NCBI RefSeq assembly: GCF_004135625.1
Contig: NZ_SDPV01000002.1
Location: 1,240,001-1,304,000, forward strand
Source: Pelagerythrobacter rhizovicinus
GTDB taxonomy: Bacteria; Pseudomonadota; Alphaproteobacteria; Sphingomonadales; Sphingomonadaceae
Length of the DNA: 64,000 bases
Direction of reading: 5' to 3'
Shown here: positions 1-64,000 of the stretch, one piece after another
Layout: each line of letters starts with the position of its first letter
How positions within the stretch are numbered: the first letter of the stretch is position 1
Made by a program: the position numbers and the translations under genes
The notes under the pieces: model-generated
What the model was told of the DNA's origin: nothing
Database searches by the model: none
The model's input: only the letters and a program-made list of their open reading frames with translations

Positions 1-681
1 GTCGAGGTTGTCGATCAGCCGCGCCATGCACGGATCGTAGCGATCGGCTTCCTGCGCCTGGAGGGCGAGGCATTCGCCCAGGGAGCGCGCACCGACGCCG
101 GTCGGGTCGAGCGACTGCACGACCGCGAGCGCGCGTTCGGCCTCCGCCAGCGGAATGCCGAGCTCGCCCGCCACGTCGCGCAAGTCGGCCGCGAGATAGC
201 CGGCCTCGTCGAGCAGACCGATCAGGTGCCGGGCGACGAAAGCCTCGCGCGCGTCGCCCGCGGCCGCGCCGACCTGCTCCTCGAGATGCTCGGCCAGCGT
301 GGGACCGTCGCCGCCGCGCTCATCGATGCCGGGCAGGTCATCGGACAGCGCGGAGGCGTGGGCGGCGCCCCATTCACCGTCGCCGGTATCGCGGTCGCGG
401 TCGAGTGCCGAGGGGTCGATGTCGAGAGCGCTCTCTCCGTCGACAGCGCTGCCGTCCATCGCAGCGTCCGCGCCAGGCTCCTCGCCCGCAGGTTCGATCG
501 TCTCGCCATCCTCGCGCTGGACCTCGCCCGCCTCCAGCAGCGGGTTCGCCTCCAGCGCCTCGCCGATGAAAGTCTCGATCTCGAGGTTCGACAGTGCCAG
601 CAGCTTGATCGCCTGCTGGAGCTGCGGCGTCATCACCAGCGACTGCGTCTGCCGGAGATCGAGGCGCGGCGCGAGGGCCAT
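1..681 (-). CDS. rpoN: RNA polymerase sigma-54 factor RpoN (N-terminal 227 residues; C-terminus beyond the left edge)
   Basis: Sigma-54 directs RNA polymerase to -24/-12 promoters and needs AAA+ enhancer-binding activators. The visible N-terminus (MALAPRLDLRQTQSLVMTPQ, then LQQAIKLLALSNLEIETFI) is the hallmark Gln-rich region I that contacts activators. It is followed by an acidic linker (about residues 50-110) and the start of the core-binding domain. The DNA-binding helix and the RpoN box lie off the window, so their integrity cannot be judged. The ATG at 681 puts region I at the very N-terminus, as is usual. The gene lies 127 bp downstream of lptB on the same strand, with a palindromic repeat between. 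lptB next to rpoN is a frequent proteobacterial neighbourhood. Confidence 0.95.
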   Translation of the reverse strand, partial: MALAPRLDLRQTQSLVMTPQLQQAIKLLALSNLEIETFIGEALEANPLLEAGEVQREDGETIEPAGEEPGADAAMDGSAVDGESALDIDPSALDRDRDTGDGEWGAAHASALSDDLPGIDERGGDGPTLAEHLEEQVGAAAGDAREAFVARHLIGLLDEAGYLAADLRDVAGELGIPLAEAERALAVVQSLDPTGVGARSLGECLALQAQEADRYDPCMARLIDNLD

Positions 682-696
682 GGGCGTCCCTAAAAT

Positions 697-793
697 CCCG
701 TTCGCCCTGAGCCTGTCGAAGGGCCGCACTTCACTTTCGGCGTTGCGCTGGAAAAGAAGAAAGGCGGTGCTTCGACAAGCTCAGCACGAACGG
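697..793. repeat. Inverted pair of TTCGACA(A/G)GCTCAG-type palindromic repeats
   Basis: The left arm (697-723) carries CCTGAGCCTGTCGAAGG and the right arm (769-793) carries TTCGACAAGCTCAGCACGAA. They are imperfect reverse complements separated by about 45 bases and fill the rpoN-lptB spacer. This sequence type resembles dispersed repeats of sphingomonad genomes (recalled, not searched). It could fold in the lptB-rpoN transcript, acting as a partial attenuator or as an mRNA 3'-end stabiliser. Confidence 0.7.
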
Positions 794-808
794 CGGGGCG
801 GCGGAGGG

Positions 809-1597
809 TCAAAGCGAAAAACTCTCGCCCAGATAGAGCCGGCGCACGTTCTCGTCGGCGACGAGGTCTTCCGGCGTGCCGGCGAACAGCACCTGGCCGC
901 CGTAGATGATGCAGGCGCGGTCGACGATGTCGAGTGTCTCGCGCACGTTGTGATCGGTGATCAGCACCCCGATTCCGCGCTGCTTGAGATCGAGCACGAG
1001 GTGGCGGATGTCGCTGATCGAGAGCGGGTCGATGCCGGCAAACGGCTCGTCGAGCAGCATGATCGAGGGCTTTGCCGCCAGTGCGCGAGCGATCTCGCAG
1101 CGCCGCCGCTCGCCGCCCGAGAGCGCCATCGCCGCGCTCTCGCGCAGCCTGGTCAGGCCGAACTCCTCGAGCAGCCGCTCCAGTTCCTGCGCGCGGGTTT
1201 CCTTGTCGGGCTCGACCATCTCGAGCACGCAGTTGATGTTCTGCTCGACCGTCATCCCGCGGAAGATGCTCGTCTCCTGCGGCAGGTAACCGAGGCCGAG
1301 GATCGCGCGGCGGTACATCGGCAGGTTGGTGACATCCTCGCCGTCCATCAGGATGCGGCCCGCGTCGGGCTTCACCAGCCCCATGATCGAATAGAAGCAG
1401 GTCGTCTTGCCCGCGCCGTTCGGACCCAGCAGACCGAGCACCTCGCCCTTGCCGACGGTGAGGGAAATGTCGGTCAGCACCGCGCGCTTGTCGTAGCTCT
1501 TGGCGATCGAGATCACCTCCAGCCCGCCTTCCTGCGGCAGCGGGGCGGTGGCGTCGGCGCGGGGCGCGGCATCGGCGATCGGCTCTGGCGTGTCCAT
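809..1597 (-). CDS. lptB: LPS export ABC transporter ATP-binding protein LptB
   Basis: ATPase of the LptB2FG complex that extracts lipopolysaccharide from the inner membrane for transport by LptCADE; cytoplasmic. The 262-residue protein shows Walker A GPNGAGKT (58-65), Q-loop Gln107 (GYLPQETSIF), signature LSGGE (159-163), Walker B IMLLDEP (179-185) and H-loop His216 (ITDHNVRE). The phrase GYLPQETSIFRGMTV is characteristic of LptB among ABC proteins. The ATG at 1597 (MDTPEP) leaves a roughly 25-residue low-complexity N-terminal extension before the ABC domain; an in-frame ATG at 1615 is the alternative. rpoN follows on the same strand. The lptA and lptC genes usually seen upstream are absent; a divergent gene sits there instead. 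Confidence 0.95.
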   Translation of the reverse strand: MDTPEPIADAAPRADATAPLPQEGGLEVISIAKSYDKRAVLTDISLTVGKGEVLGLLGPNGAGKTTCFYSIMGLVKPDAGRILMDGEDVTNLPMYRRAILGLGYLPQETSIFRGMTVEQNINCVLEMVEPDKETRAQELERLLEEFGLTRLRESAAMALSGGERRRCEIARALAAKPSIMLLDEPFAGIDPLSISDIRHLVLDLKQRGIGVLITDHNVRETLDIVDRACIIYGGQVLFAGTPEDLVADENVRRLYLGESFSL

Positions 1598-1770
1598 CGA
1601 TCGGCCATGTAGCATTGCAGCGCGTGCAGGAAACCCCCGCGCGCACCGGAATTGTCCGAAACTGGCAGGATTCGTGCATGACCCACGGTGGAACGGATGG
1701 TCATGACGCTTGCTTGCGAGGTCAGCCTCTGAAATACTCCGATTCGGACGAGGACATTGGGAGAAAGCGC

Positions 1771-2166
1771 ATGGTGAAGGCGCTGCACCGGACTGACGAA
1801 GGCAGGGGATACAACCACGCGGCCGGCCGCCACGCGGCGCGCGACTGGCGCAAGGGCATGAGCGACAACGTCGCCTACGCTCTGCTCGTCTACACCGCAC
1901 TGCAGATTTTCATCACCGTCCATGCGATCAAGGAAGTCGGATCCTCGATCCTGCCCTATCTCGCGCTCGTCGTGCTGGTCGCAGGCATCATCCCGGCATG
2001 CCGCTGGTTCGAGAAGCGCTGGCGCGACCTTTCGGGCGAAGAGGCGGCCGACCCCGCGCTCGCGGGCGCCTATCGGCGCGATCAGGTGCTGCTCTGGGCG
2101 CTTGCGATCTGCCTGCCCCTGGTTCTCACCGGCCTGTTCATGGGTATCGCGGCGCTCGCGGCCTGA
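1771..2166 (+). CDS. Hypothetical small inner-membrane protein
   Basis: A 131-residue protein of unknown function. A charged, mostly cytoplasmic N-terminus (about residues 1-33) is followed by three hydrophobic segments (roughly 35-51, 60-76 and 108-128). A charged loop (WFEKRWRDLSGEEAADPALA) lies between the second and third. The ATG at 1771 is preceded by a GGGAGAAAG ribosome-binding site. An internal ATG at 1858 (MSDNVAYALL) would give only the membrane part. It is divergent from lptB and 66 bp upstream of the pmbA-like gene. I recognise no family. Confidence 0.6.
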   Translation: MVKALHRTDEGRGYNHAAGRHAARDWRKGMSDNVAYALLVYTALQIFITVHAIKEVGSSILPYLALVVLVAGIIPACRWFEKRWRDLSGEEAADPALAGAYRRDQVLLWALAICLPLVLTGLFMGIAALAA

Positions 2167-2232
2167 ACCTCGCCTTGCGGCGGGACCGCACGCGCCCTAG
2201 CTGGGGCGCATGATCACTCCCGAGACCAATCG

Positions 2233-3576
2233 ATGATCGACGGCGAGACTGCGCTCGCCCGCTGTGCACAGCTGATTGAGGCGGCGCGCCGCCACGGCGC
2301 CGATGCGGCCGACGCCGCCGCCCGCGCGCAATCGTCCGAAAGCGTGACCGTCCGCCTCGGTCAGCTCGAGGAAGTCGAACGGTCGGAGAGCGAGGAGATC
2401 GCGCTGCGCGTTTTCGTTGGCGCGCGCTCGGCCTCGATCGAGACCAGCGATTTCGCCCCCGCCGCACTGGACGACCTGGCCGAGCGAGCCGTGGCCATGG
2501 CGCGCGTCGCACCCGAAGATCCGCACGCCGGCCTGGCACCGCGGGACCTGCTCGACCGCGGCACCGCGCCCACGCTCGATCTGGAAGACAGCCGCGAGCC
2601 CGGTCCCGAGGCCCTGCGCGAACGCGCCATGGCAGCCGAGGATGCCGCGCGCGCGGTGGACGGCGTGACCAACAGCGAGGGCGGCGGGGCCTCGTTCGGA
2701 CGCTCGCTCTTCGCGCTGGCGACGAGCGATGGCTTTGCGCGTGCCTACGGCGCGACGCACCATTCGCTGAGCGCCGTCGTGATCGGCGGGCAGGGTTCCG
2801 CCATGCAGCGCGACTATGCGATGCGCACGGCGCGCCATTTCGCGGACCTGCCCTCGCCCAGGGAGATCGGCCGCCTCGCCGGCGAACGGACCGTCGCCCG
2901 GCTGAATCCCGAAGTCCCGAAAGGCGGTCGGATGCCCGTGCTGTTCGATCCGCGCGTCGGTGCATCGCTGGTCGGCCACCTCGTCGGCGCGATGGCGGGC
3001 CCGGCGATCGCCAGCGGATCGAGCTTTCTGCTCGGTCGCGAAGGCGCGGCGGTCTTTCCCGAAGCGATCGAGGTGGTCGAAGATCCGCACCTGCAGCGCG
3101 GCCTGCGCTCGCGTCCGTTCGACGGCGAGGGCTTGGGATGCCTGCCGCGCAAGCTGGTCGAGCGCGGCGTGCTCGGCGGCTGGCTGCTCGATGTGGCGAG
3201 TGCGAACAAGCTCGGCCTCGCCCCCACCGGCCACGCCTCCCGCGGCGGGGGGACACCGGGTGTTTCGGCGAGCAATCTGCACATCCCCGCAAGCCCTGTC
3301 TCGCGCGCGGAGCTGATGGCGGATGTCGCCGAGGGCGTGCTCGTCACCGAGCTGGTCGGCCAAGGCGTCAACCCGGTCACGGGCGATTACAGCCGGGGCG
3401 CTTCGGGCTTTCGCATCGTGAACGGCGAAGTCGCCGGCCCCATCGCCGAATTCACCATCGCCGGGAACTTGCTGGCAATGTTCGCAGGCCTTCGTGCAGC
3501 CGACGACCTGGAGATGCACCGCGCGGTCAATGTCCCCACGCTGCGGGTGGACGGCATGACGGTGGCGGGGGCGTGA
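2233..3576 (+). CDS. pmbA: TldE/PmbA-type metalloprotease subunit
   Basis: Partner subunit of the TldD/TldE protease, which processes small peptides such as microcin precursors and antitoxins; cytoplasmic. The 447-residue length fits PmbA/TldE (about 450). The N-terminal domain has the family's ESVTVRLGQLEEVERSESEE pattern, and the C-terminal half has the glycine-rich GGGTPGVSASNL segment and VTGDYSRGASGF near the end. TldE lacks the HExxxH zinc motif of TldD, and none is visible here, so this is the TldE-type partner. The tldD gene is not in the window. Its stop overlaps the GTG start of the next gene by 4 bases (GTGA), which suggests translational coupling. Confidence 0.9.
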   Translation: MIDGETALARCAQLIEAARRHGADAADAAARAQSSESVTVRLGQLEEVERSESEEIALRVFVGARSASIETSDFAPAALDDLAERAVAMARVAPEDPHAGLAPRDLLDRGTAPTLDLEDSREPGPEALRERAMAAEDAARAVDGVTNSEGGGASFGRSLFALATSDGFARAYGATHHSLSAVVIGGQGSAMQRDYAMRTARHFADLPSPREIGRLAGERTVARLNPEVPKGGRMPVLFDPRVGASLVGHLVGAMAGPAIASGSSFLLGREGAAVFPEAIEVVEDPHLQRGLRSRPFDGEGLGCLPRKLVERGVLGGWLLDVASANKLGLAPTGHASRGGGTPGVSASNLHIPASPVSRAELMADVAEGVLVTELVGQGVNPVTGDYSRGASGFRIVNGEVAGPIAEFTIAGNLLAMFAGLRAADDLEMHRAVNVPTLRVDGMTVAGA

Positions 3577-4946
3577 CGGCGCGTGCGGTCCACGCGCTCG
3601 CGGTGGGGCTGCTTCTGATCGCCGCACCGGCCGCGGCTGCGGTGATACCGGCCACACCAGAGGATGTCGCAACCCCGTCGACACCCGAACCGGCGATCGC
3701 CGACCGGCAGGACGCCGGGGCCGATGCGCGCATTGCCGGGCGCATCCGGGCGATCTTCGGCGAGATCGAGGCACTCTCGGGCGTGGAGGTCGCCGTCCGC
3801 CAGGGAGTGGTGACTCTTGCGGGCACCGTCCCGGCTGCCGATGACATCGAACGGGCCGAGCGGATCGCCAGCCGGGTCGCGGGCGTCGCGACGGTCGAGA
3901 ACCGAATCGCGCGGGACGTCTCGGTCGATCGCAACCTCACCGCGCTCGGCAGCGTGTCGGAGCGTTTCCAGGCGTTCCTCGCCATGCTCCCGCTGATAGG
4001 CGTGGCGTTCGCACTCGCGCTGGCGTTCGCCTTTGCCGGATACTTCATCGCCGGACTCGGCGGGCTCTGGCGGCGGCTCCTGCCGAACGTGTTCCTCGCC
4101 GATCTCGTCGCGAGCGCGATCCGGTTCGGCTTCGTCCTGATCGGTGTGGTTGTCGCGCTCGACCTCCTCGGTGCAGGTGCGCTGATGGGGGCGGTGCTCG
4201 GCGGTGCCGGCGTGATCGGCATCGCGCTGGGCTTCGCCATGCGCGAAACGATCGAGAACTACGTCGCCTCGCTGATGCTCAGCCTGCGCCAGCCGTTCCG
4301 GGCCAACGATCACGTGCTGATCGACCAGATGGAAGGGCGCGTGGTTCGCCTGACCAGCCGCGCGACGGTGCTGATGACGCTCGATGGCAATCACCTGCGC
4401 ATTCCCAACTCGACTGTCTTCAAGGCCGTGATCGTCAACTATACGCGCAACCCGCAGCGACGCTTCGACTTCGACCTCGGGATCGATGCCGGCGACGATC
4501 CGGATGCCGGCCGCCGGGTCGGGCGCGATGCGCTGGCGGCCTTACCCTTCGTCCTGGCCGATCCGGCTCCCGACGCCGGCGTGGTCGAAGTCGGCGATTC
4601 TAACATCGTGCTCAGGTTCTTCGGCTGGGTCGATCAGCGGGAGACCGACTGGTACAAGGCGCGCAGCCGCGCGATCGCGGCGGTCAAGGCGACTTTGGAG
4701 GCAGGCGGATTTGCGCTGCCCGAGCCGATCTATCGCCTCCGTTTCGACCCTCGTTCCGCGCCACTTCCGTTCGGGAACACGGCGGAGACGCAGGACGGAG
4801 AAGCCGCCGCTCCGCCTGCGCCGCGAGCCCGTGAGGAAGAGCCGCCCGACGTGGCGCCCCACGAAGAGGTCGCAAGAATGGTCGAGGCGGAGCGCGCCCA
4901 GGATGGCGGCCAGGACCTGCTCGACCCGAAACGGCCGGTGGAGTAG
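3573..4946 (+). CDS. BON-domain mechanosensitive channel (MscS family)
   Basis: Predicted inner-membrane MscS-type channel releasing solutes on hypo-osmotic shock. The GTG at 3573 overlaps the upstream stop and immediately encodes a signal peptide (about residues 1-25, hydrophobic VGLLLIAAPAAAA). A periplasmic BON domain follows (about 50-115, GVEVAVRQGVVTLAGTVPAA), then transmembrane helices (about 135-210). The MscS pore and beta domain include GAVLGGAGVIGIALGFAMRE and IPNSTVFKAVIVNYTRNPQR. The 457-residue protein ends in an acidic, proline-rich tail of about 70 residues. BON domains bind phospholipid or peptidoglycan-related surfaces in other proteins, so here it may couple the channel to the envelope (inference). 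Confidence 0.88.
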   Translation: MTARAVHALAVGLLLIAAPAAAAVIPATPEDVATPSTPEPAIADRQDAGADARIAGRIRAIFGEIEALSGVEVAVRQGVVTLAGTVPAADDIERAERIASRVAGVATVENRIARDVSVDRNLTALGSVSERFQAFLAMLPLIGVAFALALAFAFAGYFIAGLGGLWRRLLPNVFLADLVASAIRFGFVLIGVVVALDLLGAGALMGAVLGGAGVIGIALGFAMRETIENYVASLMLSLRQPFRANDHVLIDQMEGRVVRLTSRATVLMTLDGNHLRIPNSTVFKAVIVNYTRNPQRRFDFDLGIDAGDDPDAGRRVGRDALAALPFVLADPAPDAGVVEVGDSNIVLRFFGWVDQRETDWYKARSRAIAAVKATLEAGGFALPEPIYRLRFDPRSAPLPFGNTAETQDGEAAAPPAPRAREEEPPDVAPHEEVARMVEAERAQDGGQDLLDPKRPVE

Positions 4947-4982
4947 CGGCTAACAACTACCGGGGAATGACAATAACCCGAG

Positions 4983-5091
4983 TCCCAGCGAAGGCTGGGA
5001 CCTCAGGCCGCCTAGTCGCCCTAACTGCCTGAGGCCCCAGCCTCCGCTGGGGCTCGCAACAGAAGCCAGAGGTCCCCGCCTTCGCGGGGGG
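4983..5091. repeat. Cluster of three GC-rich hairpins (REP-like)
   Basis: Three perfect or near-perfect stems lie between the convergent MscS and ppa genes: 4983-5002 (GTCCCAGC, GAAG loop, GCTGGGAC), 5035-5054 (GCCCCAGC, CTCC loop, GCTGGGGC) and 5074-5091 (TCCCCGC, CTTC loop, GCGGGGG). CCTCAGGC and GCCTGAGG also pair across the first two, so the whole region can form one large cruciform. It may serve as a bidirectional 3'-end structure for both genes. Related hairpins occur at 32963-33046, 48984-49064 and 61135-61210. Confidence 0.8.
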
Positions 5092-5092
5092 C

Positions 5093-5620
5093 TCAGCCCT
5101 TCGCCCGCTCGATCGATTCGAGCACGATCCGCTTGGCGGCGGCGGCGTCGCCCCATTGGCCGATGCGAACCCACTTCTCCTTCTCCAGATCCTTGTAATG
5201 GGTGAAGAAGTGCTCGATCTGCTGGAAGATGATCGAGGGCAGGTCCTTCGTCTCCGCCACGTCCGAATAATAGGGGAATGTCGTGTCGATCGGCACGCAG
5301 ACGAGCTTCTCGTCGCCGCCGTGCTCGTCCTCGAGGTTGAGCACCCCGATCGGCCGCGCGCGCACGACGCAGCCGGGGATGAACGGGCTGCGCGAGATGA
5401 CCAGCGCGTCGAGTGGGTCGCCGTCGGGGCTCAGCGTATGCGGCACGAAGCCGTAGTTCGCCGGATAGCGCATCGGCGTGTGCAGGATGCGGTCGACGAA
5501 CAGTGCACCGCTTTCCTTGTCGAACTCGTACTTCACCGGCTCGCCGCCGGTCGGAACCTCGATGATGACATTGAGGCTTTCGGGCGGGTTGTCGCCCACA
5601 GGGACCATGTCGATGCGCAT
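5093..5620 (-). CDS. ppa: Inorganic pyrophosphatase (family I)
   Basis: Hydrolyses pyrophosphate to phosphate, pulling biosynthetic reactions forward; cytoplasmic and Mg-dependent. The 175-residue length matches bacterial family I enzymes. The family signature DGDPLDALV is present, with its three metal-binding aspartates, preceded by RYPANYGFVPHT and the conserved EFDKESGALFVDRIL. The ATG at 5620 (MRIDMVPVGDNPP) is the natural start. It stands alone on the minus strand, divergent from hisS, and its 3' end abuts the hairpin cluster. Confidence 0.97.
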   Translation of the reverse strand: MRIDMVPVGDNPPESLNVIIEVPTGGEPVKYEFDKESGALFVDRILHTPMRYPANYGFVPHTLSPDGDPLDALVISRSPFIPGCVVRARPIGVLNLEDEHGGDEKLVCVPIDTTFPYYSDVAETKDLPSIIFQQIEHFFTHYKDLEKEKWVRIGQWGDAAAAKRIVLESIERAKG

Positions 5621-5731
5621 GCGTTCTCTCGTTTTTCTGCGGTCGGCCCCTCTCCCAGGACTTCGCGCCGGCGCGTCTAGCGGCTGGTGCAGGATTGCGG
5701 AAGGGGGCGCATGCTCCTAATCGCGCGAACC

Positions 5732-6994
5732 ATGTCGAAGACGCCCAGCAAGACTCCTCAGGCCATCCGTGGAACGCAGGATATTTTCGGAGCCGAGGCC
5801 GAGGCCTTCGCCCACGTGGTCGAGACGTTCGAACGCGTGCGGCGGCTCTACCGCTTCCGCCGGGTGGAGATGCCGGTGTTCGAGCGGACCGAGGTCTTCG
5901 CCCGCTCGCTCGGCGAGACGACCGACGTGGTTTCGAAGGAAATGTATTCGTTCGAGGATCGCGGCGGCGAATCGCTGACCCTGCGGCCCGAATTCACCGC
6001 CGGGATCGCGCGCGCCTATCTGACGAACGGCTGGCGCCAGTACGCGCCGCTCAAGGTCGCGACGCACGGGCCGCTGTTCCGCTACGAGCGGCCGCAGAAG
6101 GGCCGCTACCGCCAGTTCCACCAGCTCGACGCCGAGGTGATCGGCGCGGCCGAACCGCAGGCGGACGTCGAGCTGCTGGCGATGGCCGACCAGCTCCTGA
6201 AGGAGCTCGGGATCGCGGACGGGGTGACGCTGCAACTGAACACGCTCGGCGACGGCGACAGCCGCGAGGCCTGGCGCGCGGCGCTGGTCGACTACTTCGC
6301 CGCCCACCGCGCGGAGCTGAGCGAGGATTCGCAGGACCGGCTGGAGCGCAATCCGCTGCGCATTCTCGACAGCAAGGACCCGCGCGACCGCGCCTTCGTC
6401 GCCGATGCGCCGAAGATCGACGACTTCCTGAGCGGCGAGGCGCAGGACTTCTTCGGCGCGGTCACCGCCGGGCTGGACGCCGCAGGCGTCGCATGGGCTC
6501 GCGAACCCTCGCTGGTCCGCGGGCTCGACTACTACCGCCACACCGCCTTCGAATTCGTCACCGACCGCCTCGGCGCGCAGGGAACCGTGATTGGCGGCGG
6601 GCGCTACGATGGCCTGATGGAAAGCCTCGGCGGCCCCGCGACGCGGGCGGTGGGATGGGCCGCCGGGATCGAGCGGCTGGCGATGCTGGTGGGAGAAGCA
6701 GGTCAGATTGCGATCGATGCGTTGGATGTGAGCATCGCCGTTGAGGATGACCGTGCCGCCGTCGCTGGACAGAGGATTCTCGCCCAGCTCCGTCGTTCGG
6801 GGTTATCAGTGGATATGATCGCTAGCGGTTCACCAAAAAAGCGGTTCGACAAGGCGGCGAAGTCTAACGCGCGGGCCATCGTCAGCCTCAATATCGACAA
6901 CGAGAAGGTCGTTTCGGGTTTGCGCGGCTCCACCGAGTTGGTCGAGAGGATTGCAGAGCTGATCCGTCCGATCATTGAAGCAGAGAATCGATGA
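5732..6994 (+). CDS. hisS: Histidine-tRNA ligase
   Basis: Charges tRNA-His. The 420-residue class II synthetase shows motif 1 near the N-terminus ([19 protein letters not shown]), motif 2 ([13 protein letters not shown]), the HisRS-specific [14 protein letters not shown] and GGGRYDGL, and a C-terminal anticodon-binding domain. The ATG at 5732 begins [20 protein letters not shown], close to the conserved start of the family. An in-frame ATG at 5711 has a better ribosome-binding site (GGAAGGGGG) and would add seven residues, so the true start is uncertain between these two. A hairpin-bearing spacer (7010-7030) separates it from prfA. Confidence 0.96.
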
Positions 6995-7009
6995 TCTGTC
7001 TTCTTCGTC

Positions 7010-7030
7010 ACCCTGAACTCGTTTCAGGGT
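7010..7030. repeat. ACCCTGAA/TTCAGGGT hairpin repeat
   Basis: An eight-base perfect inverted repeat (ACCCTGAA at 7010-7017, TTCAGGGT at 7023-7030) with a five-base loop, 15 bases after the hisS stop. A further CGTTCAGCATGAC half-arm lies at about 7083. It resembles a dispersed palindromic repeat and may act as a 3'-end or processing structure between hisS and prfA. There is no downstream T tract. Confidence 0.55.
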
Positions 7031-7115
7031 CCATCTCTCCAACGGCGCAGACGGCGGCGGAGGCTCGATCGACGCTGCAACGCGTTCAGCATGACGGGCA
7101 CGGGGAAGGCCTCGC

Positions 7116-8186
7116 ATGACCATCCCCGCCGAACGTCTCGACCAGATCGCGCATCGCTTCGCCGAGCTCGAGGCGCGTCTGGCGTCGGGCACGCTCGAGG
7201 GCGAGGCCTTCGTGGCCGCGAGCCGCGATTATGCCGAGCTCGAGCCCGTCGCGCGCGCGGCGGAGGACGTGCGGACGATGCGCGCCGAGCTGGTGGAGCT
7301 CGAGAAGCTCGATGACGCCGACCCCGACATGAAGGCGCTGGCCGAGGAAGAGATCATGCGCCTGCGGGCCGACTTGCCCGAGGCGGAGCGCGCGCTGGCG
7401 GTGGCCATGCTCCCGCGCGATGCCGCCGACGCGCGGCCCGCGATGCTCGAAATCCGGGCCGGCACCGGCGGGGACGAAGCGGCACTGTTCGCGGCGGACC
7501 TGTTCCGCATGTACGAGCGCTTCGCTGCGGAGAACGGCTGGCGCGTCGAGACGATCTCGATGAACGCTAGCGACATCGGCGGGTTCAAGGAGATCGTCGC
7601 CAACGTCTCGGGCCAGGGCGTGTTCGCGAAGCTCAAGTTCGAAAGCGGCGTCCACCGGGTCCAGCGCGTGCCGGTAACCGAGAGCGGCGGGCGCATCCAT
7701 ACCTCGGCGGCGACGGTGGCCGTGCTGCCCGAGCCGAGCGAGGTCGATGTCGAGATCGACGACAAGGACCTCAAGATCGACATCTATCGCGCGTCCGGCG
7801 CGGGCGGGCAGCACGTCAACACGACCGATTCCGCCGTGCGCCTGACCCACCTGCCGACCGGCCTCGTCGTGATCCAGCAGGACGAGCGCAGCCAGCACAA
7901 GAACCGCGCCAAGGCGATGCAGGTCCTGCGCACCCGGCTCTACGACCTCAAACGCGCGGAGGCGCAAGGGGCCGAGGCCGAGGCGCGCAAGGCCATGGTC
8001 GGCAGCGGCGACCGCTCCGAACGCATCCGCACTTACAACTTCCCGCAAGGGCGCGTGACCGACCACCGCATCGGCCTGACCCTGCACAAGCTCGACGAAG
8101 TCCTCGCCGGCCCCGGCCTTGCCGAACTGATCGACGCCCTCACCGCTGAAGACGAGGCCAAGCGCCTCGCCGCGATGGATGGCTGA
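7116..8186 (+). CDS. prfA: Peptide chain release factor 1
   Basis: Recognises UAA and UAG in the ribosomal A site and triggers peptide release. The 356-residue protein carries the RF1-type PxT anticodon motif (Pro186-Val-Thr188) rather than the SPF of RF2, and the catalytic GGQ at 230-232 ([15 protein letters not shown]). The N-terminal helical domain (1-100) is complete. The Gln of GGQ is the methylation target of the product of the next gene, whose start lies inside this coding sequence. The eight-base overlap suggests translational coupling. Confidence 0.97.
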
Positions 8187-9045
8187 GGATCACGCGACGG
8201 TCGCCGGGGCGCTGCGCGCGGCGGCGGAGCGGCTGGAGGTGACCTCGGACACGGCGCGACTCGATGCCGAGGTCTTGATGGCTCATGCGCTCGGCGTGTC
8301 GCGCTCGGAGCTCTTGCTACGGCACATGCGCGATGCTGCGCCGAAAGGGTTCGCGGCGCTGCTCGAACGGCGCGCAGCGCATGAGCCGGTGGCCTACATC
8401 GTCGGCGAGCAGGAATTCTACGGACGATCGTTCCGCGTCACCCCCGACGTGCTGATCCCGCGCGCCGACAGCGAGGCGACGCTTGCCGCGGCGCTGGAAG
8501 GCGCAGGCGCACGCGGCCGCGTGCTCGACCTGGGCGTGGGCTCTGGCGCGCTCCTTCTGAGCTTTCTGGCGGAGAGGCCGGGCTGGCAAGGTGTCGGGAT
8601 CGACCGTTCGCCCGGCGCGCTCGCCGTGGCGAGAGACAACGCGGCCCGGCTGGACGTGGAGCGCCGGGCGCGGCTGCTTCCCCGCGACTGGCATGTGCCC
8701 GGCTGGGGAGAGAATCTCGGCCAGTTCGACCGCGTGATCGCCAACCCGCCCTATGTCGAGGACGCGGCTACGATCGCCCCCTCGGTACGCCGGTACGAGC
8801 CGGCCGGGGCGCTGTTTGCCGGGCCGGAGGGGCTCGACGACTATCGCGCGCTGATTCCCCAGCTCCCCGCCTTGCTCGCACCCGCAGGACTGGCGGTGCT
8901 CGAAATTGGGGCGGCGCAGGCGGATGCGGTCTCCGCCATCGCCCGTCAGGCGGGCTTCTCGGCGGAGCTGCGCCGCGATCTCGCCGACCGGCCACGGGCG
9001 CTGATTTTGCGTAAGGGGGTTGGCAAAGGGCATTGCGATAGCTAA
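8179..9045 (+). CDS. prmC: Release factor glutamine methyltransferase PrmC
   Basis: N5-methylates the Gln of the GGQ motif of RF1 and RF2 with S-adenosylmethionine. The 288-residue protein has an N-terminal helical substrate-binding domain (about 1-85), the SAM-binding loop VLDLGVGSG (115-123) and the catalytic NPPY tetrapeptide at 189-192. [13 protein letters not shown] and LIPRADSE are also typical of PrmC. The gene overlaps prfA by eight bases, the classic prfA-prmC operon. Confidence 0.96.
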
Positions 9046-9248
9046 CTCTGGGGCAAGACCTCCCGGTTCGCGACTTGTTCGCCTCCCGGCTGGGTCTCGT
9101 TCCGACATTTGCAACCTACCGGGCAGCAGACCTGTAGAGGTGCAGATCGGACACCCGCGATCCGCATACGCGCGGACGCGGCGAGGGGTCATGCGACCGC
9201 GCGGGCAATGGTGCCGTAAGGGCGGTCCCGAATGAGGAAGAGATTTCC

Positions 9249-9923
9249 TTGAACAATCATCGTAGTAATCGCCGCCGCGGCCGCGGCAATCGCCCGCAGG
9301 GCGGCGGCAACCAGGCAAACCGGATCGATAGCAGGGCCCGCGGCAACGCGCCCCAGTTGCTCGACAAGTACAAGAAGCTGGCGCAGGACGCCCAGCACAA
9401 TGGCGACCGCGTGCAGGCGGAATACTACCTGCAGTTCGCCGATCACTACTTCCGCGTCATCGCCGACAACAAGGCACGCCAGGACGAGCAGCGCGGCAAG
9501 CGCTACGAGGAGCGCGATCAGGACGACGAGGACGGAGACGAGGACGAGGGCGAAAGCCGTCGCCGTCAGCCGCGCAGCACGCGCAGCCGCCGCGACGATG
9601 CGAACGGCCGCGCGGATGCCGGCGATCGCGACGACGGCGAGGCGGGCGAAGGCGAGGGTTCCGAGTTCGAACCTGCCGAGAACCCGTTCAAGCGCACAGG
9701 CAAGCCGCGGAGCGAAGGGCGACGGACGCGCAAGGCGCGCAGCGAATCGCCTGCAACGGACGATGGCGAGATCGACGCCTCGGCCCTTCCTCCCGCGATC
9801 GGCGACAAGACCGAAGGCGAGCCGCCGAAGAAGAAGCGTGTCTCGCGTGCTCGCAAGACCGCGGAACCTGCCGAGGCGGCCGACGCCGCCGACGGGGGCG
9901 AAACGGTGCAGGCGGTCGGCTGA
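9249..9923 (+). CDS. DUF4167 domain protein
   Basis: A 224-residue protein of unknown molecular function, widespread in Alphaproteobacteria. The N-terminal 80 residues form the DUF4167 domain: a basic NNHRSNRRRGRGNRPQ stretch followed by LLDKYKKLAQDAQHNGDRVQ and AEYYLQFADHYFRVI. The rest is low-complexity, alternating acidic (DDEDGDEDEGESRRR) and basic (KKKRVSRARK) segments, and looks disordered and possibly nucleic-acid-binding (inference). Translation starts at TTG 9249, supported by a GAGGAAGAG ribosome-binding site 8-16 bases upstream. It sits 203 bp after prmC, and lnt begins 39 bp later. Confidence 0.85.
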   Translation: MNNHRSNRRRGRGNRPQGGGNQANRIDSRARGNAPQLLDKYKKLAQDAQHNGDRVQAEYYLQFADHYFRVIADNKARQDEQRGKRYEERDQDDEDGDEDEGESRRRQPRSTRSRRDDANGRADAGDRDDGEAGEGEGSEFEPAENPFKRTGKPRSEGRRTRKARSESPATDDGEIDASALPPAIGDKTEGEPPKKKRVSRARKTAEPAEAADAADGGETVQAVG

Positions 9924-9962
9924 TCTCGGCCAGCGGGAAGCGATAGTCGGGGCGGTGCGGGC

Positions 9963-11546
9963 ATGAGCCGTATGGGCCGGATCGGCAATTGGTTCACCGC
10001 GCATCCCGGTCTGTCCGCGGCGCTGTGTGGGCTGCCCGCTGCGACGGGTTTCCCGCCGCTCCACCTCTGGCCGCTGGCGCTGCTCGCGATCGGCGGTTTC
10101 GCCATGCTCGCGCTGGCGGCGCCGACCTGGCGCGCGGCCCTCTTGCGCGGCTGGATTTTCGGCCTCGCGCACTTCACGCTCGCGAACAACTGGATCGCGA
10201 CGGCCTTCACCTATCAATCCGAGATGCCCGCCTGGCTCGGCTGGTTCGCCGTACCGCTGCTTGCGCTGTACCTCGCCATCTATCCGGCAGTCGCTGGGCT
10301 GACCGTCTGGTGGCTCGGCCGCCGCCTCGGCGCGGGCGCCGCGGCCTGCCTGCTCGGCGGCGCATGGACGATCTCCGAATGGCTGCGGAGCTGGGTCTTC
10401 ACCGGCTTTGCCTGGGATCCGCTGGGGCTGATTTTTCTGGGCCCGTTCGACCGGCCGGGGCTCGCCGCGCTGCTGCCGTGGACGGGGACCTACGCGCTGT
10501 CGGGCCTCGCCGCGCTGATCGGGTTCCTCCTGGTCGTGCTGCTGCGCGAGCGGCGTTGGGTGCCTTTCGGGGCGGTTTCGGGGCTTCTCGTGATCGGCAT
10601 GTACTGGCCCGCGCCGCCGGCCGAGCAAGGCACACTGCGCTACACCCTGATCCAGCCCGACATTCGCCAGCAGGACCTCGACAACCCCGCCAAGTTCGAA
10701 GAGCAGTTCGCGCGCATTGCCAGCCTCACTGCGCCCCGTGCGCCGGGACAGGAAGGCGAGCGGCGGCTGGTGCTGTGGCCCGAATCGGGCGTGCCCGACT
10801 ACCTGCGGGACGGCTATCCTCAGCGCTATTACGATCAGATGACCGCCGCGGGCGATCCGGCTTATGCTCGCTGGCGGATCGGCCGGGTGATCGGCGAGGG
10901 CGGCATGCTGCTGACCGGCGCGGTCGATCTGGAGATCGTCGACGGCCGCGCCGCGGGCGCACGCAACGCGGTGACGGCGATCGACGCAGAGGGGCAGATC
11001 GTGGGCGGCTACGACAAGGCGCATCTCGTGCCGTTCGGAGAGTACCTGGCGCTGCGCTGGCTGCTCGAGCCGCTCGGCGCGACGCGGCTGGTGGCAGGGA
11101 CGATCGACTTCTGGCCCGGGCCGGGGCCGCGCACGCTCGACCTCGGCGAATGGGGCCGGGCGGGTATCCAGATCTGCTACGAGATCGTGTTCTCCGGCCA
11201 GGTTGTCGATCGCGGCGATCGGCCCGATTACATCTTCAATCCGTCGAACGACGGCTGGTTCGGCGCCTGGGGCCCTCCGCAGCACCTCGCCCAGGCCCGC
11301 ATGCGCGCGATCGAGGAGGGGCTGCCCGTGCTGCGCTCCACCACCACCGGGATCAGCGCGGTGATCGACGCGCGCGGCGTTGTCCGCCAGCACATCGGCA
11401 TGCGACAGGCCGACCGGATCGACGGCGTGATTCCGCCGGCTTTCGCGCCGACCTGGTTTGCGCAGCTCGGCAACTGCCTCCCGCTCGGCTGGGCCGTGCT
11501 GTTGATCGCCGGATCGCTGGTTGCCACGCGGCTGCGGCGCGGCTAG
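9963..11546 (+). CDS. lnt: Apolipoprotein N-acyltransferase
   Basis: Adds the third acyl chain to the N-terminal cysteine of outer-membrane lipoproteins; integral inner-membrane enzyme with a periplasmic nitrilase-like domain. The 527-residue protein has six or so N-terminal helices (to about residue 215), then the carbon-nitrogen hydrolase domain with the catalytic triad Glu274 ([10 protein letters not shown]), Lys352 ([13 protein letters not shown]) and Cys405 ([10 protein letters not shown]). NPSNDGWFG follows, and a C-terminal helix closes the protein. Several predicted lipoproteins in this window are candidate substrates. metK lies 48 bp downstream. Confidence 0.96.
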
Positions 11547-11561
11547 GACGCTGCTTCGGAC

Positions 11562-11577
11562 ATAAAGTTATCTTTAT
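11562..11577. promoter_or_regulatory. ATAAAG-N4-CTTTAT palindrome before metK (candidate SAM/SAH-responsive operator)
   Basis: ATAAAGTTATCTTTAT is a 16-base near-perfect palindrome (one mismatched central pair) in the 47-base lnt-metK spacer, ending 16 bases before the metK ATG. Its sequence and position recall operators of ArsR-family methionine-cycle regulators (SahR/SamR type) described in Proteobacteria; this is from memory and not searched. The spacer is too short for most known SAM riboswitch classes. No regulator gene is adjacent. Confidence 0.5.
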
Positions 11578-11593
11578 ATCGGAAATTTCGCCC

Positions 11594-12802
11594 ATGCGCA
11601 GCACTTATCTCTTCACTTCCGAAAGCGTTTCCGAGGGACACCCCGACAAGGTTTCGGACCAGATCTCCGACGCAATCGTCGACCTGCTCCTGGCGAAGGA
11701 CCCGGAAGCGCGCGTGGCGTGCGAGACGCTGACGACGACGCAGCGCGTCGTGCTGGCAGGCGAGCTCCGCTGCAAGGGCGTTTACGAAAGCGGCCGATGG
11801 ATCGATGGTGCGCTCGCGGAGATCGAGAGCACGGTGCGCAATACGGTGCGCGAGATCGGCTACGAGCAGGACGGCTTCCACTGGGAGACGCTGACTTTCG
11901 AAAACCATCTGCACGGGCAGAGCGCACATATCGCACAAGGGGTCGATGCCAGCGGCAACAAGGATGAAGGCGCCGGCGACCAGGGTATCATGTTCGGCTT
12001 CGCCTGTGACGAGACGCCCGACCTGATGCCGGCGGCGATCGACTACAGCCACAAGATCCTCCAGCGGCTGGCCGCGGACCGCAAGAGCGGCGCGGCACCG
12101 TTTCTCGAGCCCGACGCCAAGAGCCAGGTCACGCTGCGTTACCGCGACGGCAAACCCGAAGCGGCCACCGCGATCGTGGTTTCGACCCAGCACGCCGAAG
12201 GCTACGACGAGGGCGAGAAGGAAGCCGAGCTCAAGGCCCATGTGAAGCAGGTCGTCGGCGAGATTCTTCCGGAAGGGTTCCTGTCCGACGAGACCAAGTG
12301 GCATATCAACCCGACCGGCACGTTCGTGATCGGCGGGCCCGACGGCGACGCCGGCCTGACGGGCCGCAAGATCATCGTCGACACCTACGGCGGGGCGGCC
12401 CCGCACGGCGGCGGGGCATTCAGCGGCAAGGATCCGACCAAGGTCGACCGCTCGGCCGCCTACATCAGCCGCTATCTTGCCAAGAACATCGTCGCGGCTG
12501 GCCTCGCGCGGCGCTGCACGATCCAGCTCGCCTATGCGATCGGCGTGTCCGAGCCGCTGTCGCTCTACGTCGACACGCACGGCACGGGCACGGTCGCGGA
12601 CGACCGCATCGAGGATGCGATCCGCGGGATCGACAAGCTGGGGGGCCTGACTCCGCGCGCGATACGCACGCACCTGGGGCTCAACAAGCCGATCTATCGC
12701 AAGAGCGCCGCCTACGGCCATTTCGGCCGCGCGGCCGAGGGCGACCACTTCCCGTGGGAGCGCACCGACCTCGTTGCCGACCTCAAGGCTGCGCTAGGCT
12801 GA
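11594..12802 (+). CDS. metK: S-adenosylmethionine synthase
   Basis: Makes SAM from methionine and ATP. The 402-residue protein begins [20 protein letters not shown], which carries the ATP-binding [16 protein letters not shown]. It contains the hexapeptide region [16 protein letters not shown] and the phosphate-loop motif [16 protein letters not shown], and shows normal family spacing. The ATG at 11594 is chosen because the conserved start follows directly; the longer reading frame from upstream is the lnt gene's shadow. A palindrome at 11562-11577 lies in the presumed promoter region. SAM supplies prmC, ubiG and the methyltransferase encoded at 29.2-31.1 kb in this window. Confidence 0.97.
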
Positions 12803-13945
12803 CTGGTCGCGCCAGCCCCTGTCCGCGCGGTGTTCGCCATGGCGCGGGGAAGGGCGATCGAGCGCGAGCTCCGCATCCGAGAAGCAGAACGGGCTGCGCA
12901 GACCGGGAATGCCGCCGGGCGCGATCGCCATGCCGCGCGCCTTCACTTGCGGATCGGCGAACGTGGCTACGCAGTCATTGATCGGGCCAGCCGGCACGCC
13001 GGCCTCGCGGCAGGCGGCGAGCAGGTCCTCGTTCGGCCACTTGCGCACTTCCCGCACGATCTCGCTTTCCATCCATTCGCGGTTGGCAATCCGCCCTGCA
13101 TTGTCGGCCAGGCGGGGGTCGTGGGCCATGTCGTCGCGCCCGAGCGCGCGCATCAGCGCCTTGAATAGCTTGTCGTTCGCCGGCGCGAGGATCACCTCGC
13201 CGTCCGCCGTCCGGTAGACCCCGTAAGGGACGACTTGCGCGTGCGCGTTGCCCATGCGCGGCGGGCTCGTGCCACTTGCGAAAAAGCTCATTGCCTGGTT
13301 GGCGAGCAGCGAGACCGAGCAATCGAGCAGTGCCATGTCGATGTGCTGCCCCTTGCCGGTCCGCTCGCGCATCATGAGCGCGGCCTGGATCGCGATGACC
13401 GAATAGAGCCCGCAGGTCAGGTCGGAGATCGACACGCCCATCTTCATCGGCGCGCCGCCGGGCTCCCCGGTGATCGCCATCAGGCCGCTCATGCCCTGGA
13501 TCACGAAGTCGTAGCCCGGCTCCTCGCGCCGCGGACCGTCCTGTCCGAAGCCGGTGATGGAGCAATAGACGACGCGCGGGTTGGCCTGCGCCACGGCGGC
13601 ATAATCGAGGCCGAAGCGCTCCAGCGTGCCCGCCTTGAAATTCTCGATCACCACGTCCGCCCCGGCGCAGAGCGCGGCGACCATCGCGCGGTCCTCCGCC
13701 TTGCCGAAGTCCGCGACGACCGAGCGCTTCCCGCGATTGCAGGCGTGGTAATACGCGGCCGCGGTTTCGCCTCGGTGCTCGATCCACGGCGGTCCCCACC
13801 GGCGCGTGCCGTCGCCCTCGGGGCTTTCGATCTTGATCACATCGGCGCCGAGATCAGCGAGCGTCTGCCCGGCGAACGGGCCCGCGAGGACGCGGGCCAG
13901 CTCAACCACCCGCAGGCCGGCGAGCGGCGTGTCCGGTCCGCTCAT
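12794..13945 (-). CDS. CaiB/BaiF family CoA-transferase
   Basis: Class III CoA-transferase moving CoA between acyl acids through an aspartyl-CoA anhydride. The 383-residue protein has the family N-terminus ([37 protein letters not shown]), [17 protein letters not shown], and the probable catalytic Asp175 in [13 protein letters not shown]. The substrate cannot be read from sequence; a role in acyl-CoA turnover is plausible because 3-oxoacid CoA-transferase genes lie just upstream on the same strand (7-bp gap). The ATG at 13945 ([10 protein letters not shown]) is the first that gives the conserved N-terminus. The 3' end overlaps the end of metK by nine bases in a convergent arrangement. Confidence 0.9.
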
Positions 13946-13952
13946 CGCGCGC

Positions 13953-14588
13953 TCAGCGGACGTAGTTCGCCGTCGTCTTCTCGGCGACTTCCTCGGCGCT
14001 GACGCCCGGTGCCAGCTCAATCAGCTTGAACGGACTGTCGTGGTCGGGGCGCTGGAACACGGCGAGGTCGGTCACGATCATGTCGACCACGTTGGTGCCA
14101 GTCAGGGGCAGGGTGCACTGGGGGATGAACTTGGGGCTGCCGTCCTTGGCGGTGTGCTCCATCACGACGATGATCTTCTTCACGCCGGCGACGAGGTCCA
14201 TTGCGCCACCCATGCCCTTGATCATCTTGCCGGGGATCATCCAGTTGGCGATGTCGCCGTTCTCGGCCACTTCCATCGCGCCGAGCACGGTCAGGTCGAT
14301 ATGCCCGCCGCGGATCATGGCGAAGCTCGCTGCGCTGTCGAAATAGGCGCTGTGCGGCAGTTCGCTGATGGTCTGCTTGCCGGCATTGATCAGGTCGGCG
14401 TCGACCTCGCCCTCGTAAGGGAAGGGGCCGATGCCGAGCATGCCGTTCTCGCTCTGCAGCGTGACGTGCATGCCGGCCGGGATATGGTTCGCCACCAGCG
14501 TCGGGATGCCGATGCCGAGATTCACGTAGTATCCGTCTTGCAGCTCCTGCGCCGCGCGCGCGGCCATCTGGTTGCGGTCCCAGGGCAT
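13953..14588 (-). CDS. scoB: 3-oxoacid CoA-transferase subunit B
   Basis: Beta subunit of a heteromeric class I CoA-transferase (succinyl-CoA:3-ketoacid or acetoacetyl-CoA type), used in ketone-body and acetoacetate metabolism. The 211-residue protein has the characteristic [18 protein letters not shown] and the catalytic Glu47 in [32 protein letters not shown] and the C-terminal EKTTANYVR are also typical. The ATG at 14588 lies two bases beyond the stop of the HAD-like lipoprotein gene that separates it from subunit A. Confidence 0.93.
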
Positions 14589-14590
14589 GG

Positions 14591-15370
14591 TCAGCTTTCC
14601 TTGGTGTTGAGAAGTGTGGGGACGAGGAACCAGCCATTGCCGATGAGCGCCTCGAGCGCGGAGGCGGCGGCAGGGTCCTTGAGGTAGTCGAACAACTCGT
14701 CGAAATCCGCGCGCTCGTCGCCGAGGATGGCGACCAGGCAGTGGGTCTGCGACAGCTCCTGGCGGCGAAGCTGCTTGCGGTCCTCGGCCCGGCGCATGAG
14801 CAGGATGCCGTCGTCGGTCGTGGGATCGAGCCCTGTCTCGGTCAGGCGTCTGCGCAGCGTACCGGCTTCCGCCGCCGAGGCATCGCTGATCCAGAAGACG
14901 AACACGCCTTCCAGCCGCAGCGCGTGAAGGCCTTGTGCCAGCGCCGGATCGGACGGAAGCGCGGCGAAATCGCGGGCACCGGAAGCCGGGTCGAGGTCGA
15001 CCAGAACAGCGGAGGGACGAACCGAGCATTCCACCCTCTCGGGCTGCAGCGAGCCGGGCGTCGCAAGGATCGCCGAATGGCGCGGCTCGGCAACGGGGGC
15101 GAGCGCCGCCTGTTCGCGCGCATAGGTAAAAAAGGCATTGTACGCGCCGGCCTGGGCGAGGACTGGCGCGAAAGGCTCGCCTTCGGTCGCGATCGCGTCC
15201 GCCTGATCAGCTTCGCGCGCGCCTTCCGTCTCAGGTTCGTCGTCGTCCAGGGCCTCGTTCCGAAGGACGACGCCCCCGGCGGCCAGCGGAATCGCCGCGG
15301 CGACGCAGCCGCCGAGCACGAGGGCGAGCGCCGATGCCGCGAGGGCGGCCTGGAGCCGCCGCACGATCAT
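14591..15370 (-). CDS. HAD-like lipoprotein lying between the CoA-transferase subunit genes
   Basis: A 259-residue predicted lipoprotein: signal peptide with lipobox LGGC and acylated Cys22, then an acidic linker (about 40-65). The C-terminal part resembles the HAD acid phosphatases of subfamily IIIB: motif I AVLVDLDP (Asp125, Asp127), motif [10 protein letters not shown] (Ser162), and a basic motif followed by [15 protein letters not shown] (217-223 core). Motif I ends DLDP instead of the usual DLDET, so activity is uncertain. The ATG overlaps the subunit A stop (ATGA), and the subunit B start follows two bases after its own stop, so it is translationally embedded in the operon. The fold assignment is by motif reading only. 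Confidence 0.65.
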
Positions 15371-16074
15371 GCAGCCTCGCGTTCCCGGACTGTGCGGAAC
15401 TCGATCTTCTTGTCGTAGGGCGCGCCGACGATCATCCGCTGGACGTAGACGCCGGGCAGGTGGATGCAGTCCGGATCGAGTGTGCCGGCCGGCACAACTT
15501 CCTCGACCTCGACCACGCACACTTTGCCGCACGTCGCGGCAGGCAGGTTGAAGTTGCGCGCCGTCTTCCGGAACATGAGATTGCCGGTCTCGTCGGCTTT
15601 CCATGCCTTGACGATCGAGAGGTCGGCGAAGATCCCACGCTCGAGGATGTAGTCTTCCCCGTCGAAGGTCTTCACTTCCTTCCCGTCGGCCACTTTCGTG
15701 CCGACGCCAGTCTTGGTGTAGAAGCCCGGAATGCCCGCGCCGCCGGCGCGCATGCGTTCGGCCAGGGTTCCCTGCGGGCAGAACTCGACCTCGAGCTCGC
15801 CGGCGAGGAACTGCCGTTCGAACTCCTTGTTCTCGCCGACATAGGAGGAGATCATCTTCTTCACCTGCCGCGTGCGCAGGAGCTTGCCGATCCCCTCGTT
15901 GTCGATGCCGGCATTGTTGCTGCAGAAGGTCAGCCCCGTGACCCCGCTATCGCGGATCGCGTCGATCAGGCGTTCGGGAATGCCGCACAGGCCGAAGCCC
16001 CCCGCGGCGATGAGCATGTCGTCCTTCAGCACCCCCTCGAGGGCGGCGACGGCATCGGGATAGAGCTTGTTCAT
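15367..16074 (-). CDS. scoA: 3-oxoacid CoA-transferase subunit A
   Basis: Alpha subunit of the class I CoA-transferase. The 235-residue protein starts MNKLYPDAVAALEGVLKDDM and carries the CoA-binding IAAGGFGLCGIPERLIDAI, followed by CSNNAGIDNEGIGKLL and FCPQGTLAERMRAGGAGIPG, all diagnostic of SCOT/AtoD-type A subunits. The ATG at 16074 is preferred over an upstream in-frame ATG at 16125 because conserved sequence begins here. It is the first gene of the minus-strand set scoA, lipoprotein, scoB, CaiB-type transferase. Its stop overlaps the next start by four bases. Confidence 0.94.
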   Translation of the reverse strand: MNKLYPDAVAALEGVLKDDMLIAAGGFGLCGIPERLIDAIRDSGVTGLTFCSNNAGIDNEGIGKLLRTRQVKKMISSYVGENKEFERQFLAGELEVEFCPQGTLAERMRAGGAGIPGFYTKTGVGTKVADGKEVKTFDGEDYILERGIFADLSIVKAWKADETGNLMFRKTARNFNLPAATCGKVCVVEVEEVVPAGTLDPDCIHLPGVYVQRMIVGAPYDKKIEFRTVREREAA

Positions 16075-16229
16075 CGGGCCTCCATATCGTGCCAAGCTGT
16101 TAGGCATAGCGCGATCTGCTGTCACCCCCGGTTACGCTGCATGTGCGATTCGTGCCGACGGCGGCGGTGGGGGTTCATGACGGGATCATGACAAAGAATG
16201 GAATGAAATCGAACAAGTTAGCGATAACA

Positions 16230-16363
16230 GTTGCATATTTTGCACTATGGAATGAGCTTTTCGCACTTGCACAAAAGTGTGCTGCAGTGCACATAGGGCA
16301 GGCCTTTACAGGCATCCTCTCCCAAGACTTTCAAGGCCCGGTCCTCGCGACCGGGCCTTTTTT
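16230..16363 (+). ncRNA. Candidate small RNA or leader RNA ending at a strong terminator
   Basis: The 410-base spacer between scoA and the Cdc48-like gene has no convincing gene. It includes an AT-rich tract (about 16187-16275, unlike its surroundings), a set of short TGCAC/GTGCA inverted repeats (16264-16292), a pyrimidine-rich loop (CATCCTCTCCC at 16313-16323) and then a perfect intrinsic terminator. A terminator 122 bases before the downstream ATG with no preceding plus-strand gene suggests a short independent transcript or an attenuated leader. The 5' end given is a guess; I cannot identify a promoter with confidence. Confidence 0.3.
16333..16363 (+). terminator. Rho-independent terminator upstream of the Cdc48-like gene
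   Basis: AAGGCCCGGTC and GACCGGGCCTT form a perfect 11-bp stem with a CTCGC loop, immediately followed by TTTT. On the plus strand it terminates something that begins after 16075; no annotated plus-strand gene precedes it. Confidence 0.85.
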
Positions 16364-16484
16364 CTTTGCAGCGCCCGGCGCCGTGCCCGGCAACCGATGG
16401 CCTGCTCGTTCATTTGACTCGCAGTGAACCGTTCCTAGCTAAGGGCGGTAACCTCATTGGACGAGAGCACGGAGAAATGGACGG

Positions 16485-18791
16485 ATGGCCGAACTCGACA
16501 CGGCGGTAGAGGATAAGGCGGTCCGGCTCCAGGTGGCGGCGGCTCGGCAGGAAGAAAGCGGAAGAGGGGTCGCGCGGCTGCCCCGCTCCGCCTTCCAGGC
16601 TCTCGGCATCACCGAGGGCGACGTGGTCGAGATTCACGGCAAGCGCATGACGGCGGCGATCGCCATGGCGGCCTACGACGAGGACCAGTCGCTCGACGTG
16701 GTCCGTCTCGACGGGCTCCAGCGCAACAACGCCGAGTGCGGGTCGGGCGAGCACGTGCGTGTGGAGGCCGCCGAATCGCGCCCTGCCTCGCGGGTGGTCT
16801 TCGCCCCCGCGAGCCGCGAGATGCGCCTCCAAGGGCCGACCCAGGCACTGAAGCGCAACTTCTTCCGCAAGCCGCTCGTCGCGGGCGATCTGGTCGCAAC
16901 CACGGGACAGCAGCCGGTCCAGAACATGCCGGCCGAGGTTCAGCGCATGTTCAACGCGCCGGCCTATGCGCTCACCCAGATTCGCCTGACGGTCGTGTCG
17001 ACGGCGCCCAAGGGCATCGTCCACATCGACGAGAACACCGAAGTCGAGCTGCGCGCCGAATTCGAAGAGGCGCCGACCGGGCGTGCGGTGGTCAATTACG
17101 ACGACGTCGGCGGCATGGACGACACGATCCAGCAGCTTCGCGAAATGGTCGAGCTGCCGCTGCGCTATCCGGAGCTGTTCACGCGGCTCGGCGTCGATCC
17201 GCCCAAGGGCGTGCTCCTCCACGGCCCGCCCGGCACCGGCAAGACCCGGCTGGCGCAGGCGGTCGCGAACGAGAGCGATGCGCAGTTCTTCACCATCAAC
17301 GGGCCGGAGATCATGGGCTCCGGCTACGGCGAGAGCGAGAAGCGCCTGCGCGAAGTGTTCGAGGAGGCGACCAAGCACGCGCCCGCGATCGTGTTCATCG
17401 ACGAGATCGATTCGATCGCGCCCAAGCGTGCGCAGGTCGCGGGCGAGGCGGAGAAGCGCCTCGTCGCGCAGCTCCTGACGCTGATGGACGGGCTCGAGGC
17501 GCGATCGAATCTCGTCGTTATCGCCGCGACCAACCGGCCAGATGCGGTCGATGAGGCGCTCCGGCGCCCCGGCCGCTTCGACCGCGAGATCGTGATCGGA
17601 GTGCCCGACGAGAAGGGCCGGCGCGAGATTCTCGCAATCCACACCCGCGGCATGCCGCTGGGCGACAGGGTCGACCTCGACGAGCTCGCGCGGGTGACGC
17701 ATGGCTTCGTCGGCGCCGATATCGCCGCACTCGCGCGCGAGGCGGCGATCGACGCGGTCCGCCGGATCATGCCCAAGCTCAACCTCGACGAACGCACGAT
17801 TCCCGCCGAGGTGCTCGACACCCTCTCGGTGACTCGCGAGGACTTCCTGTCGGCGCTCAAGCGCGTGCAGCCCTCGGCCATGCGCGAGGTCATGGTCCAG
17901 GTGCCCCGCGTCGGCTGGGACGACATCGGCGGCGTCGACGACGCGATCGGTACGCTCAGGGAGGGCATCGAGCTACCCCTCAAGAATCCCGACGCATTCC
18001 GTCGTCTGGGCATCCGCCCGGCCAAGGGCTTCCTGCTCTACGGCCCGCCGGGAACGGGCAAGACGCTGCTCGCCAAGGCGGTTGCCAAGGAGGCCGAGGC
18101 CAACTTCATCTCGATGAAGAGTTCCGACCTCCTCTCCAAGTGGTACGGCGAGAGCGAGCAGCAGATCGCCCGCATGTTCGCCCGCGCCCGGGCCGTGGCT
18201 CCCTGCGTGATCTTCATCGACGAGATCGACAGTCTCGTGCCTGCGCGCGGCTCCGGCCAGGGCGAGCCGCAAGTCACGGGCCGCGTGGTCAACACGATCC
18301 TGGCCGAAATGGACGGGCTGGAGGAACTGCAGTCGGTCGTGGTGATCGGCGCGACCAACCGGCCCACGCTGGTCGACCCCGCGCTGCTACGGCCCGGGCG
18401 GTTCGACGAGCTCGTCTACGTCGGCACGCCCGATCAGAAGGGACGCGCGCAGATCCTCGGCATCCACACCGCCGACATGCCGCTTGCAGGCGACGTCGAC
18501 CTCGCCGGTCTGGCTGCCGAGACCAACCGCTTCACCGGCGCGGATCTGGAAGACGTCGTGCGCCGCGCCGGTCTCAACGCGCTGCGCCGTGTGGGCGGGG
18601 ACGTGGAACAAGTCTCCGCCGCCGACTTCGCCGAAGCGCTCAAGGACTCGCGCGCAACCGTCACCGAGGCGATGGAGGTTGAGTACCGGAAAATGCGCGG
18701 CGAGCTGAAGAAGCGCGCGGCCGAGGCGATGCCGATCGGCTTCATCAGCGAAGGCATGGTCGAATCGACCCGCGAGAAGAAGCACGGGTAA
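16485..18791 (+). CDS. Cdc48/p97-like tandem AAA+ ATPase
   Basis: A 768-residue protein with the full Cdc48 layout: N-terminal double-psi-barrel-like domain (about 10-195), D1 with Walker A GPPGTGKT (247-254) and Walker B IVFIDEIDSIAPKR, and D2 with Walker A at 520-527 and Walker B VIFIDEIDSLVPAR. Both sensor regions (ATNRPDAVDEALRRPGRFD, ATNRPTLVDPALLRPGRFD) are intact. Cdc48 unfolds protein substrates in eukaryotes and archaea; the bacterial role is not well defined. The C-terminus (STREKKHG) lacks the archaeal HbYX proteasome-docking motif. The ATG at 16485 follows a GGAG. No protease or ubiquitin-like gene lies nearby; the convergent neighbour is a MscS channel. Confidence 0.9.
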   Translation: MAELDTAVEDKAVRLQVAAARQEESGRGVARLPRSAFQALGITEGDVVEIHGKRMTAAIAMAAYDEDQSLDVVRLDGLQRNNAECGSGEHVRVEAAESRPASRVVFAPASREMRLQGPTQALKRNFFRKPLVAGDLVATTGQQPVQNMPAEVQRMFNAPAYALTQIRLTVVSTAPKGIVHIDENTEVELRAEFEEAPTGRAVVNYDDVGGMDDTIQQLREMVELPLRYPELFTRLGVDPPKGVLLHGPPGTGKTRLAQAVANESDAQFFTINGPEIMGSGYGESEKRLREVFEEATKHAPAIVFIDEIDSIAPKRAQVAGEAEKRLVAQLLTLMDGLEARSNLVVIAATNRPDAVDEALRRPGRFDREIVIGVPDEKGRREILAIHTRGMPLGDRVDLDELARVTHGFVGADIAALAREAAIDAVRRIMPKLNLDERTIPAEVLDTLSVTREDFLSALKRVQPSAMREVMVQVPRVGWDDIGGVDDAIGTLREGIELPLKNPDAFRRLGIRPAKGFLLYGPPGTGKTLLAKAVAKEAEANFISMKSSDLLSKWYGESEQQIARMFARARAVAPCVIFIDEIDSLVPARGSGQGEPQVTGRVVNTILAEMDGLEELQSVVVIGATNRPTLVDPALLRPGRFDELVYVGTPDQKGRAQILGIHTADMPLAGDVDLAGLAAETNRFTGADLEDVVRRAGLNALRRVGGDVEQVSAADFAEALKDSRATVTEAMEVEYRKMRGELKKRAAEAMPIGFISEGMVESTREKKHG

Positions 18792-18829
18792 CGCGGCGCT
18801 CCCCTCCCTGGAGAGGAGGGGCGACCGGC

Positions 18830-19912
18830 TCAATCGTTCGCTTTGACGGCCGCGTTGGCGTCGTCGACACCTAGGCGGTGGCGGATCAGCGCATCCGGCA
18901 GGTTTATGCGCAGCCATTCGATCATGTGCTCGCGGACGGCGCAGCGCAGCGTCCACAGGTCGCCGATCGTGGCCGCGCTCACGGCGATGCGCAGTTCGAT
19001 GCTTTCGGGGTATGCCTCGGTCATCAGCAGCTCGGCCGTGCGTCCGTCCCATTCCTCGCGCGTGGCGACGAAACGTTCGAACTCGGCGCGGATCGGCGCG
19101 ATCTCGGCAGCCGGGTCGAGGTGGAGGAAGACCGGTCCGGTCAGTCGCTCGCTCTCGCGCGACCAGTTCTCGAAACTCTTCTCGAGAAAGGTGCTGGTCG
19201 GCACGATGATCGCGCGCTCGTCCCACGTGCGCACGATGACGAAGCTCATGCGGATTTCCTCGACCCGGCCGGAGAAGCCCTCGATCACGACCAGGTCGCC
19301 GATGCGCAGCGGCTCGGTGAGCGCCATCTGCAAACCGGCGATCAGCGACTTGAGCGCGGGCTGCGCCGCCGCGCCGACCGCCAGCGCCGCGAGACCGGCC
19401 GAGGCCATCAGCGTCACGCCGACATCGCGCACGCCGGGGATCGCCAACAGCATCATCGCCACCGTCAGCAGGACGATGAGGAACGCCGCGGTGCGCGAGA
19501 GGATCGCGACGCGCGTGCGGCGGCTGCGGGCCGTGATCGGATCGGAGGAAAGCTCGCTGCGCATCTGCAGCGCCGCAGCGAAGGCGCGCACCAGAGCGAG
19601 CGCGACCCAGCCGACCAGTGCTGGAACGACGAATGGCGCCGTCCAGCGCCAGACGGCGTGGATATTGGGGTTCGTCTGCGCCACCGCCGCGATCGCGATC
19701 GCGACGACCGACCAGCGGATCGGGCCGGCGAGACGGGCGAAGACGAGCTCGTCGACCTCGGATTGCGAACTGCGGGCGAGGCGCAGGAGAAGTCCGAACA
19801 CGATCCGGTGAATCACGAAGGCGGCGACAACCGCGATCCCGACTGCGATGATCGCCGTTGCGACTTCGCCCCAGGCGATGGTCCAGTTCCGCGGATCGTA
19901 GCGCTCGAACAT
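18830..19912 (-). CDS. Small-conductance mechanosensitive channel (MscS family)
   Basis: A 360-residue integral membrane protein with four or five hydrophobic segments in residues 1-175 and the MscS pore/beta-domain region ALAVGAAAQPALKSLIAGLQMALTEP followed by IGDLVVIEGFSGRVEEI and VRTWDERAIIVPTSTFL. It differs from the BON-containing channel at 3573-4946 in lacking an N-terminal periplasmic domain. The ATG at 19912 gives MFERYDPRNWTIAWGEVA. It lies downstream of the HWE kinase gene on the same strand, 47 bp away, so co-transcription is possible. Confidence 0.88.
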   Translation of the reverse strand: MFERYDPRNWTIAWGEVATAIIAVGIAVVAAFVIHRIVFGLLLRLARSSQSEVDELVFARLAGPIRWSVVAIAIAAVAQTNPNIHAVWRWTAPFVVPALVGWVALALVRAFAAALQMRSELSSDPITARSRRTRVAILSRTAAFLIVLLTVAMMLLAIPGVRDVGVTLMASAGLAALAVGAAAQPALKSLIAGLQMALTEPLRIGDLVVIEGFSGRVEEIRMSFVIVRTWDERAIIVPTSTFLEKSFENWSRESERLTGPVFLHLDPAAEIAPIRAEFERFVATREEWDGRTAELLMTEAYPESIELRIAVSAATIGDLWTLRCAVREHMIEWLRINLPDALIRHRLGVDDANAAVKAND

Positions 19913-19959
19913 CCCGGAGGAGCTACGGCTTCAGCCGTGTACTGGCAAGCCGGTGAACT

Positions 19960-21195
19960 TCATGGCACGCGCGGTATCGTGATCGTAACCTCGACGCCGT
20001 CCTTGCCGAACCGCCGGTCGATCTCGCCACGCAACTGACGCGCGGCACTGGTCATCAGGAGACTGCCGAAGCCTTTGCGGTCCGGCTCCGCGTCTGTCGT
20101 GTTGCCGTGTTCGCGCCAGTCGACGACGATCGATCCGTCGCTCTCCCGCCAGCGCACCTCAAGCAGGCCGCCCTGGCTCCAGGCGCCGTATTTGACGGCG
20201 TTGGTGGTCAGCTCGTGCAGCACCAGGCCGAGCGGCGTGACCTGCTTGGCCGGCAGGTCGATCTCGGGCCCTTCGATCTCGGCCGGCAGCTTGTCGGAGC
20301 GATAGGGCGCGAGCGTCGTCTCGATCAGCGCGCGCAGCGAGGCGACCGGCCGTTCCAGCGTACCCTGCGTCACTTCGTGCGCGGTGAGCAACGCGTGAAT
20401 CCGCTCGGAAATGCGCTCGACGACCGGCTGCGCCTCGGGTGCGTTCTTCGCGCTCATCCGCACGATAGCCAGGATGACCGCGAACAGGTTCTTGACCCGG
20501 TGGTTGAGCTCGCGCGCGAGCAAGTCGGCGCGGTCGCGCGCCTCGCCGAGTGCCGCGGCCTGCGCCGCTTCCGCCTCGGCACGGGCGGCGCGGGTGACGA
20601 GGACATAGCCGAGCCCCAGCGCGACGACGAGCATCAGCACGACCATGCCGAGCAGTGGAAGGACCCTGCCTTCCGAGCGTGCCGTCTCGCTCGCCGCCCG
20701 GATCAGAATCTGGTTCTCGATCTGCTCCATCTCGCGCGTTGCGCGGCGCAGGCGCACCATTGCCTCCGCTCCCTCGTCGGACAGGATCCGGCGGCGCGCC
20801 TCGATCACCTGGCGCTGTTCGACCAGTTCGACGGTTTCGGTCATCTCGGCGAACTTCGATTCGGCGAGAGACTCGATCTCGTCGAGCAGCTCCTGCTGCC
20901 GCGCCGTCGCATCCGGTCCGACCAGCTCGCGCAGCCGCCGCAGCGCCGGGCGATACTGCTCGCGGCCGACCAGATACGGCTCGAGATAGCGCCGGTCGAG
21001 CGTAAGGAGATAGCCGCGCTGCCCGGTCTCGGCATTGAGAGCCGCGCGGTTGATGTTGCGCAATTCGAGCAGGACCTCGCTCGTCTCGCGCATCTGCTCG
21101 CGCTCGGCGCGCTCGGCTTCGATCGTCTGGTAGACCAGGAACAGGCCGGCGAACAGTGCGAAGGCGATCAGCCCCAGCACCGCCAGATTGCCCAC
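19960..21195 (-). CDS. CHASE3-domain HWE-family sensor histidine kinase
   Basis: A 411-residue membrane sensor kinase. TM1 (about 3-22) and TM2 (about 178-200) bracket a CHASE3 sensor domain (about 25-175, with the typical NAETGQRGYLLT). Then comes an HWE-type H-box, ELNHRVKNLFAVI (His232), an N-box (HELTTNAVKYGAWS) and the family WxE motif (VVDWREHG). HWE kinases often act in the alphaproteobacterial general stress response, but no PhyR, NepR or EcfG gene is nearby. The start is uncertain: the only conventional in-frame codon near polA is GTG 21195. A CTG overlapping the polA stop (21225) would add ten basic residues. It follows polA directly on the same strand. Confidence 0.85.
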   Translation of the reverse strand: MGNLAVLGLIAFALFAGLFLVYQTIEAERAEREQMRETSEVLLELRNINRAALNAETGQRGYLLTLDRRYLEPYLVGREQYRPALRRLRELVGPDATARQQELLDEIESLAESKFAEMTETVELVEQRQVIEARRRILSDEGAEAMVRLRRATREMEQIENQILIRAASETARSEGRVLPLLGMVVLMLVVALGLGYVLVTRAARAEAEAAQAAALGEARDRADLLARELNHRVKNLFAVILAIVRMSAKNAPEAQPVVERISERIHALLTAHEVTQGTLERPVASLRALIETTLAPYRSDKLPAEIEGPEIDLPAKQVTPLGLVLHELTTNAVKYGAWSQGGLLEVRWRESDGSIVVDWREHGNTTDAEPDRKGFGSLLMTSAARQLRGEIDRRFGKDGVEVTITIPRVP

Positions 21196-21221
21196 GCGTG
21201 GGCGGCGGAGACGGGGCCGGA

Positions 21222-24080
21222 TCAGTGCGCCTGCCCCCAGCTTGCACCGGTGCCGATCTCGATCCCCAGCGGCACGTCGAGCGACACGGCGGGCGTGGCC
21301 GCCTCGGCCATGACGCGCTCGATGACCGGAGACGCCGCCGCGACGTCGGTCGCCGGCAGTTCGAACACCAGCTCGTCGTGCACCTGCAGCAGCATGCGCA
21401 CATGTCCGAGCCCGGCCGCTTCGAGGGCGGGCATCATCCGCGCCATCGCGCGCTTGATGATGTCGGCGCTGGTTCCCTGGATCGGCGCGTTGATCGCCGC
21501 CCGCTCGCTGCCCTGGCGCTCGGTCTGGTTCTTCGAGCCGATGCGCGGGAACCAGGTCTTGCGGCCGAACAGCGTTTCCGAATAGCCGCGCTCGCGCACG
21601 GTCTCGAGCGTCTCCATGATGTAGCGCTGGATGCCGGGGAAGCGCTGGAAGTAGGTGTCGATCATCGCCTGCGCCTCGTCCGCCTCGACCTTCAGGCGCG
21701 CGGCGAGACCCCAGCGGCTGATTCCGTAGAGAATGGCGAAGTTGATCGTCTTGGCGCTCGCGCGGGTGTCGCGGGTGACTTCGCCGAACATCTCTGCAGC
21801 GGTGCGCGCGTGAATGTCCTCCCCGTTGGCGAAGGCCTGCTTCAGCTCGGGCACGTCGGCCATGTGCGCGGCGAGGCGCAGCTCGATCTGCGAATAGTCG
21901 GCCGCGAGCAGCACGTTGCCGTCCTCGGCCACGAAAGCCTCGCGGATCTGGCGGCCGATCTCGGTGCGGATCGGGATGTTCTGCAGGTTGGGATCGGTCG
22001 AGGACAGCCGCCCGGTCTGCGCTCCCACGAGGCTGTAGCTCGTGTGGACCCGGCCGGTATCGGGATGGATCGCGGCCTGCAGCGCGTCGGTATAGGTCGA
22101 TTTGAGCTTGGTGAGCTGTCGCCACTCGAGGACCTTGTCGGCGATCTCCGCGCCTTGGGCGGAGAGCCGCTCGAGGATCGCCTGGTCGGTCGAGTATTGC
22201 CCGCTCTTGCCCTTGCGGCCGCCCTTGTAGCCCATCTTGTCGAACAGCACGTCGCCGAGCTGCTTGGGGCTGCCGATGGTGAACGCCGCCCCCGCGATCG
22301 CATGGATCTCGGCTTCGAGCCGGCCGGTCTCGGCTGCGAATTCCTCCGACAGCTTGGCGAGCTGCCCGCGATCGACCTTGATCCCGTGCCGCTCCATCTG
22401 TGCGACGACCGGGATCAGCGGGCGGTCGACTCGCTGGTAGATCCGGCTGCCGCCCTCGGTCGCGAGGCGCGGCTTGAGGTTCGCGTAGAGGCGCCAGGTC
22501 ACGTCGGCATCCTCGGCGGCATATTCGGTCGCCCTGTCGAGCGGCACTTCGCCGAAGGGGATCGCCTTCTTGCCGCTGCCGCAGATGTCCTTGAACGTCA
22601 GAGTGGTGTGGCCGAGATGGCGCTGCGCAAGCTCGTCCATCCCGTGGCCGCCGCCGATTCCGTCGAGGCTGCGCCCGGCGTCGAGCGCGAAGGAGACGAT
22701 CATCGTGTCGTCGACCGGTGCCATGGCGATGTCGTGCCGGGCGAGGACGTTGAGGTCGTACTTCACGTTCTGCCCGACTTTCAGCACCGCATCGCTTTCG
22801 AGCAGCGGGCGCAGCATGGTCAGCGCGGTCTCGCGCGCGACCTGCTGGGGCCGCTCGGCGAACATGTCGCTGCCGCCGTGCGCGAGCGGGATGTAGCAGG
22901 CGTCGTTCGGCCCGAGCGCGAGGCTGATCCCTGCGAGGTCCGCGCGCATCGCGTCGAGCGCGCTCGTCTCGGTGTCGATCGCGACCAGCCCCGCGGCGAA
23001 GGCGCGTTCGATCCAGCGTTCGAGCCGCTCGATCGTCTGCACGCATTCGTAGGTGCTGCGGTCGATCTCGGGCATTTGCGGGAGGGGCTGGCGGTTGCCG
23101 CCTTGGCTCGCTTCGGCGCCCTTGTTGACCGGCTTTGCGGGATGAAGGTTGGTCGGACGGCTTAGGCTGCCGTTTCCGCCATCCAGCCGGCGCAGCAGGC
23201 TGGTGAAGCCGTGCTTCTCGAGGAAGGCCGCGAGCGGATCGCGCGGGACTGTGGTGAGCTTGAAGTCCTCCAGCGGCATCGGCAGCTCGCAGTCTTCCTT
23301 GAGCTGCACGAGCACGCGGCTGAGCTCGGCCATTTCGCGCCCCTCGATCAGCCGGTCCCTGAGCTTGGACTTCTTCATTTCCGGCGCGGCATCGAGTGCG
23401 GCAGCAAGGCCGCCGTGCTCGACGACCAGCTTGGAGGCCGTCTTGGGCCCGATGCCGAAAATGCCGGGCACGTTGTCGACCGAATCCCCCATCAGCGCGA
23501 GCACGTCGCCGACCAGCTCGGGCGGAACGCCGAACTTCTCGACCACTTCGTCTGGCCCGATGCGCTGGTTCTTCATCGTATCGAGCATGTCGATGCAGCC
23601 GCCTTCGGGCACGCCGTCGTCCGGCTCCGCACATCTGCCGACGAGCTGCATCAGGTCCTTGTCGGACGATACGATCGTTACATCCCATCCGCGCCGGGTG
23701 GCGACGCGGGCGTAGGACGCGATCAGGTCGTCCGCCTCCAGCCCGTCCTCTTCGATGCACGGCAGGCTGAAGGCGCGGGTGGCGTCGCGGATCAGCGGAA
23801 ACTGCGGCACCAGGTCCTCCGGCGGGGGAGGGCGGTTGGCCTTGTACTGGTCGTAGATCTCGTTGCGGAAGCTGGTCGAGCCCTTGTCGAGGATGACCGC
23901 GAGGTGTGTTGGTCCGTCCGCCTTGTCGAGATCGTCGGCCAGCTTCCACAGCATCGTGGTATATCCGTAGACCGCGCCCACCGGCGTTCCCTGCGGGTCC
24001 GTCAGCGGCGGAAGCCGGTGGTAGGCGCGGAAGATATAGGCCGAGCCGTCGACCAGGTAGAGATGCTGTTTGTCTGCCAT
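21222..24080 (-). CDS. polA: DNA polymerase I
   Basis: Repair and Okazaki-fragment processing polymerase. The 952-residue protein has a 5'-3' exonuclease domain (1 to about 290, MADKQHLYLVDGSAYIFRAY, FGIGPKTASKL). The proofreading domain keeps all three exo motifs (DTETS, NVKYD, YAAEDAD). The palm and fingers domain has SQIELRLAAHMADVPE, AKTINFAILYGIS and LLQVHDELVFE. The ATG at 24080 is chosen because the conserved LYLVDGSAYIFRA starts seven residues later. The 3' end touches the HWE kinase gene. The coding region is unusually rich in long antisense reading frames, as expected from its GC skew by codon position. Confidence 0.97.
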   Translation of the reverse strand: MADKQHLYLVDGSAYIFRAYHRLPPLTDPQGTPVGAVYGYTTMLWKLADDLDKADGPTHLAVILDKGSTSFRNEIYDQYKANRPPPPEDLVPQFPLIRDATRAFSLPCIEEDGLEADDLIASYARVATRRGWDVTIVSSDKDLMQLVGRCAEPDDGVPEGGCIDMLDTMKNQRIGPDEVVEKFGVPPELVGDVLALMGDSVDNVPGIFGIGPKTASKLVVEHGGLAAALDAAPEMKKSKLRDRLIEGREMAELSRVLVQLKEDCELPMPLEDFKLTTVPRDPLAAFLEKHGFTSLLRRLDGGNGSLSRPTNLHPAKPVNKGAEASQGGNRQPLPQMPEIDRSTYECVQTIERLERWIERAFAAGLVAIDTETSALDAMRADLAGISLALGPNDACYIPLAHGGSDMFAERPQQVARETALTMLRPLLESDAVLKVGQNVKYDLNVLARHDIAMAPVDDTMIVSFALDAGRSLDGIGGGHGMDELAQRHLGHTTLTFKDICGSGKKAIPFGEVPLDRATEYAAEDADVTWRLYANLKPRLATEGGSRIYQRVDRPLIPVVAQMERHGIKVDRGQLAKLSEEFAAETGRLEAEIHAIAGAAFTIGSPKQLGDVLFDKMGYKGGRKGKSGQYSTDQAILERLSAQGAEIADKVLEWRQLTKLKSTYTDALQAAIHPDTGRVHTSYSLVGAQTGRLSSTDPNLQNIPIRTEIGRQIREAFVAEDGNVLLAADYSQIELRLAAHMADVPELKQAFANGEDIHARTAAEMFGEVTRDTRASAKTINFAILYGISRWGLAARLKVEADEAQAMIDTYFQRFPGIQRYIMETLETVRERGYSETLFGRKTWFPRIGSKNQTERQGSERAAINAPIQGTSADIIKRAMARMMPALEAAGLGHVRMLLQVHDELVFELPATDVAAASPVIERVMAEAATPAVSLDVPLGIEIGTGASWGQAH

Positions 24081-24291
24081 CGCAGACGTGGTAGCAGCGC
24101 AAATTCCGCTGGTCAGCCGGTTTCGTTCGCGCGGGACACGCACCGCAATTGCGGCGTAAAAATGTCAAACAGCTTGCAAGGCCACAAAATCGCCATTATT
24201 GCGACGGGCTGAAGTCTACATGCTTGTGGGCTTCGCGTCGCGGCCTCGCGGGGCCACGATGAAACCACTCGCTGTTCAAGGAAACTGACAT

Positions 24292-24576
24292 ATGCGCAAG
24301 ATCGTTCTCGCTGCCGCTGCTGCCGGCGCCGCCCTGACCCTCGCCGCTTGCTCGGAAGGCACCCAGGACTCCGCTGAGCAGACCGTCGACAGCGCCGCTG
24401 CCGACACCGAAGCGAACGCCGACGCCGTTGGCGAAGCAGTCGAAGGCACCGCCGCCGAAGCCGGCGCCGCCGTCGAAGACGCGGCCAACGACGCCGCTGC
24501 CGCGGCCGATGAAGCTGCTGCCGATGCCGAAGCCGAAGTGCAGGACGAGACGACCACCGAAGCTCAGGCCGACTGA
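24292..24576 (+). CDS. Small Ala/Asp/Glu-rich lipoprotein
   Basis: A 94-residue predicted lipoprotein of unknown function. The signal peptide (MRKIVLAAAAAGAALTLAAC) ends in lipobox LAAC with Cys20. The mature part is almost entirely Ala, Asp, Glu and Thr (EAGAAVEDAANDAAAAADEA) and would be strongly acidic and helical or disordered. The ATG at 24292 follows a GGAAACTGACAT leader with a weak ribosome-binding site. It is monocistronic: a strong terminator follows, and the 211-bp region upstream, shared with polA, is AT-richer than its surroundings and presumably carries both promoters. The composition resembles the DTM-repeat lipoprotein at 36.9-37.2 kb, but without repeats. Confidence 0.75.
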   Translation: MRKIVLAAAAAGAALTLAACSEGTQDSAEQTVDSAAADTEANADAVGEAVEGTAAEAGAAVEDAANDAAAAADEAAADAEAEVQDETTTEAQAD

Positions 24577-24602
24577 TCTTCGCTTTCGTCTAGCGAAAAA
24601 GG

Positions 24603-24639
24603 AAAGGGCGGTGCCGCGAGGCGCCGCCCTTTCTCTTTA
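24603..24639 (+). terminator. Rho-independent terminator after the Ala-rich lipoprotein
   Basis: AAAGGGCGGTGCC and GGCGCCGCCCTTT form a 13-bp stem (one T-G pair) with a GCGA loop, then TCTCTTTAC. It lies 27 bases past the lipoprotein stop. Confidence 0.85.
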
Positions 24640-24692
24640 CGACGTACGTACGGTTGGCTTTTCCGGTGCGGAGGCGGTCGGCCGCCAAACCT

Positions 24693-24971
24693 TCAATCGC
24701 CGCCGTCTTCGTCGCTGCGCCTGGACGTGGTCCGCGTCACGTCGCGGTCATGTCCGCTCTTGTCGCTGAAAAAGGCCAGCGCGAACAGGCCGCAGCCGAG
24801 AAGGACCGAGACGAACACGCCCAGGATGGTCGCCACCACTGCATGGACGGTCCAGGTGCCGACGAGGTACAGATAGACCAGCGCCGCGATCACCATCAGG
24901 ACACCCGCGAGAGTGATCCATTTTGCCATGCGCCGGAACTCCCGCGCGGCCTGCTCTCTCGGAGTCGTCAT
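24693..24971 (-). CDS. Hypothetical small membrane protein
   Basis: A 92-residue protein with a basic N-terminus (MTTPREQAAREFRRMAKW), two transmembrane segments (about 17-37 and 43-67, the second VVATILGVFVSVLLGCGLFALAFF) and a hydrophilic C-terminal tail (SDKSGHDRDVTRTTSRRSDE). I do not recognise the family with certainty; similar short two-helix proteins are common in Erythrobacteraceae. It is convergent with the Ala-rich lipoprotein gene, and the terminator between them serves the latter. The serine hydrolase gene upstream is 140 bp away on the same strand. Confidence 0.65.
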   Translation of the reverse strand: MTTPREQAAREFRRMAKWITLAGVLMVIAALVYLYLVGTWTVHAVVATILGVFVSVLLGCGLFALAFFSDKSGHDRDVTRTTSRRSDEDGGD

Positions 24972-25111
24972 ATCCGGCCGCGGGGTATCCGCTTGTCACG
25001 GGCGAGGCAACGGCCAAACGCCTCAGGGGCGTAATCCCCTCCTTCGCACGCTAGTTCCTGCGCGAAAGGCGTGCGGGCTCCGCGGCGTCTCATCCCCGCG
25101 CCCTGTGGAGA

Positions 25112-26155
25112 TCAGGGCAGTGCCTTCGCTGCCGCCTCGCCGGACCCGTAGGTCGCCTGCGCCCAGGTGATGCCTTGCGGATCATCGTATCCGGAATAGA
25201 CCGCTCGTGCGATCTGCGCGATCCGGTTCTCCCGAGCCGGGCGCGTCCCCTGACCGGTCACGTAAATCGCAACCGCGAATGCCTGCCCCCCGGGGGTGCG
25301 CACGATGCCGATGTCGCTCGAGGTGTTGTTGAGCGAGCCCGTCTTGTGGGCGACGGTCACCCCGGCGGGAAGCAGCGCTGGAATCCGGCGCTTGCCGGTA
25401 ATGCAGCGCTCCATCGCGCCGAGAATGACCTCGCGACTTCTCTTGGAAAGCCAGCGCCCCTGATAGAGGCCGGCGAGAAGCTGGGTCATCGCACGCGGGG
25501 TCGCACTGTCGCGGATGTCGATAGCGGTCGCCGGATCGATCTCTCCGTCGTCACGGACCAGCGTGGCGATATCGCGGGTGAGCTGGAACTCCTCAATTCC
25601 GGCGCGCCGCATCCAGTCGTTCACCGCCTCCGGCCCGCCCACGGCGGCGAGCAGCGCGTCGGTCGCCGGATTGCTCGAGCGCGTGATCATCAGCTCGATC
25701 AGCTGGCTCGCGGGCAGGTACTTCCCTTTGCGGACCGGCGCCTTGACGCTCGAGAACGGCTCGGAGCGGGCGGGTATCAGGAGCGGAAACTCGCTCGACA
25801 GGCTCCAGCGTCCCTGTTCGACCCCTTCCATGAAGGTGGCGGCGACGGCGATCTTGCTGGTGCTCGCCATCGGGAAGCGCTGGTCGCCGAGGATCGAGAA
25901 TTCCTGCCCCGTCGCGAGGTCGAGCACGGCCACGCCGATGCGGCCGTTGCTGCCGTCGGCCAGCCGCGCGATCTGCTGCTTGAATCCAGTCTCGTATACG
26001 GCCTCGAAGGTGCGCGGGGCACGCGTTTCGGTGCCGAGCGCACTGTCGAACGTCGCCTCGAAGCTGGTGGTCTGCGCTTGGGCAGGTTGCGCCACGACGA
26101 GGCCGAATGCGAACGCCCCCGCCAGTCCCCTCATGAATCGCGATCCCAGAGCCAT
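25112..26155 (-). CDS. Class A beta-lactamase-like serine hydrolase
   Basis: A 347-residue exported protein (signal peptide about 1-28, ending AQPAQAQ). It has the penicillin-recognising triad: S98-T-S-K101 in FPMASTSKIA, S160-S-N162 in ITRSSNPATDALL and K271-T-G in AHKTGSL. The omega loop lacks the usual ExxLN; the only nearby acidic candidate is Glu205 in RDDGEIDPA. It could therefore be a beta-lactamase with an altered deacylation machinery, or a carboxypeptidase or esterase of the same fold. RDSATPRAMTQLLAGLY matches the helix after the omega loop in class A enzymes. It is monocistronic and divergent from nothing obvious; no ampR-like regulator is nearby. Confidence 0.8.
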   Translation of the reverse strand: MALGSRFMRGLAGAFAFGLVVAQPAQAQTTSFEATFDSALGTETRAPRTFEAVYETGFKQQIARLADGSNGRIGVAVLDLATGQEFSILGDQRFPMASTSKIAVAATFMEGVEQGRWSLSSEFPLLIPARSEPFSSVKAPVRKGKYLPASQLIELMITRSSNPATDALLAAVGGPEAVNDWMRRAGIEEFQLTRDIATLVRDDGEIDPATAIDIRDSATPRAMTQLLAGLYQGRWLSKRSREVILGAMERCITGKRRIPALLPAGVTVAHKTGSLNNTSSDIGIVRTPGGQAFAVAIYVTGQGTRPARENRIAQIARAVYSGYDDPQGITWAQATYGSGEAAAKALP

Positions 26156-26284
26156 GCCCTCTGTCTATTCCTCCCATGGTTGCCAATAACTTAACGGGCT
26201 CGGATTCCCACGGGCAAGCGGGCGGGCGACGAGAGGTTGCTCAGCAGCGGTGAAGGCATCGCAGGGCGTTCGCCGGAGGAAAGG

Positions 26285-26692
26285 TCAGGCGGCGGTGATC
26301 GCCTCGGCGATGCGGTCGGTGGTGTCGTGGATCATGGTCTTGGGGATCTCGCCGACCAGCCGCTTTTCAAGCTCGGTATGATAGTGGCGCCGCATCTCCC
26401 CCAGTTTCTTGGGATCGGCGATCACCAGCACCTGATCGATCTCGCCTGCTATTGCCTTGGCATTGAGCCATTCCGCGGCAGCGGCGGCGCGGGCGAGCTC
26501 GTTGAGATCGTTGCGCTCCGGCTGTTGGCTGCCCGGATCCTGATGGCGCACTCCGGCGCTGAAGTTGGTGAGGGAAAGGTCTGGTCTGCCTACCAGCTCG
26601 AGGTTGGGTTCGAACGGCTGGCCCTTGTTTCGCATGACGACGAAGTTCTCTCCGTCCACCAACACGACGTGGGCCTTGTGCGGCAACTTCAT
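26285..26692 (-). CDS. Host attachment family protein
   Basis: A 135-residue protein resembling the 'protein required for attachment to host cells' family (first named from Agrobacterium). The N-terminus KAHVVLVDGENFVVMRNKG, the middle ERNDLNELARAAAAAEWLN and the C-terminal IPKTMIHDTTDRIAEAI fit that family. The fold is related to eRF1-like domains, and the name reflects an early mutant phenotype rather than a proven mechanism. The ATG at 26692 follows an AAAGGAGAG ribosome-binding site. It is a single-gene unit, divergent from the DUF305 gene across a 240-bp spacer in which I see no other feature. Confidence 0.8.
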   Translation of the reverse strand: MKLPHKAHVVLVDGENFVVMRNKGQPFEPNLELVGRPDLSLTNFSAGVRHQDPGSQQPERNDLNELARAAAAAEWLNAKAIAGEIDQVLVIADPKKLGEMRRHYHTELEKRLVGEIPKTMIHDTTDRIAEAITAA

Positions 26693-26932
26693 GGATTGGC
26701 TCTCCTTTCGATGTCACCAACGGGCGAGCCGCGGTATCGTTGCCGCGCGCGCGTCCCGCCGCCGTGCGGACGGCACCGAACGACGCGGCCGAACCGCGGC
26801 GATAGTTGCGGAAAAGAGAGGGGGCGCCGACGACGAACCGCTCATACCGCTCGACGGGCGGCGTCTTGACTTGAGCGGCGCGATGGTCCCCATTTCCGCC
26901 TTGGGGATATTCCTTTGAGGGGACGCACGATC

Positions 26933-29149
26933 ATGACCGCTTACCGTTTCGCCCGCCTGCCGCTGGCCGTCAGTCTGCTTGCCACTGCCAGCGCTCTTGC
27001 GGCGCAAGGGGCGCCGATCGTGCAGCCCGGCGCGCCGGGCGAGGCGACGAAGACTCTTTCGGCCGAGCAGGCGACGCAGCTTGCGAACACGGCTTTCTCG
27101 CCCGCCGACGTCGCGTTCATGCAAGGCATGATCGTCCACCACCAGCAGGCGGTCGACATGGCGGCGCTGGTGGAGGGGCGGACCAACAATCCGGACATCG
27201 TTGCTGTCGCGGGCCGCATCGACGCGAGCCAGAAGGACGAGATCGGCTTCATGACCGAGTGGCTGCGCGAGCGGAACCAGCAGGTTTCGATGGCCGGCAT
27301 GGGCCACGCGCACCATCACGCCGGGATGAAGGGCATGGCGACGCCCGAACAGATGGCCCAGCTCGCCGCGTCCAACGGCACCGCGTTCGACCGGCTGTTC
27401 CTCCAACTGATGATCCCGCACCACCTGGGCGCGATCGACATGGTCGAGGAACTGCACGATCAGCCCGGCACCGCATACGAGCCGGTGATGTTCGAATTCA
27501 CCAACGAGGTGGTGAACGACCAGCAGGCTGAGATCGACCGGATGAACACGGTCCTTGCCGGGCTTTCCACCGACCCGCGCGTGGCGCTGAAGGCGGGTCT
27601 CCGCGATGCGGGCGAGGCGATCAGCAACCTGCGCCACGTCGTCGCCCTGCCGAAACCGGCGGGCTTCTTCGATCCCGAGAACCCGGCACAACTCCGCCCG
27701 CTCAAGCCGGAGAAGGAAGAAGAAGGGGCCGGGCACGAGGGTCACGAGGGGCCGGACAAGGACCAGGAAGCGACCGAAGAGGACAAGCCGGAGTTCGGTG
27801 AGCGCGGATCGCTGCTATCGTTCGCGAACACCGACATGGCCTTCTCTGGCGGCCTGCTCGTGGCCGGCAACTACCACGGGTTCAACGCCTATCGCCTGGG
27901 CGAGGACGGCGTGCCGCAGCTCGTCAGCTCGACCGTTTGCCCGGGGGGACAAGGCGACGTCTCGATCGTCGGCGACCTGCTGATCATGAGCGTCGAGGAC
28001 AGCCGCGGGCGGATCGATTGCGGGCTGCAGGGTGTCAGCGGGCGGACCAGCCCCGAACGCTTCCGCGGCCTGCGCATCTTCGACATCTCGGACGTTACTC
28101 GCCCGGTGCAGGTCGGGCAGGTGCAGACCTGTCGCGGCAGCCACACGCATTCGATCGTCTCGTCCGACGAGCGGCGGATCGTGGTCTACAACTCGGGCAC
28201 GTCGTACGTGCGCGAGGAGGACGAGCTCGAGGGCTGCCGCGACACGGCGGGCGATGACACCGCCCTGTTCTCCATCGACGTGATCGAGATCCCCGTCGCG
28301 AACCCTGCCGGAGCGCGGATTGTCGATCGCCCGCGCGTCTTTGCCGCCGACGGGCAGATCGCGGGCCTCTGGCGCGGCGGGGACCACGGCGAGGGCACGC
28401 AGAGCACCAGCCGGACCGACCAGTGCCACGACATCACCGTGTTTCCGGCCAAGAACATCGCCGCCGGGGCCTGCTCGGGGAACGGCATCATCCTCGACAT
28501 CTCCGACCCGCTGAAGCCGGTGCGGATCGACGACGTGACCGACAAGGGCTTCGCCTACTGGCACTCGGCGACCTTCAACAACGACGGCACCAAAGTGCTG
28601 TTCACCGACGAATGGGGCGGCGGCGGCCGCCCGCGCTGCCAGGCGGGCGATCCGAAGAACTGGGGCGCCGATGCGATCTACGCGATCGAAAACGGCCAGC
28701 TCGAGTTCAAGAGCCTCTACAAGCTGCCCGCGCCGCAGACCGACGTGGAGAACTGCGTCGCCCATAACGGCTCGATCATCCCGGTGCCCGGGCGCGACAT
28801 CTTCGTCCAGGCCTGGTACCAGGGCGGGATCAGCGTGATCGACTTCACCGATGCGGAGAACCCGATCGAGATCGCCTATTTCGACCGCGGACCGGTCGAC
28901 AAGGACCAGCTCGTCACCGGCGGCTACTGGTCGGCCTACTGGTACAAGGGCCGCATCTACGCAACCGAGATCACCCGCGGGCTCGACGTCTTCGCGCTGG
29001 AGCCGAGCGAGTTCCTGACCGAGGCCGAGATCGCCGCGGCGACCGCCGCCCAGTATCCGGGCGACGTCTTCAACCCGCAGACGCAGACGCAGGTCACCTG
29101 GCCGGCCGAGGTTGTCGCGGCGGTGGAGGCGAGCCGCAAGGGCGGCTGA
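26933..29149 (+). CDS. Secreted DUF305 and LVIVD-type beta-propeller fusion protein
   Basis: A 738-residue exported protein (signal peptide about 1-25). Residues 50-215 form a DUF305 domain with paired-His helices MIVHHQQAVDMAALV (His69-70) and MIPHHLGAIDMVEEL (His163-164), joined by a His/Met-rich stretch, MAGMGHAHHHAGMKGM (120-135). An acidic linker (about 240-265) follows, then roughly 470 residues of beta-propeller-like repeats (LRIFDISDVTRPVQVG, GIILDISDPLKPVRIDDV, ISVIDFTDAENPIEI), the LVIVD pattern. DUF305 proteins include copper-binding CopM, so a periplasmic metal-binding role is plausible (inference). The ATG at 26933 follows TGAGGGGAC. Confidence 0.85.
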   Translation: MTAYRFARLPLAVSLLATASALAAQGAPIVQPGAPGEATKTLSAEQATQLANTAFSPADVAFMQGMIVHHQQAVDMAALVEGRTNNPDIVAVAGRIDASQKDEIGFMTEWLRERNQQVSMAGMGHAHHHAGMKGMATPEQMAQLAASNGTAFDRLFLQLMIPHHLGAIDMVEELHDQPGTAYEPVMFEFTNEVVNDQQAEIDRMNTVLAGLSTDPRVALKAGLRDAGEAISNLRHVVALPKPAGFFDPENPAQLRPLKPEKEEEGAGHEGHEGPDKDQEATEEDKPEFGERGSLLSFANTDMAFSGGLLVAGNYHGFNAYRLGEDGVPQLVSSTVCPGGQGDVSIVGDLLIMSVEDSRGRIDCGLQGVSGRTSPERFRGLRIFDISDVTRPVQVGQVQTCRGSHTHSIVSSDERRIVVYNSGTSYVREEDELEGCRDTAGDDTALFSIDVIEIPVANPAGARIVDRPRVFAADGQIAGLWRGGDHGEGTQSTSRTDQCHDITVFPAKNIAAGACSGNGIILDISDPLKPVRIDDVTDKGFAYWHSATFNNDGTKVLFTDEWGGGGRPRCQAGDPKNWGADAIYAIENGQLEFKSLYKLPAPQTDVENCVAHNGSIIPVPGRDIFVQAWYQGGISVIDFTDAENPIEIAYFDRGPVDKDQLVTGGYWSAYWYKGRIYATEITRGLDVFALEPSEFLTEAEIAAATAAQYPGDVFNPQTQTQVTWPAEVVAAVEASRKGG

Positions 29150-29152
29150 GGT

Positions 29153-31120
29153 CTAGACCCCGGACGGCCAGGTCTCGGGCGCCTGGTCGTGCGGCTCGTG
29201 CCGCGCGAGCGGTTCGAGCGCGCGGGTCTCGTCGAACCAGACGTAGGCATCGAACTGCTCGGGCAGCACCGATTCGCTGTAGTGGCTCCAACGTTCGGTC
29301 TCGGGGCGATAGATCACGCCGATGAAGCGTTCGAGCAGCGGTTCCGACAGGCGCCGGGCCAGCGCGGGGTCGCTCGAGAGATCGAGCAGGAAGCGCGGCA
29401 CGCCGCTGTCGTGGCATAGCCGCTCGTAGCTGTCGCGGCGCGAAGGAACGACGCGCTTGACCTCGCGATCGCCGTCCCAGTCGGTCGCTGCCGAGACCGT
29501 GCCGGTGTGCGTGCCGAGGCCGATCAGCGCGACCTCCTCGCCCCATTTCTCGCGCGCGAGCTGGCCGATGTTGTGTTCGCCGCGTGCCGCGCCCATCTCG
29601 GTCGCGCGCGCGTCGCCGATATGGCTGTTGTGCGCCCAGACCACCGCCTTGGAGCGCGGCCCGCGTGCTTCCAGCAGATGTTCAAGCGTCTCGGCCATAT
29701 GGCTATCGCGCAGGTTCCAGCTCTCCGCGCCGCCGTAATACATCACGCGGTAGTAGCGCTCGGCCGAGGCGACGAGCCGCGCGTTCATCGCGGCGCCGAA
29801 GCTCTCGCCGTCCGCGCCGAGCGCGCGCTCGAGCAGATCGCGGCACTGCGCGACGACGGCCTGCTCGCACTCGGCATAGCCCTTGCGTAGCGCCGCGCGG
29901 CCGTAGGTCGCGGGATCGGCCTGCCACGGGGTGAGGCAGCCGTAGCGCTCGCGCGCCACCGCCGCGGCCTCCGGATCGTGCTCGTCGAGGTAGGCAAGCA
30001 CCGCTTCGATGGAACCGGACATGTTGTAGATGTCGAGGCCGTAGAAGCCGACCTGGTCGTCCTCGCCGCGGCCCTCGTTGATCGTCCTGAGATCGCGCAG
30101 GAAACCGGGCATGACCGTGTTGCGCCACATCCATGTGGGGAAGCGCTGGAAGGGCATTGGCGCATCCTCCCGCTGTGGCAGCCCGCGGATATAGCGGTCG
30201 TAGGCGGCGGCATCGGGCCAGTCGCCTTCGATCGCGACAACCGTGAAGCCGTGGCGTTCCACGAGGTGACGCGTGATCGCGGCGCGCGCGGCATAGAACT
30301 CGTGCGTGCCGTGGCTGCACTCGCCGAGCATGACCACGCGGCGGTCGGCGAAGCGGTCGAACGCCGATGCGAAGCCGGGCTCGTCGACGTCGCCGAGCGG
30401 GATCGCGGCATCGGCGATCAGCTCGGGCAGACTCTTTGTGCGGGCCGGCTGGTGGTTGCTGGCCGCGCGTGTGCCACCTTCCGGAACCGCGCCGGGAAGA
30501 AGGGGAACAAAGCGCACCGGCGCAATGTCATGGCTCTCCCATGCGTCTTCGCCCGTGCGGACGACGCAGCGGAGCTGCTGGACGTCCTCGCCGCCGACGG
30601 GGATGATCAGCCGACCGCCCACGGCAAGCTGCTGCTTGAGCGCTTCGGGCACCTCGATCCCGCGCGCGGCGACCAGAATGGCGTCGAATGGGGCCTCCTC
30701 GGGCCATCCCTGCATCCCGTCGCCCGCGATCACGTCGAGATTGTCGTAGCCAAGGGCCGCGACGCGTTCCTGCGCCTGCCGGGCGAGGATCGCGTGGCGC
30801 TCGATGGCGAAGACGCGCCGCGCGATGCGCGAAAGGACCGCGGCGGCATAGCCCGAGCCGGCGCCCACCTCGAGCACGCGGTCGCCCGGGGCGACCTCGG
30901 CCGCATCGATCATGCTGGCAACGATATAGGGCTGCGAGATCGTCTGCCCCTCGCCGATGGGCAGCGGGCCGTCCTCGTACGCGAATTCGGCCATGTCCTC
31001 GGGCACGAAACGCTCGCGCGGCACCTCGCGGAAGGCCTGCAGTATCGGTTCGTCGGTGATGCCGCGGGCGCGGATCTGCCGCTGCACCATGTTTTCGCGT
31101 TGCTTGTCGTAGTCGGCCAA
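29153..31120 (-). CDS. Protein-L-isoaspartate O-methyltransferase fused to an erythromycin-esterase-family domain
   Basis: A 655-residue fusion. Residues 1 to about 212 are a complete isoaspartyl methyltransferase (VPRERFVPEDMAEFAYEDGP, GQTISQPYIVASM, SAM motif I VLEVGAGSG at 82-90), which repairs isoaspartate in aged proteins. After a linker (about 213-230), residues 231-655 form an erythromycin-esterase-family domain with VVMLGECSHGTHEFY (candidate catalytic Glu267 and His270), AIEGDWPDA, VVWAHNSHIGDARA and GLGTHTGTVSAA. Resistance activity cannot be assumed, as this family is mostly uncharacterised. There is no frameshift between domains. The ATG at 31120 begins the conserved MADYDKQRENMV. 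Confidence 0.92.
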   Translation of the reverse strand: MADYDKQRENMVQRQIRARGITDEPILQAFREVPRERFVPEDMAEFAYEDGPLPIGEGQTISQPYIVASMIDAAEVAPGDRVLEVGAGSGYAAAVLSRIARRVFAIERHAILARQAQERVAALGYDNLDVIAGDGMQGWPEEAPFDAILVAARGIEVPEALKQQLAVGGRLIIPVGGEDVQQLRCVVRTGEDAWESHDIAPVRFVPLLPGAVPEGGTRAASNHQPARTKSLPELIADAAIPLGDVDEPGFASAFDRFADRRVVMLGECSHGTHEFYAARAAITRHLVERHGFTVVAIEGDWPDAAAYDRYIRGLPQREDAPMPFQRFPTWMWRNTVMPGFLRDLRTINEGRGEDDQVGFYGLDIYNMSGSIEAVLAYLDEHDPEAAAVARERYGCLTPWQADPATYGRAALRKGYAECEQAVVAQCRDLLERALGADGESFGAAMNARLVASAERYYRVMYYGGAESWNLRDSHMAETLEHLLEARGPRSKAVVWAHNSHIGDARATEMGAARGEHNIGQLAREKWGEEVALIGLGTHTGTVSAATDWDGDREVKRVVPSRRDSYERLCHDSGVPRFLLDLSSDPALARRLSEPLLERFIGVIYRPETERWSHYSESVLPEQFDAYVWFDETRALEPLARHEPHDQAPETWPSGV

Positions 31121-31235
31121 GATCGCGCCTTTCCGGCGAGGGCCCGCGTCTCGCGCGATCGGGGCAGGCCCCGCCCGTCGTGTTGATCGCTTCTCCCGCT
31201 CAACGACGTGCGCTCGCGATCGTGCCCGCGCGGGG

Positions 31236-31272
31236 CAAAAGAAAGGGCCCGGCGGATCGCTCCGCCGGGCCC
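31236..31272 (-). terminator. Rho-independent terminator after groEL
   Basis: On the minus strand GGGCCCGGCGGA and TCCGCCGGGCCC form a perfect 12-bp stem with a GCGA loop, followed by TTTCTTTT. It lies 28 bases beyond the groEL stop. Confidence 0.9.
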
Positions 31273-31299
31273 TCGTATCGTCTGACCGGATGGCCGGGC

Positions 31300-32958
<1,659 letters not shown>

Positions 32959-32962
32959 TCAT

Positions 32963-33046
32963 GATCCCCCGCGGAGGCGGGGGTCTCGGTGTTCTGGGTC
33001 GAAGGTTTCAGACCAGGCGGCCTGAGGTCCCCGCCTTCGCGGGGAC
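32963..33046. repeat. Two GC-rich hairpins between groES and groEL
   Basis: Hairpin one (32963-32985) pairs GATCCCCCGC with GCGGGGGTC; hairpin two (33027-33046) pairs GTCCCCGC with GCGGGGAC over a CTTC loop. The second matches the 5074-5091 hairpin type. They sit within the groES-groEL transcript and could change the relative stability of the two messages. Confidence 0.75.
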
Positions 33047-33056
33047 TCAGAAATCA

Positions 33057-33344
33057 TCAGGAGATGATCCCCATGATGTCGCTTTCCTTCATGATCAGCA
33101 GGTCTTCGCCGTCGAGCTTGACCTCGGTGCCGGACCACTTGCCGAACAGCACGCGATCGCCTTCCTTGACGTCGAGCGGAGTGATCGTGCCGTCTTCCGC
33201 CTTGGCGCCCGAGCCGACGGCGATCACTTCGCCTTCGCTCGGCTTTTCCTTGGCGTTATCGGGGATGATGATGCCCCCGGCGGTCTTTTCTTCGGCTTCG
33301 ATGCGACGGACCAGTACGCGGTCGTGCAGCGGACGAAATGCCAT
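33057..33344 (-). CDS. groES: Co-chaperonin GroES
   Basis: Heptameric lid of GroEL. The 95-residue protein has the family start [20 protein letters not shown], the mobile loop [17 protein letters not shown] and the conserved [20 protein letters not shown]. The length is standard. The CIRCE operator lies 39 bases upstream of the ATG at 33344. It forms the groES-groEL operon, with a longer spacer than usual because of the inserted hairpins. Confidence 0.98.
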
Positions 33345-33382
33345 TGGTGTGACCTCTCTGCTAAGAGTGAATGAGTTGCTGT

Positions 33383-33407
33383 TGGCACTCTCGGTATGAG
33401 AGTGCCA
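33383..33407. promoter_or_regulatory. CIRCE operator (HrcA-binding)
   Basis: TGGCACTC, nine spacer bases, GAGTGCCA: a perfect eight-base inverted repeat matching the CIRCE consensus (TTAGCACTC-N9-GAGTGCTAA) except at the outer TTA/TAA positions. It is upstream of groES on the minus strand, where HrcA would repress groES-groEL. hrcA itself is not in the window. Confidence 0.92.
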
Positions 33408-33486
33408 GCGCGGCGCATATGTGGATGAGCAGGGTGCTAGTCAACAGGCGCGCGCGCAAAAAAAATCGCGCCGGACGAGGGGCCGG

Positions 33487-34893
33487 TCAGGCGGGCTGCG
33501 GGATGTTCGCCGGATGCCGGATCGTGAGCGCCAGCCGATCGCGCCGGCGCCAGCGGGACACCAGCAGCAGGGCCGCGACGATCAGACCGGCGGCGAGCCC
33601 GATCCACACTCCCGTACCTTCGAGCGACGTCGCGAAGCCGAGCGCCAGCGCCACGCCCAGGCCCGGTACCCAGTAACTGAAGATCGCAATCCACATGGGG
33701 ACGCGCGTGTCCTGCAGGCCGCGCAGCGCCCCGGCCGCGACCGCCTGGACCCCGTCGAACAGCTGGAAGGCGGCGGCGATGACCAGGTATTGCAGTGCGA
33801 AACCGACCAGCACGGCGTTCTCCGGCGCCCAGGGATCGATGTAGATCGCCAGCAGCGGTTTCGGGATTGCGATCATTGCGCCCGCAGTCACTGTCATGAA
33901 AGCGGTGCCCATGACGATCGCGGTCCATCCCGCCCGCATGATTCCGTCGCGGTCGCGGGCGCCGAAGAAATAGCCGACCCGGATGGTGGCGGCCTGCCCG
34001 ATCCCGAACGGCACCTGGAACGCCAGCGCCGCGATCTGCAGCGCGACGGTATGCGCGGCGAGCTGCGAGGTGCCGATGTTGCCCATCAGGAATGCCGCCG
34101 CGCCGAAGATGCCCGCCTCGGCGGTGATGGTCAGGGCGATGGGCGTGCCGACTCGCACGATCTGGACGAGCCGCCGCCAGTCGGGCCGCCACCAGAAGCC
34201 GAAGATGTGATAACGGTGCAGCCGCGGGTCGAGGCGAATTGCGAGGACATAGGCGAGCATGGTGACGATGCCGGTAATGATCGTCGCCACCGCCGCGCCG
34301 CGCAGGCCGAGTTCGGGCGCGCCCAGATTGCCGAAGATGAAGGCGTAGTTCGCCAATCCGTTCACCGCGATTCCGCTCGCGGTGATGGCTGTGGCGAAGA
34401 CCGGACGGCCGAGCGCGGATACGAAGTTACGCAGCACGTTGTTGATCACCATCGGGACCAGCGACCAGATGATCACGAGGTTGTAGGTGCTGGCTAGGCC
34501 GATGATCTCTTCCTGCTGACCCGTCAGCCGCATGACCGGTTCGAGCAGGAGGCACAGCCCCATTCCGCCCGCACCGCTGAGAACGGCAAGCCACAGCGCC
34601 ATGCGGGTCGCGCGGCGGACCGGGCGCAGCGCCGGCGCCCGCGCGCCCAGCTCCTCCGCGATCAGCGGCGCGACCGCCCCGGTCAGTCCGGACAGCGCCC
34701 ACAGGACAAGCCCGAAAAGCGCGACTGTGATCGCAGATGCGGCGAGCGGCGCCTCGCCCAGCCGCGCGATGAAGATCACGTCGATCGCATAGGTGAGCAT
34801 CTGCAGCAGATTCGCGAGCGCAAGCGGCCATGCGAGGCGGTAGGTCGCCGCGATTTCGGTGCGCCAGGGCGAGAGGGTGCGTGCGTCGGACAT
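33487..34893 (-). CDS. MATE-family multidrug efflux transporter
   Basis: A 468-residue inner-membrane protein with about 12 hydrophobic segments in two homologous halves, each with a MATE-like first helix (LAWPLALANLLQMLTYAIDV; VRVGTPIALTITAEAGIFGA). GAVAPLIAEELGA and VPFGIGQAATIRVGYFFGA occupy the equivalent positions in the two halves, as in NorM-type sodium- or proton-driven drug exporters. The substrate is unknown. The ATG at 34893 (MSDARTLSPWRTEI) is chosen over a long shadow extension with no hydrophobic or conserved content. It is divergent from the cytochrome gene and downstream of the groES promoter region on the same strand. Confidence 0.93.
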   Translation of the reverse strand: MSDARTLSPWRTEIAATYRLAWPLALANLLQMLTYAIDVIFIARLGEAPLAASAITVALFGLVLWALSGLTGAVAPLIAEELGARAPALRPVRRATRMALWLAVLSGAGGMGLCLLLEPVMRLTGQQEEIIGLASTYNLVIIWSLVPMVINNVLRNFVSALGRPVFATAITASGIAVNGLANYAFIFGNLGAPELGLRGAAVATIITGIVTMLAYVLAIRLDPRLHRYHIFGFWWRPDWRRLVQIVRVGTPIALTITAEAGIFGAAAFLMGNIGTSQLAAHTVALQIAALAFQVPFGIGQAATIRVGYFFGARDRDGIMRAGWTAIVMGTAFMTVTAGAMIAIPKPLLAIYIDPWAPENAVLVGFALQYLVIAAAFQLFDGVQAVAAGALRGLQDTRVPMWIAIFSYWVPGLGVALALGFATSLEGTGVWIGLAAGLIVAALLLVSRWRRRDRLALTIRHPANIPQPA

Positions 34894-35024
34894 AAAGCCG
34901 TCCCGGGTAGGGGCGGCCGGCGGCAACGGGAAGCGGAAATGCCTGCCCATGCATGAATTCGGCGCCAGCGCGTCCTTGGTGCCACAGCTTGCGTGCGGCG
35001 CACCGGCACGGCAAGGATCGGCGC

Positions 35025-35429
35025 ATGAGACGAGGCATGGAAGTCGCGCTGCTGGCGCTGGTGCTGACCGGTTGCGGGTCGGGCGACCGCGCCCGCGAAC
35101 AGGCGGCAGGTTCGGCCGAGCCGTCGGCGACGAAGGAAGCGGCACGGCCGGCAGCCTTTGCCCGCTGCGCCACCTGCCACCAGACCGCGCCGGGGCGCAA
35201 CGGGATCGGTCCGTCGCTCGCCGGCGTCTATGGAGCGCCGGCGGCGCACGAGCCGACTTATGCCTACAGCGGCGCGATGCGTTCGTCTGGTCTCGTGTGG
35301 GACGAGGCGACGCTCGACGCCTATCTCGCAGATCCGCGAAACGTCGTGCCCGGCACCAAGATGGTCTTCCCGGGAGTGCGCGATCCGGCCGAGCGGACCG
35401 CGCTCATCGAATACCTGAAGACGCTGTAG
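35025..35429 (+). CDS. Lipoprotein c-type cytochrome (class I)
   Basis: A 134-residue monohaem cytochrome. The signal peptide ends in lipobox LTGC (Cys17), so it is likely membrane-anchored. Haem-binding CxxCH at 48-52 (ARCATCHQTAPG), NGIGPSLAGVYGAPAA and the distal Met113 in PGTKMVFPGVRD give the standard class I arrangement. It could ferry electrons to a terminal oxidase or peroxidase, but no partner gene is nearby. The ATG at 35025 gives a good signal peptide; an in-frame ATG at 35037 (MEVALLALVL) is also possible. It stands alone between the MATE gene and convergent rplL. Confidence 0.88.
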   Translation: MRRGMEVALLALVLTGCGSGDRAREQAAGSAEPSATKEAARPAAFARCATCHQTAPGRNGIGPSLAGVYGAPAAHEPTYAYSGAMRSSGLVWDEATLDAYLADPRNVVPGTKMVFPGVRDPAERTALIEYLKTL

Positions 35430-35565
35430 GCGTTGGTTTGCGAACGTGGCCGACCGCGCTGCGATCTGTTCGACCGATCGGCCCGAGCCTTACCTGTTTG
35501 GGCAAGACCGCTTGCGGGGGGTGCGATGGATGAAGGTGCATCGGCAAGCAATATAGCCGCCCAGC

Positions 35566-35599
35566 AAAAGGGGGCGGCGCCTTGCGGCACCGCCCCCTT
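35566..35599 (-). terminator. Rho-independent terminator after rplL
   Basis: On the minus strand AAGGGGGCGGTGCC and GGCGCCGCCCCCTT form a 14-bp stem (one G-T type pair) with a short GCAA loop, followed by TTTGCTGG. It lies 27 bases past the rplL stop and is convergent with the cytochrome gene. Confidence 0.88.
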
Positions 35600-35625
35600 C
35601 GCGTGTTCTCGAGAGAAGAAGTCGA

Positions 35626-36003
35626 TTACTTCAGCTCGACGGTGCCGCCGGCTGCCTCGATCTTGCTCTTGACCTCTTCGGCCTCGGCCTTGTTCACGCC
35701 TTCCTTGAGCGGCTTCGGCGCGCCTTCGACGAGAGCCTTGGCTTCGGTCAGGCCCAGGCCGGTGATGGCGCGGACTTCCTTGATGACCTGGATCTTCTTG
35801 CCACCGTCGCCGGTGAGAATGACGTCGAACTCGTCCTTCTCTTCGGCGGCAGCAGCTTCGCCACCACCGGCGGCGGGGCCGGCAACGGCGACGGCAGCGG
35901 CGGCGGAAACGCCCCACTCTTCTTCCAGCGCCTTGGCGAGTTCGGCCGCCTCGAGGACGGTCAGCTTCGAAAGTTCTTCAACGAGCTTGGCGATATCGGC
36001 CAT
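35626..36003 (-). CDS. rplL: 50S ribosomal protein L7/L12
   Basis: The stalk protein that recruits translational GTPases. The 125-residue protein has the N-terminal dimerisation helices ([20 protein letters not shown]), the Ala/Gly/Glu-rich hinge (about 38-55) and the C-terminal factor-binding domain ([40 protein letters not shown]). It lies 70 bp downstream of rplJ on the minus strand. The normal downstream partner, rpoB, is not adjacent; it lies 1.8 kb away on the other side of rplJ in the opposite orientation. Confidence 0.98.
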
Positions 36004-36073
36004 GATGTTTCACTCCAGATAAATTCGGCTGGGGCAGGTTGCCCCGGGGAAAATCGCGTTATGCGAGAACCGT

Positions 36074-36589
36074 TTACGCCGCTTCCTTGGCGCCATAGGC
36101 ACCGAAGACGCGGGCGAGCTTGGACGCGGGTTCGTTGACGACCCGGGCGATCTTGGTCGCCGGGGCGTTGACGAGGCCCACCAGCGTGCCGCGCAGCTCG
36201 TCGAGCGAGGGCATCGAGGCAAGCGCCCTGACCCCGGCTTCGTCGAGCAACTGCCCACCCATCGAACCGCCCACGATCTCGAGCTTGTCGTTCGACTTGG
36301 CGAAGTCCACTGCGGCCTTGGCCGCTGCCACCGGGTCTTCCGACCAGGCGAGAGCCGTCGGCCCGGAGAGGTATTCCTCCAGGCCTTCGTACTTGGTGTC
36401 CTTCAGGGCGAGCTTGGCAAGGCGGTTCTTCGCAACCTTGTAGGACGCACCGGCTTCGCGCATCTTTCCGCGCAGATCGGTGGACTGCGCCACCGACAGG
36501 CCGAGGTTGCGGGTGACAACCACCACGCCGACCTCGTTGAAGACCGCATTGAGCTGGGCGACCGCATCGGCTTTTTGCGTACGATCCAT
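36074..36589 (-). CDS. rplJ: 50S ribosomal protein L10
   Basis: Anchors L7/L12 dimers to 23S rRNA and represses its own operon by binding the leader. The 171-residue protein begins MDRTQKADAVAQLNAVFNEV and has VVVVTRNLGLSVAQSTDLRG, the RNA-binding MREAGASYKVAKNRLAKLAL and a C-terminal helix for L7/L12 binding. The ATG at 36589 has an AAGGAG six bases upstream; an out-of-frame ATG lies between. The structured leader upstream suits autogenous control. Confidence 0.97.
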   Translation of the reverse strand: MDRTQKADAVAQLNAVFNEVGVVVVTRNLGLSVAQSTDLRGKMREAGASYKVAKNRLAKLALKDTKYEGLEEYLSGPTALAWSEDPVAAAKAAVDFAKSNDKLEIVGGSMGGQLLDEAGVRALASMPSLDELRGTLVGLVNAPATKIARVVNEPASKLARVFGAYGAKEAA

Positions 36590-36608
36590 GCCATACTCCT
36601 TCACTGTG

Positions 36609-36667
36609 GCCGACCGGGAGGCTCCCGGACGACCGGCTACGTTGTCCGTGCCGAAAACCCGGCACGG
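36609..36667 (-). promoter_or_regulatory. Structured rplJ leader (candidate L10 autoregulatory site)
   Basis: Upstream of rplJ on the minus strand are two stable hairpins. One is 36646-36667 (CCGTGCCG with CGGCACGG, six-base loop). The other is 36609-36637, where CCGGGAG/CTCCCGG is enclosed by GCCGACC-type flanks. In many bacteria L10 binds such a leader to repress rplJL. The boundaries are approximate, and the match to a specific L10-leader model is not verified. Confidence 0.5.
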
Positions 36668-36819
36668 GCGAGTCCGTCGATCAGGGAAGGAGATGCGCCG
36701 ACTGGCGCGAACCGCGGGTGCAAGGCACCTGCGGGAGAAACTCTTTTCCCCGTCTAGGCCGGAGATTAAGCCCCTGACGGGGCACCGGCTGTCTCGGACG
36801 GATGACTGGCGAAACGCAA

Positions 36820-36847
36820 AGAGGCCCGCCGGTCGGGGCGGGCCTCT
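36820..36847 (-). terminator. Terminator-like hairpin after the DTM-repeat lipoprotein
   Basis: AGAGGCCCGCC and GGCGGGCCTCT form a perfect 11-bp stem with a six-base loop, followed on the minus strand by TTTGCGTTTC. The T tract is short, so termination may be partial and could allow read-through into the rplJ leader. Confidence 0.7.
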
Positions 36848-36891
36848 AGCAGAAAGTCCGGGCGGGTCAAGCCACCGCGGGGCCGGCCGAC

Positions 36892-37155
36892 TTACATCGG
36901 CTCGGTTGTCGGCTCCTCGTCCGAAGTCGTCGTATCGTCCGTCACCGTGTCGTCCGCCATTGTGTCGTCGGTCATGGTCGGGTCGGTCATCGTGGGATCG
37001 GCCATGGTGTCGTCGGTCAGCGCCGGATCGGTCATCGTGTCGTTGGCCATCGTGTCGGCCGTCGTGTCTTCCGGCACCTCGGTATCGGTTGCAGGATCAC
37101 CGCATGCGCCGAGCGCAATGGCGAGCGGAAGGGCGGCAAGTGCGAGCTTTTTCAT
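36892..37155 (-). CDS. Lipoprotein with nine (D/P)TM(T/A)D pentapeptide repeats
   Basis: An 87-residue predicted lipoprotein: signal peptide MKKLALAALPLAIALGAC with Cys18 in lipobox LGAC. The mature chain is then largely a nine-unit tandem pentapeptide (residues 34-78; units such as DTMAD, PTMTD, DTVTD), encoded by 15-bp degenerate DNA repeats at 36922-37056. It is strongly acidic and Thr/Met-rich, with no recognised domain. A Met/Asp repeat could bind metal ions, but this is speculation. The ATG at 37155 has an AAAGGAG ribosome-binding site. It is downstream of the XRE regulator on the same strand, 66 bp away. Confidence 0.75.
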   Translation of the reverse strand: MKKLALAALPLAIALGACGDPATDTEVPEDTTADTMANDTMTDPALTDDTMADPTMTDPTMTDDTMADDTVTDDTTTSDEEPTTEPM

Positions 37156-37221
37156 GGGTAGGCTCCTTTGGTTACTCGCCATATAATTGCCACAATCCCG
37201 CTCGGTTCCCGGAATCACGAA

Positions 37222-37428
37222 CTAATTTGCATCTCCTTCGTCATAGACGAGCAGATCTCCCGGTTGACACTCGAGCTCGCGGCAGATCGCCTCGAGAGTC
37301 GAGAAGCGGATGGCCTTGGCCTTGCCGGTCTTGAGAATGGAGAGGTTGGCGAGCGTAAGGCCCACGCGCTCCGCCAGTTCGGTCAGGGTCATGCGGCGTT
37401 CGCGCAGCAGGTCGTCGAGATGCACCAT
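37222..37428 (-). CDS. Small XRE-family HTH regulator (YozG-like)
   Basis: A 68-residue protein that is essentially one Cro/C1-type helix-turn-helix: LDDLLRERRMTLTELAERVG, LTLANLSILKTGKAKAIRFS, TLEAICRELECQPGDLLVYD. It resembles YozG-type regulators, which are commonly paired with DUF2975 membrane proteins. The ATG at 37428 has an AAGGGAG ribosome-binding site; a longer frame to 37470 would overlap the DUF2975 stop. It is probably co-transcribed with the DUF2975 gene 38 bp upstream and may bind the two CGATAATATCG palindromes before that gene (inference). Confidence 0.88.
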   Translation of the reverse strand: MVHLDDLLRERRMTLTELAERVGLTLANLSILKTGKAKAIRFSTLEAICRELECQPGDLLVYDEGDAN

Positions 37429-37466
37429 GATTCTGCTCCCTTCTGCGGTTACATTCGTAAGGGACA

Positions 37467-37988
37467 TCACACGGTCCCTTCCAGGTCTTCGCGCATGGTG
37501 GCCCCTTGGCGAAAAACGCGCGCGAGAATGAACAGGACGAGCGCGAGCATCAGTCCGTTCAGCGATATGTCCTCGCCCGAAACCAGTGCCTCCATCGGCT
37601 CCATGCGGGCTACGGTAATCCCTATTGAGAACAGACCGAAAGAGACAGCCTGATACGCGATGGCGAGCAGCGCCATCGTCCGCAAACGGTCAGCATTCAA
37701 ACAGGAGAATGGATCGCCTGCTCCGACGCTGTCCACGATGCGGCCTAGCTGAAGCGCGAAAAACAAAGCGATTCCGGAAGCCAGCAGCGCCAGAAGGAGT
37801 GCCAGCGGCAACTCGGAGAGGTGTTCGGGAGCAAGTGCGCTCGCCGATGGCGGCATCAGCCCAAGGGCGCCGGTCTGCCAGACGATATAGGTCACGAGAC
37901 CGATCAGGAGCAACGCGCCGCCGGCGGCGAATACTCCCGCCATGATCCAGATGGCGAAGCGGCTGAGCCGCAGCAATGGATCCTTCAT
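37467..37988 (-). CDS. DUF2975 family membrane protein
   Basis: A 173-residue integral membrane protein with four hydrophobic segments (about 12-38, 58-80, 102-122 and 140-160). The cytosolic loop FALQLGRIVDSVGAGDPFSC, then LNADRLRTMALLAIAYQAVS, is the recurring DUF2975 pattern. Function is unknown. These genes are typically followed by a small XRE regulator, as here, suggesting a membrane-sensor and repressor pair, but no mechanism is established. The ATG at 37988 has an AGGGGAGAATC leader. Confidence 0.85.
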   Translation of the reverse strand: MKDPLLRLSRFAIWIMAGVFAAGGALLLIGLVTYIVWQTGALGLMPPSASALAPEHLSELPLALLLALLASGIALFFALQLGRIVDSVGAGDPFSCLNADRLRTMALLAIAYQAVSFGLFSIGITVARMEPMEALVSGEDISLNGLMLALVLFILARVFRQGATMREDLEGTV

Positions 37989-38023
37989 GATGATTCTCCC
38001 CTTTAGCAGTTGATATCGATAGT

Positions 38024-38063
38024 CGATAATATCGCCCGGCCTTATTGTCAATCGATAATATCG
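38024..38063. promoter_or_regulatory. Two identical CGATAATATCG palindromes upstream of the DUF2975-XRE operon
   Basis: CGATAATATCG occurs at 38024-38034 and 38053-38063, 29 bases apart, roughly three helical turns. Each is a perfect odd-length inverted repeat (CGATA, central base, TATCG). Related half-sites (GATATCGATA at 38012-38021 and CGATAT at 38069-38074) flank them. They begin 36 bases upstream of the DUF2975 ATG. A cooperative binding site for the operon's own XRE regulator is the simplest reading. Confidence 0.7.
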
Positions 38064-38074
38064 AAAAACGATAT

Positions 38075-38364
38075 GGCGCTTTGTTTTGGATATCTGCCGG
38101 CCCGTTGACAGCGCAGGCGGCAAATCCTACATGCCCTCCGACCGCACGCTTCGAGCAAGGTCCGTTCATGCGCGGGATCGGACCAAGGAATGGAAGCGGC
38201 TTTCCATATTCGCGACGTTCGATCGAGCTGCAGCAGGCCCCGTAAGGGCGCGATTTGCTGCGGCTTTCTGGCGTCTCGCGATGTGGTGCTCCACGCGCAG
38301 CGCATGAATTTCAATGCCGGCGGCGCGATGCCTCCGGCGCAGCACGAAGAGGCGAATCACCTCC
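38075..38364 (+). promoter_or_regulatory. rpoB upstream region, no gene seen
   Basis: About 290 bases between the DUF2975 operator region and the rpoB ATG hold no credible coding sequence; the short frames lack ribosome-binding sites and recognisable content. The region must contain the rpoBC promoter, since rplJL are not upstream. I cannot place -35 and -10 elements reliably. No clear leader hairpin is evident. Confidence 0.4.
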
Positions 38365-42558
<4,194 letters not shown>

Positions 42559-42567
42559 CGCGTTTCT

Positions 42568-42659
42568 CCCCCTCCCGCTCGCGGGAGGGGGTCGGGGGGT
42601 GGGCCTGACCGCCCGCCCGGAACAGACCCACCCCTAACCCCTCCCGCAAGCGGGAGGGG
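42568..42659. repeat. Palindromic repeat between rpoB and rpoC
   Basis: Two hairpins, 42568-42591 (CCCCCTCCCGC, TC, GCGGGAGGGGG) and 42638-42659 (CCCCTCCCGC, AA, GCGGGAGGGG), enclose a segment with further GGGGTGGG/CCCACCCC complementarity, so the whole can fold into one large structure. The second hairpin is identical, all 22 bases, to 52862-52883 between ruvC and the yebC-family gene. Confidence 0.88.
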
Positions 42660-42675
42660 GACAAAGGAAGAAGAA

Positions 42676-47001
<4,326 letters not shown>

Positions 47002-47023
47002 GACACCCGTCCCAAGCGACACG

Positions 47024-47056
47024 AAGCCCCGCCGGAGCGATCCGGCGGGGCTTTTT
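47024..47056 (+). terminator. Rho-independent terminator of rpoBC
   Basis: AAGCCCCGCCGGA and TCCGGCGGGGCTT form a perfect 13-bp stem with a GCGA loop and a TTTTTC tail, 22 bases after the rpoC stop. Confidence 0.93.
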
Positions 47057-47116
47057 CGTGCGCGCGATCGGGGCTAGCCTGCGGCGTCTTCGCACTCGCA
47101 CGGGAGAACGCCGGAC

Positions 47117-47602
47117 ATGCGCCGAATGCTGATCATCCTCGCCGCTTCCGCCGCGCTGGCGGCCTGCCAGCAAACCGACGAGGTTGCCGCGCCCGCCACG
47201 CCTCCCGCCGACAGTGGCGCGGCGGCGACGCCCACGGGCGCCACGGACAGCAACACGCCGGCACCCGCGGCGAATGCGCCGGCTTCGCTGGTCGGCGAAT
47301 ACCGCGTCGCCGGCATCGACGGCACCGAGGTTGGCGGGCAGATCGGCATCGCCCTGTCGATCACCGAGGAGAGCATCTTCTACGATCCGCGCTGCGCGGG
47401 CCTCGAGTGGACGTACACTTACGAGAGTGGCGCATTGACCACAGATCGCCCCATGGATGCACCGATATGCGAAATCGCGGTTCATCCGGAGAAGCAGCGG
47501 CTCGCGGCCGCGCTCGATGCGGTGACGCGGGCGGAGCGGACGCCCTCGAACGGGATCGAACTGACGGGCGGCGGTCACAGCGTCACCCTGTTCTCGCAAT
47601 AG
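47117..47602 (+). CDS. Hypothetical lipoprotein (META/DUF-like C-terminal domain possible)
   Basis: A 161-residue predicted lipoprotein with lipobox LAAC (Cys17), a Pro/Ala/Thr-rich linker (about 20-58), and a C-terminal domain beginning LVGEYRVAGIDGTEVGGQIG, continuing SITEESIFYDPRCAGLEWTY. The two cysteines (Cys in DPRCAGL and in DAPICEI) could form a disulphide. The pattern faintly recalls META-domain lipoproteins, but the family is not certain. The ATG at 47117 fits a signal peptide. It sits between the rpoBC terminator and gltX, 27 bp upstream of the latter. Confidence 0.7.
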   Translation: MRRMLIILAASAALAACQQTDEVAAPATPPADSGAAATPTGATDSNTPAPAANAPASLVGEYRVAGIDGTEVGGQIGIALSITEESIFYDPRCAGLEWTYTYESGALTTDRPMDAPICEIAVHPEKQRLAAALDAVTRAERTPSNGIELTGGGHSVTLFSQ

Positions 47603-47629
47603 CCGCGTGGCTCGGCTATCGGGCCGGTC

Positions 47630-48976
47630 ATGACCGTGACCACCCGCTTCGCCCCCTCGCCCACGGGGCGCCTGCACGTCGGCAATATCCGCACCGCGCT
47701 GCACAACTGGATGCTCGCCCGGAAGGCCGGCGGTCGATTCCTGCTGCGGATCGACGACACCGATGCGGAACGCAGCCGCGAGGAATACGTCGACGCGATC
47801 CGCGCCGATCTCGCCTGGCTCGGGCTCGATCCCGATGGGGAGGAGCGGCAGTCGGCGCGGCTCGACCGCTACGAGACCGCGTTCGAGCGGCTGCGCGCGG
47901 CGGGCCGGGTCTATCGCTGCTACGAGACCGCGCAGGAGCTCGATCTCAAGCGCAAGGTCCTGCTCGGGCGCGGGTTGCCGCCAGTCTACGACCGCGCGGC
48001 GCTGGCGCTGACCGAGGACGATCACGCGGCCAAGGCGACGGCGGGCGTGGCGCCGCACTGGCGCTTCAAGCTGGATCACGATGAGCCGATCGCCTGGGAC
48101 GACGGCATTCGCGGAGCGCAGAAGTTCGATCCGGCGCAGCTTTCCGATCCTGTCATCCGCCGGGCGGACGGATCGTGGCTCTACATGCTGCCGAGCGCGG
48201 TGGACGATCTCGACATGGGCGTGACCGATGTCCTCCGGGGCGAGGACCACGTCTCGAACACGGCCGTGCAGATCCAGATGTTCAGCGCTCTTATCGCTGC
48301 CGGCGACGGCGGGGCGATGCCGCGCTTCGCACACGAGGCGCTGCTCGTCGGCAGCGAGGGCAAGCTGTCGAAGCGGCTCGGCTCGCTCGGCTGCGACGCC
48401 TTCCGCGAGCGCGGGATCGAGCCGGAGGCGCTGGTCGCGCTGCTCGCCCGGATCGGTACTTCCCTTCCGGTCGAGCCGATCGCCGACCGCAGTGTGCTGG
48501 TTGCGAGCGTCGATCTCGCGACGTTCGGCCGGGCGCCGGCCCGGTTCGATGAAGCCGAACTCGAGCGGATCAACACCGCGATCGTCCATCAGCTCGATTA
48601 CGCGGTGGTCGCGGACCGGCTGCCGCAGGGCATGGACGCCGCGGGCTGGCATGCCGTGCAGCCCAATCTCGCGACCGTCGGCGACGCCGCCGAATGGTGG
48701 CGGCTGGTGACCGGGCCGATTGCGCAACCCGCGTTTTCGGACGAAGACCGCGCCTATCTCGCCGAAGCGGCGCGGCTGCTCGAATGGCGCGAGGATCCAT
48801 GGCACGCGCTCACCGCCGCACTGAAGCAGGCGACCGGGCGCAAGGGCAAGGCGCTGTTCCTGCCCCTGCGCCAGGCGCTCACCGGCATGGACCACGGACC
48901 GGACATGGCCGAGTTGCTGCCGCTGATCGGCGAGGTCGAGGCGCGCGCGAGACTGGAGCGGGCGGCGAAGGGATAG
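47630..48976 (+). CDS. gltX: Glutamate-tRNA ligase
   Basis: Class I synthetase charging tRNA-Glu (and possibly tRNA-Gln, as in many Alphaproteobacteria that use transamidation). The 448-residue protein shows the HIGH-type motif in FAPSPTGRLHVGNIRTALHN and the KMSKS-type KLSKRLGSLGCD. VLRGEDHVSNTAVQIQMF is also conserved. It is slightly shorter than typical GluRS (about 470). Alphaproteobacteria often have two copies, and this may be either. The ATG at 47630 lacks a strong ribosome-binding site. A perfect long inverted repeat follows the gene. Confidence 0.95.
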   Translation: MTVTTRFAPSPTGRLHVGNIRTALHNWMLARKAGGRFLLRIDDTDAERSREEYVDAIRADLAWLGLDPDGEERQSARLDRYETAFERLRAAGRVYRCYETAQELDLKRKVLLGRGLPPVYDRAALALTEDDHAAKATAGVAPHWRFKLDHDEPIAWDDGIRGAQKFDPAQLSDPVIRRADGSWLYMLPSAVDDLDMGVTDVLRGEDHVSNTAVQIQMFSALIAAGDGGAMPRFAHEALLVGSEGKLSKRLGSLGCDAFRERGIEPEALVALLARIGTSLPVEPIADRSVLVASVDLATFGRAPARFDEAELERINTAIVHQLDYAVVADRLPQGMDAAGWHAVQPNLATVGDAAEWWRLVTGPIAQPAFSDEDRAYLAEAARLLEWREDPWHALTAALKQATGRKGKALFLPLRQALTGMDHGPDMAELLPLIGEVEARARLERAAKG

Positions 48977-48983
48977 TAATGAT

Positions 48984-49064
48984 CGTCATCCCAGCGAAAG
49001 CTGGGATCGCTATCCGCCAGGTCGGACTTCACGGCCCGCGATCCCAGCTTTCGCTGGGATGACG
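48984..49064. repeat. Perfect 27-bp inverted repeat after gltX
   Basis: The arms at 48984-49010 and 49038-49064 are exact reverse complements (core CATCCCAGCGAAAGCTGGGA), separated by 27 bases. Each arm contains its own smaller palindrome (CCCAGC/GCTGGG). It lies between the convergent gltX and pyk genes and probably ends both transcripts. It resembles the sphingomonad CCCAGC-type repeats. Confidence 0.92.
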
Positions 49065-49079
49065 CGAGGGGGCCTCGGC

Positions 49080-50534
49080 CTACGCCCCGTGCTTCTCCAG
49101 TTCGTTGCCGACCAGCGTCACCACGTGGAGCAGATTGGTCGAGCCGGGGGTCCCGAACGGCACGCCGGCGAGCGCGATCAGCTTGCTGCCCGCCCGACCG
49201 AAGCCGTGCCGCAGCGCCATGCGCTTGCCCTTGGCGATCATCTCCTCGAAGCTCCCGATGTCCTTCGTGACGACGGCGTGCGCGCCCCATAGCAGCGCGA
49301 GGCGGCGCGCGGTCGTCATCGACGGGGTCAGCACCAGCATCGGCACCGACGGCCGCTCGCGCGCGACGCGCCGTGCGGTCGAGCCGGTACCGGTGAAGAC
49401 CGTCACAGCCTCGATCGCGACCGTGTCCGCGATGGTCATGCAGGCATGGGCGAGCGCATCGGCGGTGGTACGGTCGGGGGGGGTGTCGAGAAAGCGGACG
49501 CGGTCCAGGTAGGCATCGTCGCGCTCCACCTGGGTTGCGATCTTGTCCATGATCGTTACCGCTTCCTCGGGCCATTCGCCTGCAGCGGTCTCGGCGCTGA
49601 GCATGACTGCATCGGCGCCATCATAGACCGCGTTGGCCACGTCCGACACTTCGGCGCGGGTTGGCGCGGGGCTCTCGATCATCGATTCGAGCATCTGCGT
49701 CGCGACGATCACCGGCTTGCCGGCGGTGCGGGTCTTGTTCACGATCTTCTTCTGCAGCGGCGGCACTTCCTGCGGTTCCAGCTCTACGCCGAGATCGCCG
49801 CGCGCAACCATGATTCCGTCGGCAAGCTCGACGATCTCGTCCAGCCGTCGCACGGCCATCGGCTTCTCGATCTTCGCGCAGAGCGAGCCGCGGCCACCCA
49901 TCAGCTTGCGCGCCTCGGCCAGATCCTCCGGCCGCTGCACGAACGAGAGGCCGATCCAGTCTGCGCCGTGCTCGACCGCGAAGGCCAGATCCTTGCGGTC
50001 CTTCTCTGTCAGCGCCGGGATCGGTATTTCGGCATCGGGTACGTTCACGCCCTTGCGGTTCGAGATCACGCCGCCGACCTCTGCAGAACAGAAAATCCGG
50101 TCCTCGTCCGCCTCGATGACGCGCAGGCGGATCTTGCCGTCATTGATCAGCAGCCGCTGCCCCTTGGCGAGCAGCCCGAACAGCTCGGGGTGGGGCAGGT
50201 GGACACGGGTCTCGTCGCCCGGCTCGGGATTGCGGTCGAGCGTGAAGTGGCCGGAATGGCGGATCACCGCCTGCCCATCCTTGAACTCGCCGACCCGCAG
50301 CTTGGGGCCCTGCAGGTCGCAGAAGATCGCGATCGGCCGCCCGAACTCCTTCTCCAGCGCACGGATCGCCTGGATTGTTTGCGCGTGGGTCGCGTGATCG
50401 CCGTGGCTCATGTTGACGCGGAAGGCGTCTGCGCCGGCCTTGAACAGCCGCCGCAGCATGTCGGGCTCGCGGCTGGCGGGGCCGGTGGTGGCGAGAATCT
50501 TGACCTTGCGGGCGCGCGGATCGAGCTTTTGCAT
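49080..50534 (-). CDS. pyk: Pyruvate kinase
   Basis: Transfers phosphate from phosphoenolpyruvate to ADP, the last step of glycolysis or the Entner-Doudoroff route. The 484-residue protein starts MQKLDPRARKVKILATTGPA and has the substrate-binding FRVNMSHGDHATH, the active-site IMVARGDLGVELEPQEVPPLQ (lysine region CAKIEKPMAVRRLDEI) and KPVIVATQMLESMIESPAPT. The allosteric C-terminal domain is complete. The ATG at 50534 is well placed. It is the last gene of a minus-strand run that begins at the yebC-family gene; the spacer to the glycerophosphodiesterase gene is 93 bp. Confidence 0.96.
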   Translation of the reverse strand: MQKLDPRARKVKILATTGPASREPDMLRRLFKAGADAFRVNMSHGDHATHAQTIQAIRALEKEFGRPIAIFCDLQGPKLRVGEFKDGQAVIRHSGHFTLDRNPEPGDETRVHLPHPELFGLLAKGQRLLINDGKIRLRVIEADEDRIFCSAEVGGVISNRKGVNVPDAEIPIPALTEKDRKDLAFAVEHGADWIGLSFVQRPEDLAEARKLMGGRGSLCAKIEKPMAVRRLDEIVELADGIMVARGDLGVELEPQEVPPLQKKIVNKTRTAGKPVIVATQMLESMIESPAPTRAEVSDVANAVYDGADAVMLSAETAAGEWPEEAVTIMDKIATQVERDDAYLDRVRFLDTPPDRTTADALAHACMTIADTVAIEAVTVFTGTGSTARRVARERPSVPMLVLTPSMTTARRLALLWGAHAVVTKDIGSFEEMIAKGKRMALRHGFGRAGSKLIALAGVPFGTPGSTNLLHVVTLVGNELEKHGA

Positions 50535-50627
50535 GGATGCTGCGCTACGCCAGAGGCGCGGGCCAAGACAAGGGAAAGCGCGGCCGTGGATACGAATGCG
50601 ACTGCCGATAAAGGCCCATCGGGCGCG

Positions 50628-51683
50628 CTATGGCTGGCCGCATGTCGAGCCTTGGCGGGCCGCCACGGCAATGGCCGGATCGTCGGTGAACACCCCATCC
50701 ACGCCGGCACGCACCAGCAGCGTCCACAGCTTCTCGGGACAACCGCGCCCGCCTTCGCTCTCCCCGTGCCGCAGCGGCGGCGGAAGAAAGGCGTTCTCCT
50801 TGCGCAGAGTCCACGCATGTACCTTCAGTCCTGCCGCGTGGGCGGCGGTGACCAGCCCGCTGGGCGTTCCGTCTTCCTCCAGCAGGAGCCTGATGTCCGC
50901 GCCGATGGCATCGGCATAGTCTGCGATCCGCGCCGCTCCATCCATGGTGACCATCGCGCCATAGCGCATGGAGGGCTCGTCCGCCGGGCCGCCAGCGGCC
51001 CCGACGAGCTGCACCAGCTTGTAATCGCTGCGCTCGTCCAGGCGCCTGAGCGGTGTGATCTCGAAGCTCTGGATGAAGATCGGGTCGTTTGCTCCGATCC
51101 CGGCCGCTGCCAGTTCGCGCAGCAGCAGGTCGACCGTGTCGATGCCTTCGTCCCGCAGCAGGAACTGCGGGTGCTTGAGTTCGGGGTAGAGGCCGATCCG
51201 GCGGCCGGTCTCCGCCTCCTTGGCCTTCACCAGCGCGACGATCTCGGCAAAGGTCGGAACCTGGAAGAGCCCGTCGAATCGCGCACCCACCGGGCGAAGG
51301 TGCGGCAACCGCTCCTTCGCCCGCAGCGTGCGCAGCTCGGCAAGCGTGAAATCCTCGACGAACCAGCCGGTCACCGGCCGCCCGTCGATTGTCTTGGTCC
51401 TGCGCCGGTCGGCGAACGCCGGGCGATCCGCCACGTCGGTCGTGCCGGAGATCTCGTTCTCGTGCCGTGCGACAAGCACAAGGTCCTTGGTCGCGACGAG
51501 ATCGGGCTCGACATAGTCCGCACCCTGATCGATCGCCCGCTCGTAAGCCGCAAGCGTGTGCTCGGGCCGCTCGCCGCTTGCGCCGCGGTGTGCGATCACG
51601 AGCACGTCCGAAGCATCCTGCGCCGCCACCGGCGTTGCCAGCGCGAGCGCGGCCAGCGCGCTCAGGAAAAAGCTGCGGCCCAT
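50628..51683 (-). CDS. Exported glycerophosphodiester phosphodiesterase
   Basis: Hydrolyses deacylated phospholipids to glycerol-3-phosphate and an alcohol; periplasmic or secreted. The 351-residue protein has a signal peptide (MGRSFFLSALAALALATPVA) and the GDPD metal site: VIAHRGASGERPEHTLAAY, DYVEPDLVATKD (Glu-x-Asp) and ARHENEI. The TIM-barrel end YADAIGADIRLLLEED and the last-strand motif GVDGVFTDDPAIAV are typical. The ATG at 51683 overlaps the ArsC-like gene by 22 bases. Confidence 0.92.
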   Translation of the reverse strand: MGRSFFLSALAALALATPVAAQDASDVLVIAHRGASGERPEHTLAAYERAIDQGADYVEPDLVATKDLVLVARHENEISGTTDVADRPAFADRRRTKTIDGRPVTGWFVEDFTLAELRTLRAKERLPHLRPVGARFDGLFQVPTFAEIVALVKAKEAETGRRIGLYPELKHPQFLLRDEGIDTVDLLLRELAAAGIGANDPIFIQSFEITPLRRLDERSDYKLVQLVGAAGGPADEPSMRYGAMVTMDGAARIADYADAIGADIRLLLEEDGTPSGLVTAAHAAGLKVHAWTLRKENAFLPPPLRHGESEGGRGCPEKLWTLLVRAGVDGVFTDDPAIAVAARQGSTCGQP

Positions 51684-52009
51684 TCGTCCTCCTTGAACCC
51701 CACGAGCAGACCGCCGGGGTGCTCGACCACCGGCCGCTTGATCATGCTCGGGTGCTGTTGCAGCAGCGTGACGGCCTTCTCGGCATCGATGTCCGCCTTC
51801 TCCGCGTCCGACAGCTTGCGGAAAGTCGTCCCGCGCCGGTTCAATATGGCGTCGACGCCTCGCGCGGCGATCCACGTCCGCAGCCGCCCGGGATCGGCGC
51901 CTTCCTTCTTGTAGTCGTGGAACGCGTAGTCCACGCCGCGCGCGTCGAGCCACTGGCGGGCCTTCTTGATCGTGTCGCAGTTGGGGATGCCGTAAACCTC
52001 GATGCTCAT
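51662..52009 (-). CDS. ArsC/Spx-family thioredoxin-like protein
   Basis: A 115-residue protein of the ArsC superfamily (YffB-type). The N-terminal motif VYGIPNCDTIKKARQWLDAR contains one Cys in a CxxI-type position, followed by LRTWIAARGVDAILNRRGTT and the C-terminal IKRPVVEHPGGLLVGFKEDE that in ArsC binds the substrate anion. The glutaredoxin-like fold and possible reductase activity are inferred; arsenate reduction is not assured, and no ars operon is present. The ATG at 52009 overlaps the preceding monooxygenase-like gene by four bases (ATGA-type coupling). Confidence 0.88.
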   Translation of the reverse strand: MSIEVYGIPNCDTIKKARQWLDARGVDYAFHDYKKEGADPGRLRTWIAARGVDAILNRRGTTFRKLSDAEKADIDAEKAVTLLQQHPSMIKRPVVEHPGGLLVGFKEDEWAAAFS

Positions 52010-52320
52010 GCTGCGTCCTTGCTGTTGAACCGGTGGATGCGCGGGGCGTCGCAGGCGAACAGGGTGTAGCTCTCGTAGAACTCGCTGCGGCCGCGGTTCT
52101 GCACCACGCGGTGCTCGGCCACGCGGCCCCAGGCGCGGGCGGAGGCTTCGTCCTGCCATTCCGAGAGCGCGATCACCTCGCCGTCGTCGCTCGTGTAGCT
52201 CTTGAACGAGAGGAAGCCGGGCTGCGCCTGTGCGAGTTCGAGCATACGGTCGGCTTCGGCGTCATAGGCGGGGTAATCGATGTCGGCTCGTTTGCGGTTA
52301 CGGAATACGACGAGAAACAT
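52006..52320 (-). CDS. Antibiotic biosynthesis monooxygenase (ABM) family protein
   Basis: A 104-residue dimeric alpha/beta-barrel protein of the ABM type: [60 protein letters not shown]. These small proteins include heme-degrading and quinone-oxidising enzymes, and the substrate cannot be deduced here. It overlaps ruvC by one base (TG of the stop and ATG start share sequence) and the ArsC-like gene by four, indicating one co-translated unit. Confidence 0.85.
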   Translation of the reverse strand: MFLVVFRNRKRADIDYPAYDAEADRMLELAQAQPGFLSFKSYTSDDGEVIALSEWQDEASARAWGRVAEHRVVQNRGRSEFYESYTLFACDAPRIHRFNSKDAA

Positions 52321-52790
52321 CAGCGTCCTTTCAGGTGTGCATCGGCGATCGCAACGGCGAGGGCATCGGCCGCGTCCGGCCCGGCGATCGCCGCCCCGGG
52401 CAACAGGATCTTGAGCATGGCCTGCACCTGCTGCTTCTCGGCGCCGCCGGTGCCGACGACCGCCTTCTTAACGAGCCGCGCGGCATGTTCGTGCACCTCG
52501 ATCCCTGCCGCCCCGCAGGCGGCGAGCACTGCGCCGCGGGCCTGTGCGAGCTTGAGCGTCGATTGCGGATTCTTGTTGGCGAAGACTTCCTCCGCCGCGG
52601 CGCGGTCCGGGCGGTGCTGCGCGATCACTGCGGAGACCGCCGAATGCAACGCCGCGAGCCGCTCGGCCATCGGGGCCTTGGCATCGGTCGGGATCTGCCC
52701 GTTGGCGACGTGCGACAGCCGCGCGCCCTCCGCCCGCACAAGACCCCAGCCGGTGCAACTGAGCGAAGGATCGAGGCCGAGGATCAGCAT
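52320..52790 (-). CDS. ruvC: Holliday junction resolvase RuvC
   Basis: Nuclease that cleaves four-way DNA junctions made by recombination. The 156-residue protein has the catalytic acidic residues in [20 protein letters not shown] (Asp7), [20 protein letters not shown] (Glu) and [20 protein letters not shown] (final Asp/His pair). ruvA and ruvB, often adjacent, are not in the window. The ATG at 52790 is followed upstream by a palindromic repeat separating it from the yebC-family gene. Confidence 0.95.
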
Positions 52791-52796
52791 TCCTCC

Positions 52797-52884
52797 TCCC
52801 CCTCCCGCCCACGCGAGAGGGGCAGGGGGCGGGTGAGAGGTCGACCGAAGCCCACCCCTGACCCCTCCCGCAAGCGGGAGGGGA
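52797..52884. repeat. Palindromic repeat between the yebC-family gene and ruvC
   Basis: The hairpin at 52862-52883 is identical over its 22 bases to 42638-42659 in the rpoB-rpoC spacer. The flanking CCCACCCCTGA is also nearly identical (one mismatch over about 33 bases in all). The left half (52800-52835) is a degenerate copy of the companion hairpin. It is a member of one dispersed repeat family in this window. Confidence 0.88.
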
Positions 52885-52890
52885 ATGGGA

Positions 52891-53634
52891 TCAACCCAGC
52901 TTCTCCATCACTTCGTCGGGAATCTCGTAGTTGCCCCACACGGTCTGGACATCGTCGTCGTCATCGAGTGCGTCGACGAGCTTGAGCAGCGTGCCGGCCG
53001 AGCCCTCGTCCATCTCCACGGTGATGTTCGGCTTCCACGCCAGCTTGACGTTCTCCGCCTCGCCCAGGGTCTTTTCCAGCGCGCTCGCGACTTCGTGCAG
53101 CGCTTCCATTTCGGTCCAGATCGTGTGGCCGTTCTCGTCGCTTTCGACGTCGTCGGCGCCCGCCTCGATCGCGGCTTCGAGAACCTTCTCCTCGTCGCCC
53201 GCGCTCGCCGGATATTCGATCAGGCCCTTGCGCTCGAATCCGTGCGCGACCGAGCCTTCGGTGCCGAGATTGCCGCCGTTCTTGGAGAAGGCCGTGCGCA
53301 CGGCGGTGGCGGTGCGGTTGCGGTTGTCGGTCAGCGCCTCGACGATCAGCGCGACGCCGCCGGGGCCGTAGCCCTCGTAGCGGACTTCCTCGTAGTTATC
53401 CTCGTCCCCGCCCGATGCCTTGTCGATCGCGCGCTGGATGTTGTCCTTGGGCATCGACTGCGCCTTGGCGTTGTTGATCGCCAGCCGCAGGCGCGGGTTC
53501 ATGTCGGGGTCTGGGGCGCCCATCTTCGCCGCGACGGTGATCTCGCGGCTCAGCTTGGAGAAGAGGTTGGAGCGCTTCTTATCCTGCGCTCCCTTGCGGT
53601 GCATGATGTTCTTGAATTTGGAATGGCCTGCCAT
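52891..53634 (-). CDS. YebC/PmpR family DNA-binding regulatory protein
   Basis: A 247-residue protein of the conserved YebC family, which includes transcription regulators and, in recent work, translation factors for proline-rich stalls; the function here is inferred only from family. It begins [20 protein letters not shown], with the basic N-terminal domain ([20 protein letters not shown]), [20 protein letters not shown] and the acidic C-terminus ([20 protein letters not shown]). It commonly neighbours ruvC, as here. Confidence 0.93.
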
Positions 53635-53736
53635 AGTAACCCCGGGATTTGGTCTGTCCTGTGACCCGGCGGTGCGGGCCGCATTGTGACGCGCTCCTAG
53701 CGAAGCCGGGGCGCACGAGCAATCGGCGGCGGGCGG

Positions 53737-54204
53737 TCAGGGTGCGATGTCGAAGTGAAGCACTTCCTCGCGCGTGCCGAGCTTGTCGTAGAGCGCGATC
53801 GCGGGTTTGTCCTCCGGCTGGGTGTCGGCCTGGACGTAGATGACCCATACGCCCGCCTCGCGCGCGATCCGCCGCGTCTCTTCGATCAGCGCGGTGGCGA
53901 CGCCACGCCGCCGCCAGCTCTCGGTGACGGCGAGGTCGTATATGTAGAGCTCGCTGCGCGCCTGCTCGAACTTGGGCAGGATGTATCCTGCAAGCGCACC
54001 GATCATTTCGCCGTCCGCCTCCGCTGCAAGCAGCACCGTATCGGCCCGCGCAAGCAGCGCTTCGGCATAGGCGTCGTCGGGCGGGCGCGAGGCGTAGCTT
54101 TCGGGGTCGTCGAAGACCTCCGCGAACAGGCGGTTCATCGCGCGGAAGCGCGCGAGGTCGCCGCGGGCGATCCGCGCGACCGAGAAGTCGGAGCCCGTGC
54201 TCAG
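53737..54204 (-). CDS. AAC(3)-I-like GNAT acetyltransferase
   Basis: A GNAT enzyme strikingly like the aminoglycoside 3-N-acetyltransferase AAC(3)-I family as I recall it. Key stretches are [40 protein letters not shown] (acetyl-CoA binding, RRRGVA) and [20 protein letters not shown], then [13 protein letters not shown]. Whether it confers resistance is unknown. The start is unclear: the only in-frame conventional codon near the family N-terminus is ATG 54138, which would remove the first strand. A CTG at 54204 overlapping the upstream stop (CTGA) gives a full-length 155-residue protein, and that is used here. It follows the YbjQ gene directly. Confidence 0.75.
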
Positions 54205-54548
54205 ATACGCACCGCGGTGCCGCTGGCGGAGACCATCAGCATCGAGCCGGTATCGCCGATCACCTCGTAGTCGAGATCGACCCCGACCACGGCGTTGCCG
54301 CCCAGCGAGCCGCATTCGGCCTGCAGCTCCTGAATCGCCTGCTCGCGCGCATCGCGCAGGATCCGCTCGTAGCTGCCCGAGCGGCCGCCGACGATGTCGC
54401 GGATATTGGCGAAGAGATCGCGGAACAGGTTCGCCCCGACGATCACCTCGCCGGTGACGATGCCGAGATAGTCCTGGATCGGCCGCCCCTCGATCGTGGG
54501 CGTGGTGGTGACGACGATGCCCCTCGCATCCTTCCAAGGACCAGCCAT
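54201..54548 (-). CDS. YbjQ/heavy-metal-binding-domain (DUF74) protein
   Basis: A 115-residue protein of the YbjQ family, a small pentameric beta-fold protein of unknown function. [40 protein letters not shown] and the closing [20 protein letters not shown] are characteristic. The ATG at 54548 has a GAGGAG ribosome-binding site. The stop codon overlaps a CTG used as a possible start for the acetyltransferase gene, suggesting coupling. It lies 10 bp downstream of the SDR gene. Confidence 0.9.
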
Positions 54549-54558
54549 CCGAAACTCC

Positions 54559-55437
54559 TCAGCCGTTGACCACGATCCCGCCATTGGGGTGCAGGACCTG
54601 CCCCGACATATAGGACGAATCCTCGCATGCAAGAAACAGGAACGCAGGCGCCACCTCGTTCGGCTGGCCCGGGCGGCCCATCGGCGTGCCCTCGCCGAAA
54701 TGCTCGACCTTCTCGGGCGGCGCGCCGCCGCAGGGATTGAGCGGTGTCCAGATCGGCCCGGGCGCGACGGCATTCACGCGGATGCCATCCTTGATCAGGT
54801 TCTCGCTCAGCGAGCGGGTGAAGGCGGTGATCGCGCCCTTGGTCGCGGAATAGTCGAGCAGTCCGCCCGAGCCCTTGTACATCGTCACGCTGGTGCAGTT
54901 GACGATCGCCGCGCCTTTGGTGAGATGCGGCCGCGCCGCCTGGACGAGATAGAACATCGAGAAGATGTTGGTCTGGAACGTGCGCTGGAGCTGTTCGGCG
55001 GTGATCTCGGTCACTTCCTTGTCGGGATGCTGCTCGCCGGCATTGTTGACCAGCACGTCGAGCCGGCCCCACTTATCGATGACTTTTGCGACCAGAGCCT
55101 TGCAGACTTCCGGATCGCCGAGGTCGCCGCGGTGGAACAGGCCTTCGCTTCCCTCGCGCTCGATGGCGTCGATGGTAATGCGCGCGTCGTCGTCCTCCTC
55201 GAGGTAGGCTATCGCGACTTTCGCACCCTCGCGCGCAAACAGCACCGCGGTGGCGCGGCCGATGCCGCTGTCGCCGCCGGTGACGATCGCCACTTTGCCC
55301 TTGAGCCGGCCGGAGCCGGGATAGCGGGGCTCCCACTCGGGCTTGTCGTCCATCGCAGTCTCGTGACCGGGCAGTTTCGGCTCTTCGTTCGTTTCCTCGA
55401 TGAAGGCCTTGTCGACGGTTTCGGTTGAATCGTTCAT
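54559..55437 (-). CDS. SDR-family oxidoreductase (YghA-like)
   Basis: A 292-residue short-chain dehydrogenase with a roughly 40-residue N-terminal extension (about 1-45, ending [20 protein letters not shown]). The Rossmann motif [20 protein letters not shown] is followed by the acidic pocket region, NNAGEQ and the catalytic Ser-Tyr-Lys in [21 protein letters not shown]. The substrate is unknown; the close relatives are broad-specificity sugar or alcohol dehydrogenases of the YghA type. The ATG at 55437 has a GGAGCGAACG ribosome-binding site. It heads the unit SDR, YbjQ, acetyltransferase. Confidence 0.92.
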
Positions 55438-55517
55438 CGTTCGCTCCGTGAATCGGGTGTTCACGAAAGCAATCGACGGGAGCGGAGCCTCGTTCCCCGC
55501 TCCGCCGCGGCGGCGGA

Positions 55518-55754
55518 TCAGCCCAGCCCGAGCGCCGCCTTGTAGGTGTCGAGCACCATTTCCATTTCCGCGCGGTCGTCGGGCTTCATCTTCCGGAGGC
55601 GGACGATCTGGCGCATGATCTTGACGTCGTAGCCGACCGCCTTCGCCTCGGCATAGACGTCGCGGATATCGTCGGCGATGCCCTTCTTCTCCTCCTCGAG
55701 GCGCTCGATGCGTTCGATCAGAAGGCGCAGGCGGTCGTCGGTGGCTTCGGCCAT
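55518..55754 (-). CDS. GapR/DUF2312 nucleoid-associated protein
   Basis: A 78-residue protein of the DUF2312 (GapR) family, an alphaproteobacterial DNA-binding protein that recognises overtwisted DNA ahead of replication and transcription forks. [40 protein letters not shown] and [20 protein letters not shown] are aligned in order with the Caulobacter protein as I recall it. It is slightly shorter than that protein (about 89 residues). It is predicted to form a coiled-coil dimer clamp. The start is ATG 55754. Confidence 0.88.
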
Positions 55755-55860
55755 GTTCTAACTCCGGATGATGTGAGAATCGGTTGGCGCGCTCGATAGC
55801 CAGCCTGTCGGAGCCGGTGAACCCGCGGTGCGAGTTTTCCCCCTGTCTTCGTGGCAAGGC

Positions 55861-56619
55861 TCAGGCGCGGGTGGCGGTGACGATGTAGTTGAGCGCGAGA
55901 TCGCCGGACAGGTGCAGGCCCTTGCCGGGCGAGAAGCCTATCCCGCGCGGCTCGCCCATCGTAAGCCCCGCATCGGCAAGCAGACCCCGCAGCTCCTCGG
56001 GCGTGACGAAATCGTCCCAGTGGTGCGTGCCCTTCGGGATTGCGCCCAAGGCTTCGGCGGCGCGCACGAGCAGGAGCTGCGACTGCGGCGTCCGGTTGGG
56101 CGTCGACAGGATCAGCAGCCCTCCGGGAGCAAGGCGGTCGGCGAGGGCGGCCACGAAGGCGTGCTGATCGGCGACGTGTTCGATCACTTCCATGCAGGTC
56201 ACGAGATCGAACGTGCCGATATCGAGCGCCGCGATCTCGCCCGCGATGTAGCGGATATCGAGGCCGACGCCTTCGGCGTGCTGCGCAGCGGCTGCGGTGT
56301 TTTCCGGCGCGGCGTCCACTCCGGTAACGTCCGCGCCGAGCCGCGCGAGGGGTTCGCACAGCAGGCCCGCGCCGCAGCCGACGTCGAGCGCGCTCCTGCC
56401 CGCGAGCGGCTGCAGGCTCTCCGGATCGGCGCCCCAGTGTGCGTCGATCGCCGCGCGCACGAACTGCAGCCGCACGGGGTTGAGTTTGTGCAGCATGGCG
56501 GAAGAGCCTTTCGGGTCCCACCAGTCGCGCGCCAGACTACCGAAGTGGGCGGCTTCTTCGGGGCGGATGGTTTGTCCGCCTGAAGAATTGGTTTCGCCCG
56601 ATATTGTTGCATCGCCCAT
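55861..56619 (-). CDS. ubiG: Ubiquinone biosynthesis O-methyltransferase UbiG
   Basis: Methylates two hydroxyl groups in ubiquinone synthesis, using SAM. The 252-residue protein contains FGSLARDWWDPKGSSAMLHK, LNPVRLQFVRAAIDAHWG and the SAM-binding SALDVGCGAGLLCEPLARLG; the C-terminal LSGDLALNYIVTATRA fits UbiG. The ATG at 56619 (MGDATISGE) is used. It is divergent from the aspartokinase gene, and the 75-bp spacer must hold both promoters. Confidence 0.95.
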   Translation of the reverse strand: MGDATISGETNSSGGQTIRPEEAAHFGSLARDWWDPKGSSAMLHKLNPVRLQFVRAAIDAHWGADPESLQPLAGRSALDVGCGAGLLCEPLARLGADVTGVDAAPENTAAAAQHAEGVGLDIRYIAGEIAALDIGTFDLVTCMEVIEHVADQHAFVAALADRLAPGGLLILSTPNRTPQSQLLLVRAAEALGAIPKGTHHWDDFVTPEELRGLLADAGLTMGEPRGIGFSPGKGLHLSGDLALNYIVTATRA

Positions 56620-56694
56620 GCGCCCTCCCTAACAGCGCGCACAGACCGGCACCAGCGCCCGCCTGACGGGCACCAATGCAGGGGAGGCACGGAC

Positions 56695-57975
56695 TTGGCG
56701 CGTATCGTGATGAAATTCGGCGGCACTTCGATGGCCGGAACCGAACGCATCCGCCGCGTCGCCAGTATCGTGCGCAAGCAGCAGGCCGCCGGGCATGAGG
56801 TTGCCGTCGTCGTCTCCGCCATGGCGGGGGAGACCGATCGGCTGGTCAACTTTTGCCGCGAGGCGAATGCGCTGTACGATCCGGCCGAATACGACGTCGT
56901 CGTCGCCAGCGGCGAACAGGTGACGAGCGGACTGCTCGCGCTGACGCTCCAGTCGCTCGGCTGCAAGGCGCGCAGCTGGCTCGGCTGGCAGCTGCCGGTG
57001 CGCACGGTCGAAGCGCACGCCAAGGCGCGGATCGAAGATATCGATTCGGACGACCTGATCGCCTCGATGCAGGCGGGCGAGATCGCGGTCATCCCCGGCT
57101 TCCAGGGCATCGGTGCCGACGGCCGGCTGACGACGCTCGGCCGCGGCGGCTCGGATACGTCCGCCGTGGCGGTTGCAGCGGCGGTCGGAGCCGACCGATG
57201 CGACATCTATACCGACGTCGATGGGGTCTATACCACCGATCCGCGGATCGTCGCGAAAGCGCGCAAGCTCAAGGCCGTGACGTACGAGGAGATGCTCGAG
57301 CTTGCGAGCGTGGGGGCGAAGGTGCTGCAGACCCGTTCGGTCGGGCTCGCGATGAAGGAAGGGGTGCGCGTCCAGGTGCTCTCCAGCTTCATCGGCGATG
57401 ATGCGGCCCCCGCCGACGACCTTCCCGGCACGATGATCGTGTCGGAAGAGGAAATGAACGAACTAGTGGAGAAGGGCGATATGGAACGCCAGCTCGTCAC
57501 CGGCATCGCGCACGACAAGAACGAGGCCAAGGTGATCCTTACCCGCGTGCCCGACAAGCCGGGCGCGGTGGCGCATATCTTCGAGCCGCTCGCGCAGGCG
57601 AGTATCAACGTGGACATGATCATTCAGAACGTCGGGCGCGACAAGGGTGAGACCGACGTGACCTTCACCGTGCCGCAGGCCGACCTCGCGCGTGCGCAGG
57701 CCCTGCTCGAGGATCGGCGGCCGGACATCGGCTTCAACCGCATCATCACCGATAGCAAGATCGCGAAGATCTCGGTCGTGGGCGTGGGCATGAAGAGCCA
57801 TGCAGGCGTCGCGGCGACGATGTTCAAGTCGCTCGCGGAGCGCGGGATCAACATCCAGGCGATCTCGACCAGCGAGATCAAGGTCTCGGTCATGATCGAC
57901 GAAGACGAGACCGAGCTCGCCGTCCGCGTGCTGCACACCGCCTACGGGCTGGACGCGAGCGACGAGGCGGCCTGA
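56695..57975 (+). CDS. lysC: Aspartate kinase
   Basis: Phosphorylates aspartate, the first step to lysine, methionine, threonine and diaminopimelate. The 426-residue protein starts at a TTG (56695) with a GGGGAGGCAC ribosome-binding site. It has the kinase motifs ARIVMKFGGTSMAGTERI and LGRGGSDTSAVAVAAAVGAD, plus CDIYTDVDGVYTTDPRIV. Two C-terminal ACT domains (about 270-340 and 350-420) provide feedback control (PGAVAHIFEPLAQASINVDM, GVAATMFKSLAERGINIQAI). In other bacteria an internal start makes a separate regulatory subunit; I see none decisive here. Confidence 0.95.
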   Translation: MARIVMKFGGTSMAGTERIRRVASIVRKQQAAGHEVAVVVSAMAGETDRLVNFCREANALYDPAEYDVVVASGEQVTSGLLALTLQSLGCKARSWLGWQLPVRTVEAHAKARIEDIDSDDLIASMQAGEIAVIPGFQGIGADGRLTTLGRGGSDTSAVAVAAAVGADRCDIYTDVDGVYTTDPRIVAKARKLKAVTYEEMLELASVGAKVLQTRSVGLAMKEGVRVQVLSSFIGDDAAPADDLPGTMIVSEEEMNELVEKGDMERQLVTGIAHDKNEAKVILTRVPDKPGAVAHIFEPLAQASINVDMIIQNVGRDKGETDVTFTVPQADLARAQALLEDRRPDIGFNRIITDSKIAKISVVGVGMKSHAGVAATMFKSLAERGINIQAISTSEIKVSVMIDEDETELAVRVLHTAYGLDASDEAA

Positions 57976-58003
57976 GGCCCGTTAGTCGCGGGAGGCCTCC
58001 GGG

Positions 58004-58018
58004 CTAACGATTCCTTAA
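58004..58018. promoter_or_regulatory. CtrA-like box upstream of the PilZ-HTH gene
   Basis: CTAA, seven bases, TTAA resembles the TTAA-N7-TTAA CtrA consensus with one mismatch. It is 40 bases before the PilZ-HTH ATG. Single matches to this motif occur by chance, so the confidence is limited; a similar TTAA-N7-ATAA lies at 58772-58786 before the GGDEF gene. Confidence 0.4.
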
Positions 58019-58057
58019 CCGCAAGCGCCGACTCCTTGAGCGAAAGGAGCGGCACAT

Positions 58058-58708
58058 ATGGTAATCGCGGCACATCTCGAACGCAGCGATCAGGCAAGGC
58101 GAGACGCGCAGCGCCTGACGTTGCGCTTCGAAACCGTCGGCGGGCGCGAATCGGGCGAGGTTCTCCCGGTCCGGGTGCACAACGCCTCGCGCACCGGGCT
58201 GCTACTCGAGTGCGACGCCGAACTCTCCATTGACGAGGGGATCGACATCGACTTCCCGCACGCCGGAGTGACGCCCGCCCGCGTCGTCTGGGCGAGCGGC
58301 ACGCTCTACGGCTGCCGTTTCGACGAGCCGATCTCTCCCGGCACGCTCGCCGCGGCGGAGCTGCGCAGCGACGCGGGCCTGAAGCTGGAGCGCGTGCACG
58401 CATCGGCGCCTGAATCCTTCGGCAGCCGGCTGCAGCGTCTGCGCAAGGAACGCGGGCTCACGCTCGCACAGCTCGGCGAACGGCTCGACGTCAGCAAGCC
58501 GACGGTCTGGGCCTGGGAGAAGGGCAAGGCGCGCCCGATCGAGAGCCGGATCGCCGCGATCGCCGATGTGCTGGGCGTGTCCGAGCAGGAGTTGGCGGAC
58601 GTACACGACAGCGCGGAGGCCCGCGAAGTGCTCGCACATAGCCGCGAGGTCATCGCCCGCGCCTTCGGAACCGAGCCGGCTAAGATCAGGATCATGATCG
58701 AATTGTAA
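58058..58708 (+). CDS. PilZ-HTH fusion: predicted c-di-GMP-responsive transcription regulator
   Basis: A 216-residue fusion. Residues 12 to about 105 are a PilZ domain keeping both nucleotide-binding motifs: R15-x-x-x-R19 (RRDAQRL) and N42-x-S-x-x-G47 (VHNASRTGLLLE). Residues 121-180 are an XRE-type helix-turn-helix: SRLQRLRKERGLTLAQLGER, LDVSKPTVWAWEKGKARPIE. A charged C-terminal tail follows. c-di-GMP binding and DNA binding are predicted from motifs. The ATG at 58058 has an AAAGGAG ribosome-binding site. The next gene encodes a PAS-GGDEF protein 218 bp downstream. The intervening region holds a perfect palindrome. Fusions of PilZ to HTH are not common in my experience. Confidence 0.85.
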   Translation: MVIAAHLERSDQARRDAQRLTLRFETVGGRESGEVLPVRVHNASRTGLLLECDAELSIDEGIDIDFPHAGVTPARVVWASGTLYGCRFDEPISPGTLAAAELRSDAGLKLERVHASAPESFGSRLQRLRKERGLTLAQLGERLDVSKPTVWAWEKGKARPIESRIAAIADVLGVSEQELADVHDSAEAREVLAHSREVIARAFGTEPAKIRIMIEL

Positions 58709-58807
58709 GACCAGTCTTTGCAAAACTTTGTCGCAGTACGTGAAATGACTCCCGAAAATTCATCGGCTTGGTTAATATCTGCATAAGACGATTCGCAAGT
58801 CAGTTAA

Positions 58808-58826
58808 GTTATACAACACGTATAAC
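58808..58826. promoter_or_regulatory. GTTATAC-N5-GTATAAC palindrome
   Basis: A perfect seven-base inverted repeat with a five-base spacer, in the AT-rich leader of the GGDEF gene, 101 bases before its ATG and 100 bases after the PilZ-HTH stop. Size and symmetry fit a dimeric transcription factor. The adjacent PilZ-HTH protein is a natural candidate to bind it (inference). Confidence 0.65.
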
Positions 58827-58851
58827 GGTAATTGTGGAGTGCAATTCATAC

Positions 58852-58867
58852 CGGGAGTTCTCTCCCG
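58852..58867 (+). promoter_or_regulatory. Short CGGGAG/CTCCCG hairpin in the GGDEF-gene leader
   Basis: A six-base perfect stem with a TTCT loop at 58852-58867, about 60 bases before the GGDEF ATG. It is too short for a strong terminator and has only ATATTGTTCTTC after it. It may be part of the mRNA leader or a weak attenuator. Confidence 0.4.
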
Positions 58868-58926
58868 ATATTGTTCTTCATCATTTGTGAATCGGCGTAG
58901 GCGGGCAAAGGTCGGGGCGTAATCGC

Positions 58927-59838
58927 ATGGTGGAAGATTTCACCCTTCATGAAGGGGCGGCATTGTATGACTTGTTGGCGGAGGGCGGGCGCAACATCGT
59001 CCTGAAGGTCGATCGTGCGGGTTATGTGGTTCATGCCTCGGCGGCCATCGGGCGGCTCGGTCTCGCCATTCCCGACATGCTGATCGCACCGCATCTGGCC
59101 GACCTCGCCGAGCCGGCGCAGGCCGAGAAGCTGCGCGCCTTTCTCGAGGTCGTCATGCGCGGAGGATCGGCAACCGGCTGGTTCGAATTCGCCGCGCACA
59201 TGGCGGACGGAAGCACGAACTGGTTCACGCTTCAGCTCCGTCCCTTGCTCGATATGGACGGGCGGGCCAGCGGGGCGATCGGCATCATGCGGTCGCTCGA
59301 GGAACGGCGAGAGCTCGAGGAGCGGCTGTTCACCGCCACGGTCACAGATCCGCTCACCGGCCTTGCCAACCGCCGTGCGTTCCAGATGATGCTGCGCCAC
59401 CTCGTCCGCCGGCGGCAGGGCGGCACCCTCGCGCTGTTCGACATCGACCATTTTCGCGCGATCAACCTGCGCCACGGCGCGAGCGCCGGCGACCGCGTGC
59501 TCGTCGCTTTCGCCGATTTCCTGCGCAGCACGCTGCGGCACGAGCACATCGTGGCCCGGATCGGCGGCGAGAGCTTCGGTGTCCTCCTGCCCGACCACGA
59601 CCTTGCCGCCGCAAGGAGCACCGTCGCGGCGGTGCTCGCGGCGCTCGCGGAGGCGTCGCCGCCGCGCCCTTCGGACGAGCCGCGCCTGTCGGCCAGCGTC
59701 GGACTGGCTGCGCTGAATCTGTCCGCCGACGACACGCTTCGCCGTGCGGACCTTGCACTGCTCGCCGCCAAAGGGCGTGGACGGGGCAGGATCGAAGCGG
59801 ACGAGGATCTGCCGGACGGGGGCCGTCGGCGCGCGTGA
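58927..59838 (+). CDS. PAS-GGDEF protein with degenerate signature (GGESF)
   Basis: A 303-residue cytoplasmic protein. Residues 15 to about 125 form a PAS-like sensor (IVLKVDRAGYVVHASAAIGR, WFEFAAHMADGSTNWFTLQL). A coiled linker leads to a GGDEF domain starting DPLTGLANRR (141-150), with the metal-binding Asp172 (LFDIDHFRAIN), but the signature reads GGESF (213-217) instead of GG(D/E)EF. The fourth position is normally a catalytic Glu, so diguanylate cyclase activity is doubtful, and no RxxD inhibitory site is visible. It may be a GTP or c-di-GMP sensor. It follows the PilZ-HTH gene on the same strand. Confidence 0.85.
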   Translation: MVEDFTLHEGAALYDLLAEGGRNIVLKVDRAGYVVHASAAIGRLGLAIPDMLIAPHLADLAEPAQAEKLRAFLEVVMRGGSATGWFEFAAHMADGSTNWFTLQLRPLLDMDGRASGAIGIMRSLEERRELEERLFTATVTDPLTGLANRRAFQMMLRHLVRRRQGGTLALFDIDHFRAINLRHGASAGDRVLVAFADFLRSTLRHEHIVARIGGESFGVLLPDHDLAAARSTVAAVLAALAEASPPRPSDEPRLSASVGLAALNLSADDTLRRADLALLAAKGRGRGRIEADEDLPDGGRRRA

Positions 59839-59885
59839 GGCCGTTCGCCGTGGCCGTGCCGGCGCATTGCCGCTAAGAGCGGCGC

Positions 59886-61052
59886 ATGGCTTTCACTGCG
59901 AAGATTCTCCTCCTCGGATCGGGCGAGCTCGGCCGCGAGTTCGTCATTTCGGCCAAGCGGCTCGGCGCATACGTCGTTGCCTGCGATGCCTACTACCAGG
60001 CACCCGCGATGCAGATTGCCGACGCGCGCGAGGTCTTCTCCATGCTCGACGGCGCGGCGCTGCGCGCGGCGGTGGAGAAGCATCGGCCCGATTACATCGT
60101 GCCCGAGATCGAGGCGATCCGCACCGAAACGCTGGTGGAGCTGGAGGGCGAGGGCTTCCACGTGGTCCCCTCCGCGCGCGCGACCCAGCTCACGATGAAC
60201 CGCGACCGCATTCGCGACCTCGCGGCGGAGAAGCTCGGGCTTGCGACGTCCCGCTACCGCTACGCCGAGTCGCTCGAGGAGGTGCATGCGGGCGCGGCGC
60301 ACGCCGGCTTTCCCTGCGTGATCAAGCCGGTCATGTCGTCGTCAGGCAAGGGGCAGAGCAAGGTCGAGGAGGCGGCCGGGCTCGAGGCCGCGTGGGACTA
60401 TGCGGTCGCCAACATGCGCGGCGACCGGCGCCGGGTGATCGTCGAGGAGTTCGTCGATTTCGACTACGAGATCACGCTGCTGACCGTGCGGACGAAAGAC
60501 GGCGTGCTGTTCTGCCCCCCGATCGGCCACCGGCAGGAACGCGGCGACTACATGGAATCCTGGCAGCCGATCGCGATGTCCGATGCCGCGCTGGCGGCCG
60601 CGCAGGAGATGGCGGCGAAAGTGGTCGACGATCTCGGCGGCCGCGGCATATTCGGGGTCGAGTTCTTTGTGCGCGGGGAAGAGGTGATCTTCTCCGAGCT
60701 GAGCCCGCGCCCGCACGATACCGGCATGGTCACGCTGGTAAGCCAGAACCTCAGCGAGTTCGATCTCCACGCCCGCGCGATCATGGGGCTGCCGATCCCG
60801 ACGCCGATCCGCGCCCGGCCTTCGGCGAGCGCAGTGATCCTCGCCGACCGCGACAGCGACAGGCTCGGCTACGAAGGACTGGCGGAGGCGCTGGCGGTGC
60901 AGGGCGGCACGGTCGACCTGCGGATCTTCGCCAAGCCGGCCTCGCGCCCCTACCGCCGCATGGGCGTTGCCCTGGCGAGCGCCGGCGACACCGATGCCGC
61001 GCGCCGCGTCGCCGCCGAGGCGGCTGGCAAGGTGCGGATCACCTACAGCTGA
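59886..61052 (+). CDS. purT: Formate-dependent phosphoribosylglycinamide formyltransferase
   Basis: ATP-grasp enzyme that makes formyl-GAR from formate, ATP and GAR in purine synthesis, an alternative to folate-dependent PurN. The 388-residue protein has [20 protein letters not shown] at the N-terminus, the [20 protein letters not shown] region, the ATP-grasp [20 protein letters not shown], and [20 protein letters not shown] followed by [13 protein letters not shown]. The ATG at 59886 is well placed. A large inverted repeat follows, between this gene and the convergent peptidase. Confidence 0.96.
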
Positions 61053-61134
61053 GAGCCTGTTGGGAGATTTCGGTGCAGGGCAACGCCCCCACCGGGCTGC
61101 CGATAGAGTACACTCTCGTTTCAAGCTTCTCATG

Positions 61135-61210
61135 ATCCCCAGCGCAGGCTGGGGTCTCGGGCTATCGGGCGGAGCGCCAGCGGCCTGGGACCCCAGCCTG
61201 CGGTGGGGAT
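61135..61210. repeat. 22-bp imperfect inverted repeat after purT
   Basis: The arms at 61135-61156 and 61189-61210 (core CCCCAGC..GCTGGGG) differ at one position. They lie between the convergent purT and S46 peptidase genes. They belong to the same CCCAGC-type repeat family as 4983-5091 and 48984-49064. Confidence 0.85.
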
Positions 61211-61255
61211 CGGGGATGGCGGCCGGACGGGGCGCCTCACCCCGCCCGTCGCCAC

Positions 61256-63307
61256 TCACTCTCCGGCGAGTTCCTTCGCCAGCGCGGGCGCGGGATAGAT
61301 CGTCTCGAGCGCTTCCTGCACTGCCGCGGTCGAGACCGCCACGGTGCGATTGAGGGTGCCATCGTAGCCGTAGTTGCCACCGAGCGAGTGGATATTGCCG
61401 TCGAATGCGGTTCCGATCACCGTGCCGGCCTTGTCGATCACCGGACTGCCCGAGTTGCCGCCGATGATGTCGTTGGTGGTCACGAAATCGTAAGTCGTGT
61501 TCTTGTCGATCCGTGCCTCGTTCGCCGCGAAGGCGGGCGCAAGGTCGAACGGCGGGTTGCCGGTCGCGCGCTCGAACGTGCCGCCCATGGTCGTGCGGAT
61601 CGGCACTTCGTTCCCGCGCTCGGTCCAGCCCTTCACCTGGCCGTAGCTGATGCGCAGCGTGAACGTCGCGTCGGGATAGAGCGTATCGCCATAGGCGGCG
61701 AAGCGCGCGTCGGCGAGCTTGGCCCCGGCAGCGGCGAGCGGGCCCGAGTACTGCGCGTCGGACAGCGCCTTCAACTCGCGCTGGCGCGGCGCAAGCTTGA
61801 GCGCGTACTGGATCATCGGATCATCCGATGCTTCGATCGCGGCGAGGCCGTTTTCCCAGAGCTGCTGGCGGTACGCCGGATCGGCGAGCCGGGTGCCGCT
61901 CACCAGCCGCTCGGCAAGCTGTTCGGGGCTTTCCTTGCCGAGCAGCAGTTTGCTGTCGGGATCGTCCACGCCGAGATATTCGCGCGCCTTCGACAGGCTC
62001 CACTCCATCATCAGCTCGTCGACCCAGGGATAGACGGGGCGCTCGTCGAGCAGGCGCTTTTGTGTCAGCGGCAGCGCGCTATCGGTATAGCCGGGCAGGC
62101 GTTCGGCGTTGGGCTTGGCGCGTTCCTGCGCGGCGAAGACCAGCGTCTGCGCGTAGCCGTAGAGGTCGCCCGATGGCTGGGTGAAGCGCAGCGGCAAGTA
62201 GAGTGTGCGATAGGCGTCCATCGCATCCTCCACCGCGCCCCAGAGGTTGCCGATCTCCGCATTGTCCGCGCTTTTCGCCTTCAGCTCCTGTTCCGCTGCG
62301 GCAAGCTTGCCGGTGAATGCCGGATCGTTGAGCGCCTTCATACGCCCGATATAGACCTTGAGGCTGTTCTCCACGCCGAACAGCAGATCGAGCCCTTCGC
62401 GCGCCTTTTCCGGGCTCTCGTCCATCGCGCGGATCAGGCGGCCGCGCAATTCGGACATCGTCGCCACGGTAATCGGCAAGCGGACCTCGCGCTCGAATGC
62501 GAGCTGGCTTTGCGTGAACAGGCGGCTGGTCGAGCCGGGATTGCCGACGACGAAGGTGATCTCGCCTTCCTCCGGCGCGCGCGGGTTCCATTCCAGATGA
62601 TTGGGCGTCTCGACCGGCTTGCCGTCCTCGTAGGCGCGCAGGAACGAGGCATCGAGCGAATAGCGCGGGAAGTTGAAGTTGTCCGGATCGCCGCCGAACG
62701 TCGCCGCGCGGTCCTCGGGCGCCCAGGCAAGACGGACGTCCGAGTACTTGCGATAGGTGTAGAGCTTGTACTGCCCGCCGCCGAACAGCGTCACGACCTG
62801 GCAGCGCGTGGTCTCCTGATCGGTGCAGCCGGCGGATTCGAGTTCGGCGATCTTCGCGTCGCGCGCTTTGGTCAGCGCCTCGCCGGTCGATTCGCCGATG
62901 GCATCCATCACCTGCGCGGTGACGTCGGTGATCGCGGTGACGACTTCGGCTTGCTGGCCCGGGCAGGGCAGCTCGTCCTCCCGCCGCGAAGCGGTGAAAC
63001 CTTCATCGAGATAGTCCATCGCGTCAGTCGAGTTGTCGTAGAGGCAGCTCGCGACGCAGTGATGGTTGGTCAGGATCAGACCGTCGGGCGAGACGAAGCT
63101 GGCGGAGCAGCCGCCGGTCAACCGTACCGCCGAATTGCGGACGTGATCGAGCCAGACCTGATCTGGCGCCCAGCCATAGTTTTCGCGGACCTGTTCGGCG
63201 GGGAACCCGTCGAAGGTCCACATGCCTTCGTCTGCACTAGCCGGAGCGGCGGAAAGGGATATTGCGCCCAGCGAGGCGGCGGCGAGCAGGATAGTACGGC
63301 GGGTCAC
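61256..63307 (-). CDS. S46-family dipeptidyl-peptidase (DPP7/DPP11 type)
   Basis: Exported serine exopeptidase releasing dipeptides. The 683-residue protein has a signal peptide (MTRRTILLAAASLGAISLSA) and the chymotrypsin-like catalytic residues: His in DGLILTNHHCVAS (82/83) and Ser619 in IIGGNSGSPVID. The family's long helical cap domain lies between them. The GTG at 63307 is chosen because it gives the signal peptide and has an AGGGGAGA ribosome-binding site; the ATG at 63406 would add 33 residues unlike any signal. S46 enzymes let bacteria use peptides as nutrients. It is downstream of katG on the same strand. Confidence 0.92.
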   Translation of the reverse strand: MTRRTILLAAASLGAISLSAAPASADEGMWTFDGFPAEQVRENYGWAPDQVWLDHVRNSAVRLTGGCSASFVSPDGLILTNHHCVASCLYDNSTDAMDYLDEGFTASRREDELPCPGQQAEVVTAITDVTAQVMDAIGESTGEALTKARDAKIAELESAGCTDQETTRCQVVTLFGGGQYKLYTYRKYSDVRLAWAPEDRAATFGGDPDNFNFPRYSLDASFLRAYEDGKPVETPNHLEWNPRAPEEGEITFVVGNPGSTSRLFTQSQLAFEREVRLPITVATMSELRGRLIRAMDESPEKAREGLDLLFGVENSLKVYIGRMKALNDPAFTGKLAAAEQELKAKSADNAEIGNLWGAVEDAMDAYRTLYLPLRFTQPSGDLYGYAQTLVFAAQERAKPNAERLPGYTDSALPLTQKRLLDERPVYPWVDELMMEWSLSKAREYLGVDDPDSKLLLGKESPEQLAERLVSGTRLADPAYRQQLWENGLAAIEASDDPMIQYALKLAPRQRELKALSDAQYSGPLAAAGAKLADARFAAYGDTLYPDATFTLRISYGQVKGWTERGNEVPIRTTMGGTFERATGNPPFDLAPAFAANEARIDKNTTYDFVTTNDIIGGNSGSPVIDKAGTVIGTAFDGNIHSLGGNYGYDGTLNRTVAVSTAAVQEALETIYPAPALAKELAGE

Positions 63308-63408
63308 GAACAGTCTCCCCTGTAGAACGACACTGGAGCGCTCTGTCCCCCTCGGCCTCGCGAAAGTCCAGCCCCTTCTCAGCGCCACGCGGTGACGCCC
63401 GGTCATGC

Positions 63409-63440
63409 AAAAAGAGCCCCCGGCACGCGGCCGAGGGCTC
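63409..63440 (-). terminator. Rho-independent terminator after katG
   Basis: On the minus strand GAGCCCTCGGCC and GCCGGGGGCTC form an 11-12 bp stem with a short loop and a TTTTTGCATG tail, 24 bases after the katG stop, ahead of the S46 peptidase gene. Confidence 0.88.
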
Positions 63441-63463
63441 CTTCGAAGGCATGCCTCAAGGGG

Positions 63464-64000
<537 letters not shown>

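Follow-up and report, generated by a model that had tools for sequence, protein, structure and literature searches.

We describe a compact locus in which a PilZ-HTH regulator and the adjacent gene for a PAS-GGDEF protein appear to form a dedicated c-di-GMP-responsive module, with the regulator probably (we estimate about 60%) controlling the gene of what is predicted to be a dead cyclase. Namely, the PilZ half of the 216-residue regulator would bind c-di-GMP, while its Cro/CI-type HTH half, as a dimer or a pair of dimers, would occupy an operator-like dyad before the PAS-GGDEF gene. Ligand on the PilZ half would alter the occupancy of the dyad by the HTH and so set PAS-GGDEF transcription, and the product would be a PAS-sensing degenerate GGDEF protein that makes no c-di-GMP and serves as a non-catalytic scaffold or receptor. 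The window (the whole 64,000-nucleotide stretch analysed) comes from an Erythrobacteraceae genome whose nearest named relatives are Pelagerythrobacter and Altererythrobacter, with 88-92% identity in the PilZ-HTH protein, and the pair lies on the + strand between lysC and a purT-type gene (Table 1). A preliminary description of this DNA had given the two proteins, the PilZ and HTH domains, both PilZ motifs and the GGESF signature correctly, as judged by the ORF list and Pfam.

Table 1. Features of the PilZ-HTH / PAS-GGDEF locus, in window coordinates.
Feature	Position	Strand	Evidence
PilZ-HTH regulator gene, 216 aa	58058..58708	+	Pfam PilZ and HTH_31; full-length family relatives; AF2
PilZ domain (residues 14-96), RxxxR 15-19, NxSxxG 42-47	58097..58345	+	Pfam, homologue alignment
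XRE/Cro-CI HTH (residues 121-181), recognition helix SKPTVWAWE 146-154	58418..58600	+	Pfam, fold comparison
Conserved C-terminal tail (residues 186-216, ...IAxAxGTxPxKVRIMIEL)	58613..58705	+	Conservation; AF2 helix 186-203
CtrA-like box CTAACGATTCCTTAACC (CTAA-N7-TTAAC), PilZ-HTH gene promoter	58004..58020	+	EM motif
Conserved TGGTWAA element, upstream of dyad	58769..58775	+	Spacer comparison
GATTCG containing GANTC (CcrM-type methylation) site, just upstream of dyad	58790..58795	+	Spacer comparison
Operator-like dyad; window letters TCAG-TTAA-GTTA-TA-CAAC-ACGT-ATAAC	58800..58826	.	EM motif, genome scans
Perfect palindrome GTTATAC-AACAC-GTATAAC (GTTATAC-N5-GTATAAC), inside dyad	58808..58826	.	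Exact match
Terminator-like hairpin CGGGAGTTCTCTCCCG + T-rich tail, between dyad and start codon	58852..58867	+	Leader comparison
PAS-GGDEF gene, 303 aa, degenerate	58927..59838	+	Pfam, signature comparison, AF2
Degenerate signature GGESF (residues 213-217); inhibitory site RHEH instead of RxxD	59563..59577	+	Orthologue alignment

The regulator matched Pfam PilZ at residues 14-96 (4.1e-8) and HTH_31 at residues 121-181 (5.8e-16), and these two domains as well as HTH_3 all scored above the Pfam cut-off. Of the c-di-GMP receptor domains, PilZ is the best known, and RxxxR and [DN]xSxxG are its c-di-GMP-binding motifs. Among 100 unique PilZ-HTH sequences R19, S44 and G47 were invariant and residue 42 was Asn or Asp in every one, while a regular expression for RxxxR...[DN]xSxxG matched 104 of 108 homologues. 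Since the ligand motifs are kept in nearly every orthologue, the conservation of the PilZ domain favours ligand binding by the protein. Certain PilZ domains do not bind c-di-GMP, and the first Arg of RxxxR is displaced by one position in some orthologues, so that the domain might be merely structural or dimerising and the module an ordinary XRE autoregulatory pair; the invariant residues and the nearly universal motif argue against such a role, which we regard as quite unlikely.

In the AF2 model of the PilZ-HTH protein (mean pLDDT 85, pTM 0.47), a loose linker connects two confidently predicted domains. The strands of the PilZ half fit the PilZ barrel, with BcsA among the Foldseek matches, and the HTH fold was closest to the P22 c2 repressor (Z 12.8, rmsd 1.5, 67 residues aligned), with SinR also near. 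In keeping with an XRE/Cro-CI regulator, an inverted-repeat candidate operator lies near the neighbouring gene. The C-terminal tail, part of which AF2 predicted as a helix, ranks among the most conserved stretches of the protein. Full-length relatives were found in 28 of 149 sampled genomes of the family, about a fifth. Across 289 genomes of the class, full matches were confined to the window genome and one member of its family, and the full fusion was absent from the other sampled families, save for one HTH-only match. In a single lineage, in which the partner is inverted, another PilZ-like ORF (L052, 5653-6246) lies next to that partner and overlaps the PilZ-HTH gene at its end.

The 303-residue neighbour matched GGDEF at residues 139-287 (1.6e-30) and PAS_4 at residues 25-129 (2.6e-11), and its AF2 model (mean pLDDT 88) had PA0861 PAS-GGDEF-EAL as the closest solved structure. 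Its signature, GGESF, departs from the GG[DE]EF of active cyclases, and this degeneration is family-wide: none of 87 distinct orthologues had Glu at position 4 (Arg in 62, Ser in 12, Thr in 6, other residues in the rest), most had Met or Leu for the Asp of the GTP-site N-D pair, and more than half had lost the first Asp of the metal site. The other GGDEF proteins of the window genome, taken as a control, were intact, with GG[DE]EF in 10 of 10. With no Glu at position 4 in any orthologue and the signature preserved in those ten proteins, it is very probable that the neighbour has lost cyclase activity throughout the family. One might instead take it for a functional diguanylate cyclase whose signature is atypical, which would turn the module into a c-di-GMP feedback loop, in view of the good GGDEF fold and of the Glu at the third signature residue in 62 of 87 orthologues; yet position 4 is never acidic, the GTP and metal sites are eroded and the ten intact proteins speak against it, making this the most improbable of the readings considered here. 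The inhibitory site lies five residues ahead of the signature; 50 of 87 orthologues retain RxxD there, and the window protein has RHEH. Thus, of the earlier suggestion that the protein senses rather than makes c-di-GMP, the second half is very probable, whereas the window copy is without the usual sensing site.

Two loci carry proteins near the partner family but no PilZ-HTH gene (L197, 1471-3324; L198, 1465-3348). These are membrane proteins with a MASE1-looking N-terminus followed by PAS and GGERF with RxxD, from which the partner may have arisen or which may have branched off from it. Right before the partner start codon, at 58910-58926 in the window and at the equivalent place in most loci, a CCGGGGGCA-like stretch is conserved (CCGGGGCA in its Novosphingobium form); it seems to be conserved beyond the plain need for a Shine-Dalgarno sequence.

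The two genes are inherited together in this family, which has marine and soil members. A PAS-GGDEF gene lies directly downstream on the same strand in 75 of 80 named loci, which bears out the neighbourhood that the preliminary description had proposed to check; two of the remaining loci have it inverted (convergent), one is without it (L045) and two end at contig edges. The flanks are less well kept, with lysC in 27 loci and purT in only 17, so the pair outlives its surroundings. Distance matrices of the PilZ-HTH and partner proteins correlate at r=0.86, a value reached by none of 1000 permutations. A strong partner orthologue occurs in 19 of the 149 family genomes, 17 of which also have PilZ-HTH. 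The other two (G069, G138) carry a membrane-anchored, apparently MASE1-PAS-GGERF protein and no regulator, and therefore the degenerate domain does not strictly need it. In a test drawn from an unbiased family sample of homologues, the recognition helix SKPT[VI]WAWE was present in 16 of 16 homologues with the partner versus 2 of 11 without (Fisher p=1.2e-5, a value that ignores phylogeny), the two partnerless genomes that keep the helix being L013 and L017.

Tight co-inheritance of this kind could also mean that the partner acts directly on the PilZ-HTH protein, its PAS domain serving as sensor and its dead GGDEF domain binding or titrating the regulator in a feedback on its own gene, with c-di-GMP secondary. 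The presence of a PAS domain and the loss of RxxD in the window copy are in line with this somewhat unlikely scheme, but the PilZ ligand motifs kept in nearly all orthologues favour ligand binding. Regulation by the PilZ-HTH protein in response to c-di-GMP is the reading we prefer.

A candidate operator emerged from EM motif discovery on 78 de-replicated spacers, which yielded TTAGt-N3-GTTA-N2-TAAC-N4-CTAAC. The conserved dyad, TTAG-N4-GTTA-N2-TAAC-N4-CTAA, spans 26 bp in the neighbour's promoter and is equivalent to a GTTA(G)-N9-(C)TAAC inverted repeat present twice, the second overlapping the first at an offset of 9 bp; the dyad of the window has two mismatches to the consensus in its core. 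The perfect palindrome noticed earlier is present exactly as described, occurs once in the window and was not recovered in 100 shuffles even with 2 mismatches, and it corresponds to the right-hand one of the two overlapping repeats. As a conserved operator in its own right it was rejected, since the perfect form is limited to the window and its nearest relative (labels L008 and L038). What is conserved in homologous spacers is the larger dyad overlapping it. The operator link first proposed for the palindrome therefore stands for an inverted repeat in the spacer, in a different form and tied to the neighbour's promoter.

Because the dyad was trained on spacers, we relied on independent tests. 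In lineages with an inverted partner (L052; L089 and L023, one genome), which are outside the training set, the dyad fronts the inverted gene and not the spacer. As the dyad moves with the inverted gene, it belongs to the neighbour's promoter and not to the spacer as such. A locus at a contig end (L063 and L018) carries the dyad at the expected position of the partner promoter. When a PWM was run over the retrieved loci, all 10 of the 10 sites outside the training spacers fell at inverted-partner promoters or in contig-cut spacers. At the genome level, the core GTTANNTAACN4CTAAC with at most 1 mismatch gave 9 sites in 18 PilZ-HTH genomes, 7 of them at the partner promoter, and 0 sites in 18 genomes of the family that lack the full fusion. 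The full dyad with at most 2 mismatches gave 14 sites in 39 genomes, 13 at the partner promoter, including that of the inverted partner in G080. The dyad is thus nearly unique per genome. Autoregulation through the same dyad was rejected: a score above 8 was reached in 69 of 78 spacers but in 0 of 156 strand scans before PilZ-HTH genes. Given the conserved inverted-repeat site in the spacer, the dyad is well supported as a candidate operator in the partner promoter, and we infer from sequence that the PilZ-HTH protein is its binder, together with the c-di-GMP dependence, the sign of regulation, the input from CtrA and the job of the partner.

Two further elements adjoin the dyad in the neighbour's promoter: TGGTWAA, conserved upstream of it, and GANTC, found within 20 nt upstream in 36 of 69 spacers versus 6% of shuffled windows. 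On the side of the regulator, EM upstream of the PilZ-HTH genes returned gCTAACc..atCTTAACc, and 73 of 77 de-replicated regions scored above 8. This element, CTAACC-N4-CTTAACC (CTAA-N7-TTAAC), lies mostly 54-64 nt before the PilZ-HTH start codon and is one position off the canonical CtrA box TTAA-N7-TTAA(C), with C for T at the first base. We infer that CtrA may bind this box. Its conservation makes cell-cycle or motility control of the module probable. CtrA-like boxes had been assigned to both genes; the one before PilZ-HTH is conserved, while the neighbour has only the weaker TGGTWAA. As CTAAC is also the half-site of the dyad, the PilZ-HTH protein may in addition regulate itself through another arrangement of half-sites.

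These elements raise another possibility, namely that a different regulator binds the dyad (CtrA, GcrA with CcrM methylation, or an unrelated XRE or LuxR protein), that the PilZ-HTH protein acts elsewhere and that the adjacency of the genes reflects common cell-cycle control. TGGTWAA is a CtrA half-site in reverse, it adjoins the dyad together with GANTC, and a CtrA-like box precedes the PilZ-HTH gene. But the half-sites of the dyad are inverted and stepped by 9 bp, unlike those of a TTAA-N7-TTAA direct repeat, and a global regulator would need many sites, whereas the dyad is near-unique with no near match in family genomes lacking the fusion. The recognition helix of the PilZ-HTH protein, moreover, follows the presence of the partner. 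Occupancy by another regulator is unlikely in our view, and the PilZ-HTH protein remains the preferred binder.

In the leader of the partner gene, the hairpin CGGGAGTTCTCTCCCG with its T-rich tail is a possible terminator or attenuator. It recurs, with a changed stem sequence, only in the nearest relatives (L039, L040), and since it is confined to the nearest genus (3 of 69), a conserved terminator or attenuator in this leader was rejected. A sigma-70 promoter scan at the partner gene found none, and the position of the dyad therefore gives no indication of the sign of regulation.

Whole-genome pattern scans mostly returned the partner site, and other matches were at or near control rates, so a wider regulon was rejected. 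Two sites bear on the doubtful proposal that surface or envelope genes, too, are under the regulator's control. In the window genome (G000:C1:346909-346964), a dyad-like site with GGTTAA at nearly the correct spacing (31 nt versus 32 nt) precedes the gene for a secreted protein and a 2986-residue YadA-like ORF; in another genome (G002; L127, 1501-1519), a perfect core operator GTTAGTTAACTGAACTAAC lies directly before an L,D-transpeptidase (YkuD) gene. Against this, the spaced pattern has a chance rate of about 0.2 per genome (11 control matches in 50 genomes), and given these control rates both sites are unproven. A homologue of the first gene of the adhesin operon (the secreted protein) was not found in sister genomes, which leaves nothing to compare, and the adhesin was set aside as an unproven target. 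The adhesin itself is trimeric autotransporter-like (L133, 7901-16861); alongside it lie the gene for the secreted protein and, divergently oriented, a TetR gene.

A search of the open-access literature found no description of a PilZ-HTH, PilZ-XRE or similar fusion, in agreement with the earlier suggestion that it is possibly undescribed. The reviews consulted do not include a fusion of PilZ to a canonical HTH among their systems and name MrkH of Klebsiella pneumoniae as a PilZ factor with a non-HTH DNA-binding domain (PMC12564702, PMC10519070). Like the window protein, the transcription activator MrkH places a c-di-GMP-type PilZ domain in a DNA-binding regulator, but it has a non-HTH N-terminal domain and no classical HTH, whereas the window protein has a C-terminal HTH_31/HTH_3. 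BldD of Streptomyces shares the Cro/CI-type HTH, and its DNA binding is governed by c-di-GMP (PMC4151990), although it senses a c-di-GMP tetramer via its own C-terminal domain and not via PilZ. The P22 c2, SinR and DdrO repressors resemble the PilZ-HTH system in combining an HTH fold with an inverted-repeat operator, but they have no PilZ domain and their operator differs from the dyad. The neighbour, for its part, has lost the catalytic site as have PopA, PelD, SgmT and other degenerate-GGDEF receptors. Of these, PopA still has its RxxD and works within the CtrA pathway (PMC12564702). In contrast to receptors of this type, the window neighbour has RHEH where the RxxD of PopA and PelD would stand, carries PAS in place of REC, and has its gene next to that of a PilZ-HTH regulator, which apparently controls it.

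Tentatively, and with somewhat less confidence than in the module itself, the PilZ-HTH proteins might represent a new class of one-component c-di-GMP transcription factors that join PilZ to a canonical HTH, with the dead PAS-GGDEF partner as their main conserved target; in our sampling they are confined to the Sphingomonadaceae/Erythrobacteraceae group. Such a module would read out c-di-GMP on its own and be tied to the CtrA/CcrM cell-cycle circuit. With its operator predicted, one conserved target and numerous natural variants, the fusion makes a route from c-di-GMP to transcription in sphingomonads simple to test. The partner presents a clean, family-wide case of a GGDEF domain under selection after the loss of catalysis. 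If the proposed regulation is true, c-di-GMP would set how much is made of a catalytically inactive copy of the very enzyme that synthesises it.
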